DNA from: a virus
IMG/VR virus record: IMGVR_UViG_3300020147_000019
Coordinates: 1-40,209 of that record
Strand: one strand, 5' to 3'
Length of the DNA: 40,209 nt
Shown: one piece after another, positions 1-40,209 of the stretch
Layout of the letters: the number at the start of each line of letters is the position of its first letter
How positions within the stretch are numbered: the first letter of the stretch is position 1
Made by a program: the position numbers and the translations under genes
Notes under the pieces: generated by a model
Database searches by the model: none
Told to the model about the DNA's origin: nothing
Seen by the model: only the letters and a program-made list of their open reading frames with translations

Positions 1-11
1 AAAAACATTTT

Positions 12-185
12 ATGAGAAGAACAATCAGAGTGATCTTATCCTCAGACAGTAAGTATTACTTCATAGTAATAGCCAAGAACGGACAGGTACTGGCTACCTC
101 CGAGACATACACCCGTAAAAGCAACTGCATAAAAGGAATAAAGGCCCTTACGGGTATTTTAAAGGGTAAAGTGAAAGTAGAGTGA
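12..185 (+). CDS. DUF1508 (YegP-like) small protein
   Basis: A 57-residue ORF from ATG at 12 to TGA at 183-185. It carries the DUF1508/YegP-like pattern: a KYYFIVIAKNGQVLATSETY strand-turn-strand motif, then a KSNCIKGI helix start. Family members are small, often duplicated, alpha-beta proteins of unknown function; this one has a single repeat. Its stop overlaps the GTG of the next gene, so the two are probably translationally coupled. A more upstream start outside the window cannot be excluded, but ATG gives a complete domain. Confidence 0.7.
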   Translation: MRRTIRVILSSDSKYYFIVIAKNGQVLATSETYTRKSNCIKGIKALTGILKGKVKVE

Positions 186-409
186 AAGCCAAAAAGCGAA
201 ATATCAACCCTCAGCTTCTAAAAGATCCCATGAAGCAGAACTGGACCTGGACCGGCAGAGGTTACGGTGATCAGTTCGGCTTTGAAATCCATACCGGCAA
301 TATCTATTCCCTGTACTGGCATGGCGACTACATCACCAAGACCCATTCCCTTCAGGCGGCAAAGGAGATATCAACAATTCTCATTAACGATAAAATAATA
401 TCCTCGTGA
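182..409 (+). CDS. hypothetical protein, 75 aa
   Basis: A 75-residue ORF starting with GTG at 182, which overlaps the preceding stop, and ending in a TGA that overlaps the next gene's GTG. The sequence is aromatic-rich in the middle (WTWTGRGYGDQFGFEIHTGN) and has no transmembrane segment. I do not recognise the family. The tight GTGA overlaps on both sides make it a credible member of a three-gene unit just upstream of the terminase genes. Confidence 0.55.
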   Translation: MKAKKRNINPQLLKDPMKQNWTWTGRGYGDQFGFEIHTGNIYSLYWHGDYITKTHSLQAAKEISTILINDKIISS

Positions 410-645
410 CAGCATTAACCCAAAAAGAAAGAGAGATCATCATCCTGAAGCGGCAGGGATTGACCGTGCAGCAGATCGCCCGGAGAATATCAACATCAAC
501 GCGGTACACCCATATCATCATCAACCGCCTGTACCAAAAAACAGGGACCACCAACAGCCCTTCATTGGTGGCATGGGGCTTTGAACACGGTATCCTGAAA
601 ATAAATGCAGAAAACTTATCAGACAAGGTGGATAGGACAGGGTAA
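406..645 (+). CDS. LuxR/GerE-type HTH regulator
   Basis: A 79-residue protein that is almost entirely one LuxR-type helix-turn-helix domain. It has the LTQKEREIIILKRQGLTVQQ start, then IARRISTSTRYTHIIINRLY as the recognition helix region. No receiver or ligand-binding domain is present. It starts at GTG 406, overlapping the previous stop. Its place immediately before the terminase genes suggests a regulator of late transcription, by analogy with late activators such as RinA or ArpU; that role is inferred. Confidence 0.7.
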   Translation: MTALTQKEREIIILKRQGLTVQQIARRISTSTRYTHIIINRLYQKTGTTNSPSLVAWGFEHGILKINAENLSDKVDRTG

Positions 646-680
646 TTTTAAAGTTGAGGTCAAAATGACTATGTATTACC

Positions 681-980
681 ATGCCCAAACTGTTCGATAG
701 TGAAAGCGCAAAGGCAGCCAGAGCAAAGGCAGCACCAAGAGGTGAAAGCAAGATCAAAGTTTGGATAAGAGAGGCTGCAGACAAGCAAGCCACCATCCAG
801 GTATTTCAAAAGCTGACCGAACTTGCCAATAAGGGCGACATGGATGCCATCAAAACCTACCTGGCCTATGTGGTAGGAAAGCCAAAGGATACCGTAGTTC
901 TAACAGGCGACGAGGAACAACCGATAACATTCACCCTTGATGAGCGATTCTTAAAACATATCCTGAATGGTCAAGGCTAA
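681..980 (+). CDS. putative terminase small subunit
   Basis: A 99-residue protein directly upstream of, and overlapping by 14 bases, the large terminase gene. The N terminus is basic and helical (ESAKAARAKAAPRGESKIKV), followed by helices around TELANKGDMDAIKTYLAYVV. Terminase small subunits bind pac/cos DNA and stimulate the large-subunit ATPase. No strong family motif is visible; the assignment rests mainly on position, size and a basic N terminus. Confidence 0.6.
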   Translation: MPKLFDSESAKAARAKAAPRGESKIKVWIREAADKQATIQVFQKLTELANKGDMDAIKTYLAYVVGKPKDTVVLTGDEEQPITFTLDERFLKHILNGQG

Positions 981-2148
981 CACTACGCCGGTTTTCGTTA
1001 AGAACTATGCAGCCTACCAGGAAGGATTCCCTATCATCTGCAACGAAGGAGGTTCAAGGTCCTCCAAGTCCTATTCCATCATACAGCTTCTTATCATGCT
1101 GGCAACCCAAAAAAAAGGGTTAAGGGTATCAATCGTTTCTCACTCACTACCCCATATCAAACGGGGCGCTTTCAGGGATTTTAAAGAGATCATGCTACAG
1201 GTGGGCAAATGGGATGAGAACCAATGGAAGGCCACCGACTTTGTTTACACCTTCAAGAACGGTTCATACATCGAGTTATTCGGCCTGGAAGATGAGGGTA
1301 AAGCCAGGGGACCGGGAAGGGACATTTTATTTGTCAATGAGGCCAACTTAATATCAAAGCCCCTGTTCGATCAGTTAGCCATGAGAACAACAGGGCAAAT
1401 CTTTTTAGACTGGAACCCTGCCGACTTCAATTCATGGGTTTACGAAGTAGCTGATGATCCAAAGAACAAAAGAATCCACTCCACCTACAAGGACAATATC
1501 CATAACCTGAGCCGGGAACAGATAGAATACATTGAGAAATTCAGGGAATTACCCGATGACTTCATGTGGAAGGTGTATGGTTTGGGAGAAAGGGGTGCGG
1601 CGAAGGAGCTTATTTACACCCAATGGAAATACTACGATAAAGACCCTGCAGGCGGGGATGTGTTCTACGGTCTTGACTTTGGATACACCAACCCTTCGGC
1701 TATGGTCAAGATCACTCACTATGAAGGCTCAAACTATGCTGAGGAAGTGTTATACCAGTCCTCCCTTACTGTACCTGACCTCATTAGCCGGATCAAACAG
1801 ATAGTACCAGGGAGAACACCGATTTACGCAGATGCCGCAGAGCCCAAGACCATCGAGGAAATATACAGGGCGGGCATTAATATCCTGCCATCAGATAAGG
1901 ACGTATGGGCCGGGATCGTGGGGGTGAAGTCATACCCGCTCTATGTGAAGCATGGCAGCGTAAACCTTATCCGTGAACTGCAGGGGTACAAGTGGCGCAA
2001 AGACAAGAATGATCAGGTAATGGAGGAGCCGGTAAAAAGCGAGGATCATGGGTGCGATGCCCTACGCTATGCAATATTCACACATCTTACTAAGCCCATT
2101 CAACGCCGCTGGGCCCTCGGAGTGGGCGGCGAGGTAATACAATTATGA
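967..2148 (+). CDS. terL: terminase large subunit (Terminase_3 / PBSX type)
   Basis: A 393-residue packaging motor protein. The Walker A-like loop is GGSRSSKS (residues 28-35) and the Walker B-like strand is DILFVNEA with Glu125. The coupling strand GQIFLDWNP follows at about 143-151. The C-terminal RNase H-like nuclease has its acidic residues at Asp237 (YGLDFGYTNPSAM), Asp289 (YADAAEP) and Asp364 (HGCDALRYA). Full family length. It overlaps the small-subunit gene upstream and the portal gene by 4 bases downstream, the usual packaging order. Confidence 0.95.
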   Translation: MVKANTTPVFVKNYAAYQEGFPIICNEGGSRSSKSYSIIQLLIMLATQKKGLRVSIVSHSLPHIKRGAFRDFKEIMLQVGKWDENQWKATDFVYTFKNGSYIELFGLEDEGKARGPGRDILFVNEANLISKPLFDQLAMRTTGQIFLDWNPADFNSWVYEVADDPKNKRIHSTYKDNIHNLSREQIEYIEKFRELPDDFMWKVYGLGERGAAKELIYTQWKYYDKDPAGGDVFYGLDFGYTNPSAMVKITHYEGSNYAEEVLYQSSLTVPDLISRIKQIVPGRTPIYADAAEPKTIEEIYRAGINILPSDKDVWAGIVGVKSYPLYVKHGSVNLIRELQGYKWRKDKNDQVMEEPVKSEDHGCDALRYAIFTHLTKPIQRRWALGVGGEVIQL

Positions 2149-3539
2149 AACAACCTAATTTATACCAACGGCTGAAGGCAGCGCTGTTTCCCACGGTGGT
2201 CGATCCACTTCCAAGGACGGGCACCGTAGGTTTCAATAACGGCGTAACCATCTACCCATATAGCAACGATCTCACCTACATAAACAAGGGCTATAATAAG
2301 AACGCCTGGGTGTATTCCATCGTGAGCAAGTGCGCCAAGAAGTTTTCGCAAATCCCTTGGTATCACTATAAAATCAAAACCTCGGAAAGAAAGACCTGGT
2401 TTGAGGAATACATACCGCTGACAAAAGAAAGGCTATCAGACCCAAAGGCAATGATCGAGGCGAGGAAGATGCGTACAAAATCGGTTGACCAGGTGGCCGT
2501 GGATTCCCCTGTCTCTAAACTACTGAAGAAAGCCAACCGTAACCAAAGCGGGGCATCATTCATGGAGCAGCTATACGGATTTAAACTACTGACCGGCGAG
2601 GGTAATATCTGGCTCCCAAAAGGGGACGGCGACAGGCCAACGGAAATGATCATTATACCAAAGTCTAACCTCGGTGTGGTCAAAGGTGAAAACATTTGGG
2701 ATATATCGCAGTACCGGCTACTGTTCTCAGCCCGAAGCGTACCGGTGCCAAAGGAAAATATCATCATGTGGAAGTTCGCCAATTACTGCCAGCCGGATGA
2801 ACTATTGAACCATTTGAGAGGACAAAGCCCACTTGATGCAGGGTTGCTTCTTTTACAGTCATCCAATGAAGGAGCGGAAAGGCTGATCGCCATGAACAAG
2901 AACCAGGGCGCAGCGGGGCTGGTGTTTGACAAGAGTGTGAGGGATTACCCCACAGCAGCGCAGGCGACCACCATGAGGCAGCAATTCAACCTGATCGTGA
3001 ACGATTCAGACCTCGCGGGGCAGATAGCGTACCTGACAGGCGATCTCAATTATTTTCAGTTTGGCCTTGATGCGGGGCAGTTGAAGCTATTGGAACAATC
3101 GGACGTACAATTTAAGGGGCTCTGCAACATCTATGATGTACCATGGCAACTGTTCGGCAATGCAGACAGCTACGAAAACCGTAAGCAGTACAAAAGGGAT
3201 TTTGTCTATGACAATATCGCGGTGGCAGCCTATGGACTGAGGGATGAACTGAACGCAAGGCTGATAAAAGAGTTCTCGCTCGACAGGGAAAGGGATGTGA
3301 TAGACTGTGACGTAATGGCTTTGCCGGAGCTTGCAGAGGATCTCAAAACACAGGCTGAAACGCTGGCTAAGCTGTGGCAGCTGACACCCAACCAGGTTCT
3401 TGAATACATAGGTTATGACCGCAGCACCGACCCGCTGATGGATAAAATTTATGTCCCGGCTGGCCTCATCCCCCTTGAACAACTGAACGCTGACATGGGC
3501 GGTGGCCTTCACAGGGAGATTGAACTTTTAAATGAATGA
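2145..3539 (+). CDS. phage portal protein (HK97 type)
   Basis: A 464-residue portal that should form the dodecameric DNA-entry vertex. Family features include the early NAWVYSIVSKCAKKFSQIPW helix (about 53-72), a PVSKLLKKANRNQSGASFME segment and the long stem/clip region with GEGNIWLPKGDGDRPTEM. The C-terminal wing contains YDVPWQLFGNADSYENRKQY (about 330-350), typical of Phage_portal (PF04860) proteins. It begins at ATG 2145 overlapping the terL stop. Confidence 0.92.
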   Translation: MKQPNLYQRLKAALFPTVVDPLPRTGTVGFNNGVTIYPYSNDLTYINKGYNKNAWVYSIVSKCAKKFSQIPWYHYKIKTSERKTWFEEYIPLTKERLSDPKAMIEARKMRTKSVDQVAVDSPVSKLLKKANRNQSGASFMEQLYGFKLLTGEGNIWLPKGDGDRPTEMIIIPKSNLGVVKGENIWDISQYRLLFSARSVPVPKENIIMWKFANYCQPDELLNHLRGQSPLDAGLLLLQSSNEGAERLIAMNKNQGAAGLVFDKSVRDYPTAAQATTMRQQFNLIVNDSDLAGQIAYLTGDLNYFQFGLDAGQLKLLEQSDVQFKGLCNIYDVPWQLFGNADSYENRKQYKRDFVYDNIAVAAYGLRDELNARLIKEFSLDRERDVIDCDVMALPELAEDLKTQAETLAKLWQLTPNQVLEYIGYDRSTDPLMDKIYVPAGLIPLEQLNADMGGGLHREIELLNE

Positions 3540-3542
3540 TGT

Positions 3543-3785
3543 ATGGCACATAAATACAATCAACCCGGATTTCCGTTTGTGCTTCTTGACGAAGATGGTT
3601 TCATGAAGTTTTACACAAAGGATGGGCACTTGGTAGGAGGTAATATCAAACTTAGAATTACTGACAGCGTTGATGAACCAAATATCGTTGTCGCAATCTG
3701 CGCCTGCAACATAGTAAAAGACAAAGAAGACATGGAGCGTGAGTTGGTTCGGTTTAGGGAAATAGAAGATGCAGAGCGAAGATAA
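3543..3785 (+). CDS. hypothetical protein, 80 aa
   Basis: An 80-residue acidic protein between portal and head morphogenesis genes, starting at ATG 3543 just after the portal stop. The N-terminal half looks like beta strands (FPFVLLDEDGFMKFYTKDGH) and the C-terminal part like a charged helix (KEDMERELVRFREIEDAERR). It overlaps the next gene by 17 bases. I do not recognise a family. Confidence 0.5.
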   Translation: MAHKYNQPGFPFVLLDEDGFMKFYTKDGHLVGGNIKLRITDSVDEPNIVVAICACNIVKDKEDMERELVRFREIEDAERR

Positions 3786-3969
3786 ATCCCTTCTCCGCCT
3801 CATCCGCCTGACCTACTCAGGAAAGGAGCTGGAAGCGGCGCTGATGGCATGGCAGGACTTCCCCACCTATGTCAAAGACTGCCGCCTCGAAAGGGAGATG
3901 AAGAAAAAAGCAAGGGAGGCGAGGATGAAGAAATATTTAGCAGGGATGGGGGAAAGTATTAACAGTTGA
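3769..3969 (+). CDS. hypothetical protein, 66 aa
   Basis: A 66-residue helical, very basic C-terminal protein (EREMKKKAREARMKKYL). It starts inside the preceding gene and its stop overlaps the TTG of the head morphogenesis gene, so it sits in a run of overlapping genes. No family is recognised. A small scaffold or connector accessory role is possible but unsupported. Confidence 0.5.
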   Translation: MQSEDKSLLRLIRLTYSGKELEAALMAWQDFPTYVKDCRLEREMKKKAREARMKKYLAGMGESINS

Positions 3970-4892
3970 AAATTGTAAATTGGATCATGCCCAATAACCG
4001 CACCTTCTACCAGCGCACGACAGCACTCGAAAAAGCCTTCACCCCAAAGGTGATCAGGATTATAAAGGCTTTCCGCAATTCCTTCATTGCTGACCTGAAA
4101 GCAAGTGGTATCAGCGAGGCAAGGGGCAATCTTCAGAAAATATCCATTGCTGACCACCTCACACCCTTAGTTACCTCCATCTACAAGACAGCCGGGCTAA
4201 TGGGCGCACGGCTCACCTATTCAGAGGTTCAGAGGTTCATTAAAGAAACAGAGAAGAAAGCGGGATTCGGACGTAACGAAAGATGGATCCGCGATGTCAT
4301 CAACTATCTTCAGTTTCATGCCCTCGGTTTTGTTCAGGACATCACCGATACCATGCGAAATGATATCCTGAAAATTTTGGACAAGGCGATCGAGGAAGGA
4401 TTAGATATTGACCAGGTGGTGACACTGTTACGGCAGGAAGGGTTGATCGTAGCCCGTGCAAGGGTGATCGCCCGTACAGAGATCATCCGCGCCGCCAATG
4501 TGGGCCATGCCACCGCAGCGAGAGATTTACCATTTGAGGTAGATAAAAAATGGAGTGCTGCCCGCGACCACCGCACAAGACACTCCCATAATTTCATCAA
4601 TGGCCATATAGTTGACGAAAACGGGTATTTCAGAGTACCCATTTACAAAGGCGATAAACCTACCGGACAGTTTGAAGAAATGCTTTATCCCGTCGATCCA
4701 AACGCCTCCGCTGCCAACACGGTAAACTGCAGGTGCCGAATCACTCATATCCCTAAACGTGATGCACAGGGGCGGTTGATCATGCGCGATCAGAACCAGG
4801 CAACGGTCATTCCACTTCGCCGCCCTCAGTCTTATTCACCTTCCCAAATCGCTGCAATCTTAAAGTCAAACATCCATATCGGGGTGGACTAA
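3966..4892 (+). CDS. phage head morphogenesis protein (SPP1 gp7 / Mu F-like)
   Basis: A 308-residue minor head protein. The diagnostic region is ARVIARTEIIRAANVGHAT (about 166-184), then KKWSAARDHRTRHSH, an INGHIVDENG segment, and the closing NTVNCRCRITHIPKR motif typical of Phage_Mu_F/SPP1_gp7. These proteins enter the prohead with the portal and may aid DNA ejection. The drawn start is TTG 3966, overlapping the previous stop. ATG 3987 (MPNNRTF) is an equally good start and would lose only seven residues. A related C-terminal fragment lies at 26208-26441. Confidence 0.88.
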   Translation: MKIVNWIMPNNRTFYQRTTALEKAFTPKVIRIIKAFRNSFIADLKASGISEARGNLQKISIADHLTPLVTSIYKTAGLMGARLTYSEVQRFIKETEKKAGFGRNERWIRDVINYLQFHALGFVQDITDTMRNDILKILDKAIEEGLDIDQVVTLLRQEGLIVARARVIARTEIIRAANVGHATAARDLPFEVDKKWSAARDHRTRHSHNFINGHIVDENGYFRVPIYKGDKPTGQFEEMLYPVDPNASAANTVNCRCRITHIPKRDAQGRLIMRDQNQATVIPLRRPQSYSPSQIAAILKSNIHIGVD

Positions 4893-4950
4893 AAAATATT
4901 TGCAGAAAACTTATCATAGACATCCATAATAGCGGGATAACTTTAATTCC

Positions 4951-5766
4951 GTGTTATACAAGAACGTTTCCAATAGTTCTATTTCCGGCGTCATTAAAGA
5001 CGTTGATGTAAAAACCGGCACTGTTACTGGTTACTTCTCCATCTTCGGTAATGTAGATTCAGACGGTGATATGATTATGCCAGGGGCGTTCAGAAGATCA
5101 CTCAACAACAACTACAAACGGATCAAGCATCTAAACCAGCACCGTTCCTACGAACCGCTTGCTGGAACAAAAGATGACCGGCTCGTGGTGAGGGAAGATA
5201 ACAAGGGGCTTTATTTCGAGAGCAAAATTTCACAAACATCATACGGCAAAGATGTTATCCTGTTATACCAGGATGGCGTTTTAGAGGAACACAGTATAGG
5301 GTACGAGGTAATAAAAAGCCGCGACCATGATACTATGACCATTGAGCGTTGGGGGCGCAAGGTCCCGGTTAAAGAACTTCATGAACTGAAACTCTGGGAA
5401 GGCTCAACAGTAACATTTGGCGCAAATTCTCAGGCTTTGGTTGAATCAGTCAAAGCCATGAGTAAAGAACAGGCCATTGAAAAAATGGACGGTGTGTTGA
5501 AAGCCCTCCGCAATGGGAAATACGAGCAGGAGGAAGTTTATGAAATGCTCGAATTACACTTTAAACAACTTGAACAACATATTATCGATCTCTCTGCAAG
5601 TAGCACTCAGCCCGCAGGATCAACAACTGCACCTGACCCGCAAAAGGGAGTTAAGAGCGATGATTTACCTACGGAGGAAATATTAACCCTCCTGCATTTA
5701 AATCATTTACACTTAAAAAGACAGGTGCATTATGAAACACAATTATCTCGCATGGCGTTATCTTGA
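4951..5766 (+). CDS. HK97-type prohead protease
   Basis: A 271-residue protein starting at GTG 4951. The protease domain occupies about residues 10-165: VTGYFSIFGNVDSDGDMI, the histidine region IKHLNQHRSYEPLAG (His60/His64), and LEEHSIGYEV with the probable nucleophile Ser115, all typical of Peptidase_U35 (PF04586). It should process the capsid N-terminal delta domain. The C-terminal tail (about 170-271) is low in conservation and ends inside the capsid gene, overlapping it by 35 bases. Confidence 0.9.
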   Translation: MLYKNVSNSSISGVIKDVDVKTGTVTGYFSIFGNVDSDGDMIMPGAFRRSLNNNYKRIKHLNQHRSYEPLAGTKDDRLVVREDNKGLYFESKISQTSYGKDVILLYQDGVLEEHSIGYEVIKSRDHDTMTIERWGRKVPVKELHELKLWEGSTVTFGANSQALVESVKAMSKEQAIEKMDGVLKALRNGKYEQEEVYEMLELHFKQLEQHIIDLSASSTQPAGSTTAPDPQKGVKSDDLPTEEILTLLHLNHLHLKRQVHYETQLSRMALS

Positions 5767-7039
5767 CCCTGCTCCAACAGATACAAAAGGTGGAGCAATC
5801 ATCGAAGCAATCGAAAAAAACCACAAAGCAACAACTGAACAAATCGAGGCTGTTAAGACCGCTCACCAAAAAGCGATCGACGACACAAAAACCGACCTCA
5901 AAAAAGATATTTCCGACCTGGACACCCGTGTAGGGGAAGCAAAGGCGGCAGCACAGAAAGCCTCTGACGAGGTAACTGAAGTAAAGCAGCAACTGGCAAC
6001 AGTCAAAGCATTCGGTAACGGCCAGCCACAGGCTGAAAAAACCTTCAACGAAATCCTTACCGAAACCATCGAAGCGAACATTGATGCCATCAAAGGTCAC
6101 AGAAGGGGCCAGGGCTCAATGGCGATCCGCCTGAAAGGTTTTGAAGATGAGAACATCCAAGAAGTGAAAGCCGTGGGCGATATGTCCGCTGCCAACTTCA
6201 CAAACATTGCTCAATACACCACAGACCGCAGGAACCAGCTGATCGAAACACCATACAACCGCGTATGGCTGTCTGATATTATACCCAATGGTGCCGGTAC
6301 TGGCAAATCGGTTCTCTATCCAAAGGAGAACGGCGGCGAAGGTGCAGCAGCACTCTGGACTGATCCGACAGCGGACAAAGCGCAGATGGACTTTGACCTG
6401 ACCACAGCGCAGGCATACTTCAAATGGATCGCCGGCTATGTGATCATTGACCGGGAGACTTTGGATGATGTGGACTTCATGCTGTCTTACATCCAAAGGA
6501 AGATGCTGGTGTCATTGAAAGCAGCAGAGAACAATTTTATCCTCAACGGATCTTCCGATACCAACCCTGTTTCTGGTATTCTCGACCTGGCAACCGCTTA
6601 CGATGGTGCATTGACCGTCCCGGTTGAAAGGATACTGGATGCTGCATGGGGCCAGATCGTAGAAGATACTGAAAACTTCTATAACCCCACCGATGTTATC
6701 CTGATGCCCCGCGAGGCGGTAGCCATAGGGCTGAACAAGTCTGCAGGCAGCGGTGAGTATGATCTTCCTGCCGGTTCCGTTGGCTTTGTAAATGGCAAAC
6801 TGACCATCGGCGGCTTGAACACCGTGACCACTACACAGGTAGGTGCAGGAAACTTTGTTGCCTTTGACCGCAACGCACTGATGTTTATTCGCCGGATGGC
6901 ACCTGAGCTGAGAATCTTTGAAGATGCCACCCTCGCGAAGAAAAACAAGATCATGCTGCGTATCGAGGAAAGGGCAACGCTGATCGGCTTTAACAATGCC
7001 GCCATCGTTTCCGGTACACTTGAAGAAGAAGAAGCATAA
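5732..7039 (+). CDS. major capsid protein (HK97 fold)
   Basis: A 435-residue HK97-like capsid protein (Phage_capsid family). Residues about 20-100 are a charged coiled coil (EAIEKNHKATTEQIEAVKTA) matching the delta/scaffold domain that the upstream protease removes. The coat domain follows, with an E-loop/P-domain region around WIAGYVIIDRETLDDVDFML and a C-terminal A domain with LTIGGLNTVTTTQVGAGNFV. ATG 5732 lies inside the protease gene, and no better start exists before residue 128, so the 35-base overlap appears real. Confidence 0.93.
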   Translation: MKHNYLAWRYLDPAPTDTKGGAIIEAIEKNHKATTEQIEAVKTAHQKAIDDTKTDLKKDISDLDTRVGEAKAAAQKASDEVTEVKQQLATVKAFGNGQPQAEKTFNEILTETIEANIDAIKGHRRGQGSMAIRLKGFEDENIQEVKAVGDMSAANFTNIAQYTTDRRNQLIETPYNRVWLSDIIPNGAGTGKSVLYPKENGGEGAAALWTDPTADKAQMDFDLTTAQAYFKWIAGYVIIDRETLDDVDFMLSYIQRKMLVSLKAAENNFILNGSSDTNPVSGILDLATAYDGALTVPVERILDAAWGQIVEDTENFYNPTDVILMPREAVAIGLNKSAGSGEYDLPAGSVGFVNGKLTIGGLNTVTTTQVGAGNFVAFDRNALMFIRRMAPELRIFEDATLAKKNKIMLRIEERATLIGFNNAAIVSGTLEEEEA

Positions 7040-7062
7040 GCATAAGGGTTAGTAATAAACAT

Positions 7063-7094
7063 GGGCAGCGCATCAACTAATGATTAAGCTGCCC
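7063..7094 (+). terminator. hairpin after capsid gene
   Basis: A perfect 7-bp stem GGGCAGC/GCTGCCC (7063-7069 with 7088-7094) in the 83-base gap between the capsid gene and the next gene. No T tract follows, so it is a weak terminator or a mRNA-stabilising or attenuating hairpin that could raise capsid expression relative to downstream genes. Confidence 0.45.
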
Positions 7095-7122
7095 TAATTC
7101 CCCAACCATAAAATTTATTGTC

Positions 7123-7455
7123 ATGAAGGTGAAACTTCTGAAAGACTATGAAGGCCACAAAAAAGGCGATTTCATTGACGTGGATGACCGGCAGGCAAGC
7201 AGTCTCAAAATCCGTGGCATTGCTGAAAAGGCCCTGGACGAAGCAGTAAAGAAAAGTGAGAAGAACGCATCTGCAGGGCCGGGCGCTGAAGAAAAGAACA
7301 GCGATGCGGGACCGGCAACAGCAGCCGAACTCATTGAGCAGATCAAGGCCGCTGAATCCTTACGCGAGCTCAATTCCCTTGTAAAAAAGGATGAGGAAAG
7401 AAAAACCGTATTGGACGCGGCTGAAAAGAAACGCGCTGAATTGAAAGGTGAATGA
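7123..7455 (+). CDS. small capsid-region protein, 110 aa
   Basis: A 110-residue protein between the capsid and head-tail connector genes. The first 40 residues (MKVKLLKDYEGHKKGDFIDV, then an S-L-K-I-R-G-I segment) resemble the small KVxLLK...GDxIDV beta domain often found next to phage capsid genes. The rest is Ala/Glu/Lys-rich helix. Its role may be capsid decoration or connector assembly; neither is shown by the sequence. Confidence 0.6.
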   Translation: MKVKLLKDYEGHKKGDFIDVDDRQASSLKIRGIAEKALDEAVKKSEKNASAGPGAEEKNSDAGPATAAELIEQIKAAESLRELNSLVKKDEERKTVLDAAEKKRAELKGE

Positions 7456-7991
7456 TCACACTCCAAAACATAGAGGTCAGTGAGGCCGAAGAAATTACCG
7501 AGCCTGTATCCTTGGATGAGGCAAAGGCTTGGGCAATGGTTGATCATGATGATCACAATGACCTCCTGACTTCTATGATTACCGGGGCGAGGGAGGATAT
7601 CGAGCAGGAGCTAAATATCAAATTGGTTCCCGCTACTGTCTCCTTTCATGTGACCACGACAAAAGAGGGTGAACAGGTAGGACAGTTTCCTTGGGTGATG
7701 AGCCTAAGCCATGTGTCTGATCTGGAAGTGAGCAGGGTGGAAGATGGCGAGGAAAACGAAGTATTGACCGCGGATGATGACTACTATTTCAATGGGACTT
7801 TAAAAATTGGTTCCTATGGTAGATCCCTGGTTTCGTTTACACTCACTCCCGTGGTTCCACAGGCTTTGAAAGAAGCGATCATGATGCTGGTAACGTACCG
7901 GTATGAGAACAGGGGAAGCCAGAAAGATCAGCACGGACTACCTGCAGACATTGAAAGAAAAATAGCCAAATACCGTCAAGTATGGCTGTAG
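7452..7991 (+). CDS. head-tail connector protein (gp6/adaptor-like)
   Basis: A 179-residue protein with the adaptor signature EPVSLDEAKAWAMVDHDDHN then LLTSMITGAREDIEQEL near the N terminus (about 17-52), and the closing ALKEAIMMLVTYRYENRG helix. This matches the HK97 gp6/SPP1 gp15 head-tail connector family (PF05135) that docks under the portal ring. It overlaps its neighbours by 4 and 10 bases. Confidence 0.85.
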   Translation: MITLQNIEVSEAEEITEPVSLDEAKAWAMVDHDDHNDLLTSMITGAREDIEQELNIKLVPATVSFHVTTTKEGEQVGQFPWVMSLSHVSDLEVSRVEDGEENEVLTADDDYYFNGTLKIGSYGRSLVSFTLTPVVPQALKEAIMMLVTYRYENRGSQKDQHGLPADIERKIAKYRQVWL

Positions 7992-8317
7992 AAATTCACG
8001 CGGGCGATTTCAGGTACAAGGTGGTTTTTAAGGAACCCACAAGCTCTTTGAATGAGGAAGGTGGCAGGGAGCAATCCCACACCACGGCAATAGTCACATG
8101 GGCCAAGATCGCAAAGTTCAACCAGTACCGGGCAACTGAGCAGGCGACCGTGTTAATTGGTTCACTTGATTTCTACGTGAGGTACAGCCAGGAAAAGGCG
8201 GCCATCACAAAAGAATGGCTGATCGAGTACGAAGGAAAGGATTACACCATTCATGAGATCGAGAGAATCAGCCAGGGTAAACAATATCTAAGGTTCACTG
8301 CAAAAGTCCGTGAGTGA
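7982..8317 (+). CDS. head closure protein (SPP1 gp16-like)
   Basis: A 111-residue beta-rich protein with the Phage_H_T_join (PF05521) layout: an early DFRYKVVFKEPTSSLNEEGG strand pair, TTAIVTWAKI, and a late WLIEYEGKDYTIHEIERISQ segment. This family closes the head after packaging and forms the interface to the tail. It sits between the connector and gp10-like genes, as expected. Confidence 0.85.
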   Translation: MAVEIHAGDFRYKVVFKEPTSSLNEEGGREQSHTTAIVTWAKIAKFNQYRATEQATVLIGSLDFYVRYSQEKAAITKEWLIEYEGKDYTIHEIERISQGKQYLRFTAKVRE

Positions 8318-8751
8318 TGGCGGGAGGGATAAGAATAGAAGTAACGGGGTTGGATAAGCTGATAAAGAAGTTCGGGTCATTACCTCAGAACATTGTGAAA
8401 GAAGTTGACGGTGAACTCGCGGCCTTATCGGTTGAATACGTGAACAGGGCGGTGGCTGATGTGCCGGTAGATACGGGAGTTCTTAAAAATGGCATCACGT
8501 TCAAAAGGATCAGCGAGATGAATTATGAGGTAGTGAGCAACGCCCACTATTCGGCTTACGTGGAGTTTGGGACCATCAAGTTTGTGAATGTGCCTGCAGA
8601 ACTCGCGGCCTACGCTGCACAGTTCAAAGGGAGAGGGATAAAAAAAGAGGGGGGGATGCCAGCGAGACCATTCTTCTTTAAGCATCTGCCGTGGGCTGAA
8701 AACGAGATCAATCAAAACCTGAAACAAGTTGTCAAACGTGCAATGAAATGA
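8317..8751 (+). CDS. HK97 gp10-like tail component
   Basis: A 144-residue protein with the gp10-like hallmarks: ITGLDKL-type start (VTGLDKLIKKFGSLP), VPVDTGVLKNGI, HYSAYVEFGT and MPARPFFFKHLPWAENEI. ATG 8317 overlaps the upstream stop as TGATG. A GTG at 8314 is one codon earlier and also possible. The family (PF04883) acts in head-tail joining or tail completion. Confidence 0.87.
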   Translation: MAGGIRIEVTGLDKLIKKFGSLPQNIVKEVDGELAALSVEYVNRAVADVPVDTGVLKNGITFKRISEMNYEVVSNAHYSAYVEFGTIKFVNVPAELAAYAAQFKGRGIKKEGGMPARPFFFKHLPWAENEINQNLKQVVKRAMK

Positions 8752-9170
8752 TGAATCCTGCACCATACCTGAGAGAAAAAATATTTACGCTGTTGAACGG
8801 GAATGTGACCTATTTGGGCGATCCGATTCCAGTGTATGAGAACGAAGGGGTAAACACAGAAAGACAGATCATCATCGGCGATTATTCGGATGACAGCAGA
8901 GGAAGCAAGGACGCTTTTGGTGCAACGGCTTCACAGGTGATCGAGGTAGTGAGTGAGCAGCATGACGCGGTAAGGAAGCACGTTGACGCGATTGGTGACC
9001 TGGTGAATAATATTTTAATGCCGGACCCTGGAAGCAACACATTGAGCGGTGCAGATTTTCTCATAGTGATGAAGCGCCCCTCAATTAATCATATCACAGA
9101 AGGAAGTGGAAGCGGAAAGCGAATTGTCCGGCTTATACTCCGATATAATTTATTAATCAGTCATAACTAA
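8748..9170 (+). CDS. tail completion protein (DUF3168/gp17-like)
   Basis: A 140-residue protein in the fixed position between the gp10-like and tail tube genes. N-terminal APYLREKIFTLLNGNVTYLG and IPVYENEG fit the DUF3168/SPP1 gp17-like family, as does the DAIGDLVNNILM helix. It should cap the tail tube at the head side. The assignment combines motif resemblance and position. Confidence 0.7.
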   Translation: MMNPAPYLREKIFTLLNGNVTYLGDPIPVYENEGVNTERQIIIGDYSDDSRGSKDAFGATASQVIEVVSEQHDAVRKHVDAIGDLVNNILMPDPGSNTLSGADFLIVMKRPSINHITEGSGSGKRIVRLILRYNLLISHN

Positions 9171-9180
9171 AAACTAAACA

Positions 9181-9612
9181 ATGGCAGACGCAGCTTTAAA
9201 CATAGATGGAAAGCAAGTCCTTCTTTCCATTTCAACAAACACCGAGACACCGGACTACAAAACCGTTGTTTGCTCGGTGGATAACGGGTTGAGTGGCTCC
9301 CGCGATGTTAACTCTGTTTCGACAAAGTGCGGAACGGTTAAAGCGGGTGGTTCACCAAACTACACGGTCACGGGTAGCCTGGCCGCGAACAGCGCGCCGG
9401 AATCCGATGAGATGAGCGCAGATGCTTTGCTTGCTCTGTTTGAGAGCGGCGATGACTTTTTGTTTAAGATGGCTCATATAACCACACCGGCAGATTACTA
9501 CCGGGCAGGTACCGGTTTCTTTTCGTCCTACAACGAAACAGCAAACGATACTGACCTGGTACGTGCAGACTTCACTATTGAAGTGAAGGGTGGGCTTGAC
9601 TTGACACCATAA
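9181..9612 (+). CDS. major tail tube protein
   Basis: A 143-residue beta-rich protein (residues such as GKQVLLSISTNTETPDYKTV and PNYTVTGSLA). It has the size, composition and position (before the chaperone pair and the tape measure) of a TP901-1-type major tail protein. It would polymerise into the tail tube. It has its own short leader after the preceding gene. Confidence 0.75.
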   Translation: MADAALNIDGKQVLLSISTNTETPDYKTVVCSVDNGLSGSRDVNSVSTKCGTVKAGGSPNYTVTGSLAANSAPESDEMSADALLALFESGDDFLFKMAHITTPADYYRAGTGFFSSYNETANDTDLVRADFTIEVKGGLDLTP

Positions 9613-9622
9613 TTGCTTCATT

Positions 9623-10045
9623 ATGACAACATATACGATCAACACAAACGGGAAAAAAGTGCATCTGTACTTCGGGCATTGGTCAATTTCAAGGTTTTGC
9701 GAGTTAAACGGCAACCTTTCGTTTTCTGCCTTCCAGGACCTGTTAGCCAATGAGCTTTCATTTAAGCATATCACATCCCTTATCCTTTGCGGTGCAGAAC
9801 ACTACGCACTAAAAAACAAACAGCCATTCACATACAATGCCCTTGACGCGTCCGATTGGATTGACGAAATAGGAGGCATTACATCTGAAAAAGGTATGGA
9901 GCTGCTTAACGCCATCGGGCGGGCGGTGGTGCCCAAATACCAGGGCATTGAGGTTTCAGGAAATGACGAGAAAAAAAAAGCAACATCTCCTGGTATGACT
10001 TCAGAATTGAATGCATCAACGCAGGAATTGAAAACAGCAGGATAG
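9623..10045 (+). CDS. tail assembly chaperone, short (G-type) product
   Basis: A 140-residue protein between tail tube and tape measure. The core (HLYFGHWSISRFCELNGNLS, LANELSFKHITSLILCGAEH) is helical and resembles tail assembly chaperones of Gram-negative siphoviruses. The last 21 residues after Lys119 are Ser/Thr-rich and look non-conserved, as expected for the terminated form at a programmed frameshift. See the slippery site at 9971-9979 and the fused product. Confidence 0.78.
   Translation: MTTYTINTNGKKVHLYFGHWSISRFCELNGNLSFSAFQDLLANELSFKHITSLILCGAEHYALKNKQPFTYNALDASDWIDEIGGITSEKGMELLNAIGRAVVPKYQGIEVSGNDEKKKATSPGMTSELNASTQELKTAG
9970..9980 (+). promoter_or_regulatory. -1 ribosomal frameshift slippery site
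   Basis: Nine consecutive A residues at 9971-9979, read as AAA AAA AAA then GCA in the zero frame. This contains the efficient slippery heptamer A AAA AAA followed by G. The -1 frame is open from 9967 to 10296 and encodes a protein-like sequence immediately after the run. Confidence 0.8.
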
Positions 10046-10296
10046 ATGACTGTCTGATCGCTGACCTGCTCATGCACATAGCGGCGAGGAACCGGGAACG
10101 GCAGGATGAATACGAAAAGACAAGGCTTTTGGCTTATTGCATCGCAAAGTACGGCAACAGTGATCCAAAGAAGTTTCCACCGTCCCCTAAAAAGTTCATG
10201 CCCTTCGATTGGGATGACAACACAATAAAAGATGATGATCCGCTGGCAATGGCTGCAAGGTCAAGACCATGGAGAAAATACATGAATAATGGCTGA
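9979..10296 (+). CDS. tail assembly chaperone, T part (reached by -1 frameshift)
   Basis: The -1 frame reads SNISWYDFRIECINAGIENS directly after the A run, then RIDDCLIADLLMHIAARNRE and on to the stop at 10296, overlapping the tape measure start. Together with residues 1-119 of the upstream ORF it would give a 224-residue G-T fusion. A separate 74-residue product from ATG 10072 is possible but would discard 31 residues that look coding. In lambda-like tails the fusion loads the tape measure while the short form coats it. Confidence 0.8.
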   Translation, partial: SNISWYDFRIECINAGIENSRIDDCLIADLLMHIAARNRERQDEYEKTRLLAYCIAKYGNSDPKKFPPSPKKFMPFDWDDNTIKDDDPLAMAARSRPWRKYMNNG

Positions 10297-12394
10297 GGAA
10301 TCTCTTAAAATAAAGTTCATAGCTGACGATGGCAACCTGGTAAAATCAATCAACCAGATTGAATCGGAACTTGCAGGACTTCAAAAGAAGCTCAAAGAGA
10401 CCACCAATATTCAGGTATTTAAGCAGACGCAAATCCAAATCAACGAATATCAAAAAGGACTTGCTAAACTCGGAGGACAGGCAGGGAAAACAGGCAAGGA
10501 CTTTACCAATTTTGGCCGTGTTATTCAGGATCTTCCTTATGGATTTCAGGGCATTCAAAATAACCTTACTCAACTCATTCCCTCGGTTGGTGCGCTTGGA
10601 CTTGCATTTACAGGGGTGGTGGCGGCGCTGACATTCGCACAGGTAGGATTTGGTGCATGGACACGGGGCATGGGTGGGGCAAGTGCTGCAGCGAATGAGA
10701 ACACCAAACGGCTGAAAGAAGCAAAGGCAGCGTTACAGGATTACATTGATTCACTTGATGACATCAGCAAAGCAAGGGTTGAAGGGGCGCAGAATGCGCA
10801 GGAAGAACTTGTTGCCTTAAAAACACTATACACCGCTACCCAAAACGCAAACATTCCTCTTGCCAAAAGAAAAGAGTTAGTTGACGAACTGCAAGAACAA
10901 TACCCTAAATATTTCGGCAATATCCGCGACGAAATCATACTTGTTGGAGGCGCTAAGAACGCATATGATAGTCTTACTAAGGCCATCCTTCAGAAAGCCA
11001 GAGCCCAAGCAGCCGAAAAAGCAATAGCAGATATACAGGGGCAAATTCTTGGTTTGGAGGAACAGCAGAACAGCAATCTTAAAGAACAGACCAAGCAACT
11101 TAGGTTAGTGCAAAAAGCCCGGGAGAATCTGTCGAACCAGCCAGATTTTGACCCAAAAGGCATGGCAGCAGTTGACAGCAGGAGCTTGCAAATTCAAAAC
11201 GATTTCAATAAGCAGCAGGGCATATTAAATTCTTTGTCCAAGGAAGGTGTAAATATCCAAAAGCAGCGAAACGATCTTTTGGAACGGGCCCGCCGTCTGA
11301 CAACCGAACTAACCAGCATTACGGAGGCCACACCGGACGTATTACTTGATCCCGGTGCTGCGCTTCCAAAGCCAAAGAATATAAAAACAGAGGTAAACTT
11401 CTTTGATAAATTCCTCTCATTCGATCCCTCAAAAGTAAAAGCCAAATCAAAGGAATTTGTGCAGGCGCTGGATATCGCCAAAGAATTTGCCCTGCAGAAC
11501 CAAGATATTTTCCAGGGGCTTGATGCGATACTTAAAGAAGGAAACACCCAAGGGGCGATTGATGTTGCCCGCGAGTGGTGGGAGAACTTTCAAAAAGGTA
11601 TTTACCGGCTCAAAACTGAGCCCATTGACCTTTCAGGGACCAGGCCAAACTTTGGTACAGGCATATCGGATTTAAAGGAAATCAGCTCGAAAATAAAGAT
11701 CAAGCCTGTTTTACTCACCAACACTGCCAATCAGGAGCTGATTTCACAATATGAATCATTTAAGAAGATTGGTTCTGAAATTGGTAAGAGGCTCGGGTCT
11801 GGCTTTGATGAAGAATTTAAAAAAATATTTGATAATGCCTTTTTAAAAGCTGCTAAAAATGGTATTGGCGGACAGCAAATGGAAGAATTTATGTCATCTT
11901 TTGCAGCAGCTTCAGAAGTGGCCGCAAAAGGCATCCAAGGGGTGAGTAATGCGTTTGGAAGTTTCGTTGATGCGATTATGCGCGGTGAGAATGGAATGGA
12001 GGCGTTTGGCGAAACTCTTAAAAACACTTTCCGTCAAATCGCAGTTGAGATCACTAAAGCCATTGTTTTGGCGGCAATCTTATCTGCCCTGTCGGGTGGG
12101 AAAACCAGTTTTTTGCAAGCATTTGGAAATGTATTGAAAATGTCTAAGGGTGGTTTTGTGCCTGGTACTGGCAACAGCGATTCCGTGCCGGCCATGCTTA
12201 CACCCGGCGAGTATGTCATTCCCAAGAACATGGCCCAACGGCTGAAGAATAGCTCAATATTCAATCCGTTCAACGCTCAGTCCATCGGCCCACAGGTACA
12301 GGTATTGGTGCCAGCAGTCACATTAAGAGGACGTGATCAGGTACTGCAATTTGCAAGAACATCAAGACACCAGAGGGGGCTGGTTGGCAGATGA
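10289..12394 (+). CDS. tail tape measure protein
   Basis: A 701-residue protein, helical and Gln/Lys/Glu-rich over most of its length, with a hydrophobic stretch at about 98-121 (PSVGALGLAFTGVVAALTFA). The C-terminal MSKGGFVPGTGNSDSVPAML followed by TPGEYVIPKNMAQRL is a hallmark of tape measure proteins. It sits directly after the chaperones. At roughly 1.5 angstroms per residue the tail would be about 105 nm, an estimate from general siphovirus behaviour. Confidence 0.92.
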   Translation: MAEESLKIKFIADDGNLVKSINQIESELAGLQKKLKETTNIQVFKQTQIQINEYQKGLAKLGGQAGKTGKDFTNFGRVIQDLPYGFQGIQNNLTQLIPSVGALGLAFTGVVAALTFAQVGFGAWTRGMGGASAAANENTKRLKEAKAALQDYIDSLDDISKARVEGAQNAQEELVALKTLYTATQNANIPLAKRKELVDELQEQYPKYFGNIRDEIILVGGAKNAYDSLTKAILQKARAQAAEKAIADIQGQILGLEEQQNSNLKEQTKQLRLVQKARENLSNQPDFDPKGMAAVDSRSLQIQNDFNKQQGILNSLSKEGVNIQKQRNDLLERARRLTTELTSITEATPDVLLDPGAALPKPKNIKTEVNFFDKFLSFDPSKVKAKSKEFVQALDIAKEFALQNQDIFQGLDAILKEGNTQGAIDVAREWWENFQKGIYRLKTEPIDLSGTRPNFGTGISDLKEISSKIKIKPVLLTNTANQELISQYESFKKIGSEIGKRLGSGFDEEFKKIFDNAFLKAAKNGIGGQQMEEFMSSFAAASEVAAKGIQGVSNAFGSFVDAIMRGENGMEAFGETLKNTFRQIAVEITKAIVLAAILSALSGGKTSFLQAFGNVLKMSKGGFVPGTGNSDSVPAMLTPGEYVIPKNMAQRLKNSSIFNPFNAQSIGPQVQVLVPAVTLRGRDQVLQFARTSRHQRGLVGR

Positions 12395-14598
12395 AACCAG
12401 GTGTAATATACCGGGGATATTTTGAGAATGCACAGCTGCTGTCCATGAACAACGGCAACGGCGAGGATGGTCAGCAAGTGATCATCTCCATTGAGGATAT
12501 GGAGACCCTTATAGATGATGCGGCCACCGAGACTATTTATGACCTCTCAGTAAACAACCAACTAACAGATAAACCTTTGGCTGCCTCGGTAATTGACAAC
12601 TCAGAGGATAAACACACGGTAGTAAGAAGCAAGCAAGTTGAAATAAATATTTTCTCAGGCAATGGCATTGACCTGTCCACTTTCTCAACGGGTGGTGATC
12701 TCAGGTGGCGGGTGAAAATCGCGGTGAATGACTTGAACAACATTCATTTTATTGGCTATCTGTCAACAGCTGACATATCAATGGACTTTGTGCCCGATCC
12801 TGCGTTGATCACACTTATTGCAACGGACAATTTGGGCCTTTTGGGTGAGGTTCCCTTAACAGGATTCTCAGGAGAAAGAGTGACAGGTGAGCAGAAGCTG
12901 TCCACCCTTATAGCCATGGCGCTGCACAAAACAGGTCTTGATCTTGAAATAATCGCGATCCATAATGTAAGAGAGGAAAACCACCCGGATGACCACCTTT
13001 TTGACAGCATTTACCAGGATGTAAAAACCTACGAAAGGACAACCACAGAAAAAGAGGATTGTTATACAGTCCTTGAAAAGATACTCGGTGAATATTGTTT
13101 TATTACCCAATGGAAGGGGCGGTGGTACATTATGTCTGAAGATGAAATTTCAGACCCTACCGTTTACCCGGCCCGTTTTGATTCGGAAGGAAACTTTATC
13201 GAGTTTTTGAGCGGTGACACATTCCAGAAAGGGATTTTGGAGAATGAGGATTTGCAGTGGCAGGGGCTTCCTGATCCTCCACCTCTGGTTACTTTGACAA
13301 GGCCGCTGGCAGCCCTCATGCACAATTTCCGGTATGAGTTCCCTCTTGAAATTATTGACAACATTGATTTTTCCCGTGGAACAGATGATATCATTCCGAT
13401 TGTGGTTGATATGGGATGGCATATACATAGGTATGCGAATCTCGGCGCGTTCCCTTCCACCGGGGATAAGGACATTGTTTACTATGCTATTGACACCGGT
13501 AATTATTACAAATTCATTGGGCTTTCGTACGAACAGGTTTCGGGTACTGAAATTCCATCCGGCATTGCTTATGTGTGGGAAGATTGGACCCTGGAAAGGG
13601 TAGGCGGCGGGGTAGTGAACAGTACATCCTATATCGCTAAAATATTTCAGTCAGGCACTGAGATTGACAGGTATGGGGTAATCGGAGCCTCTGCAAATGC
13701 ACACCGGGTTATTTCCAATCCCGTAAAAGTTGGCAAATACGACAAATTCACCGTTTCGGTCGACAGAAGGTTGAGCGATAACCTAACCGGACCGGGACAG
13801 CAAACGGATTTTGTTTTTCAACTCATTCTTGAAGGCAATGACGGCAGCACATGGAACGTAGATGATACTGGTGCTTGGTCCTTGATTGACAAGTTTATTG
13901 AGATCCAATACAACCGCGATGATACCGATGAAGAAGAATGGGCAAATGTATCGGTAGAAACCCGGCCTATTCCGGTCAGCGGGAAATTAAGAATCGCGCT
14001 TTATCAGTCTCAGTTTACATCAGCCGTGCAGACACAGTTTGCAAATCTGAGGTTTGAATATATCGCCTTTATCAATGGCTCCTATCAGCGTTATCCCGGT
14101 CACCAGCATAAAATCTCACAGGCATTAAATACCAAAGTAGTACGGGAAAAGGATGTGTTTATTGACAATGCACCGCGCCCTTCAATGAAAGGGGCCATGC
14201 TGGTAGCGGATGGAGTTGATTTTGTTCCTGCAGGCCGCTTCTTTAATTGGGCGCACGTACCAACGCCAACGGAGGATCATTATCATCCTTACGGTTACAC
14301 GCGGGCGCAAGCTGCCTGGAACCAATACAACAGGCAGATGGTAATGTTTGACGGAACGGTGATCGGCCTGCAATCGGGCGAAACGGACGGTGAAGGACTA
14401 CCCAACAGCCCGGACCTTTTACACCGGTATGTTTTCGGTGACGTGGACAATACCACCATCAACAGGTTTTTTCAACTGCTTCATTACGAAATGGACTATA
14501 ACCTATGCACGTGGCGGGGCTTCTTTTATGAGGTCTACAATACAGCCATAGGTAAGAAATACGATGATACTTATGAATACAAATATTTAAGCGAATGA
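12391..14598 (+). CDS. tail tip / baseplate hub protein
   Basis: A 735-residue protein directly after the tape measure, where siphoviruses encode the distal tail/hub proteins. Residues about 200-265 (REENHPDDHLFDSIYQDVKT, then TEKEDCYTVLEKILGEYCFI and QWKGRWYIMSEDE) resemble the hub fold segment common in Bacteroidota siphoviruses. The middle has a beta-sandwich-like insertion (about 430-560). The C terminus is His/Tyr/Trp-rich (HVPTPTEDHYHPYGYTRAQA). The exact subfunction (Dit versus Tal) cannot be told by eye. Confidence 0.65.
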   Translation: MKPGVIYRGYFENAQLLSMNNGNGEDGQQVIISIEDMETLIDDAATETIYDLSVNNQLTDKPLAASVIDNSEDKHTVVRSKQVEINIFSGNGIDLSTFSTGGDLRWRVKIAVNDLNNIHFIGYLSTADISMDFVPDPALITLIATDNLGLLGEVPLTGFSGERVTGEQKLSTLIAMALHKTGLDLEIIAIHNVREENHPDDHLFDSIYQDVKTYERTTTEKEDCYTVLEKILGEYCFITQWKGRWYIMSEDEISDPTVYPARFDSEGNFIEFLSGDTFQKGILENEDLQWQGLPDPPPLVTLTRPLAALMHNFRYEFPLEIIDNIDFSRGTDDIIPIVVDMGWHIHRYANLGAFPSTGDKDIVYYAIDTGNYYKFIGLSYEQVSGTEIPSGIAYVWEDWTLERVGGGVVNSTSYIAKIFQSGTEIDRYGVIGASANAHRVISNPVKVGKYDKFTVSVDRRLSDNLTGPGQQTDFVFQLILEGNDGSTWNVDDTGAWSLIDKFIEIQYNRDDTDEEEWANVSVETRPIPVSGKLRIALYQSQFTSAVQTQFANLRFEYIAFINGSYQRYPGHQHKISQALNTKVVREKDVFIDNAPRPSMKGAMLVADGVDFVPAGRFFNWAHVPTPTEDHYHPYGYTRAQAAWNQYNRQMVMFDGTVIGLQSGETDGEGLPNSPDLLHRYVFGDVDNTTINRFFQLLHYEMDYNLCTWRGFFYEVYNTAIGKKYDDTYEYKYLSE

Positions 14599-15302
14599 GT
14601 GACGTGGTACAAGGCAAAAACGTAAGGGTTCAAAAGGACGTCTCCGGTGTCTTTCATGATATCGGGTGCGGCATTGACTGCCAGTTTTCCGTCACCAACA
14701 CGTTTTTGGGAACCACGATCAGGACGGATGGATCAGGGCCTTTCATCAAAAGAAGGAAGCAGCTAACGGATTGCACGGGCTCAGTATCGGGAGTGACCAA
14801 AACGACAAACTCAGGCGGCCTTTCAGTATTTCATTTTTTGGAGGAAGCCGTGATGGGATCAGCGGGAAACTACCGTTTCATTTTTGAGGATGACAACGGT
14901 GATGAAATAGTAATTACCATGTCCGCTTTTGTTGAAGCAACTAATATTTCAGGAAACATGGGTGATATGTCCCGCTTTGATCTGAATGTTCTTGGAAACG
15001 GAGGGTTTGCGATGAGTGAGCTCGCTGCGCCGGACAGCCCAATAGCAGATGAGCCATTCAGTGATACTTGGATCCTCGCCGAGGGTGAAACATCCATCAG
15101 CGGGCCATCATCGGTTCACGCTTACTCGCTTGTAGGTAAAGAGATCATTGACGTTGCGGTGGAAGGTTTGGGTTACGATCCAACCACGGGAACGCCAGGC
15201 AACCGGCAGTATGTTTTTGACAGCGGAGCGGGTACGATAACATTTGAATACGAAGCACCATCAGGAGGGCAGCGGGTGTTTGTTGAATTTAAAGACGCAT
15301 GA
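14595..15302 (+). CDS. tail-tube-like minor tail protein
   Basis: A 235-residue protein overlapping the hub gene by 4 bases. The N-terminal about 145 residues (TTIRTDGSGPFIKRRKQLTD then CTGSVSGVTKT and FHFLEEAVMG) look like a tail-tube-type beta fold. The C-terminal part (about 150-235) is a separate beta domain ending in GGQRVFVEFKDA. It may be a decoration or tip-proximal tube ring. No established family is certain. Confidence 0.5.
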   Translation: MSDVVQGKNVRVQKDVSGVFHDIGCGIDCQFSVTNTFLGTTIRTDGSGPFIKRRKQLTDCTGSVSGVTKTTNSGGLSVFHFLEEAVMGSAGNYRFIFEDDNGDEIVITMSAFVEATNISGNMGDMSRFDLNVLGNGGFAMSELAAPDSPIADEPFSDTWILAEGETSISGPSSVHAYSLVGKEIIDVAVEGLGYDPTTGTPGNRQYVFDSGAGTITFEYEAPSGGQRVFVEFKDA

Positions 15303-15556
15303 TGACGTATAAAAAGATTTTGCTGACACTAAACGAAGGGGCGACAAAAGTTAGCCATCCTGAACTGATCGGCTCATACCCTGTAAAGGTGAGACGTGAG
15401 GGATCAGCGTATTCGATAGTGAGGTTCAATGCTGTTGTGGGAGCATCAAGCGATGATCTGACAGCAACATTCAGCAGGCCAATAGGGAGGCTTGCATTTA
15501 AAAACGCAGGCAGCCCAGGCGGCGAAAAAATATTGGTTTCGTATAAAAAGAATTGA
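15299..15556 (+). CDS. hypothetical tail-region protein, 85 aa
   Basis: An 85-residue protein overlapping the previous gene by 4 bases and ending just before the fibre gene. The pattern TYKKILLTLNEGATKVSHPE, YPVKVRREGSAYSIVRF, then GEKILVSYKKN suggests a small beta-sandwich. No family is recognised. Its position suggests a fibre-attachment or tail-tip accessory protein. Confidence 0.55.
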   Translation: MMTYKKILLTLNEGATKVSHPELIGSYPVKVRREGSAYSIVRFNAVVGASSDDLTATFSRPIGRLAFKNAGSPGGEKILVSYKKN

Positions 15557-15558
15557 CT

Positions 15559-18500
15559 ATGAAAAGAATCTTAATAATGTTAATGGTCCTGGCAAGCATC
15601 AAGTCATTTGCTCAGCCAGTACCGAGGCATACAAGAATAAACCAATCCTACCAATGGCCGAGCGGTGTGTTTGATTCAACCCTTGCCAACCCTGTACGCG
15701 ATACCACCGTGAATGCCGTGCGTATCGGTGAACAGCGTTTCAGGGTGCAGGACAGTTCGATCTATGTTGCGGTTTGTACTTCTGCCTGTGGTGGTCCAAA
15801 ATGGAAAAAGGTGGGAACCGGTACCGGTGGCTCAGATGGTAATAACTATGTGGCAGATGCCGATTTTGTTGATTCAATACTTACAATAGAGCGTAATGGT
15901 CTGCCTGATGTAACCGTCAAGATAAAACCGAGGGTTGATACCTCAGATGTGGTGAATATCCTAAAGGCGGGGGTAGTGGCTAACATGGATTCACTAAAAG
16001 CAACCCGGCTATTTGAAAATGGCATCCGAAGGGTATGGACACAAGGCTACTATTCACCCGGTGACGGTGGTGATGCCCGATACATTTACGTTGACACATC
16101 CACCAAAACACCGGATGACAAGTTTATCATTCTGCCTGCAGGAAAAACTACAGCAACCGCCGGGCGGTGGGAACTGATGATAGAGAACCAATCGCTCAAC
16201 CTTTTACAAATCGGGGCAAGGATTACACCCAATATCATTTTCGCGGGAACATCAGGCGCATTCGACAACTACGATGTTATCATGTCCGCGCTGAGGTTTT
16301 GGGATAACTACAAATGGTTTTCGGAGATCATCATTCCGGGCCTTGGTTCTACCCTCGATGGCCTTTTTGTAGGTCGCAAACTTCAAATTCACCAACAGAT
16401 CAGGATAAAGGGACAGATACCAGGGGTGGTAAGCGACCGCAAGGCGAAACTGATCTTTACCAATACGGCGGGACTTGAATTTTTATATCCCAATCCCGGT
16501 GATGTGGTTTCTTATTCAGGAAGGTATTATCAGGCACTTCAAAAACACTCTTTAGGCAACGCCCCAACAGGTACGGCCTCGGATAATGACTATTGGGAAG
16601 ATTTGGGAACGTCTTATGCTAACCTGTCAAGTGTTTATTCCGATACTGTTACCTATTATGGCAATAGCTACGGCGCTGAAGAAGCATGGGTTGAGGATCT
16701 TGTGATACGAAACATACCCTTTCCTTTTTCCAACTACCTGAGCGATTCGACACTAACGGGGGTATTTTCAAACAACAGGCTTCACATGAGGCGGTGTTAT
16801 GTCATCGGCTTCCAGGGTGACGGTATATGGAGGCATGGCAATGTAGCGGATGTTCCGTATGCCACCAATGCAAGCGGCTGGACCTCTCAGGACAACTTTG
16901 TGCAGTTCAATGCGGGTTACGGTATGAAAATAACGGGCGGCGACATTAACACTTTCGTTTCGATCAATGACAAATTCACTTCCAATAAATACGCGGGCAT
17001 TTTGGATTCATCCCTTTTGGGTGGCGTGATCATCAAACCAGATTGTCACAATAACGGTATTTACGGCGCTGGTGGTGCCACCAATTCATCAGGTTATGTT
17101 TCATACAACGGCCTGTATTATGCAGCCCGTAAAAACTCAGTGAACCAGGCACCAACGGGGCTCCCAACCGATAACGAGTATTGGACCTATTACAGTGCAT
17201 CGGATTTGTGGGGAACGTCCGTACCCTGGACAAGCTCAACGCATCATCGGGCTATCGGTGGTGTGATGGTGCTGCGCGGATTTACAAAAGTGTCTGCTCC
17301 ATATTTGGAGGATGGCGGTTTTCACACAATAGTGGGCGGTACAGGATCAATGATGGATGGCGGTTACTCCATCGGCACACCCGTACTTGGTGCATGGCTG
17401 CAGGGGTCATGGAACCTCTCCACGCATCCTTACGGGACATTCGCATCAGGCTTTGAGGGCAAAGGCGCTTTCAGGGCAAGGCGGTTTGAGTGGCAGGGGG
17501 GAAGTTTTGAAGATGACAACCAGGGCGGCGTGATGCTGAAGTCTACAAACCTCCCTTATGTGCATTCCACCAATGGGCTGTCATACTACCTTGGGCCAAC
17601 CAATCCTTACGCCTTTGCAATGAACTCGGATGGGAATTTTGCTTTTGGCGATCACGGAGGCATCAACAACGCATGGAAAGTCAGCATCATTGGAAATTTA
17701 AGGGTCACCGGCTCTGATGTAAGATTCTCAGGTCTCAACAGGGCGCTTTTGGATTCGGCTGGTTACAAACTCACAGCGGTTGACGCAGATGGCGACATGG
17801 TGAAAATAGACTGGCCGACATTCGGCTCTGATGAGGATTTCGGAAACTATTACTATGAAAACTGGGTAGATCCCGATTCCGCTTTTTTTGCTCCGAGTGA
17901 TTCAGTGTTGAAAAGCAGGATGTATAAAGTTGCTGCTGCAAATAGCAAACTTACCGTAACGCCAACAAGAACGGACAGCACAACGCTGTGGACCGTGGGC
18001 GTCAATGAGGCGAATTTCACCGGCATCCCACAGTCAGCAGTAACGGGAATGAGTGATTCCCTTGCTGCACACCGGGCAAGGCTGGTGGATCTTGAAGCCA
18101 GCAGCGGTGGCAGCACACCGGGGATAGATGATGTGCTTGCGCAGGGTCAAACGCTCACAGCCACCCGCAGCCTGTCGGGTGGTACCTACTCCTTAAACCT
18201 TGGAACGGGGGGAAGCAAACTGTCGAATTTAACCGTCAACGCATCGGGGTATTTTCAGTTATACGGAGGATTCCAGCTTGATAGAGGCGTAGCAACGGAT
18301 GCCAACTACACGGCGAATGCTTACAGCCCGATGATTGTACTACCAACGATCACCGCAAACCGGACGCTTACCTTACCATCAGCGGGGGCAGGAAAGAAAA
18401 TAGAAATTCAAAACAACAACGCTACGTCTTTTCAATGGCAAGTGTCAGGCGTGAAAGATATAACCGGGGCCACAATTTTTGCTATCCCAAATCAATTTAT

Positions 18501-18903
18501 CGGATATCTGATAAACGATGGTACGGACTGGATCATTAATAACAGCGGGAAAACCGTTGAACATATGGTCATCGCGGTATCGGATGAGACTACAGCCATC
18601 ACCACAGGAACCGCGAAAGTTACTTTCCGCATGCCTTATTCCGCGACGATCACAGGGGTAAGGGCATCAGTAAATACGGTTTCATCATCTGGCACTCCAA
18701 CCATTGACATCAACGAAAGCGGCACAACCATTCTATCTACAAAGCTCACCATTGACGCAAACGAAAAGACAAGTACCACGGCTGCGAGTGCAGCGGTGAT
18801 CTCGGACAGTTCCATTGCTGATGATGCGGAGATCACCATTGATATCGATGTGGCAGGAACCGGCGCAAAGGGCCTTAAGATCATAATCTATTACACACGA
18901 TGA
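15559..18903 (+). CDS. large tail fibre/tailspike with beta-helix and N-terminal signal-like peptide
   Basis: A 1114-residue protein from ATG 15559 (a TTG at 15553 is less likely). The N terminus MKRILIMLMVLASIKSFAQ is a textbook signal peptide. Residues about 150-260 (YYSPGDGGDARYIYVD, IIIPGLGSTLDGL) resemble the start of Pectate_lyase_3-like tailspike beta-helices, and the beta-helix probably continues to about 720. Two related insertions at about 314-349 and 511-545 share Y-G-x-Y-Y...PTG...YW and look like small carbohydrate-binding modules. The C-terminal 110 residues (AVSDETTAITTGTAKVTFRM...) match a tip domain common in phage tail fibres. Likely role: receptor or glycan binding. Confidence 0.82.
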   Translation: MKRILIMLMVLASIKSFAQPVPRHTRINQSYQWPSGVFDSTLANPVRDTTVNAVRIGEQRFRVQDSSIYVAVCTSACGGPKWKKVGTGTGGSDGNNYVADADFVDSILTIERNGLPDVTVKIKPRVDTSDVVNILKAGVVANMDSLKATRLFENGIRRVWTQGYYSPGDGGDARYIYVDTSTKTPDDKFIILPAGKTTATAGRWELMIENQSLNLLQIGARITPNIIFAGTSGAFDNYDVIMSALRFWDNYKWFSEIIIPGLGSTLDGLFVGRKLQIHQQIRIKGQIPGVVSDRKAKLIFTNTAGLEFLYPNPGDVVSYSGRYYQALQKHSLGNAPTGTASDNDYWEDLGTSYANLSSVYSDTVTYYGNSYGAEEAWVEDLVIRNIPFPFSNYLSDSTLTGVFSNNRLHMRRCYVIGFQGDGIWRHGNVADVPYATNASGWTSQDNFVQFNAGYGMKITGGDINTFVSINDKFTSNKYAGILDSSLLGGVIIKPDCHNNGIYGAGGATNSSGYVSYNGLYYAARKNSVNQAPTGLPTDNEYWTYYSASDLWGTSVPWTSSTHHRAIGGVMVLRGFTKVSAPYLEDGGFHTIVGGTGSMMDGGYSIGTPVLGAWLQGSWNLSTHPYGTFASGFEGKGAFRARRFEWQGGSFEDDNQGGVMLKSTNLPYVHSTNGLSYYLGPTNPYAFAMNSDGNFAFGDHGGINNAWKVSIIGNLRVTGSDVRFSGLNRALLDSAGYKLTAVDADGDMVKIDWPTFGSDEDFGNYYYENWVDPDSAFFAPSDSVLKSRMYKVAAANSKLTVTPTRTDSTTLWTVGVNEANFTGIPQSAVTGMSDSLAAHRARLVDLEASSGGSTPGIDDVLAQGQTLTATRSLSGGTYSLNLGTGGSKLSNLTVNASGYFQLYGGFQLDRGVATDANYTANAYSPMIVLPTITANRTLTLPSAGAGKKIEIQNNNATSFQWQVSGVKDITGATIFAIPNQFIGYLINDGTDWIINNSGKTVEHMVIAVSDETTAITTGTAKVTFRMPYSATITGVRASVNTVSSSGTPTIDINESGTTILSTKLTIDANEKTSTTAASAAVISDSSIADDAEITIDIDVAGTGAKGLKIIIYYTR

Positions 18904-19526
18904 AAAGGATTTTAGTCATAGTGCTGATTTTGTTTTCAGTGACTTCAGAGGCGCAAATGCTTTTGAATCCTTATCGTCATACATCATCGGTTCCTTTTGT
19001 TGCTGATTCTATTAAGATTCATTTTTATTCTGGATCGAATGCTGTTGGCGGCAACTGGAACTCAGTAAACGGTACTACAGCCCTCACAAATCTTAAATGG
19101 TTCTCTGACGGCTCAAACTCAGGGGCAACAGGGACGCTATCCGCACAAAGCAGCGTAGCGGATCACGCCGTAGGTTACTGTCCGTCGCCCGTGTTCAACT
19201 GGCCGCAAGGTGTGCTCAGGTACACCTCGTCGCATTCAGCAACACGGACATTCACCATTAGTTCACTTCCTGCCGGTACTTACCAAGTAAGATTAGTGGC
19301 AACAAGAAGCACACAGGCGGTTACTCAAACCTATTCCATTGCAGGCAGCACAAGCTCAAATAATACGATTGCAGTAGGATCGAACTGCGGCGCTGATGAT
19401 GCGTTGTTTACTGACATAAGTGTGAGCGACGGAGGTTCTATTGTGATCACCGCAACCAATACCAGCAACGGCAATAATTATTTCACGGCTATGGTTGTGA
19501 CAAGGGTTTCAAATACGCTTCCATGA
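18900..19526 (+). CDS. putative exported beta-sandwich protein of tail operon
   Basis: A 208-residue protein overlapping the fibre gene by 4 bases. The N terminus MKRILVIVLILFSVTSEAQ is a signal-peptide-like sequence similar to that of the fibre gene. The mature part is Ser/Thr/Asn-rich and beta-like, with LRYTSSHSATRTFTISSLPA and a GTYQVRLVATRS strand typical of carbohydrate-binding or Fn3-like sandwiches. The function is unknown; a glycan-binding accessory to the neighbouring spike is plausible. Confidence 0.65.
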   Translation: MKRILVIVLILFSVTSEAQMLLNPYRHTSSVPFVADSIKIHFYSGSNAVGGNWNSVNGTTALTNLKWFSDGSNSGATGTLSAQSSVADHAVGYCPSPVFNWPQGVLRYTSSHSATRTFTISSLPAGTYQVRLVATRSTQAVTQTYSIAGSTSSNNTIAVGSNCGADDALFTDISVSDGGSIVITATNTSNGNNYFTAMVVTRVSNTLP

Positions 19527-22396
19527 TGAGATTTATAACCATATCGATCATTTTAATGGCAGGCATGATGGTTCTGAGCAGGGATTCAGCCGGCCCCGTT
19601 CCCTATGTGCCTACAATGGTCACTTATGATTCCACCTTCATGGGGCAACCTGTAAGAATCACCAGAAGGACAGATTTATTTTCCGGCAATTTCCAGTCGG
19701 TTGGGGCAGTGTATCATCCCGGCCTTGGCGAAGTTCCAAGCAGTAGTGTTTCAACCACCGTCAGAAATGGCCCACATGATTGGATGGACGACCCAGGGGC
19801 TACGTTTACAGGTGTGATTCAACTTGGCAATGGACCGTTTTATAATTTGGTTTTAATATCGATCAACCGCAATTGGGATTATCCAACTGGAACGACCCAG
19901 ATGGCAACCATGGATGAACTAATGAGTGGGCTTGTGTCTCATTTCAATATGGTTGATCTGAACTTAACTGGCATTTCTGCTGGGGGGTGGTTCGCACATA
20001 AATACGCGGCTGCTTACCCTCACAAGGTTAATTCCATTGTATCAGTGATGGGCGTCAATGCCAATGCCTCAATTACACAGCTGGCAACATGGGCAAGCGA
20101 TTACGGAGGCAAGGAACTGAACTTTGAAAACCTTAACGATACTCGCGGCGGTGATCAAATTGTCAACGCAATGAATGCGGCAGTCCCTGGGTCAGCGATT
20201 TACTTCAAAACAAAACTTGGTGAACCTGCACCTTATGGGCATGACAGCTATAAACTTGTTTACAACCCAACAAGGGCAACATGGGCCCACAATGCAACGG
20301 ACGTAAACAATACGATACCCGCCAGCCAGATCGTTTATTCTGATGTGCTAACCTGGATGGTTCGCCAAAGCGATACAACCATTGGCAGCGCAGGCAGCAG
20401 TAATATCCCGCCTACTGTGGATGTGGGTAGTGATCAAACTCTCACCTTCCCGGATAATGATGTAAGTGTAACCGCAACCGCTGCTGATGCAGACGGCACG
20501 ATTGCCTCTTACTACTGGGAAAAAATCTCAGGTCCGTTCTCATATGCAATAACAGACAACGACGGAGCTTCCACGGACATCACTGGAATGGAAACTGGCG
20601 TTTATGTTTTTCGATGCACAGTGACGGATGATGATGGCGCAACGTCCTATGATGAAATCACCATCACCATTAACGATCCTGAAGATGAGCCGCTTGTTGT
20701 GACAGCGTTTAAGGATACAACTTTAGCATGGGTTCAGACCAACAGCTGGGGGCTTACAACGCTACTTCCACTGTATGCCACGGCATCAGAAGCAGTAGAT
20801 GAATGGCATTGGGAAGTAATTGAAGGAACGGCGTCAGATATTACCTTCTCTACACCGGATAATGATTCTACAAACGCAGAAGGATTCCAACCAGGTATTT
20901 ACCGTTTCAGAGTAAATGCACTGACAGCAACAAAATCAGGTTCTGATACGATCACTATAAGAGTTGTGAATTATAATGAGAAAGGCCAATGCCCATGCAG
21001 GGAAGGACCGCCTGAGGTTCACGTAATAGGCGCTACAAATCAAATCTTCATTCCTTATATGCGAAGGAGCGGATATGACATTCAGGGCGGCGATACAATT
21101 AAGATCAATCCGGCTTCAAATGAATATGGAATTTATAACGGCATTAACATTGGAGACTTTGGAGGGAAGCCTGAATGTCCCGTTATCATAGTTCCCAACG
21201 GGGCGCCGGTTTACATTGGTGCGCTGCCGTCTGCTCCAACATTTACCAGCTTTTTCAGACTTGGCAATGGTACAGGCGATACGTGTTTTGTTTCTGACAT
21301 AGTGGTAGATGGAACATATTTGAGATGGAAAGGCTACCCGTATGGATTCTTACACATTGACCCAACGCCCTCAGACGGAGCAATTGGTATCACCGGTAAT
21401 CTGCTGAGGAATTTTGAATTTAAAGGGATATACCTGCAGGGCGTGGGCTCTGGCTTTGAAGTGAAACTAAATTCCGATTCTACAAGGCCATGGAGACTTG
21501 CATATCGGTTTGATCACGGGACCGGTATAATCCATGACAATTTCATCAGTAACAACCGCAATGAAACTACCTATATCGGTAACTCATATCCGGATAGCGG
21601 CGAAGAACACGACAACGACGGTGCCAGTGTCCGGGGTCTGGCTGTTTACATCTATAACAACATTGTGGATTCATCCGGGTGGGATGGACTGCAAGTATCT
21701 AACTGGCAATATGCGGAAATCCACAATAACGTACTGCTGACAACAGGAACAAAAAACAACGCAGTGCAGAGATCCGCAGCCGGTATCGGTGGGAACACAA
21801 CCGGTTACTTTAAAAACAATATTGTTTACAACGGCCATGATGGGTTTACATCAACTGGTTTTGGCCGCATCATTTTTGAAAGAAATTATTTCCAATTGGT
21901 AGACAACCGCGGCAACGGTGCCAGTGCAAACCACATTCTATTTGCGCCGCGACCAACAGGTCCGGGGACAGATGTTTTAGAAACCCGGGATTCGGGCCAC
22001 GCATATGTATTCAACAACATCTTCAACAAGCCGCAGGGGTATGCTTTCTGGGGCAAGAACACGGTAGGCGCAGCATCGAAAGGCATGGTAACTGGTAATT
22101 ACGTTATAGAATCCGGCAGTAGGGATTTAGACGATGTCCTTGTGACAGCCGCAGATGACACCATTGAAAACAACATTCTTTATACAGAACCTTTTGACCC
22201 TGTAATTGAGCGGATCGGTAATGCTACTGATGGCGTATTCATACGGGTAACGGTCGGCATCTACACTGCAGACTTTTACCCATCAGACACTATCGGTTCC
22301 GAAATATTTGATTGGATAAAACTTAGAATGCTCGGAGTGCGGCCGGCTGTATTGTCGGTACCACAGGGAACAAGGTTAAGAAGAAAGCCTGGATAA
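19523..22396 (+). CDS. exported alpha/beta-hydrolase + PKD + beta-helix protein (putative tailspike esterase)
   Basis: A 957-residue multidomain protein. Residues 1-22 are hydrophobic and signal-like. Residues about 30-285 form an alpha/beta-hydrolase domain: nucleophile elbow GISAGGW with Ser152, a candidate acid at Asp206, and His240 in PYGHDSYK. Residues about 295-385 are a PKD/REJ-type Ig domain (PPTVDVGSDQTL, TVTDDDGATSYDEITI), with a second Ig-like domain at about 388-475. From about 500 to 900, repeated short strands with Asn ladders (IHDNFISNN, YIYNNIVDSS, EIHNNVLLTT, YFKNNIVYNG) form a right-handed beta-helix. The whole suggests a polysaccharide esterase/depolymerase. Substrate and virion association are not shown. 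Confidence 0.8.
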   Translation: MMRFITISIILMAGMMVLSRDSAGPVPYVPTMVTYDSTFMGQPVRITRRTDLFSGNFQSVGAVYHPGLGEVPSSSVSTTVRNGPHDWMDDPGATFTGVIQLGNGPFYNLVLISINRNWDYPTGTTQMATMDELMSGLVSHFNMVDLNLTGISAGGWFAHKYAAAYPHKVNSIVSVMGVNANASITQLATWASDYGGKELNFENLNDTRGGDQIVNAMNAAVPGSAIYFKTKLGEPAPYGHDSYKLVYNPTRATWAHNATDVNNTIPASQIVYSDVLTWMVRQSDTTIGSAGSSNIPPTVDVGSDQTLTFPDNDVSVTATAADADGTIASYYWEKISGPFSYAITDNDGASTDITGMETGVYVFRCTVTDDDGATSYDEITITINDPEDEPLVVTAFKDTTLAWVQTNSWGLTTLLPLYATASEAVDEWHWEVIEGTASDITFSTPDNDSTNAEGFQPGIYRFRVNALTATKSGSDTITIRVVNYNEKGQCPCREGPPEVHVIGATNQIFIPYMRRSGYDIQGGDTIKINPASNEYGIYNGINIGDFGGKPECPVIIVPNGAPVYIGALPSAPTFTSFFRLGNGTGDTCFVSDIVVDGTYLRWKGYPYGFLHIDPTPSDGAIGITGNLLRNFEFKGIYLQGVGSGFEVKLNSDSTRPWRLAYRFDHGTGIIHDNFISNNRNETTYIGNSYPDSGEEHDNDGASVRGLAVYIYNNIVDSSGWDGLQVSNWQYAEIHNNVLLTTGTKNNAVQRSAAGIGGNTTGYFKNNIVYNGHDGFTSTGFGRIIFERNYFQLVDNRGNGASANHILFAPRPTGPGTDVLETRDSGHAYVFNNIFNKPQGYAFWGKNTVGAASKGMVTGNYVIESGSRDLDDVLVTAADDTIENNILYTEPFDPVIERIGNATDGVFIRVTVGIYTADFYPSDTIGSEIFDWIKLRMLGVRPAVLSVPQGTRLRRKPG

Positions 22397-22404
22397 AAGA
22401 ATAG

Positions 22405-22426
22405 CCCCGCAGCTTGCGCTACGGGG
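22405..22426 (+). terminator. hairpin after the spike gene
   Basis: CCCCGCAGC and GCTACGGGG pair as a 9-bp stem with one C/A mismatch around a TTGC loop. No T tract follows, so this is a weak terminator or processing hairpin separating the tail and lysis modules. Confidence 0.45.
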
Positions 22427-22452
22427 AGAATAAAAATAATAGGATTATAAAA

Positions 22453-22788
22453 ATGGAAAACGTTTGGGTAGCAAATATTGTCACAGGGGGCTCTATCCTG
22501 GCCGTCATGATCTGGTTTTTCAACCGCTTTGTGAAGTCATATGATGACCGATTGGAAAGGGCTGAAAAGGAAAGTCAGGAGATTAAGAAAAATTACATCC
22601 GACGGTTTGAGGAAATCCATGAAAAAGTTGACGACACCAAGGACGAACTAAAGGACCATTTCACTCGGGAAATTCAAGGTGTGAAGGATGAAAAGAATAA
22701 CTATCGAATAATTCAATCAAAGGAAATGGGTGTTATTCAGACCAAACTTGATCACCTCACGGACATGGTAAAAAACAGACAACCATAA
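22453..22788 (+). CDS. single-TM coiled-coil protein, lysis region
   Basis: A 111-residue protein from ATG 22453. An upstream TTG at 22414 lies inside a hairpin loop and is rejected. Residues about 5-25 (VANIVTGGSILAVMIWFFNR) are one membrane segment. The remainder is a highly charged coiled coil (YDDRLERAEKESQEIKKNYI onward). Its place before a multi-TM protein, a lipoprotein and an endolysin suggests a holin-associated or antiholin role, which is inferred. Confidence 0.65.
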   Translation: MENVWVANIVTGGSILAVMIWFFNRFVKSYDDRLERAEKESQEIKKNYIRRFEEIHEKVDDTKDELKDHFTREIQGVKDEKNNYRIIQSKEMGVIQTKLDHLTDMVKNRQP

Positions 22789-22798
22789 AAACAAGTAT

Positions 22799-23191
22799 AT
22801 GCAAGACTTCTTTAACAAAAACAAAGTGTTGATCGTGGGCCTGCTCTCAGCAGTGGCCCTGACATTAAATGAGCTTTTCGTCAAAGGTGAGACGTCAACA
22901 AAAGCCCTGGTGTTCGCGGCATTCCTCGCAGCCATTGGCTTTTTGGCAAACAACCTCCGCGGCCAGTGGGCAACCATTGCCGGTATTTTGGGTACCGCCC
23001 TTTCTACCTATGTCACCATGGAGCAACAGGGAAGCATTAGTTGGCCTCAATTGATCCTTCAGGCTGTGCTTGCCGTGCTTGCCATGTTTGCGCCTCCCAC
23101 TAAATCAAGGGGCTATGAACATACAAGTGTGATCGAGCAGGCGAGGTCTCACGGAGAAATGAAAACTCCCACCGCAATCGGGAAGAAATGA
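22799..23191 (+). CDS. putative holin
   Basis: A 130-residue protein with hydrophobic segments at about 9-27 (VLIVGLLSAVALTLNEL), 36-51 (ALVFAAFLAAIGFLAN), 57-74 and 84-100. The C terminus is short and charged (KTPTAIGKK). Size, several TM segments and the neighbouring lysis genes fit a holin that permeabilises the inner membrane. Its stop overlaps the start of the next gene. Confidence 0.7.
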   Translation: MQDFFNKNKVLIVGLLSAVALTLNELFVKGETSTKALVFAAFLAAIGFLANNLRGQWATIAGILGTALSTYVTMEQQGSISWPQLILQAVLAVLAMFAPPTKSRGYEHTSVIEQARSHGEMKTPTAIGKK

Positions 23192-23694
23192 GAACGCTAA
23201 TCCTAATCCTGCTGGTTTTACTGGCAGGATGCTCAGTAGAAAAGCGGGCCCAAAAGAAAGTCGCCTGGCTCCTCGCAAAAGACGTGATGGATGATGCGTG
23301 CGCCAGGCTGTACCCCGTGCGTGATTCCGTTGTTGTGCGAGATTCCCTGCACTTCGATACGCTGTATGTGGAAAATGAAACCTACATCCGGGATACGGTG
23401 GTAAGGGAAGGTCAGACGGTCTACATCGAAAAGAAATGCCCACCGCACCAGGTGATTACAAAGACGGTTACGCGGGACAGTTTTATTTACCGGACCAACA
23501 CGGCTGACGTGGAGCGGCTGAAAGGTGAAGTGCTTGCCGTTCAAAAGCAGCTTGTCGAAAAGGACGGTATCATCATCAACCAGCAAAAGAATTTGGATAA
23601 AGACAACTGGTGGAAGGTGGCTTGTATTGTAACGTGGTGCGGGGTTCTCTTGGGCTTTGTGTTCAGATTCTTTGTGGTTAAGAAGCCCATTTAA
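23188..23694 (+). CDS. putative unimolecular spanin (lipoprotein with C-terminal TM)
   Basis: A 168-residue protein with a lipoprotein signal peptide and lipobox LAGC (Cys15 after LILILLVLLAG). A soluble periplasmic middle with short repeated strands (RDSVVVRDSLHFDTLYVENE) is followed by a coiled coil at about 105-138. A C-terminal membrane helix lies at about 141-164 (WWKVACIVTWCGVLLGFVFR) with a basic end VVKKPI. Outer-membrane lipid anchor plus inner-membrane helix is the u-spanin architecture, which fuses the two membranes in the last lysis step. Its place next to holin and endolysin genes fits. Confidence 0.72.
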   Translation: MRTLILILLVLLAGCSVEKRAQKKVAWLLAKDVMDDACARLYPVRDSVVVRDSLHFDTLYVENETYIRDTVVREGQTVYIEKKCPPHQVITKTVTRDSFIYRTNTADVERLKGEVLAVQKQLVEKDGIIINQQKNLDKDNWWKVACIVTWCGVLLGFVFRFFVVKKPI

Positions 23695-23721
23695 AATGAA
23701 AAAAGCGGGAGCGACCCGCTT
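23695..23721 (-). terminator. intrinsic terminator, minus orientation
   Basis: The perfect stem AAGCGGG/CCCGCTT (23703-23709 with 23715-23721, loop AGCGA) is preceded on the plus strand by an A tract. It therefore reads as a stem plus T run on the minus strand. It could block antisense transcription arriving from the leftward genes, or act as a hairpin between spanin and endolysin. Confidence 0.55.
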
Positions 23722-23772
23722 GAGTATGACTTTCAAAAAACCGTGCTTAATAAAGTTATATAAAAAACCGAT

Positions 23773-24309
23773 ATGAAATTACCCGCAAAATATAAATGGT
23801 TAGAATCAGAAGGTGCCCCAAAGATGCTTGTGGAGGCAATAAAGCACTATGGAACGCTCGAGCATAAAGGCAAGGGGAGTAACCCCAATATCCTCGCATG
23901 GGCAAAAGAAGTGGGTGTCAATGGATGGTACGCTGATGATAATATTCCGTGGTGCGGGCTATTTGTTGGGGTGGTGGTGAAACGTGCCGGCTACCCGATC
24001 AAAAGCGATCTGCTTTCCGCTCTTTCATGGGCAAAGTTTGGGCAGGAAGTTCCAAAGGGGCGTGAAATGCTATGGGATATTTTGGTATTTACCCGGCCCG
24101 GCGGTGGCCACGTTGGCTTTTATGTTGGCGAGAATGACAATGCTTTTTTGGTGTATGGCGGCAACCAGGCTAACGCGGTTGGATTTACCTGGATTGCAAA
24201 GAGCAGATTATTTGCGGCCAGAAGGCCCATTTATAAAGTTGGAGAACCGGATAACGTACGGAAGATCCACCTCAGCGAAAGTGGTGAGCTTTCGACCAAT
24301 GAGGCATAA
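23773..24309 (+). CDS. endolysin, CHAP/NlpC-P60-like (TIGR02594 type)
   Basis: A 178-residue peptidoglycan hydrolase. The catalytic cysteine is Cys61 in NIPWCGLFVG and the histidine is His113 in GGGHVGFYVG, the order expected for CHAP/NlpC-P60 cysteine peptidases. The N-terminal YKWLESEGAPKMLVEAIKHY is typical of the TIGR02594 family of phage and prophage lysins. No signal peptide is present, so export would depend on the holin. Confidence 0.85.
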   Translation: MKLPAKYKWLESEGAPKMLVEAIKHYGTLEHKGKGSNPNILAWAKEVGVNGWYADDNIPWCGLFVGVVVKRAGYPIKSDLLSALSWAKFGQEVPKGREMLWDILVFTRPGGGHVGFYVGENDNAFLVYGGNQANAVGFTWIAKSRLFAARRPIYKVGEPDNVRKIHLSESGELSTNEA

Positions 24310-24343
24310 AGATTTTTCCGTTTGATCGTCTGAAGCAACACAC

Positions 24344-24370
24344 AACCCTGCATTTCTATGTGGGGTTTTT
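24344..24370 (+). terminator. rho-independent terminator of the late operon
   Basis: AACCCTGCAT (24344-24353) pairs with ATGTGGGGTT (24358-24367) as a 10-bp stem with two G-U pairs and a TTCT loop. It is followed directly by a run of five T residues (24366-24370). It lies 35 bases after the endolysin stop and should end the late transcript. Confidence 0.85.
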
Positions 24371-24524
24371 ATAGCCTATGCAGGCGAATATTGGCGATTA
24401 TAGCCTAAAAGGGCAATGTTTTTGCATGACCTCACTCATGCACAATCTTCTGCACATCTTCCTACGTTATTGGGTTGGCCGGGTCCATCCATGCGATTAC
24501 TGCGAATGCCTGTAATTTCGGGCT

Positions 24525-24761
24525 ATGTCCAATCATAAGATACCCGTTAGCTTCGATTATAAAGGCGAGACCATCAAAGGTTATTTTCAACCTGTTTCCG
24601 GCAGTGGTAATCCATCATCATGGCATCTTTACCGCGAAGGCAATTTTTATTTTGGCTACCTTTTTAAATCAGATGACAGATGGATATTTTCCAACCAGGA
24701 AGGCTACTGCACTGAGCTTGCAGACTATTTCGGGGACCTTGTGACTGCGTGGTATCAGTGA
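24525..24761 (+). CDS. hypothetical protein, 78 aa
   Basis: A 78-residue soluble protein between the late terminator and the integrase region. It is rich in aromatic residues (IKGYFQPVSGSGNPSSWHLY, FGYLFKSDDRWIFSNQEGY) and looks like a small beta domain. No family is recognised. It stands alone, so it may have its own promoter in the 150-base gap upstream, where I see two TATAGCCT direct repeats (24370-24377 and 24399-24406) but no clear promoter. Confidence 0.55.
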   Translation: MSNHKIPVSFDYKGETIKGYFQPVSGSGNPSSWHLYREGNFYFGYLFKSDDRWIFSNQEGYCTELADYFGDLVTAWYQ

Positions 24762-24831
24762 AATTTTAGGATGAAAATGAGGAGATGGAATTGCGCGTAA
24801 CGCTGAAACTCTTATCCTGCTAACATCTCAC

Positions 24832-25034
24832 CTCAAACAAACCCTCAAACAAAAACCGGCTAAAATGCTACTTTTGAGCATCGTCGACGAAAAATTATCC
24901 TTGCAAATCAATCATTTATAAAGAGTGAAATGGCTTATTCTGCGTCCCGTACGCGGTACAACTCTTTTTTAAGTGATTATTTGACAGGCTGTTGCGAAGC
25001 GTCGACGTTCAACTCAAACAAAAACTCAAACGTC
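24832..25034. other. putative attP: paired direct repeats flanking a core
   Basis: The intergenic region before the integrase holds two pairs of the direct repeat CTCAAACAAA. Pair one is at 24832 and 24844; pair two is at 25013 and 25025, the last copy ending CTCAAACGTC and abutting the integrase ATG. Both pairs have a 12-base period. Between them lie a 10-bp palindrome TCGTCGACGA (24881-24890), GTACGCGGTAC (24949-24959) and a second GTCGACG (25001-25007). The layout matches integrase arm sites on both sides of a crossover core. Confidence 0.55.
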
Positions 25035-25035
25035 G

Positions 25036-26193
25036 ATGAGCCGGTTAAACTACTCCTGGACAGATCCTGTGGTCTGTCACTATGGCTATGATCTTACAAA
25101 ATCATGGTTCGTTTATTTCGATTTTACTGACGACCTCACCAAGAGAAAAAAACGTTTTCAATTCCGAGGCGAGATCAACAAGTTTTCCAATAAGGAAGAA
25201 AGAATAAAAGAGGCCAACGGCCTGAAGCGTTTTTGGAAACTGGAACTGGAAAACGGCTGGAATCCGTTCATGAAGGACCGGGTAAAGAAACTTCCAATCC
25301 ATTACACCATTTTCGAGGGACTTGACGCGGTGCTGAAGGTGCATTTGCCGACGCTGCAAAAGCGAACAAAAGAAACCTATCATTACGTTGTGCGACTGTT
25401 CAAAGAGTGGCTGACTAAAGAAGGCATGGATAATATTTCCCTGGCAGAATTTACAAAGCAGGATGCACAGGTATATCTTGACACGCTGATTACAGAAAGG
25501 GGATATTCAGGAAGGACCCACAATGACCACTTGATCATTTTAGCCACCCTTTTTAATGTGATGCTGGCAAAGGAATGGATCATCAAAAATCCTTTTAAAA
25601 AGATCGATCGACGACCTGCGCAGATCGGAAGGAACATTGCTTTCACTGATTCCGAGAAGGAAGAATTACGTGAATTATTGATGAAAAAAGATGAACGCCT
25701 GTTTTACTTTACTCAGATAATGTACTTCACATTTATCCGGCGCACGGAGCTTGCCCGGCTTAGGGTTGGAGACTTCGACCTGGTAAACAAAACAATTATC
25801 ATCCCTTCCAATATTTCAAAGAATGGCGAGCAGGAAAGTGTAGTTATTCCGGTGGGGCTGGAGCCCATTTTAAGACGCATGAGGCTTGATCACTATCCAT
25901 CCGGTTATTATGTCTTTGGGAGGCATTTGTTTACTTCGGACGTTATTTATTCCAATGTGAATCACATATCAACCAGGCATAACAAGTTTGTGAAGCAGTT
26001 AGAGATTCATAGTTCAAAAACCTTGTACAGCTGGAAACATTCTGGAGTTTGTGCCGCTTACTATGCGACCGGGAAGGATGTATATGCGTTGATGCGCCAG
26101 TTGAGACACAAGAGCCTTGAGACTACAATGGTCTATTTGAAGTCCCTGGGGCTGATACAGAACGATGTTTTCAGGAATGCGATGATTGCTTGA
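25036..26193 (+). CDS. int: tyrosine recombinase integrase
   Basis: A 385-residue integrase with an N-terminal arm-binding-like domain (1-85), a SAM-like core-binding domain (about 95-190) and a catalytic domain (about 200-375). Catalytic candidates are Arg235 in FIRRTELARLRVGD, Lys262 in the beta turn, box II YSWKHSG (Lys334, His335), His358 in QLRHKSLETT and the nucleophile Tyr367. Box II has Lys where the canonical H-x-x-R motif has Arg; I recall YSxKHTG-like variants in Bacteroidota phage integrases. It starts right at the last repeat of the putative attP. Confidence 0.92.
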   Translation: MSRLNYSWTDPVVCHYGYDLTKSWFVYFDFTDDLTKRKKRFQFRGEINKFSNKEERIKEANGLKRFWKLELENGWNPFMKDRVKKLPIHYTIFEGLDAVLKVHLPTLQKRTKETYHYVVRLFKEWLTKEGMDNISLAEFTKQDAQVYLDTLITERGYSGRTHNDHLIILATLFNVMLAKEWIIKNPFKKIDRRPAQIGRNIAFTDSEKEELRELLMKKDERLFYFTQIMYFTFIRRTELARLRVGDFDLVNKTIIIPSNISKNGEQESVVIPVGLEPILRRMRLDHYPSGYYVFGRHLFTSDVIYSNVNHISTRHNKFVKQLEIHSSKTLYSWKHSGVCAAYYATGKDVYALMRQLRHKSLETTMVYLKSLGLIQNDVFRNAMIA

Positions 26194-26207
26194 GGCGGTA
26201 AGTGTAG

Positions 26208-26441
26208 TTATTGATTTGTTTTAAATATCAATCGGCCTTCATCCCCGCGTCTTGGAATCAGGGTTATTCTACATCGGCATCCACCCTTTCGGGTACATCC
26301 GGCGTGGAATGATACTAAGTTTTCATAAGCAGTTTTCATTTCCATTATCACCCCGTTTAATGAACTACAATGCTCACAGGAATTATTTGCGGCACTCCAT
26401 TTAACAAACACCTCAAAGGGTAAAGATTTGGCTTGCTCCAT
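26208..26441 (-). pseudogene. head morphogenesis protein C-terminal fragment (SPP1 gp7-like)
   Basis: A 77-residue minus-strand ORF matching the C-terminal region of the head protein at 3966-4892. Shared blocks in order are LPFEV, KWSAA, CRCRIT, IP(K/R)R and GRLI. The spaced Cys residues NSCEHCSSLNG and HAGCTRKGGCRCR are characteristic of the gp7-like domain. The frame stays open for about 25 more codons upstream of the ATG without a standard start and lacks the ARTE-containing body. It is probably a remnant of another phage, although a small functional domain protein cannot be excluded. Confidence 0.6.
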
Positions 26442-26523
26442 ATGTGCAAGGGAATATCGAATGTTGTCTTCCAGTTTGATGGTTTTGAAATTTATTTTAT
26501 TAATCTCCCCCGATTACACATAA

Positions 26524-27108
26524 TTATTCTTGCAGTTTAGATACTGCCTCTTTCAGTCTTTGCAACATTTCCTCAACGTTCTTTATTTGCAGCCCAACCG
26601 TGGAGTAGGATCGGTATCTATCAACTTTTACTTGGTACGTCCACTGAAGTTCTTTTTTGATTATGGTATTGTAAGCGGCGAATTGAACATCATTGCACGT
26701 ATAAATATATTCGGTTCCTTCATCCTCCACATTTTGTTTATTTGCCACGAGAAAGTCAAGAAATTTAATTAGTCCAGGCAATTCATCTACATCAATGTAA
26801 CCAACGTAAGTATTTCTGGCATCAGTTGAATAAGTTGACAAGTAAAGTCCTTTCGTTATTAGACCACTCGCAACATCTTTTATAGTCAATGTCTTTAACG
26901 CCAGGTTGTTGGTTCCGATATTATACATAGCTAAAATGACCGCCCCCTTCGGGGAGTATTCCCATACGTCTTTGTATTGCTTTTTGATAATAGTACCGAC
27001 TTTGATTGCGTTCGCCTCCAACTTAGTATTTACGCTATTGGAGTCAATGTCTTGGGCGGCAGCCCATATGCCAGAAAAAAGGCAGCTTATAAAAATTATG
27101 TATTTCAT
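26524..27108 (-). CDS. exported hypothetical protein (lysogenic-conversion candidate)
   Basis: A 194-residue minus-strand protein with signal peptide MKYIIFISCLFSGIWAAAQ. The mature part is soluble, with a possible coiled coil at the end (IKNVEEMLQRLKEAVSKLQE). I do not recognise a family. It lies between integrase and repressor in leftward orientation, a typical place for genes expressed from the prophage that alter the host surface. Its start resembles that of the neighbouring barrel gene. Confidence 0.7.
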   Translation of the reverse strand: MKYIIFISCLFSGIWAAAQDIDSNSVNTKLEANAIKVGTIIKKQYKDVWEYSPKGAVILAMYNIGTNNLALKTLTIKDVASGLITKGLYLSTYSTDARNTYVGYIDVDELPGLIKFLDFLVANKQNVEDEGTEYIYTCNDVQFAAYNTIIKKELQWTYQVKVDRYRSYSTVGLQIKNVEEMLQRLKEAVSKLQE

Positions 27109-27219
27109 TTATTTCAATATTGATTACCTAAACCTGAGCAAGTAGTAGGCTCAATTATCTCTTAGAAAATTGTCGACCCACCAGTTCTGAGATTATTTCG
27201 CGCAAGAAGGGCCTGTTAG

Positions 27220-27726
27220 TTATTTGATCACGGCGCCGATCTTTAATGCGACACCATTATACATTACATGGTCGCCACGTCTTGTAAAAGTATGAGATGC
27301 AAAACCAACATTAATAAAGCCGCCTCCTAAAGTTTTGTTCGAAAATTTAATACCTCCGCCTGCAAACAGTGCCAAACCTCCCGAATTTGTTTGTCCGTTT
27401 TCGGTCCTATTGTAAATTCCGATACCCGGCGCAAGTATCAACATTGGAGAAACTTTCCCTGGCTTTTCATTAAATACAAACGATGTCCTTAGCTGCAAGG
27501 GAACAACTACACCTCCGAATGACTGAAAGCGCATGACCCCTATTTCTCCGCCGATAAAAAAATTTTTTCCTGCTTGTGCGTTGGCGCTAAAGTGAGCACC
27601 CACTATTGGATTTTGATTCTGCAAGAACGATCCTGAGGCACTAACTGTAAAGTATCCTTTGCGTTGTGCCATAGAAAGAGTAGGAATTAAGCACAAAGCA
27701 AAAATTATATATTTCATTTCTTTCAT
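27220..27726 (-). CDS. outer-membrane beta-barrel-like protein
   Basis: A 168-residue minus-strand protein. The signal peptide MKYIIFALCLIPTLSMAQ starts at the second Met (27717); ATG 27726 is three codons earlier. The mature chain alternates Gly-rich beta strands (GKNFFIGGEIGVMRF, GGLALFAGGGIKF, GGGFINVGFASHTF) in the style of small OmpA/OMP_b-brl barrels. It is encoded leftward next to the repressor and is probably expressed in the lysogen. Superinfection exclusion by surface change is a plausible but untested role. Confidence 0.72.
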   Translation of the reverse strand: MKEMKYIIFALCLIPTLSMAQRKGYFTVSASGSFLQNQNPIVGAHFSANAQAGKNFFIGGEIGVMRFQSFGGVVVPLQLRTSFVFNEKPGKVSPMLILAPGIGIYNRTENGQTNSGGLALFAGGGIKFSNKTLGGGFINVGFASHTFTRRGDHVMYNGVALKIGAVIK

Positions 27727-27842
27727 GTTAGTAAATATACTTCACCTGATTTAGCTAAATACCTTAGTAAAGTTACTATCTTGGTCGTCCTGTTTTTCTT
27801 ACGTACCATGATCTACAGGCAGCATCAACAAATCTGAGCACT

Positions 27843-28034
27843 ATGAGCCCAAACAAACGCCGTGAGACTCAAACAGAGCAGGCAAAATGTTCCAAATGTC
27901 CCAATCGTGAGAAATGTGCTATCGCTTGCCAGTTTTCTGGGTTTTGCCCAAAGGAGAGCGAGAAAATGTCACTTCCTGGAATGAGCTTTCTTCTTGTTCC
28001 AAAGGGACCAAATCAGAGATTCTCTGTAAATTAA
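27843..28034 (+). CDS. possible Cys-rich small protein antisense to repressor end
   Basis: A 63-residue ORF whose N-terminal third has a Cys-rich cluster, KCSKCPNREKCAIACQ and SGFCPK (six Cys), like a zinc or cluster-binding knuckle. The Cys cluster begins before the repressor stop, and the rest overlaps the repressor gene on the other strand. No ribosome binding site stands out. It may be real or a chance ORF. Confidence 0.3.
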   Translation: MSPNKRRETQTEQAKCSKCPNREKCAIACQFSGFCPKESEKMSLPGMSFLLVPKGPNQRFSVN

Positions 28035-28332
28035 TTTTCAGGGTCTCAATCTCATTTCTTAACTGGGTTAGTAAGGAGTCCGGTAGCTGGAAAGCGCCGG
28101 ATTTTTCTTTTGTATGCATGGGCTCTTCCCCTTCAAGAATCCAACCTGTACGAACCCCGAACTGGGAAGATATTTCCAAAATTTGCTTTAACGTATTGCC
28201 CATGGTGCCCTTCAGCACCTTCCCGAACTGACCTCGATCTACTCCAATGCGTTCAGCAAATTCCTGAATGTTCAAGTTGCTATCCTCAACAATCTTATTT
28301 AATCTTCCTTCTATCGTTGATATCTCCGGCAA
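27919..28332 (-). CDS. CI-like repressor (XRE-family HTH)
   Basis: A 137-residue minus-strand protein with an XRE helix-turn-helix at about 8-65 (NIQEFAERIGVDRGQFGKVL, then TLKQILEISSQFGVRTGWIL). A C-terminal coiled-coil-like segment (about 85-108) is probably for dimerisation. There is no S24/LexA peptidase domain, so induction would not use classic self-cleavage. The only usable start is TTG at 28332, since a stop lies just upstream. The neighbouring palindromic operator and divergent Cro-like gene support a lysogeny repressor. Confidence 0.85.
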   Translation of the reverse strand: MPEISTIEGRLNKIVEDSNLNIQEFAERIGVDRGQFGKVLKGTMGNTLKQILEISSQFGVRTGWILEGEEPMHTKEKSGAFQLPDSLLTQLRNEIETLKINLQRISDLVPLEQEESSFQEVTFSRSPLGKTQKTGKR

Positions 28333-28356
28333 TTATATATTATTAAAATAAATATG

Positions 28357-28409
28357 TAAAAATAGTTCCCGAAATATTTGGAAATGGGAATTTAGTTCCC
28401 GTATATTTA
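28357..28409. promoter_or_regulatory. divergent repressor/Cro-like operator-promoter region
   Basis: TAGTTCCCG occurs at 28363-28371 and again at 28393-28401, exactly 30 bases apart. The second copy is half of an inverted repeat GGGAATTTAGTTCCC (28386-28400). For the rightward gene a TTTG at 28377-28380 and TATATTTA at 28402-28409 fit a Bacteroidota TTTG/TAnnTTTG promoter with 21 bases between, and the palindrome fills that spacer. The first copy overlaps a leftward TATTTTTA element (28357-28364). Occupation would block both promoters. Confidence 0.7.
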
Positions 28410-28448
28410 CACCTGTAAAGCCAAATGTAAAAACAAATAAGCAAAAAA

Positions 28449-28667
28449 ATGAGAGACAGAAAAAGACGCAGCGAATCATTAACCACAGAGGAAAGAAGGG
28501 CCTTTTTAAAATATGTCCAGTCTTTCCCTACCAAAATAGATGCGGCGATTGATCTGGGTGTTTCACGGCAGACATTGGGGGGATTGATTTTCAGAGGTAG
28601 CGGTCATCCTGATACTATCAGAGCCATCCGAGAAAAGTTAGGCGCCTTAACTCTTGTACGGGCTTAA
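28449..28667 (+). CDS. Cro-like small DNA-binding protein
   Basis: A 72-residue basic protein divergent from the repressor. A helix-turn-helix is visible at about 30-62 (TKIDAAIDLGVSRQTLGGLI, then GSGHPDTIRAIREKL). It is the first rightward gene after the operator region, with a leader of about 33 bases from the predicted start site. By position it should act as Cro or an early regulator. Confidence 0.75.
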   Translation: MRDRKRRSESLTTEERRAFLKYVQSFPTKIDAAIDLGVSRQTLGGLIFRGSGHPDTIRAIREKLGALTLVRA

Positions 28668-28740
28668 AAAACGGGCTGGCGTAAAGATTCAAAACCCATT
28701 TGCAAAGTTTTTCCTAACACGCATTTAAATAAAATACAAA

Positions 28741-28929
28741 GTGACGGATCAGCAGAAGATAGAAAAGGCCAAAGCAAAATTGTTGACGCTTCGCAACGTC
28801 TCAGCTGCCACGCTGGAAGAGGTTGATGAATTATTGAAATCAATCTCTCCAGCCGGTAGTAAACCAAAGAGAACGAACCTGAAAGAAGATCGAATCACGA
28901 AGTACCAAAGAATGTATCGCAATAAATAA
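28741..28929 (+). CDS. hypothetical protein, 62 aa
   Basis: A 62-residue helical, basic protein starting at GTG 28741. It includes TDQQKIEKAKAKLLTLRNVS and a terminal KYQRMYRNK. No family is recognised. It follows the Cro-like gene in the same direction after a 73-base gap and is followed closely by a strong hairpin. Confidence 0.5.
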   Translation: MTDQQKIEKAKAKLLTLRNVSAATLEEVDELLKSISPAGSKPKRTNLKEDRITKYQRMYRNK

Positions 28930-28932
28930 AAA

Positions 28933-28966
28933 AAGGCTGCAACTACCTCCAAGTCTTTGCAGCCTT
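28933..28966 (+). terminator. 10-bp stem hairpin between early genes
   Basis: AAGGCTGCAA (28933-28942) pairs perfectly with TTGCAGCCTT (28957-28966) around a 14-base loop containing CTACCTCC. An A tract precedes it, so it is a stem-plus-T-run terminator on the minus strand. On the plus strand it is a stable hairpin without T tract that may attenuate early transcription or shield the next start. Confidence 0.65.
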
Positions 28967-28980
28967 CAAACAAAAATGTT

Positions 28981-29247
28981 ATGAGCACAAAATTACCTCA
29001 ACTAAACGAATCAGCAAAACCAATGTTGTTTTCAATGCCCATTCACAAAAAGGATCTGTTCTTCTTGGATCGCAAAGGGCTGAAATATACAAAGACCGGA
29101 CAACCGACACTCATGGAGGATTTGGTGATGATAGAAATCGAGATCAATTCCGGCTTTGACCTGGCTGACCTGCTGCACTGCGGCAAAATGATCCAGCGTG
29201 AAGAATCAAATCAAAGTATTGACCTATACCGGAGGCGTTGGGCATGA
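28981..29247 (+). CDS. hypothetical early protein, 88 aa
   Basis: An 88-residue soluble protein from ATG 28981. A TTG at 28957 lies inside the hairpin stem and is rejected. Visible parts are HKKDLFFLDRKGLKYTKTGQ and a C-terminal INSGFDLADLLHCGKMIQRE helix. No family is recognised. Its TGA overlaps the ATG of a 46-residue gene. Confidence 0.55.
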   Translation: MSTKLPQLNESAKPMLFSMPIHKKDLFFLDRKGLKYTKTGQPTLMEDLVMIEIEINSGFDLADLLHCGKMIQREESNQSIDLYRRRWA

Positions 29248-29384
29248 GATACAACTACTGCTTTGTCTGCGCTATGATTGACCACTACTCTGAGAGATAC
29301 GCAGAGGCAAAGACAATCGAGGAAAGGAAGGTCATTCAAAAAACGCTCGTGATGTATCAAACAATGTATGAATCATTCGCATGA
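29244..29384 (+). CDS. micro-protein, 46 aa
   Basis: A 46-residue ORF, ATG 29244 to TGA 29382-29384, with ATGA overlaps at both ends. It begins MRYNYCFVCAMIDHYSERYA and continues as a charged helix (EERKVIQKTLVMYQTMYESF). No membrane segment is clear. The gene-to-gene overlaps are the main support. Confidence 0.5.
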   Translation: MRYNYCFVCAMIDHYSERYAEAKTIEERKVIQKTLVMYQTMYESFA

Positions 29385-29494
29385 TCATCGCAACCAAAAT
29401 ACTGATGTGGCTTGCATGGTTCTTAATCGTGATACCCATTGCTGCATTAGTGTTATGGCCTTTTATAACTGCCGAAAAACTGAAAAGAAAATGA
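29381..29494 (+). CDS. micro-membrane protein, 37 aa
   Basis: A 37-residue ORF that overlaps both neighbours as ATGA. It is nearly one membrane helix (ILMWLAWFLIVIPIAALVLW) with a basic end TAEKLKRK, suggesting an N-out/C-in or small single-pass peptide. It has no recognisable family. Confidence 0.5.
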   Translation: MIIATKILMWLAWFLIVIPIAALVLWPFITAEKLKRK

Positions 29495-29550
29495 GACTGT
29501 TTTTAATCATCATCGTTGGCTGGTTATTCGGCTGGCATGATCCAAAGTAA
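29491..29550 (+). CDS. micro-membrane peptide, 19 aa
   Basis: A 19-residue ORF starting at the ATGA overlap 29491. The sequence is MRLFLIIIVGWLFGWHDPK, a short hydrophobic helix. Size makes the call uncertain; it is listed because it continues the same chain of overlapping starts and stops. Confidence 0.3.
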   Translation: MRLFLIIIVGWLFGWHDPK

Positions 29551-29555
29551 AAAGC

Positions 29556-29642
29556 ATGACGTACCAACTTATCATATTCATTGCCGCGCTGATCGCTTTT
29601 GTGATTGTACTCTGGGCGGCAATAAAAATATTTCGATCATAA
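29556..29642 (+). CDS. micro-membrane protein, 28 aa
   Basis: A 28-residue ORF six bases after the preceding stop. It is a single membrane helix (LIIFIAALIAFVIVLWAAIK) with a basic end KIFRS. It lies just upstream of the terminator at 29660-29690. Confidence 0.4.
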   Translation: MTYQLIIFIAALIAFVIVLWAAIKIFRS

Positions 29643-29659
29643 GGATGGGTTTTGGTTTC

Positions 29660-29690
29660 GGCCCTACTGATCTCAGTCGGGGCCTTATTT
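29660..29690 (+). terminator. rho-independent terminator
   Basis: GGCCCTACTG (29660-29669) pairs with CAGTCGGGGCC (29674-29684) with one bulged C and one G-U pair around an ATCT loop, followed by TTATTT. It closes the micro-protein cluster. Confidence 0.75.
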
Positions 29691-30052
29691 AAAAAGTTCT
29701 TTCAAAATACGATGATCGCAGAGGGGGTAAAGAACCTGGGGGAATAACGGAATCTCCTGAGGGCGGGTTTATCCGATGAACCGCCCCTCTCCGAACATCA
29801 AAATATTTCACGGCGGTAAAATAAGCACAAGCATTCCTAACGGGATGAGGTGCAACAACGGGATCGGCAAAGTTGGTGCGAATACGAGCCGCCAAAATAC
29901 TTCCTATGACAAGTGGGGCAATAGAATAAATGCGCTTGTCAAACCGCTGAAGCCTTCAACCAATTAACACCCCGATAGCGATTTGGGAAGAGGCACAGCG
30001 GTTCTAACTTCTTTTCTCCCTCCGTAAGGATGGGTGGAATGGTGGATAATAC
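29691..30052 (+). ncRNA. structured stretch between two terminators, candidate ncRNA
   Basis: About 360 bases without a convincing gene, between terminators at 29660-29690 and 30053-30081. A hairpin GGGCGG/CCGCCC (about 29762-29784) lies near the start, and other G-rich and C-rich segments alternate. The only ORF is 29776-29967 (63 residues, MNRPSPNIKIFHGGKISTSI...), whose ATG sits inside that hairpin and whose composition is unremarkable. A stretch with its own terminator but no good ORF suggests a small RNA or a long structured leader. No known family is recognised. Confidence 0.35.
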
Positions 30053-30081
30053 GCGCCTTGTTTCTACAGGGGGCTCTTTTT
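30053..30081 (+). terminator. rho-independent terminator upstream of recombination genes
   Basis: GCGCCTTGT (30053-30061) pairs with ACAGGGGGC (30066-30074) with one mismatch and one G-U pair around TTCT, followed by TCTTTTT. It ends 12 bases before the next small gene. Confidence 0.75.
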
Positions 30082-30092
30082 AAAACAACAAC

Positions 30093-30266
30093 ATGACACT
30101 ATTAGAAATCGGAGCGGTATGCTCAGTATTTGTAAACATTGTTTTAGCCCTTGTCTACTTCAATGAATTGGGAAAGAGCAAGGCTTTAGAAACAGACCTG
30201 CACATAGCAGAAAGGGAAAGAGACAAATGGTTGAACCTGTATAGAGAAGCAATCCAAAAAAAATAA
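30093..30266 (+). CDS. single-TM small protein, 57 aa
   Basis: A 57-residue ORF from ATG 30093. Residues about 4-24 (LEIGAVCSVFVNIVLALVYF) form a membrane helix, and the remainder is a charged helix (TDLHIAERERDKWLNLYREA). It is close upstream of the next gene. Membrane-anchored coiled coil; function unknown. Confidence 0.6.
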   Translation: MTLLEIGAVCSVFVNIVLALVYFNELGKSKALETDLHIAERERDKWLNLYREAIQKK

Positions 30267-30267
30267 T

Positions 30268-30600
30268 ATGTACACCATTAACGACATCGCACGGATGGCA
30301 GGGTACCGGCAACCGCGCAAAATCACAAAACCATTCCGCTTCACCCACAACCTCACAAAAAAGGTAGTGCGTGATCTCAAAATTGTAACCGAAACGCTAC
30401 CTATTGAAGTATCTGGAACGGCATACATCACCCCCTCAGCATCCTTCGATGAACGCTTTGATGTGGACGTTGACCAGGTGATCTACAAAGGAATGGATGT
30501 ATCGGAGCTTTTGGACTTCGCAGGGGCCATGGAGGAAATTGAGGAAGCGGCAGTTGCGGCGGTTTCCGAAATGTTTAACGGTGAAAAATTATCAGCCTAA
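30268..30600 (+). CDS. hypothetical protein upstream of RecT, 110 aa
   Basis: A 110-residue acidic protein beginning MYTINDIARMAGYRQPRKIT, which could be a short DNA-binding helix. The C-terminal half is very acidic (MEEIEEAAVAAVSEMF). Its stop overlaps the recT start by one base, so the two are coupled. It takes the place where an exonuclease partner might sit, but no nuclease motif is visible. Confidence 0.6.
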   Translation: MYTINDIARMAGYRQPRKITKPFRFTHNLTKKVVRDLKIVTETLPIEVSGTAYITPSASFDERFDVDVDQVIYKGMDVSELLDFAGAMEEIEEAAVAAVSEMFNGEKLSA

Positions 30601-31538
30601 TGGACAATCAGCTTATTACAAGAACACAGTTTGCACCGGTTGAAAAACTGATGCAGGATGCAGGATTCGCACCTGAGCGTGTGAAGCAGGAAATTTCTTT
30701 TGCCATCCAATCAATCAACAAGAGTGCCCAGCTGCAAAAATGCTCAATGGACAGCCTGCTGCAGGCGGTGGTCAATGTTTCAAACGTTGGGCTCACACTA
30801 AACCCGGCAGCAAAGGAAGCATACCTGATCCCAAGATATAACGGCCTCACAAGATCAATGGAAGCAAGCCTGGACCCAAGTTACATCGGGCTTGTAAAAC
30901 TCCTTACCGATACCGGCAGCGTGAAATCCATGGTATGCCAAATCGTTCACGATAGAGACCATTTTGAAGTTGACCTGGCAAACAATACCTCACCCGTGGT
31001 TCACAAACCAGAACTATCATCCGGCGAACGTGGAAACATGAAAGGTGTATATGCGCTGGCAACCCTGGCTGATGGCACCCGGCAGGTAGAGTGGATGGAC
31101 GTGGATGAAGTAAACCAAATCAGGGACCGGAGCGAGACATACAAAGCCTTCAAAGCCGGAAAGATTCAATCATGCACATGGGCAAGCGACTACGGGGAAA
31201 TGTCCCGCAAAACCGTCATCAAACGAATTTACAAGTATCTGCCAAGGTCCGAAAAGGCTGCGGTTCTTGATAAGGCCATTGAACTGGACAACACCGACTA
31301 CATGGCAACGGATCAGCAAATTGATCTCATTGAAAACCTGATCAGGTCATCCACCTATGATGAAAGACAAAAGTCATGGCTGGAAATGGAGATCCCAACA
31401 ATGGGCGCAAAACGTGCCAGTGAGGTCATCGAAATGCTCAGGAACAATCAGCCATCCCTTCGCACCAGGATTCAGAACGGAGAAACGCTAAGCGCCGGTG
31501 AAATAGCAGGCGCGGTAAATCAGGCAGTAAATCATTAA
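30600..31538 (+). CDS. recT: RecT-family single-strand annealing protein
   Basis: A 312-residue protein with RecT family features: CSMDSLLQAVVNVSNVGLTL then NPAAKEAYLIPRYNG (about 46-82), YIGLVKLLTDTGSV (about 94-107) and the WASDYGEMSRKTVIKRIYKY segment (about 195-214). It anneals complementary strands in phage recombination. The C-terminal extension contains TDQQIDLIENLI. No RecE-type exonuclease is seen next to it. Confidence 0.93.
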   Translation: MDNQLITRTQFAPVEKLMQDAGFAPERVKQEISFAIQSINKSAQLQKCSMDSLLQAVVNVSNVGLTLNPAAKEAYLIPRYNGLTRSMEASLDPSYIGLVKLLTDTGSVKSMVCQIVHDRDHFEVDLANNTSPVVHKPELSSGERGNMKGVYALATLADGTRQVEWMDVDEVNQIRDRSETYKAFKAGKIQSCTWASDYGEMSRKTVIKRIYKYLPRSEKAAVLDKAIELDNTDYMATDQQIDLIENLIRSSTYDERQKSWLEMEIPTMGAKRASEVIEMLRNNQPSLRTRIQNGETLSAGEIAGAVNQAVNH

Positions 31539-31540
31539 CA

Positions 31541-31981
31541 ATGGTAAAGACTGAACACTACGGATATGTAAAAGATGGAGTGCTGGTGGCGGTAAATAAA
31601 AACCGTCTCGCTCAGGACTTAAAGCAATTCCCTGACTGTGATGTGGTGCTGACCATCAAGAAACGCGGCAAAAGATCACTGCTGCAGAACAATTACTACC
31701 ATGGAGTTGTTGTAAAGGAAATTCAAATCAGGCTCCGGGAGCTTGGGCATGATGTGGACTGCGATACAGTACACGAATTTCTGAAATGCAAATTTAATTC
31801 GGAGAAGGTAGTTACCCCACAGGCAGAAGTGATCGAGGTTCCAAAGTCAACAACCGAAATGAACAAGGGCGAGTTTGTAGAATATGTGGAAAGGATCAGG
31901 GCATGGGCTGCAGACATGTTGGAGATATGGATTCCTGATCCGGGGCAACAGAGCGCCCTTTTTTTTGACCGTGACTGTTAA
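31541..31981 (+). CDS. NinB-like recombination protein
   Basis: A 146-residue protein two bases after recT. The segment KKRGKRSLLQNNYYHGVVVK resembles the RS..QN...W/H helix start of NinB/Orf-type recombination mediators, and EMNKGEFVEYVERIRAWAAD matches their C-terminal helix. Position beside RecT supports a role in recombination. The assignment is by motif memory only. Confidence 0.62.
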   Translation: MVKTEHYGYVKDGVLVAVNKNRLAQDLKQFPDCDVVLTIKKRGKRSLLQNNYYHGVVVKEIQIRLRELGHDVDCDTVHEFLKCKFNSEKVVTPQAEVIEVPKSTTEMNKGEFVEYVERIRAWAADMLEIWIPDPGQQSALFFDRDC

Positions 31982-32016
31982 CGTTTGTACCAAAATAAAA
32001 CATCATTAACATAAAA

Positions 32017-32334
32017 ATGAAAGCCTTTTACAATACCTGCAATTTGACTGGTGAGGAACTGAGACAGGCAGTTGCCGGCGCCAAATCGCAAGAGGAAGCC
32101 ATTCTGCTCATTTACATGAATCATCGAAAGCCTTTGACAGCTTCCAAGATCACGGAGTTAACCGAAAAGGCAGGGCATAAGTGGCCTATATGGTCCAATA
32201 GAAGGGCTATCACGAATCTTAAATCATCCGGTGATCTCAGGAAATGCGGCTACACAGTACCCGGTCCTCAGGGTAAACCGGAGCATCCATACGAAATCAA
32301 TTCATTGAAGTACCCTGTAAAAATGACTGCGTAA
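32017..32334 (+). CDS. winged-helix-like protein, 105 aa
   Basis: A 105-residue protein whose middle (KPLTASKITELTEKAGHKWP, then WSNRRAITNLKSSGDLRKCG) reads like a winged helix with a recognition helix and wing. It may be a DNA-binding early protein. It ends one base into the HNH gene. No specific family is recognised. Confidence 0.55.
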   Translation: MKAFYNTCNLTGEELRQAVAGAKSQEEAILLIYMNHRKPLTASKITELTEKAGHKWPIWSNRRAITNLKSSGDLRKCGYTVPGPQGKPEHPYEINSLKYPVKMTA

Positions 32335-32738
32335 TGACGTGTAGAATATGTGCATCTGGTGGTTACTGCAGACAGCATTTAAAGGCTGTCATTCCAGAAA
32401 AAAAGCAACTGTCAAAGGTTTCTGAAAAAAGAAAGGCTGAGGAAAAGGAATACAAGAAAAAGAGAGCCGCATTCCTGGCACTTCATACCATTTGTCAGGC
32501 AAAGATCGAAGGCTGCAAAGGAAAGGCAACAGAGGTACACCACATGAAGGGAAGGGTAGGTGATAATTATTTAAACATGAAATACTTTTTATCGGTGTGC
32601 CATCATTGCCATGATATAATTGAGCGCAATCCGGCCTTCGCCCGGCAACAGGGGTTTTCTCTTTCAAGACTTGCAAAACCGGTAAAAGTAACACCGGCTA
32701 AAAAATACAAAAGTTTAAAAAAATTTATCCGCTTCTAA
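32334..32738 (+). CDS. HNH-type nuclease-like protein
   Basis: A 134-residue protein. Cys3/Cys6 and Cys12 form an N-terminal CxxC knuckle (CRICASGGYCRQH), followed by a basic helix. The HNH-like core has Cys54/Cys61, EVHHMKGR (His69-His70), DNYLN (Asn78/Asn81) and VCHHCHDIIERNP (Cys89/Cys92). Phage recombination-module HNH proteins and NinG-like nucleases have similar patterns. It lies in the RecT/NinB cluster. Confidence 0.75.
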   Translation: MTCRICASGGYCRQHLKAVIPEKKQLSKVSEKRKAEEKEYKKKRAAFLALHTICQAKIEGCKGKATEVHHMKGRVGDNYLNMKYFLSVCHHCHDIIERNPAFARQQGFSLSRLAKPVKVTPAKKYKSLKKFIRF

Positions 32739-32749
32739 TATCGCAAAAG

Positions 32750-32953
32750 ATGAAAACGAATATCTCAAACGATGTAGAACTCAATCAGATCCTTTACATG
32801 AAAAGGTTAGGGCTTACACCTCACCAGGTATCGGAACTGACAGGAAAAAAGAAAAGCGAAATCGACCGGGTATTCTCAGCCAAGGGATTGATAAAGAAAA
32901 AGAGTAAAAAATTCGATTTGGAAAACTATTTAAAAAGCACCCCAACCTTATAA
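32750..32953 (+). CDS. small HTH-like protein, 67 aa
   Basis: A 67-residue basic protein with a likely helix-turn-helix (YMKRLGLTPHQVSELTGKKK, then SEIDRVFSAKGLI). It directly precedes, and overlaps by one base, the replication initiator. It may help control replication; no close family is recognised. Confidence 0.6.
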   Translation: MKTNISNDVELNQILYMKRLGLTPHQVSELTGKKKSEIDRVFSAKGLIKKKSKKFDLENYLKSTPTL

Positions 32954-33729
32954 TGGCAAAACGCTTTACTGATACCAGTTTGAACCGGCAGCCCTGGTTT
33001 AGAAAGTTGACACCGAAAATGAAATGTGCCGTACGATTCCTTTTCGACGAATGCGACAATGCAGGGGTGTGGATCATAGACATGGAAACACTCAGCTATT
33101 TTATCGGAGATGAGGTTACGCTTGAAGAACTTTTTTCTAAAGTAAATACTGACAAGGAAAACCGCATTGAAAAATTCGGGCGCGATAAAATCTTCATTCC
33201 AGGGTTTGTTTCTTTTCAGTACGGTGAGTTGTCTGAGGAATGTCGACCACATAAGCCCATTATTCAACTTTTAAAAAAGTACGGCATATACGAAAGGGTA
33301 TCAAAAGGGTATCAAAAGGGTATTAATACCCTTGAGGAAAAAGAACAAGAACAAGAAAAAGAAAAAGAACTGGATGTTGTTAGGGATAGGGGTGTGGGGG
33401 AAGGGGAAATTTCAAAAACAGATATCCCCGCGAATGTTTTGGAAGCCGCTGAGATGAATCAATACACACACACCCAAAGTCGAAACACAGAATTTGTCAA
33501 AAAGCAATGGAATGTGTTTTTGCAGGAACGGTCACATGATCCACCTGGCAAGCAGCGAACCTACCAAAACAATCCATCAGAGCTCTACCAATATTTTTTG
33601 AACTGGATAAGAAACAAATTCCCGAAAAAAAATGGATCACATAGCAAAACATCTTCCCCAAGCGGTAAAAGCGCAGGAGCTCACCAACTCCTTGACAGTC
33701 TGGAAAGAGACCTCACTAACAGCGGATGA
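32953..33729 (+). CDS. replication initiator / replisome organiser-like protein
   Basis: A 258-residue protein. Residues about 10-110 (WFRKLTPKMKCAVRFLFDEC, AGVWIIDMETLSYFIGDEVT, FIPGFVSFQYGELSEECRPH) resemble the winged-helix N-terminal domain of DnaD-like or replisome-organiser phage proteins. A low-complexity Glu/Gln/Lys linker (about 128-140) is encoded by the iteron region at 33293-33370. The C-terminal domain has an FVKKQWNVFLQERS and FLNWIRNKFPKKNG helix pair. It probably binds the origin inside its own gene, as lambda O does. Confidence 0.68.
   Translation: MAKRFTDTSLNRQPWFRKLTPKMKCAVRFLFDECDNAGVWIIDMETLSYFIGDEVTLEELFSKVNTDKENRIEKFGRDKIFIPGFVSFQYGELSEECRPHKPIIQLLKKYGIYERVSKGYQKGINTLEEKEQEQEKEKELDVVRDRGVGEGEISKTDIPANVLEAAEMNQYTHTQSRNTEFVKKQWNVFLQERSHDPPGKQRTYQNNPSELYQYFLNWIRNKFPKKNGSHSKTSSPSGKSAGAHQLLDSLERDLTNSG
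33293..33370 (+). other. putative replication origin: iterons inside the initiator gene
   Basis: AAAGGGTATC occurs at 33293 and 33304, with AAAGGGTATT at 33315, a period of exactly 11 bases. The third copy is half of a perfect 18-base palindrome AAGGGTATTAATACCCTT (33316-33333). A one-sided purine tract of G and A (33334-33370, about 37 bases) follows. Iterons plus an asymmetric tract within the initiator gene match the lambda O/ori layout. Confidence 0.65.
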
Positions 33730-34330
33730 CAGGAAGATCCTGGACCTGAAGTACGGAGGCAAGCAGTTCGGACAAATGACACCGCCCGAAAGACTGTTGA
33801 ACGCAAAAGCCCTGCTGTTGAAAATTCACATCATCACGGGTTGGTCTATCCCTGAAAATAAGCTGATGGACATTTTGGTGGATCAGTTCACAAAGTCCCT
33901 GGAGGAAAAATTTGAAAACCTGAACAGTTCAGAAATCGAGTATGCTTTCCGGTCTGCAGGAACCACGATTGAAGATTGGGGGAAGTCCATGAATTTGAAC
34001 CTGCTCGATAAGGTTTTGCTCCCTTACCTGAATGATCGGTACAAGATCAGCGAAGTGGAAAGACAGATCGCATACAAAAAGAACCTGGTGAACCTGGAGC
34101 CCGGAGAAAACGATTATCGAAGGATGATCGAGGAAGATTATCAATCTTTTCTGGCAGGCATGGTATATCAAACATTTCCGGTTCCATACTACCCGCAGTT
34201 GGTGAAAGACGGATTTATCATCGAGGCTCCTTACTACCTGATGCCGGACGAGGAAAAAGACCGGTGTGTTCTGAAAGTATTTGAGCAGGCAAAAGAGGCG
34301 GGTATTGAAAATCTCTACAGAAGATCATAA
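33632..34330 (+). CDS. conserved replication-region protein, 232 aa
   Basis: A 232-residue helical protein overlapping the initiator gene by 98 bases. Characteristic stretches are QMTPPERLLNAKALLLKIHI, MDILVDQFTKSLEEKF and IEYAFRSAGTTIEDWGKSMN, which I associate with a family common in Bacteroidota phages and mobile elements. There is no Walker motif, so it is not a standard helicase loader. ATG 33632 is the only start that keeps the conserved N terminus, so the long overlap appears real. A role in replication is inferred from position. Confidence 0.65.
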   Translation: MDHIAKHLPQAVKAQELTNSLTVWKETSLTADDRKILDLKYGGKQFGQMTPPERLLNAKALLLKIHIITGWSIPENKLMDILVDQFTKSLEEKFENLNSSEIEYAFRSAGTTIEDWGKSMNLNLLDKVLLPYLNDRYKISEVERQIAYKKNLVNLEPGENDYRRMIEEDYQSFLAGMVYQTFPVPYYPQLVKDGFIIEAPYYLMPDEEKDRCVLKVFEQAKEAGIENLYRRS

Positions 34331-34348
34331 CCAAACAATATTTTATTT

Positions 34349-34396
34349 ATGACAACTAAACAAGAACAGACAAAGCACACGCCGGGAGGTAAATAA
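34349..34396 (+). CDS. possible 15-aa leader peptide
   Basis: A 15-codon ORF (MTTKQEQTKHTPGGK) ends two bases before the ATG of the next gene, and its last codons contain the GGGAGGT ribosome binding site of that gene. The KHTPG stretch resembles the N terminus of several phage accessory proteins. It may be a translational-coupling leader or the degraded start of a longer protein. Confidence 0.25.
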   Translation: MTTKQEQTKHTPGGK

Positions 34397-34398
34397 CC

Positions 34399-34923
34399 AT
34401 GACACACAACATTACAAATGAGCAAGTAGCCCGTGTTTTCGCAATGTATTTGGGATGTGAAATAAGGTATGGCGAGAACGAAGAAGCAAGCACGTTGGAA
34501 AGCATAGCCACCAGCGGTTTGATTGGCGATGAAAATAGAGATGAAAGAGGAGAAGGTTGGTATGATCAAAGCGACTGCAAACTCCTTCTCACCCCACTTC
34601 ACGCCATATCAGATGAAGATGCGATTGAAGTAAGCAAGTTGTTTTGGAGGGGAAGTGCGACGAATGAAGAGAGAAAATATTTGGGTCGGATGGCCGTAGG
34701 GTTTCATTTTGAAAACTATTCTTGGGATTATGAAAATGGATTCGATACTGCTAAAAACAGAAAACGCATTTCAGAGATAGGCTTTATTGCAGCCACACGT
34801 ATCTACCAATACCTCATCCAAAAAAGCTATGCAGTCCCATTGTTCTTTGAACCCGGCCATCCAGACAACGGTAAAGACGCAATACAGCTTGGGCTTGCTA
34901 TTGATAAAACTAAAACAAAATGA
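34399..34923 (+). CDS. hypothetical accessory protein, 174 aa
   Basis: A 174-residue protein with a strong GGGAGGT site 8 bases upstream of ATG 34399. The start EQVARVFAMYLGCEIRYGE and the LHAISDEDAIEVSKLFWR segment (about 66-83) form a domain I associate with Bacteroidota phage accessory proteins of unknown function. Aromatic C-terminal helices follow. It opens the mosaic accessory block. Confidence 0.6.
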   Translation: MTHNITNEQVARVFAMYLGCEIRYGENEEASTLESIATSGLIGDENRDERGEGWYDQSDCKLLLTPLHAISDEDAIEVSKLFWRGSATNEERKYLGRMAVGFHFENYSWDYENGFDTAKNRKRISEIGFIAATRIYQYLIQKSYAVPLFFEPGHPDNGKDAIQLGLAIDKTKTK

Positions 34924-34933
34924 TTTTTGGAAG

Positions 34934-34985
34934 CCAGCGACATAGCCCTGATCAAAGCCTGTTGCGACGCTCCGGTTATCGACAA
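34934..34985 (-). repeat. boundary repeat, copy D (inverted)
   Basis: Read on the minus strand, it contains AACCGGAGCGTCGCAAC followed by a TATGTCGCTGGC end. It differs by one base from AACCGGAGCATCGCAAC of copy A at 35589-35605. It lies in the gap between two accessory genes. Confidence 0.55.
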
Positions 34986-35015
34986 CAATTCTAATCAATA
35001 AATAATTCATAGTGT

Positions 35016-35618
35016 ATGAAAGGCAAAAGAACTGGGATAGATTTTAGTAAACATCAGGTGATCGTTTCAGATCACGAGAATCTGCTCGTCCATTATTTGC
35101 GTAAGCCCGATACAATTTGCGGCAGTATTAAATACATAAACACAAACGGTATTCTCGCTGTCACAGGAGATTATGGCAACTGGATATTCTGCCGAGAATT
35201 TCACCCTTCAGCTAAGGGTTATGTATCTGATGGCTACTGGAAGGAAAAGTTACACATAGCTTCCTCGCAGGAAGCAAACGAATACGATGCGGAACATACA
35301 CAGGCAGAATTAGAAGCAAAGATTAATGGAGGCGCAGAAGAATATGGTTATACAGGTGAAAAACTCGAAAGGGCTTTAAAGTATTTCAAAGAATGCCTTT
35401 ATTATGTTGATGATGAATATGAATACATCAATTATGCCTACAGGCACACGCCGAGTTTTATGGATTCTGAAAGTGTGGTAATGGTTAAAAGGACTAAATA
35501 TTGGCTGATGGCTGTATTCGATGGTTTTGATGAAATATGCCGAAGGATAAGAGAAGGCGAACAGGTGCTCAACCAAGGCGAAACCCCTAACCGGAGCATC
35601 GCAACGAAAGATCAATAG
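35016..35618 (+). CDS. hypothetical accessory protein, 200 aa
   Basis: A 200-residue protein with aromatic- and acid-rich helices (YFKECLYYVDDEYEYINYAY) and an N-terminal beta region (SIKYINTNGILAVTGDYGNW). No family is recognised. Its last codons (NRSIATKDQ) are encoded by the boundary repeat copy A, so its C-terminal tail may be repeat-derived. Confidence 0.6.
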   Translation: MKGKRTGIDFSKHQVIVSDHENLLVHYLRKPDTICGSIKYINTNGILAVTGDYGNWIFCREFHPSAKGYVSDGYWKEKLHIASSQEANEYDAEHTQAELEAKINGGAEEYGYTGEKLERALKYFKECLYYVDDEYEYINYAYRHTPSFMDSESVVMVKRTKYWLMAVFDGFDEICRRIREGEQVLNQGETPNRSIATKDQ

Positions 35619-35640
35619 TAGCAATAGCCCTGACTAAAAT
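35589..35640 (+). repeat. boundary repeat, copy A
   Basis: AACCGGAGCATCGCAACGAA followed by AGATCAATAGTAGCAATAGC and CCTGAC. It straddles the stop codon of the 35016-35618 gene. Aligned core with copy B: CGCAACGAAAG then TAGTAGCAAT. Confidence 0.6.
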
Positions 35641-35684
35641 AAAACAAAACCGCCCGGTAAAAGGTTAGCCGGGGAGAAAGAAAG

Positions 35685-35999
35685 ATGAAATCAGGAATTG
35701 AACTTATTGCCGAGGAAAGACAAAGGCAAATTAGCGAAGAAGGTTGGACACCAGAACATGACGCTACCCATGACGTTGGCGAACTTGCTATGGCCGCCTC
35801 CTGTTACGCAATGATACACGAATATAGACCCGAGAAACTTGCGCCGTTGGGATGGCCGTGGAGTGATGAGTGGTGGAAGCCATCATTCATTAGGGATTCG
35901 TCTGGCAATATCATTCAACCTCCACATTTGCGAATCCGAGAATTACAAAAAGCAGGCGCATTGATAGCCGCTGAAATTGACCGCCTTCAAGCACTCTAA
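35685..35999 (+). CDS. phage MazG-like / dNTP-pyrophosphohydrolase-related small protein
   Basis: A 104-residue protein with the widespread phage pattern ELIAEERQRQISEEGWTPEH, then DVGELAMAASCYAM and WPWSDEWWKPS, ending RELQKAGALIAAEIDRLQ. This family is helical and resembles all-alpha nucleotide pyrophosphohydrolases in its EExRQ and GELA motifs; activity is not established by the motifs. It has a GGGGAGAAAG site upstream. Confidence 0.6.
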   Translation: MKSGIELIAEERQRQISEEGWTPEHDATHDVGELAMAASCYAMIHEYRPEKLAPLGWPWSDEWWKPSFIRDSSGNIIQPPHLRIRELQKAGALIAAEIDRLQAL

Positions 36000-36025
36000 T
36001 CTTAACCCCTCCAACTCTTTACACA

Positions 36026-37015
36026 ATGGAAAATAAACAATACTACGCAGATACAGCAACAACGGCTTTTGAAATGCTGGAACCGTTGCCGGAAAGAATT
36101 GAATATTTAAGACCGTGGCTATGGCAAGGAGCAGTTGAAGGATGGAAGATTCTTCACGCCTCCCAACCCCGCCTCCCCGTTGACGGCATGACCCTAACAC
36201 AAGGACAGGTGTATGAAGATGGGAAGGATGTGCTGGTGACGTATCAGTATTACCCTAATGGCGGAAATGAATGGGTTGACATTGATTTTATTGAATATGT
36301 AATAACGGATGAACACCGCCGCCGCATCGTCCTTGTTCCCGCTGTGCAAAGGGATTTGGATACCAGCGACAACAAAACCGAGGGATCGTCCCTTGCTACG
36401 CTCAGTTCATCGTCAGGTAATTCTATTGAGCAAAAAAATTTGGAAGATGAATTGTTGATCTATCTAACTGTTGCGAACAAGAGCGACAACCTTCGCCTGT
36501 CATTCATACGGTCTGCAAAGGAAAAAAGGTTCGTAATGCCAGCACTTGAAAGGGTGGAGTTTGGGGACAGCAAAATAATAGCAGATAATGAGAATTGGAT
36601 GAAAGACACCTTATATCCGGCCTTACAACGTTTTCAAAGAAGGGAAATGCAGCCCGGCGACAGGGAGATCATTAATGAAATCCTCAGCGATAGATCGACC
36701 GTTTATGATCAACTGGAAACGGTTAGTGAAGTAGAAATGATATTGCGTTATGCCATTCAAAACGACATGCTCAATAGCGAACAAGGCGTACAAGAGTGCG
36801 ACGCAACGAAAGCTGATAGTAGCAATGTCGCTGACCAACAAAATCTCCCCACAAGAGAGGAAATAGAGAGGGAGGCGGAGGGGATTTACGAAACCACAGG
36901 TTTTCGAGGGCCAATGTCAAAATCCCATTACGAGCACGAAAAGAAACATTGGATAGCAGGCGCAAACTATGTTCTCTCCCGTATTCAATCAAATCAATCA
37001 AAAAAGGAGTTATGA
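36026..37015 (+). CDS. mosaic accessory protein with internal boundary repeat
   Basis: A 329-residue protein of at least three segments. Residues 1-110 (RIEYLRPWLWQGAVEGWKIL, YEDGKDVLVTYQYYPNGGNE, DEHRRRIVLVPAV) look like one domain. A Ser-rich linker (EGSSLATLSSSSGNS) leads to a helical segment (about 135-250). A linker QECDATKADSSNVADQQ, encoded by boundary repeat copy B, leads to EGIYETTGFRGPMSKSHYEH and KHWIAGANYVLSRIQ. The repeat is intergenic elsewhere, which suggests a gene fusion. Confidence 0.6.
   Translation: MENKQYYADTATTAFEMLEPLPERIEYLRPWLWQGAVEGWKILHASQPRLPVDGMTLTQGQVYEDGKDVLVTYQYYPNGGNEWVDIDFIEYVITDEHRRRIVLVPAVQRDLDTSDNKTEGSSLATLSSSSGNSIEQKNLEDELLIYLTVANKSDNLRLSFIRSAKEKRFVMPALERVEFGDSKIIADNENWMKDTLYPALQRFQRREMQPGDREIINEILSDRSTVYDQLETVSEVEMILRYAIQNDMLNSEQGVQECDATKADSSNVADQQNLPTREEIEREAEGIYETTGFRGPMSKSHYEHEKKHWIAGANYVLSRIQSNQSKKEL
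36788..36846 (+). repeat. boundary repeat, copy B (inside a gene)
   Basis: GTACAAGAGTGCGACGCAA at 36788-36806 is identical over 19 bases to copy C at 38361-38379. It is followed by CGAAAGCTGATAGTAGCAAT and then GCTGACCAACAAA, which recurs at 37150 and 37351. Confidence 0.7.
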
Positions 37016-37560
37016 AAGAAGATAATTATGTACCAAGCGGCAGCGATGGCAAACAAACAGAGCAGGGAGATTTGGTAGCCGACGACAACCTGATCCCTAC
37101 CGATCAACAAATAAATAGTCTTGTTGATGAAATGTTTCCCGGTGATTCTGCTGACCAACAAAGACCCAATGTTATACTTTCAGAAAAGATGTTGAGCAAA
37201 GGGATATGGCTGATAGAGGTGAATCCAGAATATGCGAACCAGAGTTTTTCTGAATTGCTATTTCGAGATAGCAAGTTCCCAAACACAGTAATAACAGATG
37301 AAGATAGAACTGGTAGAGATCAAGGAGACTACTACAAAACACAGGTGCCTGCTGACCAACAAATAAAATCTCTTTCCGAGCAGTCACAGAACCGTATGCT
37401 AAACATTCTGATTGATGAAGGCGAAGGGCATCTATTCTCCCTCTCTGATAGGCAAATAATTTTCAGAGCAATGGAGATATACGCATCCGAGCAGCTAAGG
37501 GAGAAAGATAGTGAGATAGAGAGGTTGAGGAAAGAATTGGAGACCAGGGGTTCAGAATAA
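37012..37560 (+). CDS. accessory protein with repeated DQQ linkers, 182 aa
   Basis: A 182-residue protein from ATG 37012, which overlaps the previous stop and has GGAG just upstream. A start at 36949 is possible but lacks that site. It contains TDQQINSLVDEMFPG, ADQQRPNVILSEKM and ADQQIKSLSEQSQNRML, each beginning a new segment, and ends in a coiled coil (SEQLREKDSEIERLRKELET). No family is recognised; modular assembly is apparent. Confidence 0.6.
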   Translation: MKEDNYVPSGSDGKQTEQGDLVADDNLIPTDQQINSLVDEMFPGDSADQQRPNVILSEKMLSKGIWLIEVNPEYANQSFSELLFRDSKFPNTVITDEDRTGRDQGDYYKTQVPADQQIKSLSEQSQNRMLNILIDEGEGHLFSLSDRQIIFRAMEIYASEQLREKDSEIERLRKELETRGSE

Positions 37561-37588
37561 CTATTAAAACAATAAAACAAAAAATCAA

Positions 37589-37822
37589 ATGATAACATTT
37601 TTGGCAATTCCCTATTGCAGTAAGTGTAATCCTTTCAGAGCATCAAAAGAGTATGCCCCAATAGGTGACTTTTGGATGAAATGTAGTGGCTGCGGGAACG
37701 AGATTAAAGTTGGTAATCCAGCATCCTCAGATAGTGCAGGTCTACCCATAACGCAGGAAGGCCCTGAAAGCCAGCACGACGAGAAAAGCAAGTACCGTCC
37801 CGGCGGTAACACCACCGCATGA
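37589..37822 (+). CDS. small zinc-ribbon-like protein, 77 aa
   Basis: A 77-residue protein with two CxxC knuckles (YCSKCNPFRAS and KCSGCGNEIKVG), 24 residues apart, in the style of a zinc ribbon. The C-terminal third is disordered and Ser/Gln-rich. The function is unknown; such proteins are common in phage accessory blocks. Confidence 0.6.
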   Translation: MITFLAIPYCSKCNPFRASKEYAPIGDFWMKCSGCGNEIKVGNPASSDSAGLPITQEGPESQHDEKSKYRPGGNTTA

Positions 37823-37875
37823 AATGCCCATGAAGGGCTTCCAGGGATTGAGGTACACAACTAAACTTTTTTGAA

Positions 37876-38349
37876 ATGAGAAACATGTATCACGAAGGCG
37901 AAAGAATTGTTTATATCGTCTATCACGATAGCATCCCGCATGAAGTTATGACCGCATCTGAGGGTGGCTATCTCTCCTGGTATGACTTCAATTATTTCTA
38001 TGGTGATAAAAGAGACATACGGTGGTATAATTCAGGAGGGGGTGGGCGTCTCACTGAAATCCGAGCTCCACATTATATCGAAGGCACTAAAGGAGTATCA
38101 TATTGGATGGCGTCAGATGCTCGCTTTAAAGGGAAGCCTAAGAATTGTGTACGGGTTGCAAAACCCAAGAGAATCAGAGGGTGGCGTCGTACGAGCATCA
38201 ACCCGTTCAAAGTAGCCGATGAAACTTTAAGCTATGGGTATTGTGACCGATGTGATCAGCATGTAATAGATGAATGCCAAGAGCACCAATACTGGGATGA
38301 TGAAAATTCTTGCGTTAGATATTATGATAACAATGAAGTTGCCGAATAG
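37876..38349 (+). CDS. hypothetical accessory protein, 157 aa
   Basis: A 157-residue aromatic-rich protein (YLSWYDFNYFYGDKRDIRWY) with a basic middle (VAKPKRIRGWRRTS) and a C-terminal Cys/His set (YGYCDRCDQHVIDECQEHQY) that may bind metal. No family is recognised. Boundary repeat copy C begins just after its stop. Confidence 0.55.
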   Translation: MRNMYHEGERIVYIVYHDSIPHEVMTASEGGYLSWYDFNYFYGDKRDIRWYNSGGGGRLTEIRAPHYIEGTKGVSYWMASDARFKGKPKNCVRVAKPKRIRGWRRTSINPFKVADETLSYGYCDRCDQHVIDECQEHQYWDDENSCVRYYDNNEVAE

Positions 38350-38360
38350 AATTACAGGAC

Positions 38361-38415
38361 GTACAAGAGTGCGACGCAAGTAAAGCCCCACAGTAGCACA
38401 TCAGCTTAGTACAAA
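38361..38415 (+). repeat. boundary repeat, copy C
   Basis: GTACAAGAGTGCGACGCAA (38361-38379), then GTAAAGCCCCACAGTAGCAC. It is intergenic and matches copy B exactly over 19 bases with a similar AAAGC...AGTAGCA continuation. Confidence 0.65.
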
Positions 38416-38434
38416 ATAAAAATCATAACCTATC

Positions 38435-38890
38435 ATGGATGACAAACAAAAAATAAAACACTTAGAAGAAGAACTATCTCGCCTAAAGGAAGGGATACCG
38501 CAGCTATTGGAGGAACAGAAAAGGCTTTGTGCAGAAAATGCAGAAATAGGATTGGATAATGACGGTCACGGTTATCATGTAGACAGAAAATCTATCTTAT
38601 CCGCTCCCTCACCTGAAATATCAAACCTTCCATCTGTACCGCAGCTAAGATGGGTGAAGGCAAGTGAAAGTCTGCCAAATCCAACAACAGAGGTTTATTT
38701 AAGAGGGTGCAGGGCGCATAAGGGTTATATCAGGATGGAAAAAGAAAGCTGTAGTATCTACATTTCTATTTACATAAGCTCCTTTGGCGAATTTAAAAAA
38801 TTAACCAGTTGGGTATTAGGCCATGAGGAATTGCAGTTTGTCGAATGGCTTGAAGAACTACCATCCACAGAGGAAGGAGGTAAGGTATGA
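38435..38890 (+). CDS. coiled-coil + DUF551-like protein, 151 aa
   Basis: A 151-residue protein with an N-terminal coiled coil (KIKHLEEELSRLKEGIPQLL) and a C-terminal beta part beginning RWVKASESLPNPTTEVYLRG and ending ELQFVEWLEELP. The W-x-x-x-x-x-x-L-P start resembles DUF551 phage proteins. It overlaps the next gene by 4 bases. Confidence 0.55.
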   Translation: MDDKQKIKHLEEELSRLKEGIPQLLEEQKRLCAENAEIGLDNDGHGYHVDRKSILSAPSPEISNLPSVPQLRWVKASESLPNPTTEVYLRGCRAHKGYIRMEKESCSIYISIYISSFGEFKKLTSWVLGHEELQFVEWLEELPSTEEGGKV

Positions 38891-39219
38891 GGTATTTAGT
38901 GTATGCGCTACTCTTGCTTGGAATCATATTTTACGTATGCCCAATCGCTGTTTTGTTCAGCAAGTACCCATATGTCCAAAGATCAACTGAGCAGAAATAT
39001 CTGAGAAACCTTCACAGGTATAGACCAATAGCTGAAGATCATTTTCATGTGGGAATGAATGATTCCCTCGGATATATAGTAAAAGTGTCTTTCGCTTGGT
39101 CCCCCTTCCACGAGTGGAGAATTGAAAAGACGGGCGCAATCAGGCCAAACAGCCAGCTCTCCCAGGCGCTTGACAGTATGAGTAAACTATGGGTAGAGCC
39201 AGAAAATAAATTTAAATGA
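38887..39219 (+). CDS. membrane-anchored hypothetical protein, 110 aa
   Basis: A 110-residue protein with one N-terminal membrane helix (YLVYALLLLGIIFYVCPIAV) and a soluble remainder (SLGYIVKVSFAWSPFHEWRI). The helix could be a signal anchor. It may be a membrane-located early protein; the function is unknown. Confidence 0.55.
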   Translation: MRYLVYALLLLGIIFYVCPIAVLFSKYPYVQRSTEQKYLRNLHRYRPIAEDHFHVGMNDSLGYIVKVSFAWSPFHEWRIEKTGAIRPNSQLSQALDSMSKLWVEPENKFK

Positions 39220-39253
39220 TGTTCAAACAGGTGAATGACAAAATAAAAAAGCC

Positions 39254-39448
39254 ATGATCCCTCAACAAAAATACCCACTTGCAACAAAAACAGGCATAGA
39301 AATGATGATTACAATGCTCATCGTAAGCGGTGCTATGTGCCATAAGTGCGGATATGGCACTAAAAAAACATCTAAGCGGTGGGCCAGATGTAAAAGGTGT
39401 GGTGAGCGGGTAGAAATAAAAGAAGTCTTGAAAGGAGAGGTAAAATAA
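39254..39448 (+). CDS. zinc-ribbon-like small protein, 64 aa
   Basis: A 64-residue protein with CHKCGYGTKK and RCKRCGERVEI, a compact two-knuckle zinc ribbon. Met17 or Met18 (MMITMLIVSGAMC) is an alternative start. Just before the methyltransferase-like gene. Probably DNA- or RNA-binding. Confidence 0.5.
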   Translation: MIPQQKYPLATKTGIEMMITMLIVSGAMCHKCGYGTKKTSKRWARCKRCGERVEIKEVLKGEVK

Positions 39449-39498
39449 AAATTAAAAAGCAGGGGAGCCTTGATTTAGCGGCTCTCCGTTGGAAAAAA

Positions 39499-40173
39499 AT
39501 GAAAATACTTAATCTATATAGCGGCATCGGAGGAAACAGGAAGCTATGGAAGGACGTAGAGGTAACGGCTGTTGAGTACAATGAAGAAATAGCAGCCATC
39601 TACCAGGAATACTTCCCCGGTGACAAGGTGGTGGTAGGTGATGCTCATGAATACCTTTTAAAGCACTATAAGGAGTTTGACTTTATATGGAGCTCGCCGC
39701 CCTGTCAAACACATTCAAGAACTAATTATTTTCTAAACGCTCAGGGTACTGTGCGCTACCCTGATATGAAGCTGTGGCAGGAAATTCTATTTCTTAGTGA
39801 ATTTTCCAAAGGAAAGTATGTAGTTGAAAATGTTATCTCTTATTATCCTCCCCTGATCCAGCCACAAGTGATTGCACGGCATTATTTCTGGTCAAATTTC
39901 AAAATCGTTCCACCGGCTTTTAAGATAGAAACTCATGTAGGTAGGATGTGTGGGAAGAAGGAGGATTTGGGGGTAACACAATTTGAACTACGCAAAGACA
40001 GGCAAAAAGGGCTTGGCTTTGACCTGACCCGGTTTGATGCCAAGGATAAAGATCAGATGCTTAGGAACTGTGTTCACCCTGAACTCGGTCTTTACATCCT
40101 GGAACAGGCGCAGGGTATCATAAGGCAGGAGAAAACAAACCAGCTTGGATTATTTAACCATGATGCCGCATAG
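39499..40173 (+). CDS. DNA cytosine-5 methyltransferase-like protein (orphan)
   Basis: A 224-residue protein with DNMT-type motifs: motif I LNLYSGIGGNRK (4-15), the acidic GDAHEYL (47-53), motif IV SSPPCQTHSR with catalytic Cys69 and the VVENVISYY motif VI (108-116). It is shorter than typical C5 methylases and lacks a clear target-recognition domain. No restriction endonuclease is adjacent. It may protect phage DNA or modify host regulation; specificity cannot be read. Confidence 0.82.
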   Translation: MKILNLYSGIGGNRKLWKDVEVTAVEYNEEIAAIYQEYFPGDKVVVGDAHEYLLKHYKEFDFIWSSPPCQTHSRTNYFLNAQGTVRYPDMKLWQEILFLSEFSKGKYVVENVISYYPPLIQPQVIARHYFWSNFKIVPPAFKIETHVGRMCGKKEDLGVTQFELRKDRQKGLGFDLTRFDAKDKDQMLRNCVHPELGLYILEQAQGIIRQEKTNQLGLFNHDAA

Positions 40174-40209
40174 CCTTCCCCCTGAAAAGTTTTTTTTGGC
40201 GAATCAATC

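Follow-up and report, generated by a model that had tools for sequence, protein, structure and literature searches.

Signal peptides on putative outermost tail proteins of a Bacteroidota siphophage and a possible export route for tail fibres

Assembly of tailed-phage virions is assumed to take place entirely in the cytoplasm, and tailed phages are not known to build their outer tail by way of the secretion machinery of the cell. In the Bacteroidetes, substrates of signal peptidase I normally carry glutamine directly after the cleavage site, a pattern referred to as the Q-rule (PMC5837995). Five Q-rule genes of unknown function have been described in phages of Porphyromonas gingivalis (PMC10367356). 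A paper on flavobacterial phages, covering families that hold several of the phages considered here, makes no mention of signal peptides (PMC8776804), and the DGR target proteins of phages do not carry them (PMC6199706). Among the open-access papers searched, none dealt with signal peptides of virion tail fibres.

Database records of isolate phages provide relevant examples. In Cellulophaga phage phi10:1, genes for the tape measure, tail tip, a tail-tube-like protein and a 116-aa protein are followed by five consecutive genes with Q-rule signal peptides, and gp091-gp094, which carry signal peptides, are annotated in the record as structural from 'experimental MS/MS'. MS/MS virion annotation is likewise recorded for the signal-peptide proteins gp101-gp104 of phi19:1 (gp104 being without the Q) and gp085-gp087 of phi18:3. 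Across the three phages, the fibre regions contain 12 signal-peptide proteins, of which 11 are so annotated; this count reflects notes in database records rather than raw data, and periplasm or vesicles that co-purified could have added to it. The same kind of signal peptide was found in phi19:3 and Ingeline. Signal-peptide fibres are not universal in Bacteroidota phages, because there were none in the tail genes examined of 11b, phi12:1, phi18:1, phi4:1, phi14:2, P2559Y, P12024S and P12002L.

The DNA analysed here (hereafter, the window) is an IMG/VR virus contig of 40,209 bases with the layout of a temperate siphophage, encoding terminase, portal, head, connector, two tail-tube-like proteins, tape measure, tail tip, three genes named here by their start positions (15559, 18900 and 19523), a putative lysis block and an integrase (Table 1). 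Matches to the tape measure protein include many phages of Flavobacterium, Cellulophaga, Bacteroides, Parabacteroides and Riemerella, and Bacteroidota as the host phylum would fit the Q-rule signal peptides of the window. Scans of genome contigs with the capsid and portal yielded no confirmed relatives. The tail-tube family phrog_1407 occurs twice, at 9181-9612 before the tape measure gene and at 14595-15302 after it, and the same doubling is seen in phi10:1 (gp084, gp089). In the lysis block, the spanin-like gene at 23188-23694, just 5' of the endolysin-like gene, encodes a lipoprotein (LAGC) for whose C-terminus a membrane segment is predicted.

Table 1. Features of the window bearing on the tail region; an arrow marks a predicted cleavage site.
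Feature	Coordinates	Strand	Remarks
Tape measure protein	10289..12394	+	Relatives include many Bacteroidota phages
Tail-tip protein	12391..14598	+	phrog_33803; has relatives in Flavobacterium 11b and Cellulophaga phi12:1
Tail-tube-like protein	14595..15302	+	phrog_1407; same position as the anchor gene of the survey
85-aa protein, possible adaptor by position	15299..15556	+	Lacks a signal peptide; occupies the position of the small protein (115-117 aa) in phi10:1, L111 and L112
15559 gene, 1114 aa, distal tail fibre/tailspike-like	15559..18903	+	Q-rule signal peptide predicted at residues 1-18; C-terminal module common to phage tail fibre/virion proteins
15559 predicted signal peptide, MKRILIMLMVLASIKSFA	15559..15612	+	Cleavage before Q19 (SFA↓Q); start reads MKRILIMLMVLASIKSFA↓QPVPR
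18900 gene, 208 aa	18900..19526	+	Q-rule signal peptide predicted at residues 1-18, SEA↓QMLLNPYR; start within preceding stop (ATGA)
18900 predicted signal peptide, MKRILVIVLILFSVTSEA	18900..18953	+	Cleavage before Q19 (SEA↓Q); start reads MKRILVIVLILFSVTSEA↓QMLLNP
19523 gene, 957 aa	19523..22396	+	Signal-like hydrophobic N-terminus without Q; residues 126-210 weakly match alpha/beta-hydrolases (esterase); PKD domain at residues 302-383
Putative lysis block downstream	22799..24309	+	Membrane protein 22799, lipoprotein 23188 (LAGC), endolysin-like 23773

A preliminary description of this DNA had pointed to three consecutive tail-region genes with signal-like N-termini. The three open reading frames lie where it placed them, and scoring with a rule-based script separated their signals by strength: 15559 and 18900 have a charged n-region, a strong uncharged h-region and a small-x-small site ending in A↓Q, whereas 19523, which starts MMRFITISIILMAGMMVLSRDSAG, is hydrophobic with a poor cleavage region and no A↓Q site and has the weakest signal of the three. 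The two A↓Q sites match the processing rule of the host phylum, which adds to the preliminary description, as does the recurrence of the design in many phages. In dinucleotide-shuffled DNA from the window, a Q-rule-like N-terminus arose in only 43 of the 12,753 ORFs that reached 60 aa (0.34% per ORF), and the Q-rule starts of 15559 and 18900 are therefore not due to chance. Apart from these two genes, A↓Q signal peptides in the window are confined to two minus-strand genes, 26524-27108 and 27220-27726; the tube, tape measure and tail-tip proteins have no signal peptides. The minus-strand pair lies beside the integrase gene, the product of 27220-27726 reads as a small glycine-rich outer-membrane barrel, and both products are candidate prophage-expressed surface proteins. 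The three starts are credible: 15559 begins 2 bases 3' of the stop codon of the upstream tail gene, and 18900 and 19523 overlap the stop codons of 15559 and 18900, respectively, by 4 bases (ATGA). Coupled translation with the rest of the tail operon is therefore probable for all three genes.

The wider distribution of such proteins was surveyed using as anchor the tail-tube-like protein that adjoins the fibres; two IMG/VR scans gave 125 loci, or 85 after dereplication. Among genes of at least 200 aa, Q-rule signal peptides were present in none of 206 upstream of the anchor versus 25 of 133 downstream of it (within 7 kb). Of the 18 signal-peptide loci, about half were recovered from a single metagenome (3300020045), the others deriving from at least seven further metagenomes and the isolate phi10:1. 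Fibre types were compared at 56 loci, those in which the sequence 3' of the anchor extended for at least 3.9 kb. Most of these (38/56) encode one long fibre with an N-terminal adaptor domain, and Q-rule proteins of 200 aa or more are absent from all 38; at 14 of the 56 the adaptor is a short protein, and a separate long Q-rule protein then follows in 13 (13/14 versus 0/38, Fisher p=2e-11, a value that overstates the association, as the loci are related). The adaptor profile found nothing in the remaining four loci, three of which are of the phi10:1 type with signal-peptide arrays. Because the fused and split states need 12 changes on the anchor tree, at least five of them forced by well-supported branches, these phages have switched repeatedly between the two states or have exchanged fibre cassettes. 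The predicted exported distal fibre is a recurrent design in Bacteroidota phages.

Several individual loci merit description. Among short-adaptor loci, L025 alone has no exported fibre; its 1114-aa fibre (L025:8479-11823) starts MADAPNLQNPTLG and has no signal peptide, and this start resembles the mature start (QTLQNPTFG) of the exported fibres in L066 and L075. In L144 and L073, extra genes separate the short adaptor from the gene for the exported fibre. In Bacteroides phage p00 (BK010646; L033:20053-20439), a Q-rule signal peptide is found outside the tail genes, on a small protein beside the lysin.

The relationship between the two states is apparent from direct comparison of their proteins. 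Residues 1-155 of the fused fibre of L046 are 78% identical to the separate short adaptor of L041 (L041:5851-6543, with its exported partner at L041:6545-9883), and residues 135-401 of the same fibre match residues 34-302 of the L147 exported protein at 79% identity (269 residues). In gp46 of phage 11b, homology to exported proteins begins at residue 142-162, directly after the adaptor. Thus, the signal peptide of the exported protein occupies the place that the adaptor has in the fused fibre. What is one polypeptide in one phage corresponds to two in another and, by the usual fusion argument, the separate adaptor and the exported protein probably act together, because elsewhere they are fused in a single chain. 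PHROG matches of the exported proteins are to tail fibres, tailspikes, virion proteins and pectate lyases; GDSL esterases and alpha/beta hydrolases occur among them, and one has about 300 residues of homology to tail fibre/tailspike proteins of Stenotrophomonas and Streptomyces phages. When 24 of them were aligned, M1 and Q19 were among only three near-invariant columns. Structure prediction for a second adaptor (AlphaFold pLDDT 63) gave the docking region of the CBA120 tailspike TSP4 as the best PDB match (E 1.2e-3, TM 0.24), which is only a hint. Disulfide enrichment as a sign of export was not seen, cysteines per 100 aa being 0.22 in exported versus 0.42 in fused proteins (p=0.005), and cysteine content is at most weak support for a periplasmic life.

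The case for the window itself draws on layout and sequence signals, because its proteins have almost no detectable relatives; a search of IMG/VR found no direct relatives of the 15559, 18900 and 19523 proteins. The three genes lie in the tail operon between the tail tip and the lysis genes, and the 85-aa protein followed by these genes resembles the arrangement of a short adaptor with a separate exported fibre. Residues 983-1108 of 15559 (18505..18882, + strand) form a C-terminal module common to tail fibre/virion proteins of five other phage records, with pieces 53-69% identical in Sphingomonas phage Carli, a 'tail fiber protein' of S-CRM01 and a 'virion structural protein' of a Rhodobacteraceae phage. 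No clear tail fibre sequence match was found for 18900 or 19523, and the long C-terminal part of 19523 had no family match. Two weak BLAST matches (E 0.003 and 0.007) link window proteins to exported fibres, and a profile of the phi10:1-type first fibre had no match in the window. Position, the C-terminal module and the BLAST matches suggest that the window proteins belong to the virion, and layout, signal sequences and the module would place the window in the exported-fibre group. An AlphaFold model of 15559, made from the single sequence without an alignment, was uninformative on its fold (pLDDT 33). An RD..W motif seen by eye in the N-terminal domains of window, phi12:1 and phi10:1 proteins was unsupported by hhalign and is not claimed.

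Our favoured explanation, which we consider probable, is that 15559, 18900 and 19523 encode the outermost tail parts, exported by Sec, Q-processed by the host and docked onto tails built in the cytoplasm. The 15559 protein would be a tailspike or fibre, 18900 an accessory fibre and 19523 an esterase-like fibre of a temperate Bacteroidota siphophage, and these outermost proteins alone would carry signals and enter the host Sec pathway. Signal peptidase I of the host would cut before Q, which would then presumably be cyclised to pyroglutamate, and the exported proteins would fold and wait in the periplasm. The tail would remain in the cytoplasm until lysis, with the small adaptor staying inside, and the mixing of compartments at lysis would be the most likely moment for mature fibres to dock onto the adaptor. 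Cleavage, periplasmic location, docking at lysis and similar behaviour of the window proteins and their relatives are all inferred parts of this scheme. With respect to the fates that the preliminary description had offered for exported proteins, fibres with a cleaved peptide and exported enzymes are jointly supported by the predicted Q-rule sites, the Cellulophaga MS/MS annotation and the adaptor/signal-peptide swap. Its further reading, surface-displayed decoys, found no backing: no type IX sorting domain (TIGR04183) was detected in the window or in 24 signal-peptide proteins, and a rule-based scan found no lipobox cysteine in 15559, 18900 or 19523. Because both signals are lacking, waiting in the periplasm would be the simplest fate.

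Export might instead serve proteins that never join the virion, such as secreted polysaccharide esterases or lyases or receptor blockers, by which an infected or lysogenic cell would strip its surface, free progeny or exclude other phages. The esterase/hydrolase match and PKD of 19523 and the GDSL and alpha/beta hydrolases among other exported proteins fit this idea, as do the two minus-strand Q-rule genes near the integrase and the precedent of phages with Q-rule proteins of unknown function (PMC10367356). It does not readily accommodate the record of positional equivalents in Cellulophaga phages as virion proteins, the fusion of nearly identical distal modules to a tail adaptor in sister phages, or the coupling of the genes to the tail operon together with the lack of surface-anchoring and type IX signals, and we regard it as rather unlikely.

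Every one of these tail proteins has a short hydrophobic N-terminus and cleavage itself is a prediction, so the segment might stay in place as a structural plug, holding the fibre in the tail tip or entering the membrane at infection. Against this, proteins with otherwise unrelated bodies repeatedly show the charge, the hydrophobic core and, near residue 19, the A↓Q that form the signature of the host peptidase (PMC5837995). The segment also takes the place of an adaptor that persists as a separate gene, and a retained plug is improbable. We give very little credence to the notion that mis-called starts or chance have put hydrophobic N-termini on ordinary cytoplasmic fibres. Ribosome-binding sites are weak in Bacteroidota, and 19523 has no proper cleavage site, but two starts are fixed by the ATGA overlaps, the chance rate per ORF is low, and recurrence is confined to one position in many phages, with none of the upstream genes affected.

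Should Sec export of the outermost tail proteins hold more generally, many Bacteroidota phages would use a second assembly route, in which the distal fibre is split off, Sec-exported, Q-processed, matured in the periplasm and docked only at lysis, with repeated switching between fused and split states; on this broader proposal our expectation is evenly divided. If it is true, several matters would have to be rethought for the phages of a major bacterial phylum: the order of assembly, what lysis contributes, how fibre stoichiometry is controlled and a possible action of tail enzymes before lysis. It would also account for the labelling of such genes as secreted enzymes by annotation pipelines. 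The earlier remark that this would be an unusual design for structural phage proteins stands.

In their K/R n-region, hydrophobic core and A↓Q, 15559 and 18900 are like known Bacteroidetes Q-rule substrates, but the latter are host proteins (PMC5837995, PMC10653852), whereas those described here are phage tail-region proteins, one of which (19523) is without Q. The P. gingivalis phage genes share with the window phage-encoded Q-rule signal peptides but differ in that outer-membrane modification, not a role as tail parts, was suggested for them (PMC10367356). 11b gp46 and the fused adaptor fibres from IMG/VR occupy the same place after the tail-tube-like protein, and their distal modules are homologous to exported proteins of split-type phages; they differ in having the adaptor domain within the same polypeptide and no signal peptide. 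Finally, although the fibre/pectate-lyase arrays of phi10:1, phi19:1 and phi18:3 have almost no detectable sequence identity to the window and their records are silent on signal peptides, they too contain signal-peptide proteins, annotated from MS/MS as belonging to the virion, and phi10:1 has the same gene order as the window.

Follow-up and report, generated by a model that had tools for sequence, protein, structure and literature searches.

The 957-aa protein encoded at 19523..22396 of virus record IMGVR_UViG_3300020147_000019, whose 40,209 bases constitute the window analyzed here, consists of a signal-peptide-like N-terminus, an alpha/beta-hydrolase, a PKD domain, a second PKD-like domain, a beta-helix and a unique C-terminus, in that order. 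We propose, with an even chance of being right, that it is a Sec-exported polysaccharide esterase/adhesin that came from the secreted proteins of Bacteroidota, was recruited to the tail-fibre slot and probably joins the virion late. The fusion, a phage version of an architecture already known from cells, is modestly new. The more interesting part is that signal-bearing proteins in the tail slot are a recurrent pattern. Coordinates in the window are on the plus strand unless marked (-). ORF calling showed that the gene, which starts with ATG, is present and intact with exactly the extent given in an earlier sequence-only reading of this DNA, and the order proposed there (hydrolase, PKD-type domains, right-handed beta-helix) was upheld by Pfam and homology. 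Exact peptide patterns identified no close relative of the whole protein in viral contigs, no phage relatives of the record were found at the DNA level, and the full esterase, PKD and beta-helix fusion was not found in any other phage searched. The pieces are seen in phages separately or recombined, as stand-alone esterases or as a beta-helix with PKD.

The record includes terminase, portal, Mu-F-like head protein, protease, capsid, tail and integrase genes; the head, tail and integrase genes together suggest that the virus is a temperate siphophage. Cellulophaga phages and Flavobacterium phage 11b have the nearest relatives of its portal and distal tail genes, so that the host, judged from these genes, is most likely a member of Bacteroidota. 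A distal tail protein (12391..14598) has relatives among the structural proteins of phi12:1, a Cellulophaga phage, and in Flavobacterium phage 11b. When exact peptide patterns were used, relatives of the portal were found in viral contigs only and no close relative was found for the 735-aa tail gene. Three overlapping genes (starting at 15559, 18900 and 19523) separate the tail genes from the lysis region, and the 957-aa gene is the third of them; by gene order it belongs to the tail module, on the distal side of the tail-tip gene, where a tailspike would be expected. The lysis region (22414..24309) encodes small membrane proteins, a lipoprotein with a two-Cys-type signal that is spanin-like, and an endolysin/tail-lysozyme-like protein. 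Two minus-strand genes adjoining the integrase, 26524-27108 (-) and 27220-27726 (-), also encode signal peptides (MKYIIFISCLFSGIWAAAQ; MKEMKYIIFALCLIPTLSMAQ) and are possibly expressed by the lysogen. A short ORF at 26208-26441 (-), outside the head module, has a CEHC...GCRC pattern that resembles the Mu F-like minor head domain.

The first of the three overlapping genes (15559..18903, with a possible TTG start at 15553) encodes a 1114-aa protein with the signal peptide MKRILIMLMVLASIKSFAQ. Its C-terminal domain is common to annotated tail-fibre or virion structural proteins of other phages and looks, by homology, like a mobile tail-fibre tip. The C-terminal ~125 amino acids share 62.6% identity with a protein of Sphingomonas phage Carli, and the domain is also related to the tail fibre of Synechococcus phage S-CRM01; the remainder of the protein has no such relatives. 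The second gene (18900..19526), which overlaps the 957-aa gene by four bases, encodes a 208-aa protein with the signal peptide MKRILVIVLILFSVTSEAQ and is a possible candidate for a carbohydrate-binding module. Its correspondence to the malectin-like insert of the cellular protein WPO38840.1, described below, was not established, as Z was 3.4-3.8 and some shuffles matched the score.

The hydrolase, a predicted-peptidase-type esterase identified by profile, pairwise and alignment comparisons, occupies residues ~25-285 (19595..20377) and begins directly after the signal-like segment. A profile that combined nine esterase and hydrolase sequences, all of predicted-peptidase/PHB-depolymerase type, scored 17.4 bits over residues 25-292, compared with a maximum of 7.5 in 2000 shuffles, and in pairwise comparison with the esterase of the cellular Flammeovirgaceae homologue Z against shuffles was 7.4 for local and 5.3 for global scoring. 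When the domain was aligned with five viral esterases, the nucleophile Ser152 in GISAGG (19976..19978), the proposed triad acid Asp206 (20138..20140) and the proposed triad base His240 in GHDSY (20240..20242) were invariant and in the family order. The profile score and the invariance of the triad bear out the suggestion of a GxSxG hydrolase with Ser152 and His240, to which Asp206 can now be added. These results support the assignment of the domain as a predicted-peptidase/PHB-depolymerase-like alpha/beta-hydrolase, with a triad predicted by homology. Membership in the SGNH family was rejected because Pfam gave no such match and the nucleophile motif is of the GxSxG type, followed later in the sequence by Asp and His. 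The domain has diverged: the Pfam Abhydrolase_1 match around GISAGG (E 4.7e-5, 23.6 bits) falls below the cut-off of 25.8, the HPGLGE sequence (19715..19732) that aligns with the family HG(x)GE oxyanion-hole motif has a proline insertion, and there is an extra loop past His240. Such changes would be compatible with a dead hydrolase, retained solely as a carbohydrate-binding module. However, the three triad residues are all retained and are invariant among the viral relatives, and we consider the loss of activity improbable. The enzyme may then strip ester groups (acetyl, feruloyl-like) from a polysaccharide, both activity and substrate being predictions. Exact peptide patterns found no close relatives of the esterase in cellular contigs. 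The same esterase family was observed at the C-terminus of a protein of at least 2237 aa in a 236-kb viral contig (L050, 10-6723); the 5' end of this gene is open in the locus and no signal was seen.

The PKD-type domains claimed from the sequence were found as one strong and one weaker copy. The first, at residues 302-383 (20426..20671), matches the K319L-like PKD family (PF22352) with 97.4 bits against a Pfam gathering cut-off of 27, and the second was recognized by domain search at about residues 419-481 (20777..20965). They are followed by a CxC motif and the right-handed beta-helix region (20990..22198). Homology to cellular beta-helix proteins extends over residues ~491-890: tblastn aligned the Flammeovirgaceae protein WPO38840.1 across residues 282-805 (E 2e-37), and a Salinibacter protein annotated as right-handed parallel beta-helix repeat-containing matched residues 491-796 (E 4e-12). 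The beta-helix is thus upheld by homology, while Pfam Beta_helix has no match in the 957-aa protein and the fold model reached a pLDDT of 32. Fold prediction had been put forward as a check, and models were obtained, but with confidence too low to prove the folds. The pLDDT of 32 is that of the whole mature protein, low because this single-sequence AlphaFold model had no alignment behind it. The esterase domain, modelled with six sequences of which five were the viral relatives, reached a pLDDT of 45 and a pTM of 0.56, with alternating strands and helices; the best Foldseek matches of this low-confidence model were chlorogenic/feruloyl esterases at E ~1e-3 and a TM of only ~0.25. In GenBank the sole phage match was MT836146 (L012), a human faecal phage contig in which the helix part only is found, within a 1052-aa tail-region ORF (11194-14352) that has no signal peptide. 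This gene lies directly upstream of a lysozyme-like gene, and the C-terminus of its product has a short motif in common with the insert of WPO38840.1.

WPO38840.1 is a PKD domain-containing protein of Flammeovirgaceae bacterium SG7u.111, encoded on plasmid CP139022.1. It has a signal peptide, where the phage protein has a signal-like segment, followed as in the phage protein by an esterase, K319L PKDs, a CxC motif and a right-handed beta-helix in the same order; the PKD-to-helix alignment has an E of 5e-47 and the esterase is collinear. Unlike the phage protein, it is 1617 aa long, with more PKDs, an insert, extra C-terminal domains and a type IX secretion system (T9SS) sorting domain, and its gene is a cellular plasmid gene outside any phage tail module. 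The statement that this exact fusion was undescribed therefore holds among the phages searched but not among proteins, since cellular Bacteroidota possess it. Judged from these alignments, the layout of the phage protein is that of the secreted sugar-active proteins of Bacteroidota themselves. A related Flammeovirga esterase gene adjoins a GH88 gene, and the Salinibacter helix gene is located in a glycosyltransferase cluster. Given the common order in WPO38840.1 and these glycan gene contexts, the phage gene looks like one acquired from secreted proteins that act on polysaccharides, minus the T9SS domain. The contexts of the relatives also support the polysaccharide-related role proposed earlier, with a predicted activity.

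The earlier reading overlooked the N-terminus of the 957-aa protein, where the segment MMRFITISIILMAGMMVLSR (19523..19582) was classified as signal-peptide-like by a hydrophobicity rule. All three consecutive genes begin in this way and two of the signals end in AQ, an ending typical of Bacteroidota signals. To our knowledge, ordinary tail spikes have no segment resembling an export signal. The segment MMRFITISIILMAGMMVLSR has hydrophobic n- and h-regions, but its cleavage site is the weakest of the three, with no clear AxA or AQ, and it may instead act as an anchor that stays uncleaved. The protein showed neither a recognizable N-terminal domain for virion attachment nor a PHROG tail family. 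Thus, the description of the protein as a phage spike is plausible by gene position, while the signal-like start and the lack of a recognizable N-terminal virion anchor count against it, and for this reason virion attachment is proposed only from proteomics annotations of other phages. An ordinary spike assembled in the cytoplasm, with a hydrophobic N-terminus that is not used for export and may insert in the tail or the membrane, would agree with the tail-slot position of the gene, with the poor cleavage site and with the tail fibres of related phages, which assemble without any signal. We judge this explanation unlikely: the two upstream neighbours have textbook AQ-ending signals, unrelated tail-slot proteins of other phages have them as well, and the signal of WPO38840.1 serves secretion.

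Viral contigs found via the esterase, PKD and helix contain, between their tail and lysis genes, recurrent runs of genes that encode signals; esterases, beta-helices, PKD, malectin and SPRY domains appear in these runs in changing combinations (L047, 783-6651; L052, 45-9350; L054, 3712-6579; L046, 3922-6816; L053, 2025-7245). The run in L047 comprises four signal-bearing genes, including a beta-helix gene and an esterase gene that overlap by four bases and both encode signals. L052 has five consecutively, one of them with tail-fibre family matches, and L046, L053, L054 and L025 have one or two each. The esterases of L046, L047 and L048 belong to the same family as that of the 957-aa protein, bear signals and occupy the same tail/lysis slot, but they are stand-alone enzymes with no PKD or helix fused to them. 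Among viral ORFs with PKD matches, 8 of 28 were signal-positive by rule; therefore, PKD-bearing phage proteins also occur without signals.

Sec-type signals are found at the start of ten distal proteins encoded in the tail slot of the isolated Cellulophaga phages phi10:1, phi19:1 and phi39:1; the annotation gives all ten, pectate lyases among them, as components of the virion verified by MS/MS (phi10:1, L023, 11848-17392; phi19:1, L028, 5017-11154; phi39:1, L042, 16625-20172). A fixed rule applied to five Cellulophaga phages detected signals in 9 of the 16 distal and none of the 36 proximal verified proteins; phi19:1 gp104 escapes the rule although inspection by eye shows a signal. The Fisher p of this contrast, 3e-6, is overstated because phi10:1 and phi19:1 have genes in common. 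These proteins resemble the 957-aa protein in their tail-slot position and in starting with a signal or signal-like segment, and include polysaccharide-lyase or fibre domains (phi19:1 gp102, a pectate lyase; phi39:1 gp26). They differ from it in having neither the esterase nor the K319L PKD, and in their fibre sequences. The trait is not universal, since tail-protein signals were absent from ten Bacteroidota phages (phi12:1, phi17:1, phi18:1, phi46:1, 11b, P2559S, P2559Y, P12024L, FCL-2 and B124-14). In a survey of flavophages, the core genes of Assiduviridae, to which phi10:1 and phi19:1 belong, include two for pectate lyases; a text search of that article found no occurrence of "signal peptide" (PMC8776804).

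The proposed course of events for the 957-aa protein is as follows. From its gene position, it would be made late, together with the tail and lysis genes. Its N-terminal signal would route it via Sec to the periplasm, where it would fold. Pfam found no T9SS C-terminal sorting domain (Por_Secre_tail) in the protein, a domain present in WPO38840.1, and for lack of it the protein would remain periplasmic until lysis. By comparison with other phages, it would most likely be added to the particle as a spike at a late stage, when the cell lyses or afterwards. The beta-helix and PKD stalk would bind a surface polysaccharide, from which the Ser152-Asp206-His240 hydrolase would remove ester groups. Export, signal cleavage, virion attachment and substrate are all putative steps. 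The absence of a recognized N-terminal attachment domain and of a clear AxA/AQ cleavage site, the many related Bacteroidota phages without tail-protein signals, the lack of signals in most PKD-bearing viral ORFs and the low-confidence AlphaFold models speak against this course. The strongest competing explanation is that the protein is exported but does not become part of the virion. Set free at lysis, or shown on the surface of lysogens, such an enzyme would loosen extracellular polysaccharide, block superinfection or alter the host surface. The signal-like N-terminus without a virion anchor, the adjoining lysis genes, the integrase of a temperate phage and the secreted nature of the homologue WPO38840.1 all fit such an enzyme. 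On the other hand, three isolated phages have comparable tail-slot proteins with signals, which their annotation gives as components of the virion, and a periplasmic protein without a T9SS domain would miss the surface of a living lysogen by the T9SS route. We regard a solely secreted enzyme as a real possibility, although not the expected outcome.

Phage-borne removal of ester groups from polysaccharides, the role proposed for the 957-aa protein, has precedents in the tail fibres of G7C (gp63.1) and Possum (gp66), which strip O-acetyl groups from the polysaccharide without cutting its backbone (PMC9569702). Those fibres are SGNH hydrolases with N-terminal attachment domains and no mention of a signal peptide (PMC9569702), whereas the 957-aa protein is an alpha/beta-hydrolase with a signal-like N-terminus. 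The target proteins of phage diversity-generating retroelements (DGRs) are stated to have no signal peptides (PMC6199706). No description of signal peptides on phage tail fibres was found in the literature searched, of which coverage was partial, and the absence of a description is therefore no proof of novelty.

The usual view is that phage tails are assembled in the cytoplasm. We tentatively suggest that in some Bacteroidota phages the fibres or spikes may be exported by Sec, folded in the oxidising periplasm and joined to the virion no earlier than lysis, a route by which secreted glycan enzymes of the host could be taken over as spikes with their signals intact; the three genes described here would be one example of this recurrent strategy. 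The esterase-PKD-helix protein itself is a candidate enzyme for stripping ester groups from bacterial polysaccharide. The isolated Cellulophaga phages make the idea of export before assembly directly testable. If it is true, annotation and expression practice for such proteins would change. Export signals on virion proteins would, in that case, imply a two-compartment assembly route and explain how Bacteroidota phages come to borrow glycan-degrading proteins from their hosts.

Follow-up and report, generated by a model that had tools for sequence, protein, structure and literature searches.

Copies of a dispersed Chitinophagaceae chromosomal repeat in a temperate phage

The short repeats that recur among the genes of the phage studied here are copies of a dispersed repeat of ~85 bp from the chromosomes of Chitinophagaceae, a family of soil bacteria. 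The window, the whole 40,209-nt stretch of the IMG/VR virus record IMGVR_UViG_3300020147_000019, comes from a temperate phage with terminase, portal, integrase and RecT genes (RecT at 30600-31538). The phage copies probably go back to a short interspersed repeat, specific to the family of the presumed host, that spread as a non-autonomous mobile repeat and was copied into the phage. The original prediction had described four related elements, the first of them inverted, and all four are present in the sequence; a further probable copy, here called copy 5, had been missed. The features discussed below are as follows.

34913..34985, minus strand: copy 1 (probable), inverted; weak profile score, E 0.4-4.6 (34913-34971)
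35016..35618, plus strand: accessory gene, phrog_5051-like, function unknown; its 3′ end is element-derived
35563..35640, plus strand: copy 2, with a diverged core AACCGGAGCATCGCAACGAAAG; found by profile and by BLAST (E 1.1e-4 with copy 3)
36026..37015, plus strand: ORF with two element copies (3 and 5) in frame between presumed domains
36363..36434, minus strand: copy 5 (probable), inverted, in frame inside ORF 36026-37015
36767..36847, plus strand: copy 3, full-length; profile E 1.6e-14, alignment, and a 20-bp exact match with copy 4
37150..37162, plus strand: right-end-like word GCTGACCAACAAA, an exact 13-mer found at three sites including 36830-36842
37351..37363, plus strand: the same exact 13-mer, a second remnant-like copy
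37876..38349, plus strand: accessory gene, ended by the left arm of copy 4
38338..38425, plus strand: copy 4, full-length; profile E 5.5e-12 to 3.5e-15, sequence and alignment

The window was scored with a profile built from 108 chromosomal copies. Copies 3 and 4 have a 20-bp exact word in common (CGTACAAGAGTGCGACGCAA, at 36788 and 38361). It had been claimed that an identity of 19 bases is not expected by chance in 40 kb. For the exact word alone, judged within the window, this is borderline, as Markov-1 simulations of a 40-kb sequence gave an exact repeat of 20 in 2 of 40 cases, but the longer alignment in the window (33 nt at 88%) is not due to chance. A BLAST search of the window with copy 3 returned copy 4 with E 3.7e-7 and copy 2 with E 1.1e-4. 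Decisive support for the repeat comes from external matches, in IMG/VR stretches and in stretches of bacterial genomes. The profile match of copy 2 spans 35600-35640 (E 0.044, and 0.011 with a second profile). Copy 1 starts right behind the stop codon (34921-34923) of the gene at 34399-34923, reading TGA-TTTTT-GGAAGCCAGC. This is the chromosomal layout, STOP-TTTTT-GGAAGCC..., and the copy aligns over its full length with the others, sharing AACCGGAGCRTCGCAAC with copy 2 and TGTCGCTGR with copy 3. Copy 5 also aligns over its full length; its profile score is below significance (E 2.7, 36380-36434), its left arm TTGCTCAATAGAATTAC agrees with the chromosomal consensus, and it forms an inverted pair with copy 4. 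On these comparisons, copies 3 and 4 are certain, copy 2 is well supported, and copies 1 and 5 are probable. The profile scores neither of the two GCTGACCAACAAA words at 37150 and 37351 as an element, and they are either element remnants or a coincidence of an ADQQ coding motif. The core common to copies 1 and 2 (type F, ACCGGAGCRTCGCAA) was considered as a separate genomic subfamily and rejected, as it gave three single hits in 195 genomes, which is about the chance level; viral hits numbered 10. Elsewhere in the window, a 20-bp repeat at 95% identity (ACATGGGCAAGCGAYTACGG) is shared by positions 20087-20106 and 31176-31195 in two distant genes.

Beyond the window, the 19-mer was found exactly in 8 IMG/VR stretches and the 17-bp core ACAAGWGTGCGACGCAA in 49. 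A 25-bp core occurred exactly in 107 stretches of GTDB genome contigs. Among the titles listed for these matches, all that carry a family or genus name say Chitinophagaceae or one of its genera (Segetibacter, Flavisolibacter, Foetidibacter, Terrimonas), and a few say only Bacteroidota. Exact 17-bp cores numbered 1805 in genome G001, 1346 in G134, 1148 in G388, 969 in G007, 723 in G308, 721 in G313 and 188 in G002, with a range of 0-1,805 within the family; the reversed-pattern control gave 0. In the family sample, 83 of 195 genomes had the core. A sample of 247 genomes from the whole phylum gave only 4 with the core, each of which also belongs to the family sample. The expectation that copies would be found in other genomes next to differing neighbours is borne out at thousands of chromosomal places. 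Collections of phage and plasmid records, which may hold few Chitinophagaceae replicons, contained no match to the element. The presumed hosts of the phage are Chitinophagaceae, an assignment that rests on the repeat; relatives of the portal gene within the family are few and distant.

The element, with the consensus TTGCTGAATAGAATTACAGAACGTACAAGAGTGCGACGCAACGAAAGCTTAATAGTAGCAATTCTGCCGGGCTCATAAAAAA, has three parts: TTGCTGAATAGAATTACAGAACG as its left arm, GTACAAGAGTGCGACGCAACGAAAGC as its core, which is strongly conserved, and a right arm with GCCGGGCTCATAAAAAA at its end. The A-run is usually of 3-7 bases (226 well-scoring copies). At least three core types have the same right arm in common. 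Two core types besides the main one, ACAAGTGAGTGACACAA in G001, G007, G308 and G388 and GAGCGTGGCAAG in G007 only, carry the right arm of the main type, and the repeat is thus modular. No conserved secondary structure was detected by RNAalifold in 236 copies, and fold z-scores of about 0 on the plus strand and +0.6 on the minus strand indicate no hairpin in either RNA or DNA. No Rfam family matched at gathering thresholds. By inspection, the two ends of the consensus (TTGCTGAATA... and ...GCCGGGCTCATAAAA) do not form an inverted pair, and no target-site duplication was seen in 226 copies, whose flanking words were as long as those of shuffled pairs, the element ends being approximate. On the reverse strand a CGTC is followed only by an imperfect stem of 4-5 bp, compared with the 8-9 bp of CGTC-tagged REPs. 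In one locus (L195:9035-9330) a palindromic insert ccccgagttccgtcgctgcgctcctcgtcgggg, apparently another, REP-like repeat of that genome, interrupts the core of a copy.

The repeat had been described as dispersed and mostly at gene ends, which was seen both in the window and on the host chromosomes. In 400 kb of G308, 78 of the 88 copies are intergenic. In 48 of these the right end is turned towards the 3′ end of a gene, and in 27 of the 48 no more than 10 bp separate the copy from the stop codon; a spike near gene 5′ ends was looked for in the same region and was absent. In three genomes, 207 cases lie within about 40 bp of a 3′ end, and the common pattern in gene sense is STOP, 0-10 nt, a T-run and GAGCCCGGC...GTTGCGTCGCACTCTTGTACG. 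Convergent gaps contain 2.99 copies per kb, tandem gaps 1.42 and divergent gaps 0.85, and coding sequence contains 11 copies in 348 kb, with genes called simply as longest ORFs, which fixes stops well and starts poorly. Of the 41 copies in the tandem gaps of G308, 17 have the opposite orientation, and inverted (-,+) pairs of copies are frequent.

In the phage, the element reaches into the genes. Gene 35016-35618 owes its last ~17 codons (VLNQGETPNRSIATKDQ) and its stop to copy 2, and the homology of this gene to its phage relatives stops at about residue 177-190, near the element start. Its relatives in 14 other viral loci have different C-termini, lack the element by profile, and have almost wholly different neighbours. 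No match to the gene family was found in 195 Chitinophagaceae genomes, in a search that had no positive control. Joint arrival of copy 2 with a host gene is therefore improbable, and within that scope capture of a host gene was rejected as the source of gene 35016-35618. From L181:6001 onwards, a homologue of the gene is fused to a C-terminal domain resembling, by eye, NADAR/YbiA. The left arm of copy 4 (GCCGAATAG) gives gene 37876-38349 its last codons and its TAG stop (38347-38349); this gene had no relatives among the viral contigs scanned. In the putative ORF 36026-37015, copy 3 and probably copy 5 are in-frame insertions in coding sequence, as known from Rickettsia palindromic elements (RPEs). 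Read in frame, copy 3 encodes about MLNSEQGVQECDATKADSSNVADQQN, and the two copies appear to separate what look like three domains. The ORF gave no Pfam or PHROG match and had no relative among the viral contigs scanned. Phages related by RecT (L246-L249) each have at most one further window gene and no convincing element.

Two other genes of this part of the window deserve mention. The small ORF at 35685-35999 matches several PHROG families of much greater length, among them phrog_6628, over their C-terminal ~85 residues, and this module occurs both alone and fused. The C5 cytosine methyltransferase gene at 39499-40173 (224 aa) matches its family only over residues 1-112, covering only the first 111 of 324 family positions, and may be truncated or diverged.

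The persistence of the element was followed in the congeners G001 and G007, which are 77-86% identical in aligned stretches. Near aligned anchors, 18 of 37 elements had a partner by profile and about 6 more by core search. Orthologous sites show 90% identity in the core against 62-72% in the arms, and a change of core type has occurred at some of the shared sites. Random copy pairs have a core identity of 0.893 versus 0.901 at orthologous sites; a clearly higher similarity at the latter was seen for the right arm alone (0.72 vs 0.65, p 1.5e-4). To judge by these alignments the sites are inherited, and the conservation of the core could reflect selection, conversion between copies, or turnover in the same place. 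A search for empty sites between the two genomes showed most sites to be shared, with absences falling in poorly alignable gaps and no clean empty/filled pair. G388 contains a tandem array (L250-L252, G388:C1:249687-297471) of 18 FtsX/MacB-like permease genes, the family name being given by eye. These genes encode ~800 aa and are 30-53% identical (median 36%), and 17 of the 18 have one element 2-39 bp behind the stop, with a single orientation throughout. Were the DNA between the genes neutral, an intact core should not have survived so much divergence of the paralogues. Since the core persists at congener sites as well as behind 17 of 18 ancient paralogues, it would be either selected or constantly renewed.

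This persistence bears on the most serious alternative to a mobile host repeat, which has a real but smaller chance of being correct: that the element is a functional site at host gene 3′ ends, serving transcription termination, control of the mRNA 3′ end or of translation termination, or chromosome organisation, that it is under selection, and that phage genes need the same site. Such a site would account for right ends 0-10 bp behind stop codons, for a core kept at orthologous sites where the arms have diverged, and for the single, equally oriented copies behind the permease paralogues. It would also agree with E. coli REPs, for which ribosome stalling has been reported when they lie within 15 nt of a stop codon, according to work cited in PMC12306157. 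However, random copy pairs are equally identical in the core, so that its conservation needs no site-specific selection; copy number varies from 0 to 1805 inside one family, the reversed copies in the tandem gaps of G308 do not follow one orientation, and RNA structure is absent. Mobility, for its part, has left no clean empty/filled pair, no target-site duplication and no mobilising gene that we could find, and the sharing between congeners and paralogues suits a functional site kept in place better than a mobile element on the move. By analogy with E. coli REPs, as they are presented in PMC12306157, a mobile repeat and a functional 3′-end site are not exclusive.

The other explanations fare less well. 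Movement as a REP/REPIN by a RAYT-type (Y1, HUH) transposase is very unlikely. High copy number, extragenic position, frequent inverted (-,+) pairs and proximity to stop codons all recall such elements, as do the reverse-strand CGTC and its weak stem, which resemble the CGTC-tagged REPs of PMC3733652, but the fold z-scores and the RNAalifold result speak against it, and the presence of Y1_Tnp is unrelated to copy number. We rejected RAYT/Y1 as the mobiliser, as Y1_Tnp was found in 12 of 16 genomes with at least 50 copies versus 131 of 179 others; none was found in G388 with its 1148 copies, and Y1 genes are not regularly flanked by the repeat. Very unlikely, too, is the role given to the repeats in the original prediction, namely that of recombination junctions exchanging accessory phage genes with the help of the phage RecT. 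The copies at gene ends, their common 20-bp exact stretch, the RecT gene itself and an ORF (36026-37015) that resembles a fusion of pieces joined at elements would suit this role. Against it, gene 35016-35618 was found in other contexts without the repeat, which is thus not required for shuffling, no relatives were found for the other flanking genes, and the repeat holds the same positions on host chromosomes. Nothing ties RecT to the repeat, whose gene-end position is general on host chromosomes, without phage RecT. Chance similarity of coding linkers might be argued from the borderline exact 20-mer and the weak scores of copies 1 and 5, but it is hardly conceivable given thousands of matching copies in host genomes versus a control of 0, and the E values of 1e-14 to 1e-12 refute it for copies 3 and 4.

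We thus return to the host repeat copied into the phage. This reading starts from the observed identity with the chromosomal repeat, from the copy number and gene-end position of the latter, and from the finding that phage relatives of gene 35016-35618 lack the repeat. From there we infer that it spread as a non-autonomous mobile repeat, with a protein that binds the core. A putative host factor recognising the core would move the repeat. Insertions in most places would break genes, so that those tolerated would mainly be ones right behind a stop codon or ones that can be read as open frame. The phage may have taken its copies from the host through such an insertion or through recombination with host DNA, and later changes would have made C-terminal tails and in-frame linkers of some of them. 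That the core hardly varies suggests a protein binding to it, either to move the repeat or in some function at the 3′ ends of genes. More speculatively, the repeat might represent a new class of short interspersed elements, composed of an A-rich right module and at least three core/left modules (GTGCGACGCAA, GTGAGTGACACAA, GAGCGTGGCAAG), without hairpin, inverted ends or target duplication, which would be installed behind stops, be kept or rewritten there through selection or gene conversion, and could enter phages. This we consider possible but doubtful.

Several known systems invite comparison. Integron attC sites are situated behind gene stop codons in a preferred orientation, and have conserved ends and a conserved secondary structure. 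Our element resembles them in lying oriented behind stops, and in the G388 array it follows nearly every gene, but it has a conserved centre and variable arms and occurs genome-wide on both strands. With REP/REPIN sequences (PMC3733652, PMC3116915) it has in common the short length, the hundreds to thousands of extragenic copies, the frequent inverted neighbours, the position near stop codons and the uneven distribution between related genomes. It differs from them in its ~85-bp length, its non-palindromic core of 19-25 bp, its A-rich right end, and in having neither a conserved palindrome or hairpin nor an association with RAYT. RPEs, which are ~150 bp long, palindromic and mostly intragenic (PMC10969869), are likewise short repeats found in frame in genes as linker-like segments; our element is not palindromic, and its in-frame copies are the exception. 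As with MITEs such as CIR, RUP and ERIC (PMC10969869), it is small, dispersed, intergenic and non-autonomous, but it has no visible terminal inverted repeats and no detected target-site duplication. Because tests for a hairpin, a RAYT link, inverted ends and target duplication were all negative, it is not a member of the REP, MITE or RPE families and is best filed as a REP/RPE-like, non-palindromic and apparently undescribed family; neither the core string nor a description of such a repeat in Chitinophagaceae was found in the open-access literature.

A repeat that stands at a large share of the gene 3′ ends of one bacterial family makes the spread and function of short repeats directly testable. 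It also provides a sequence tag by which uncultured phages could be connected with hosts among the Chitinophagaceae, and the phage offers an example of repeat DNA turned into the tails and linkers of putative proteins.
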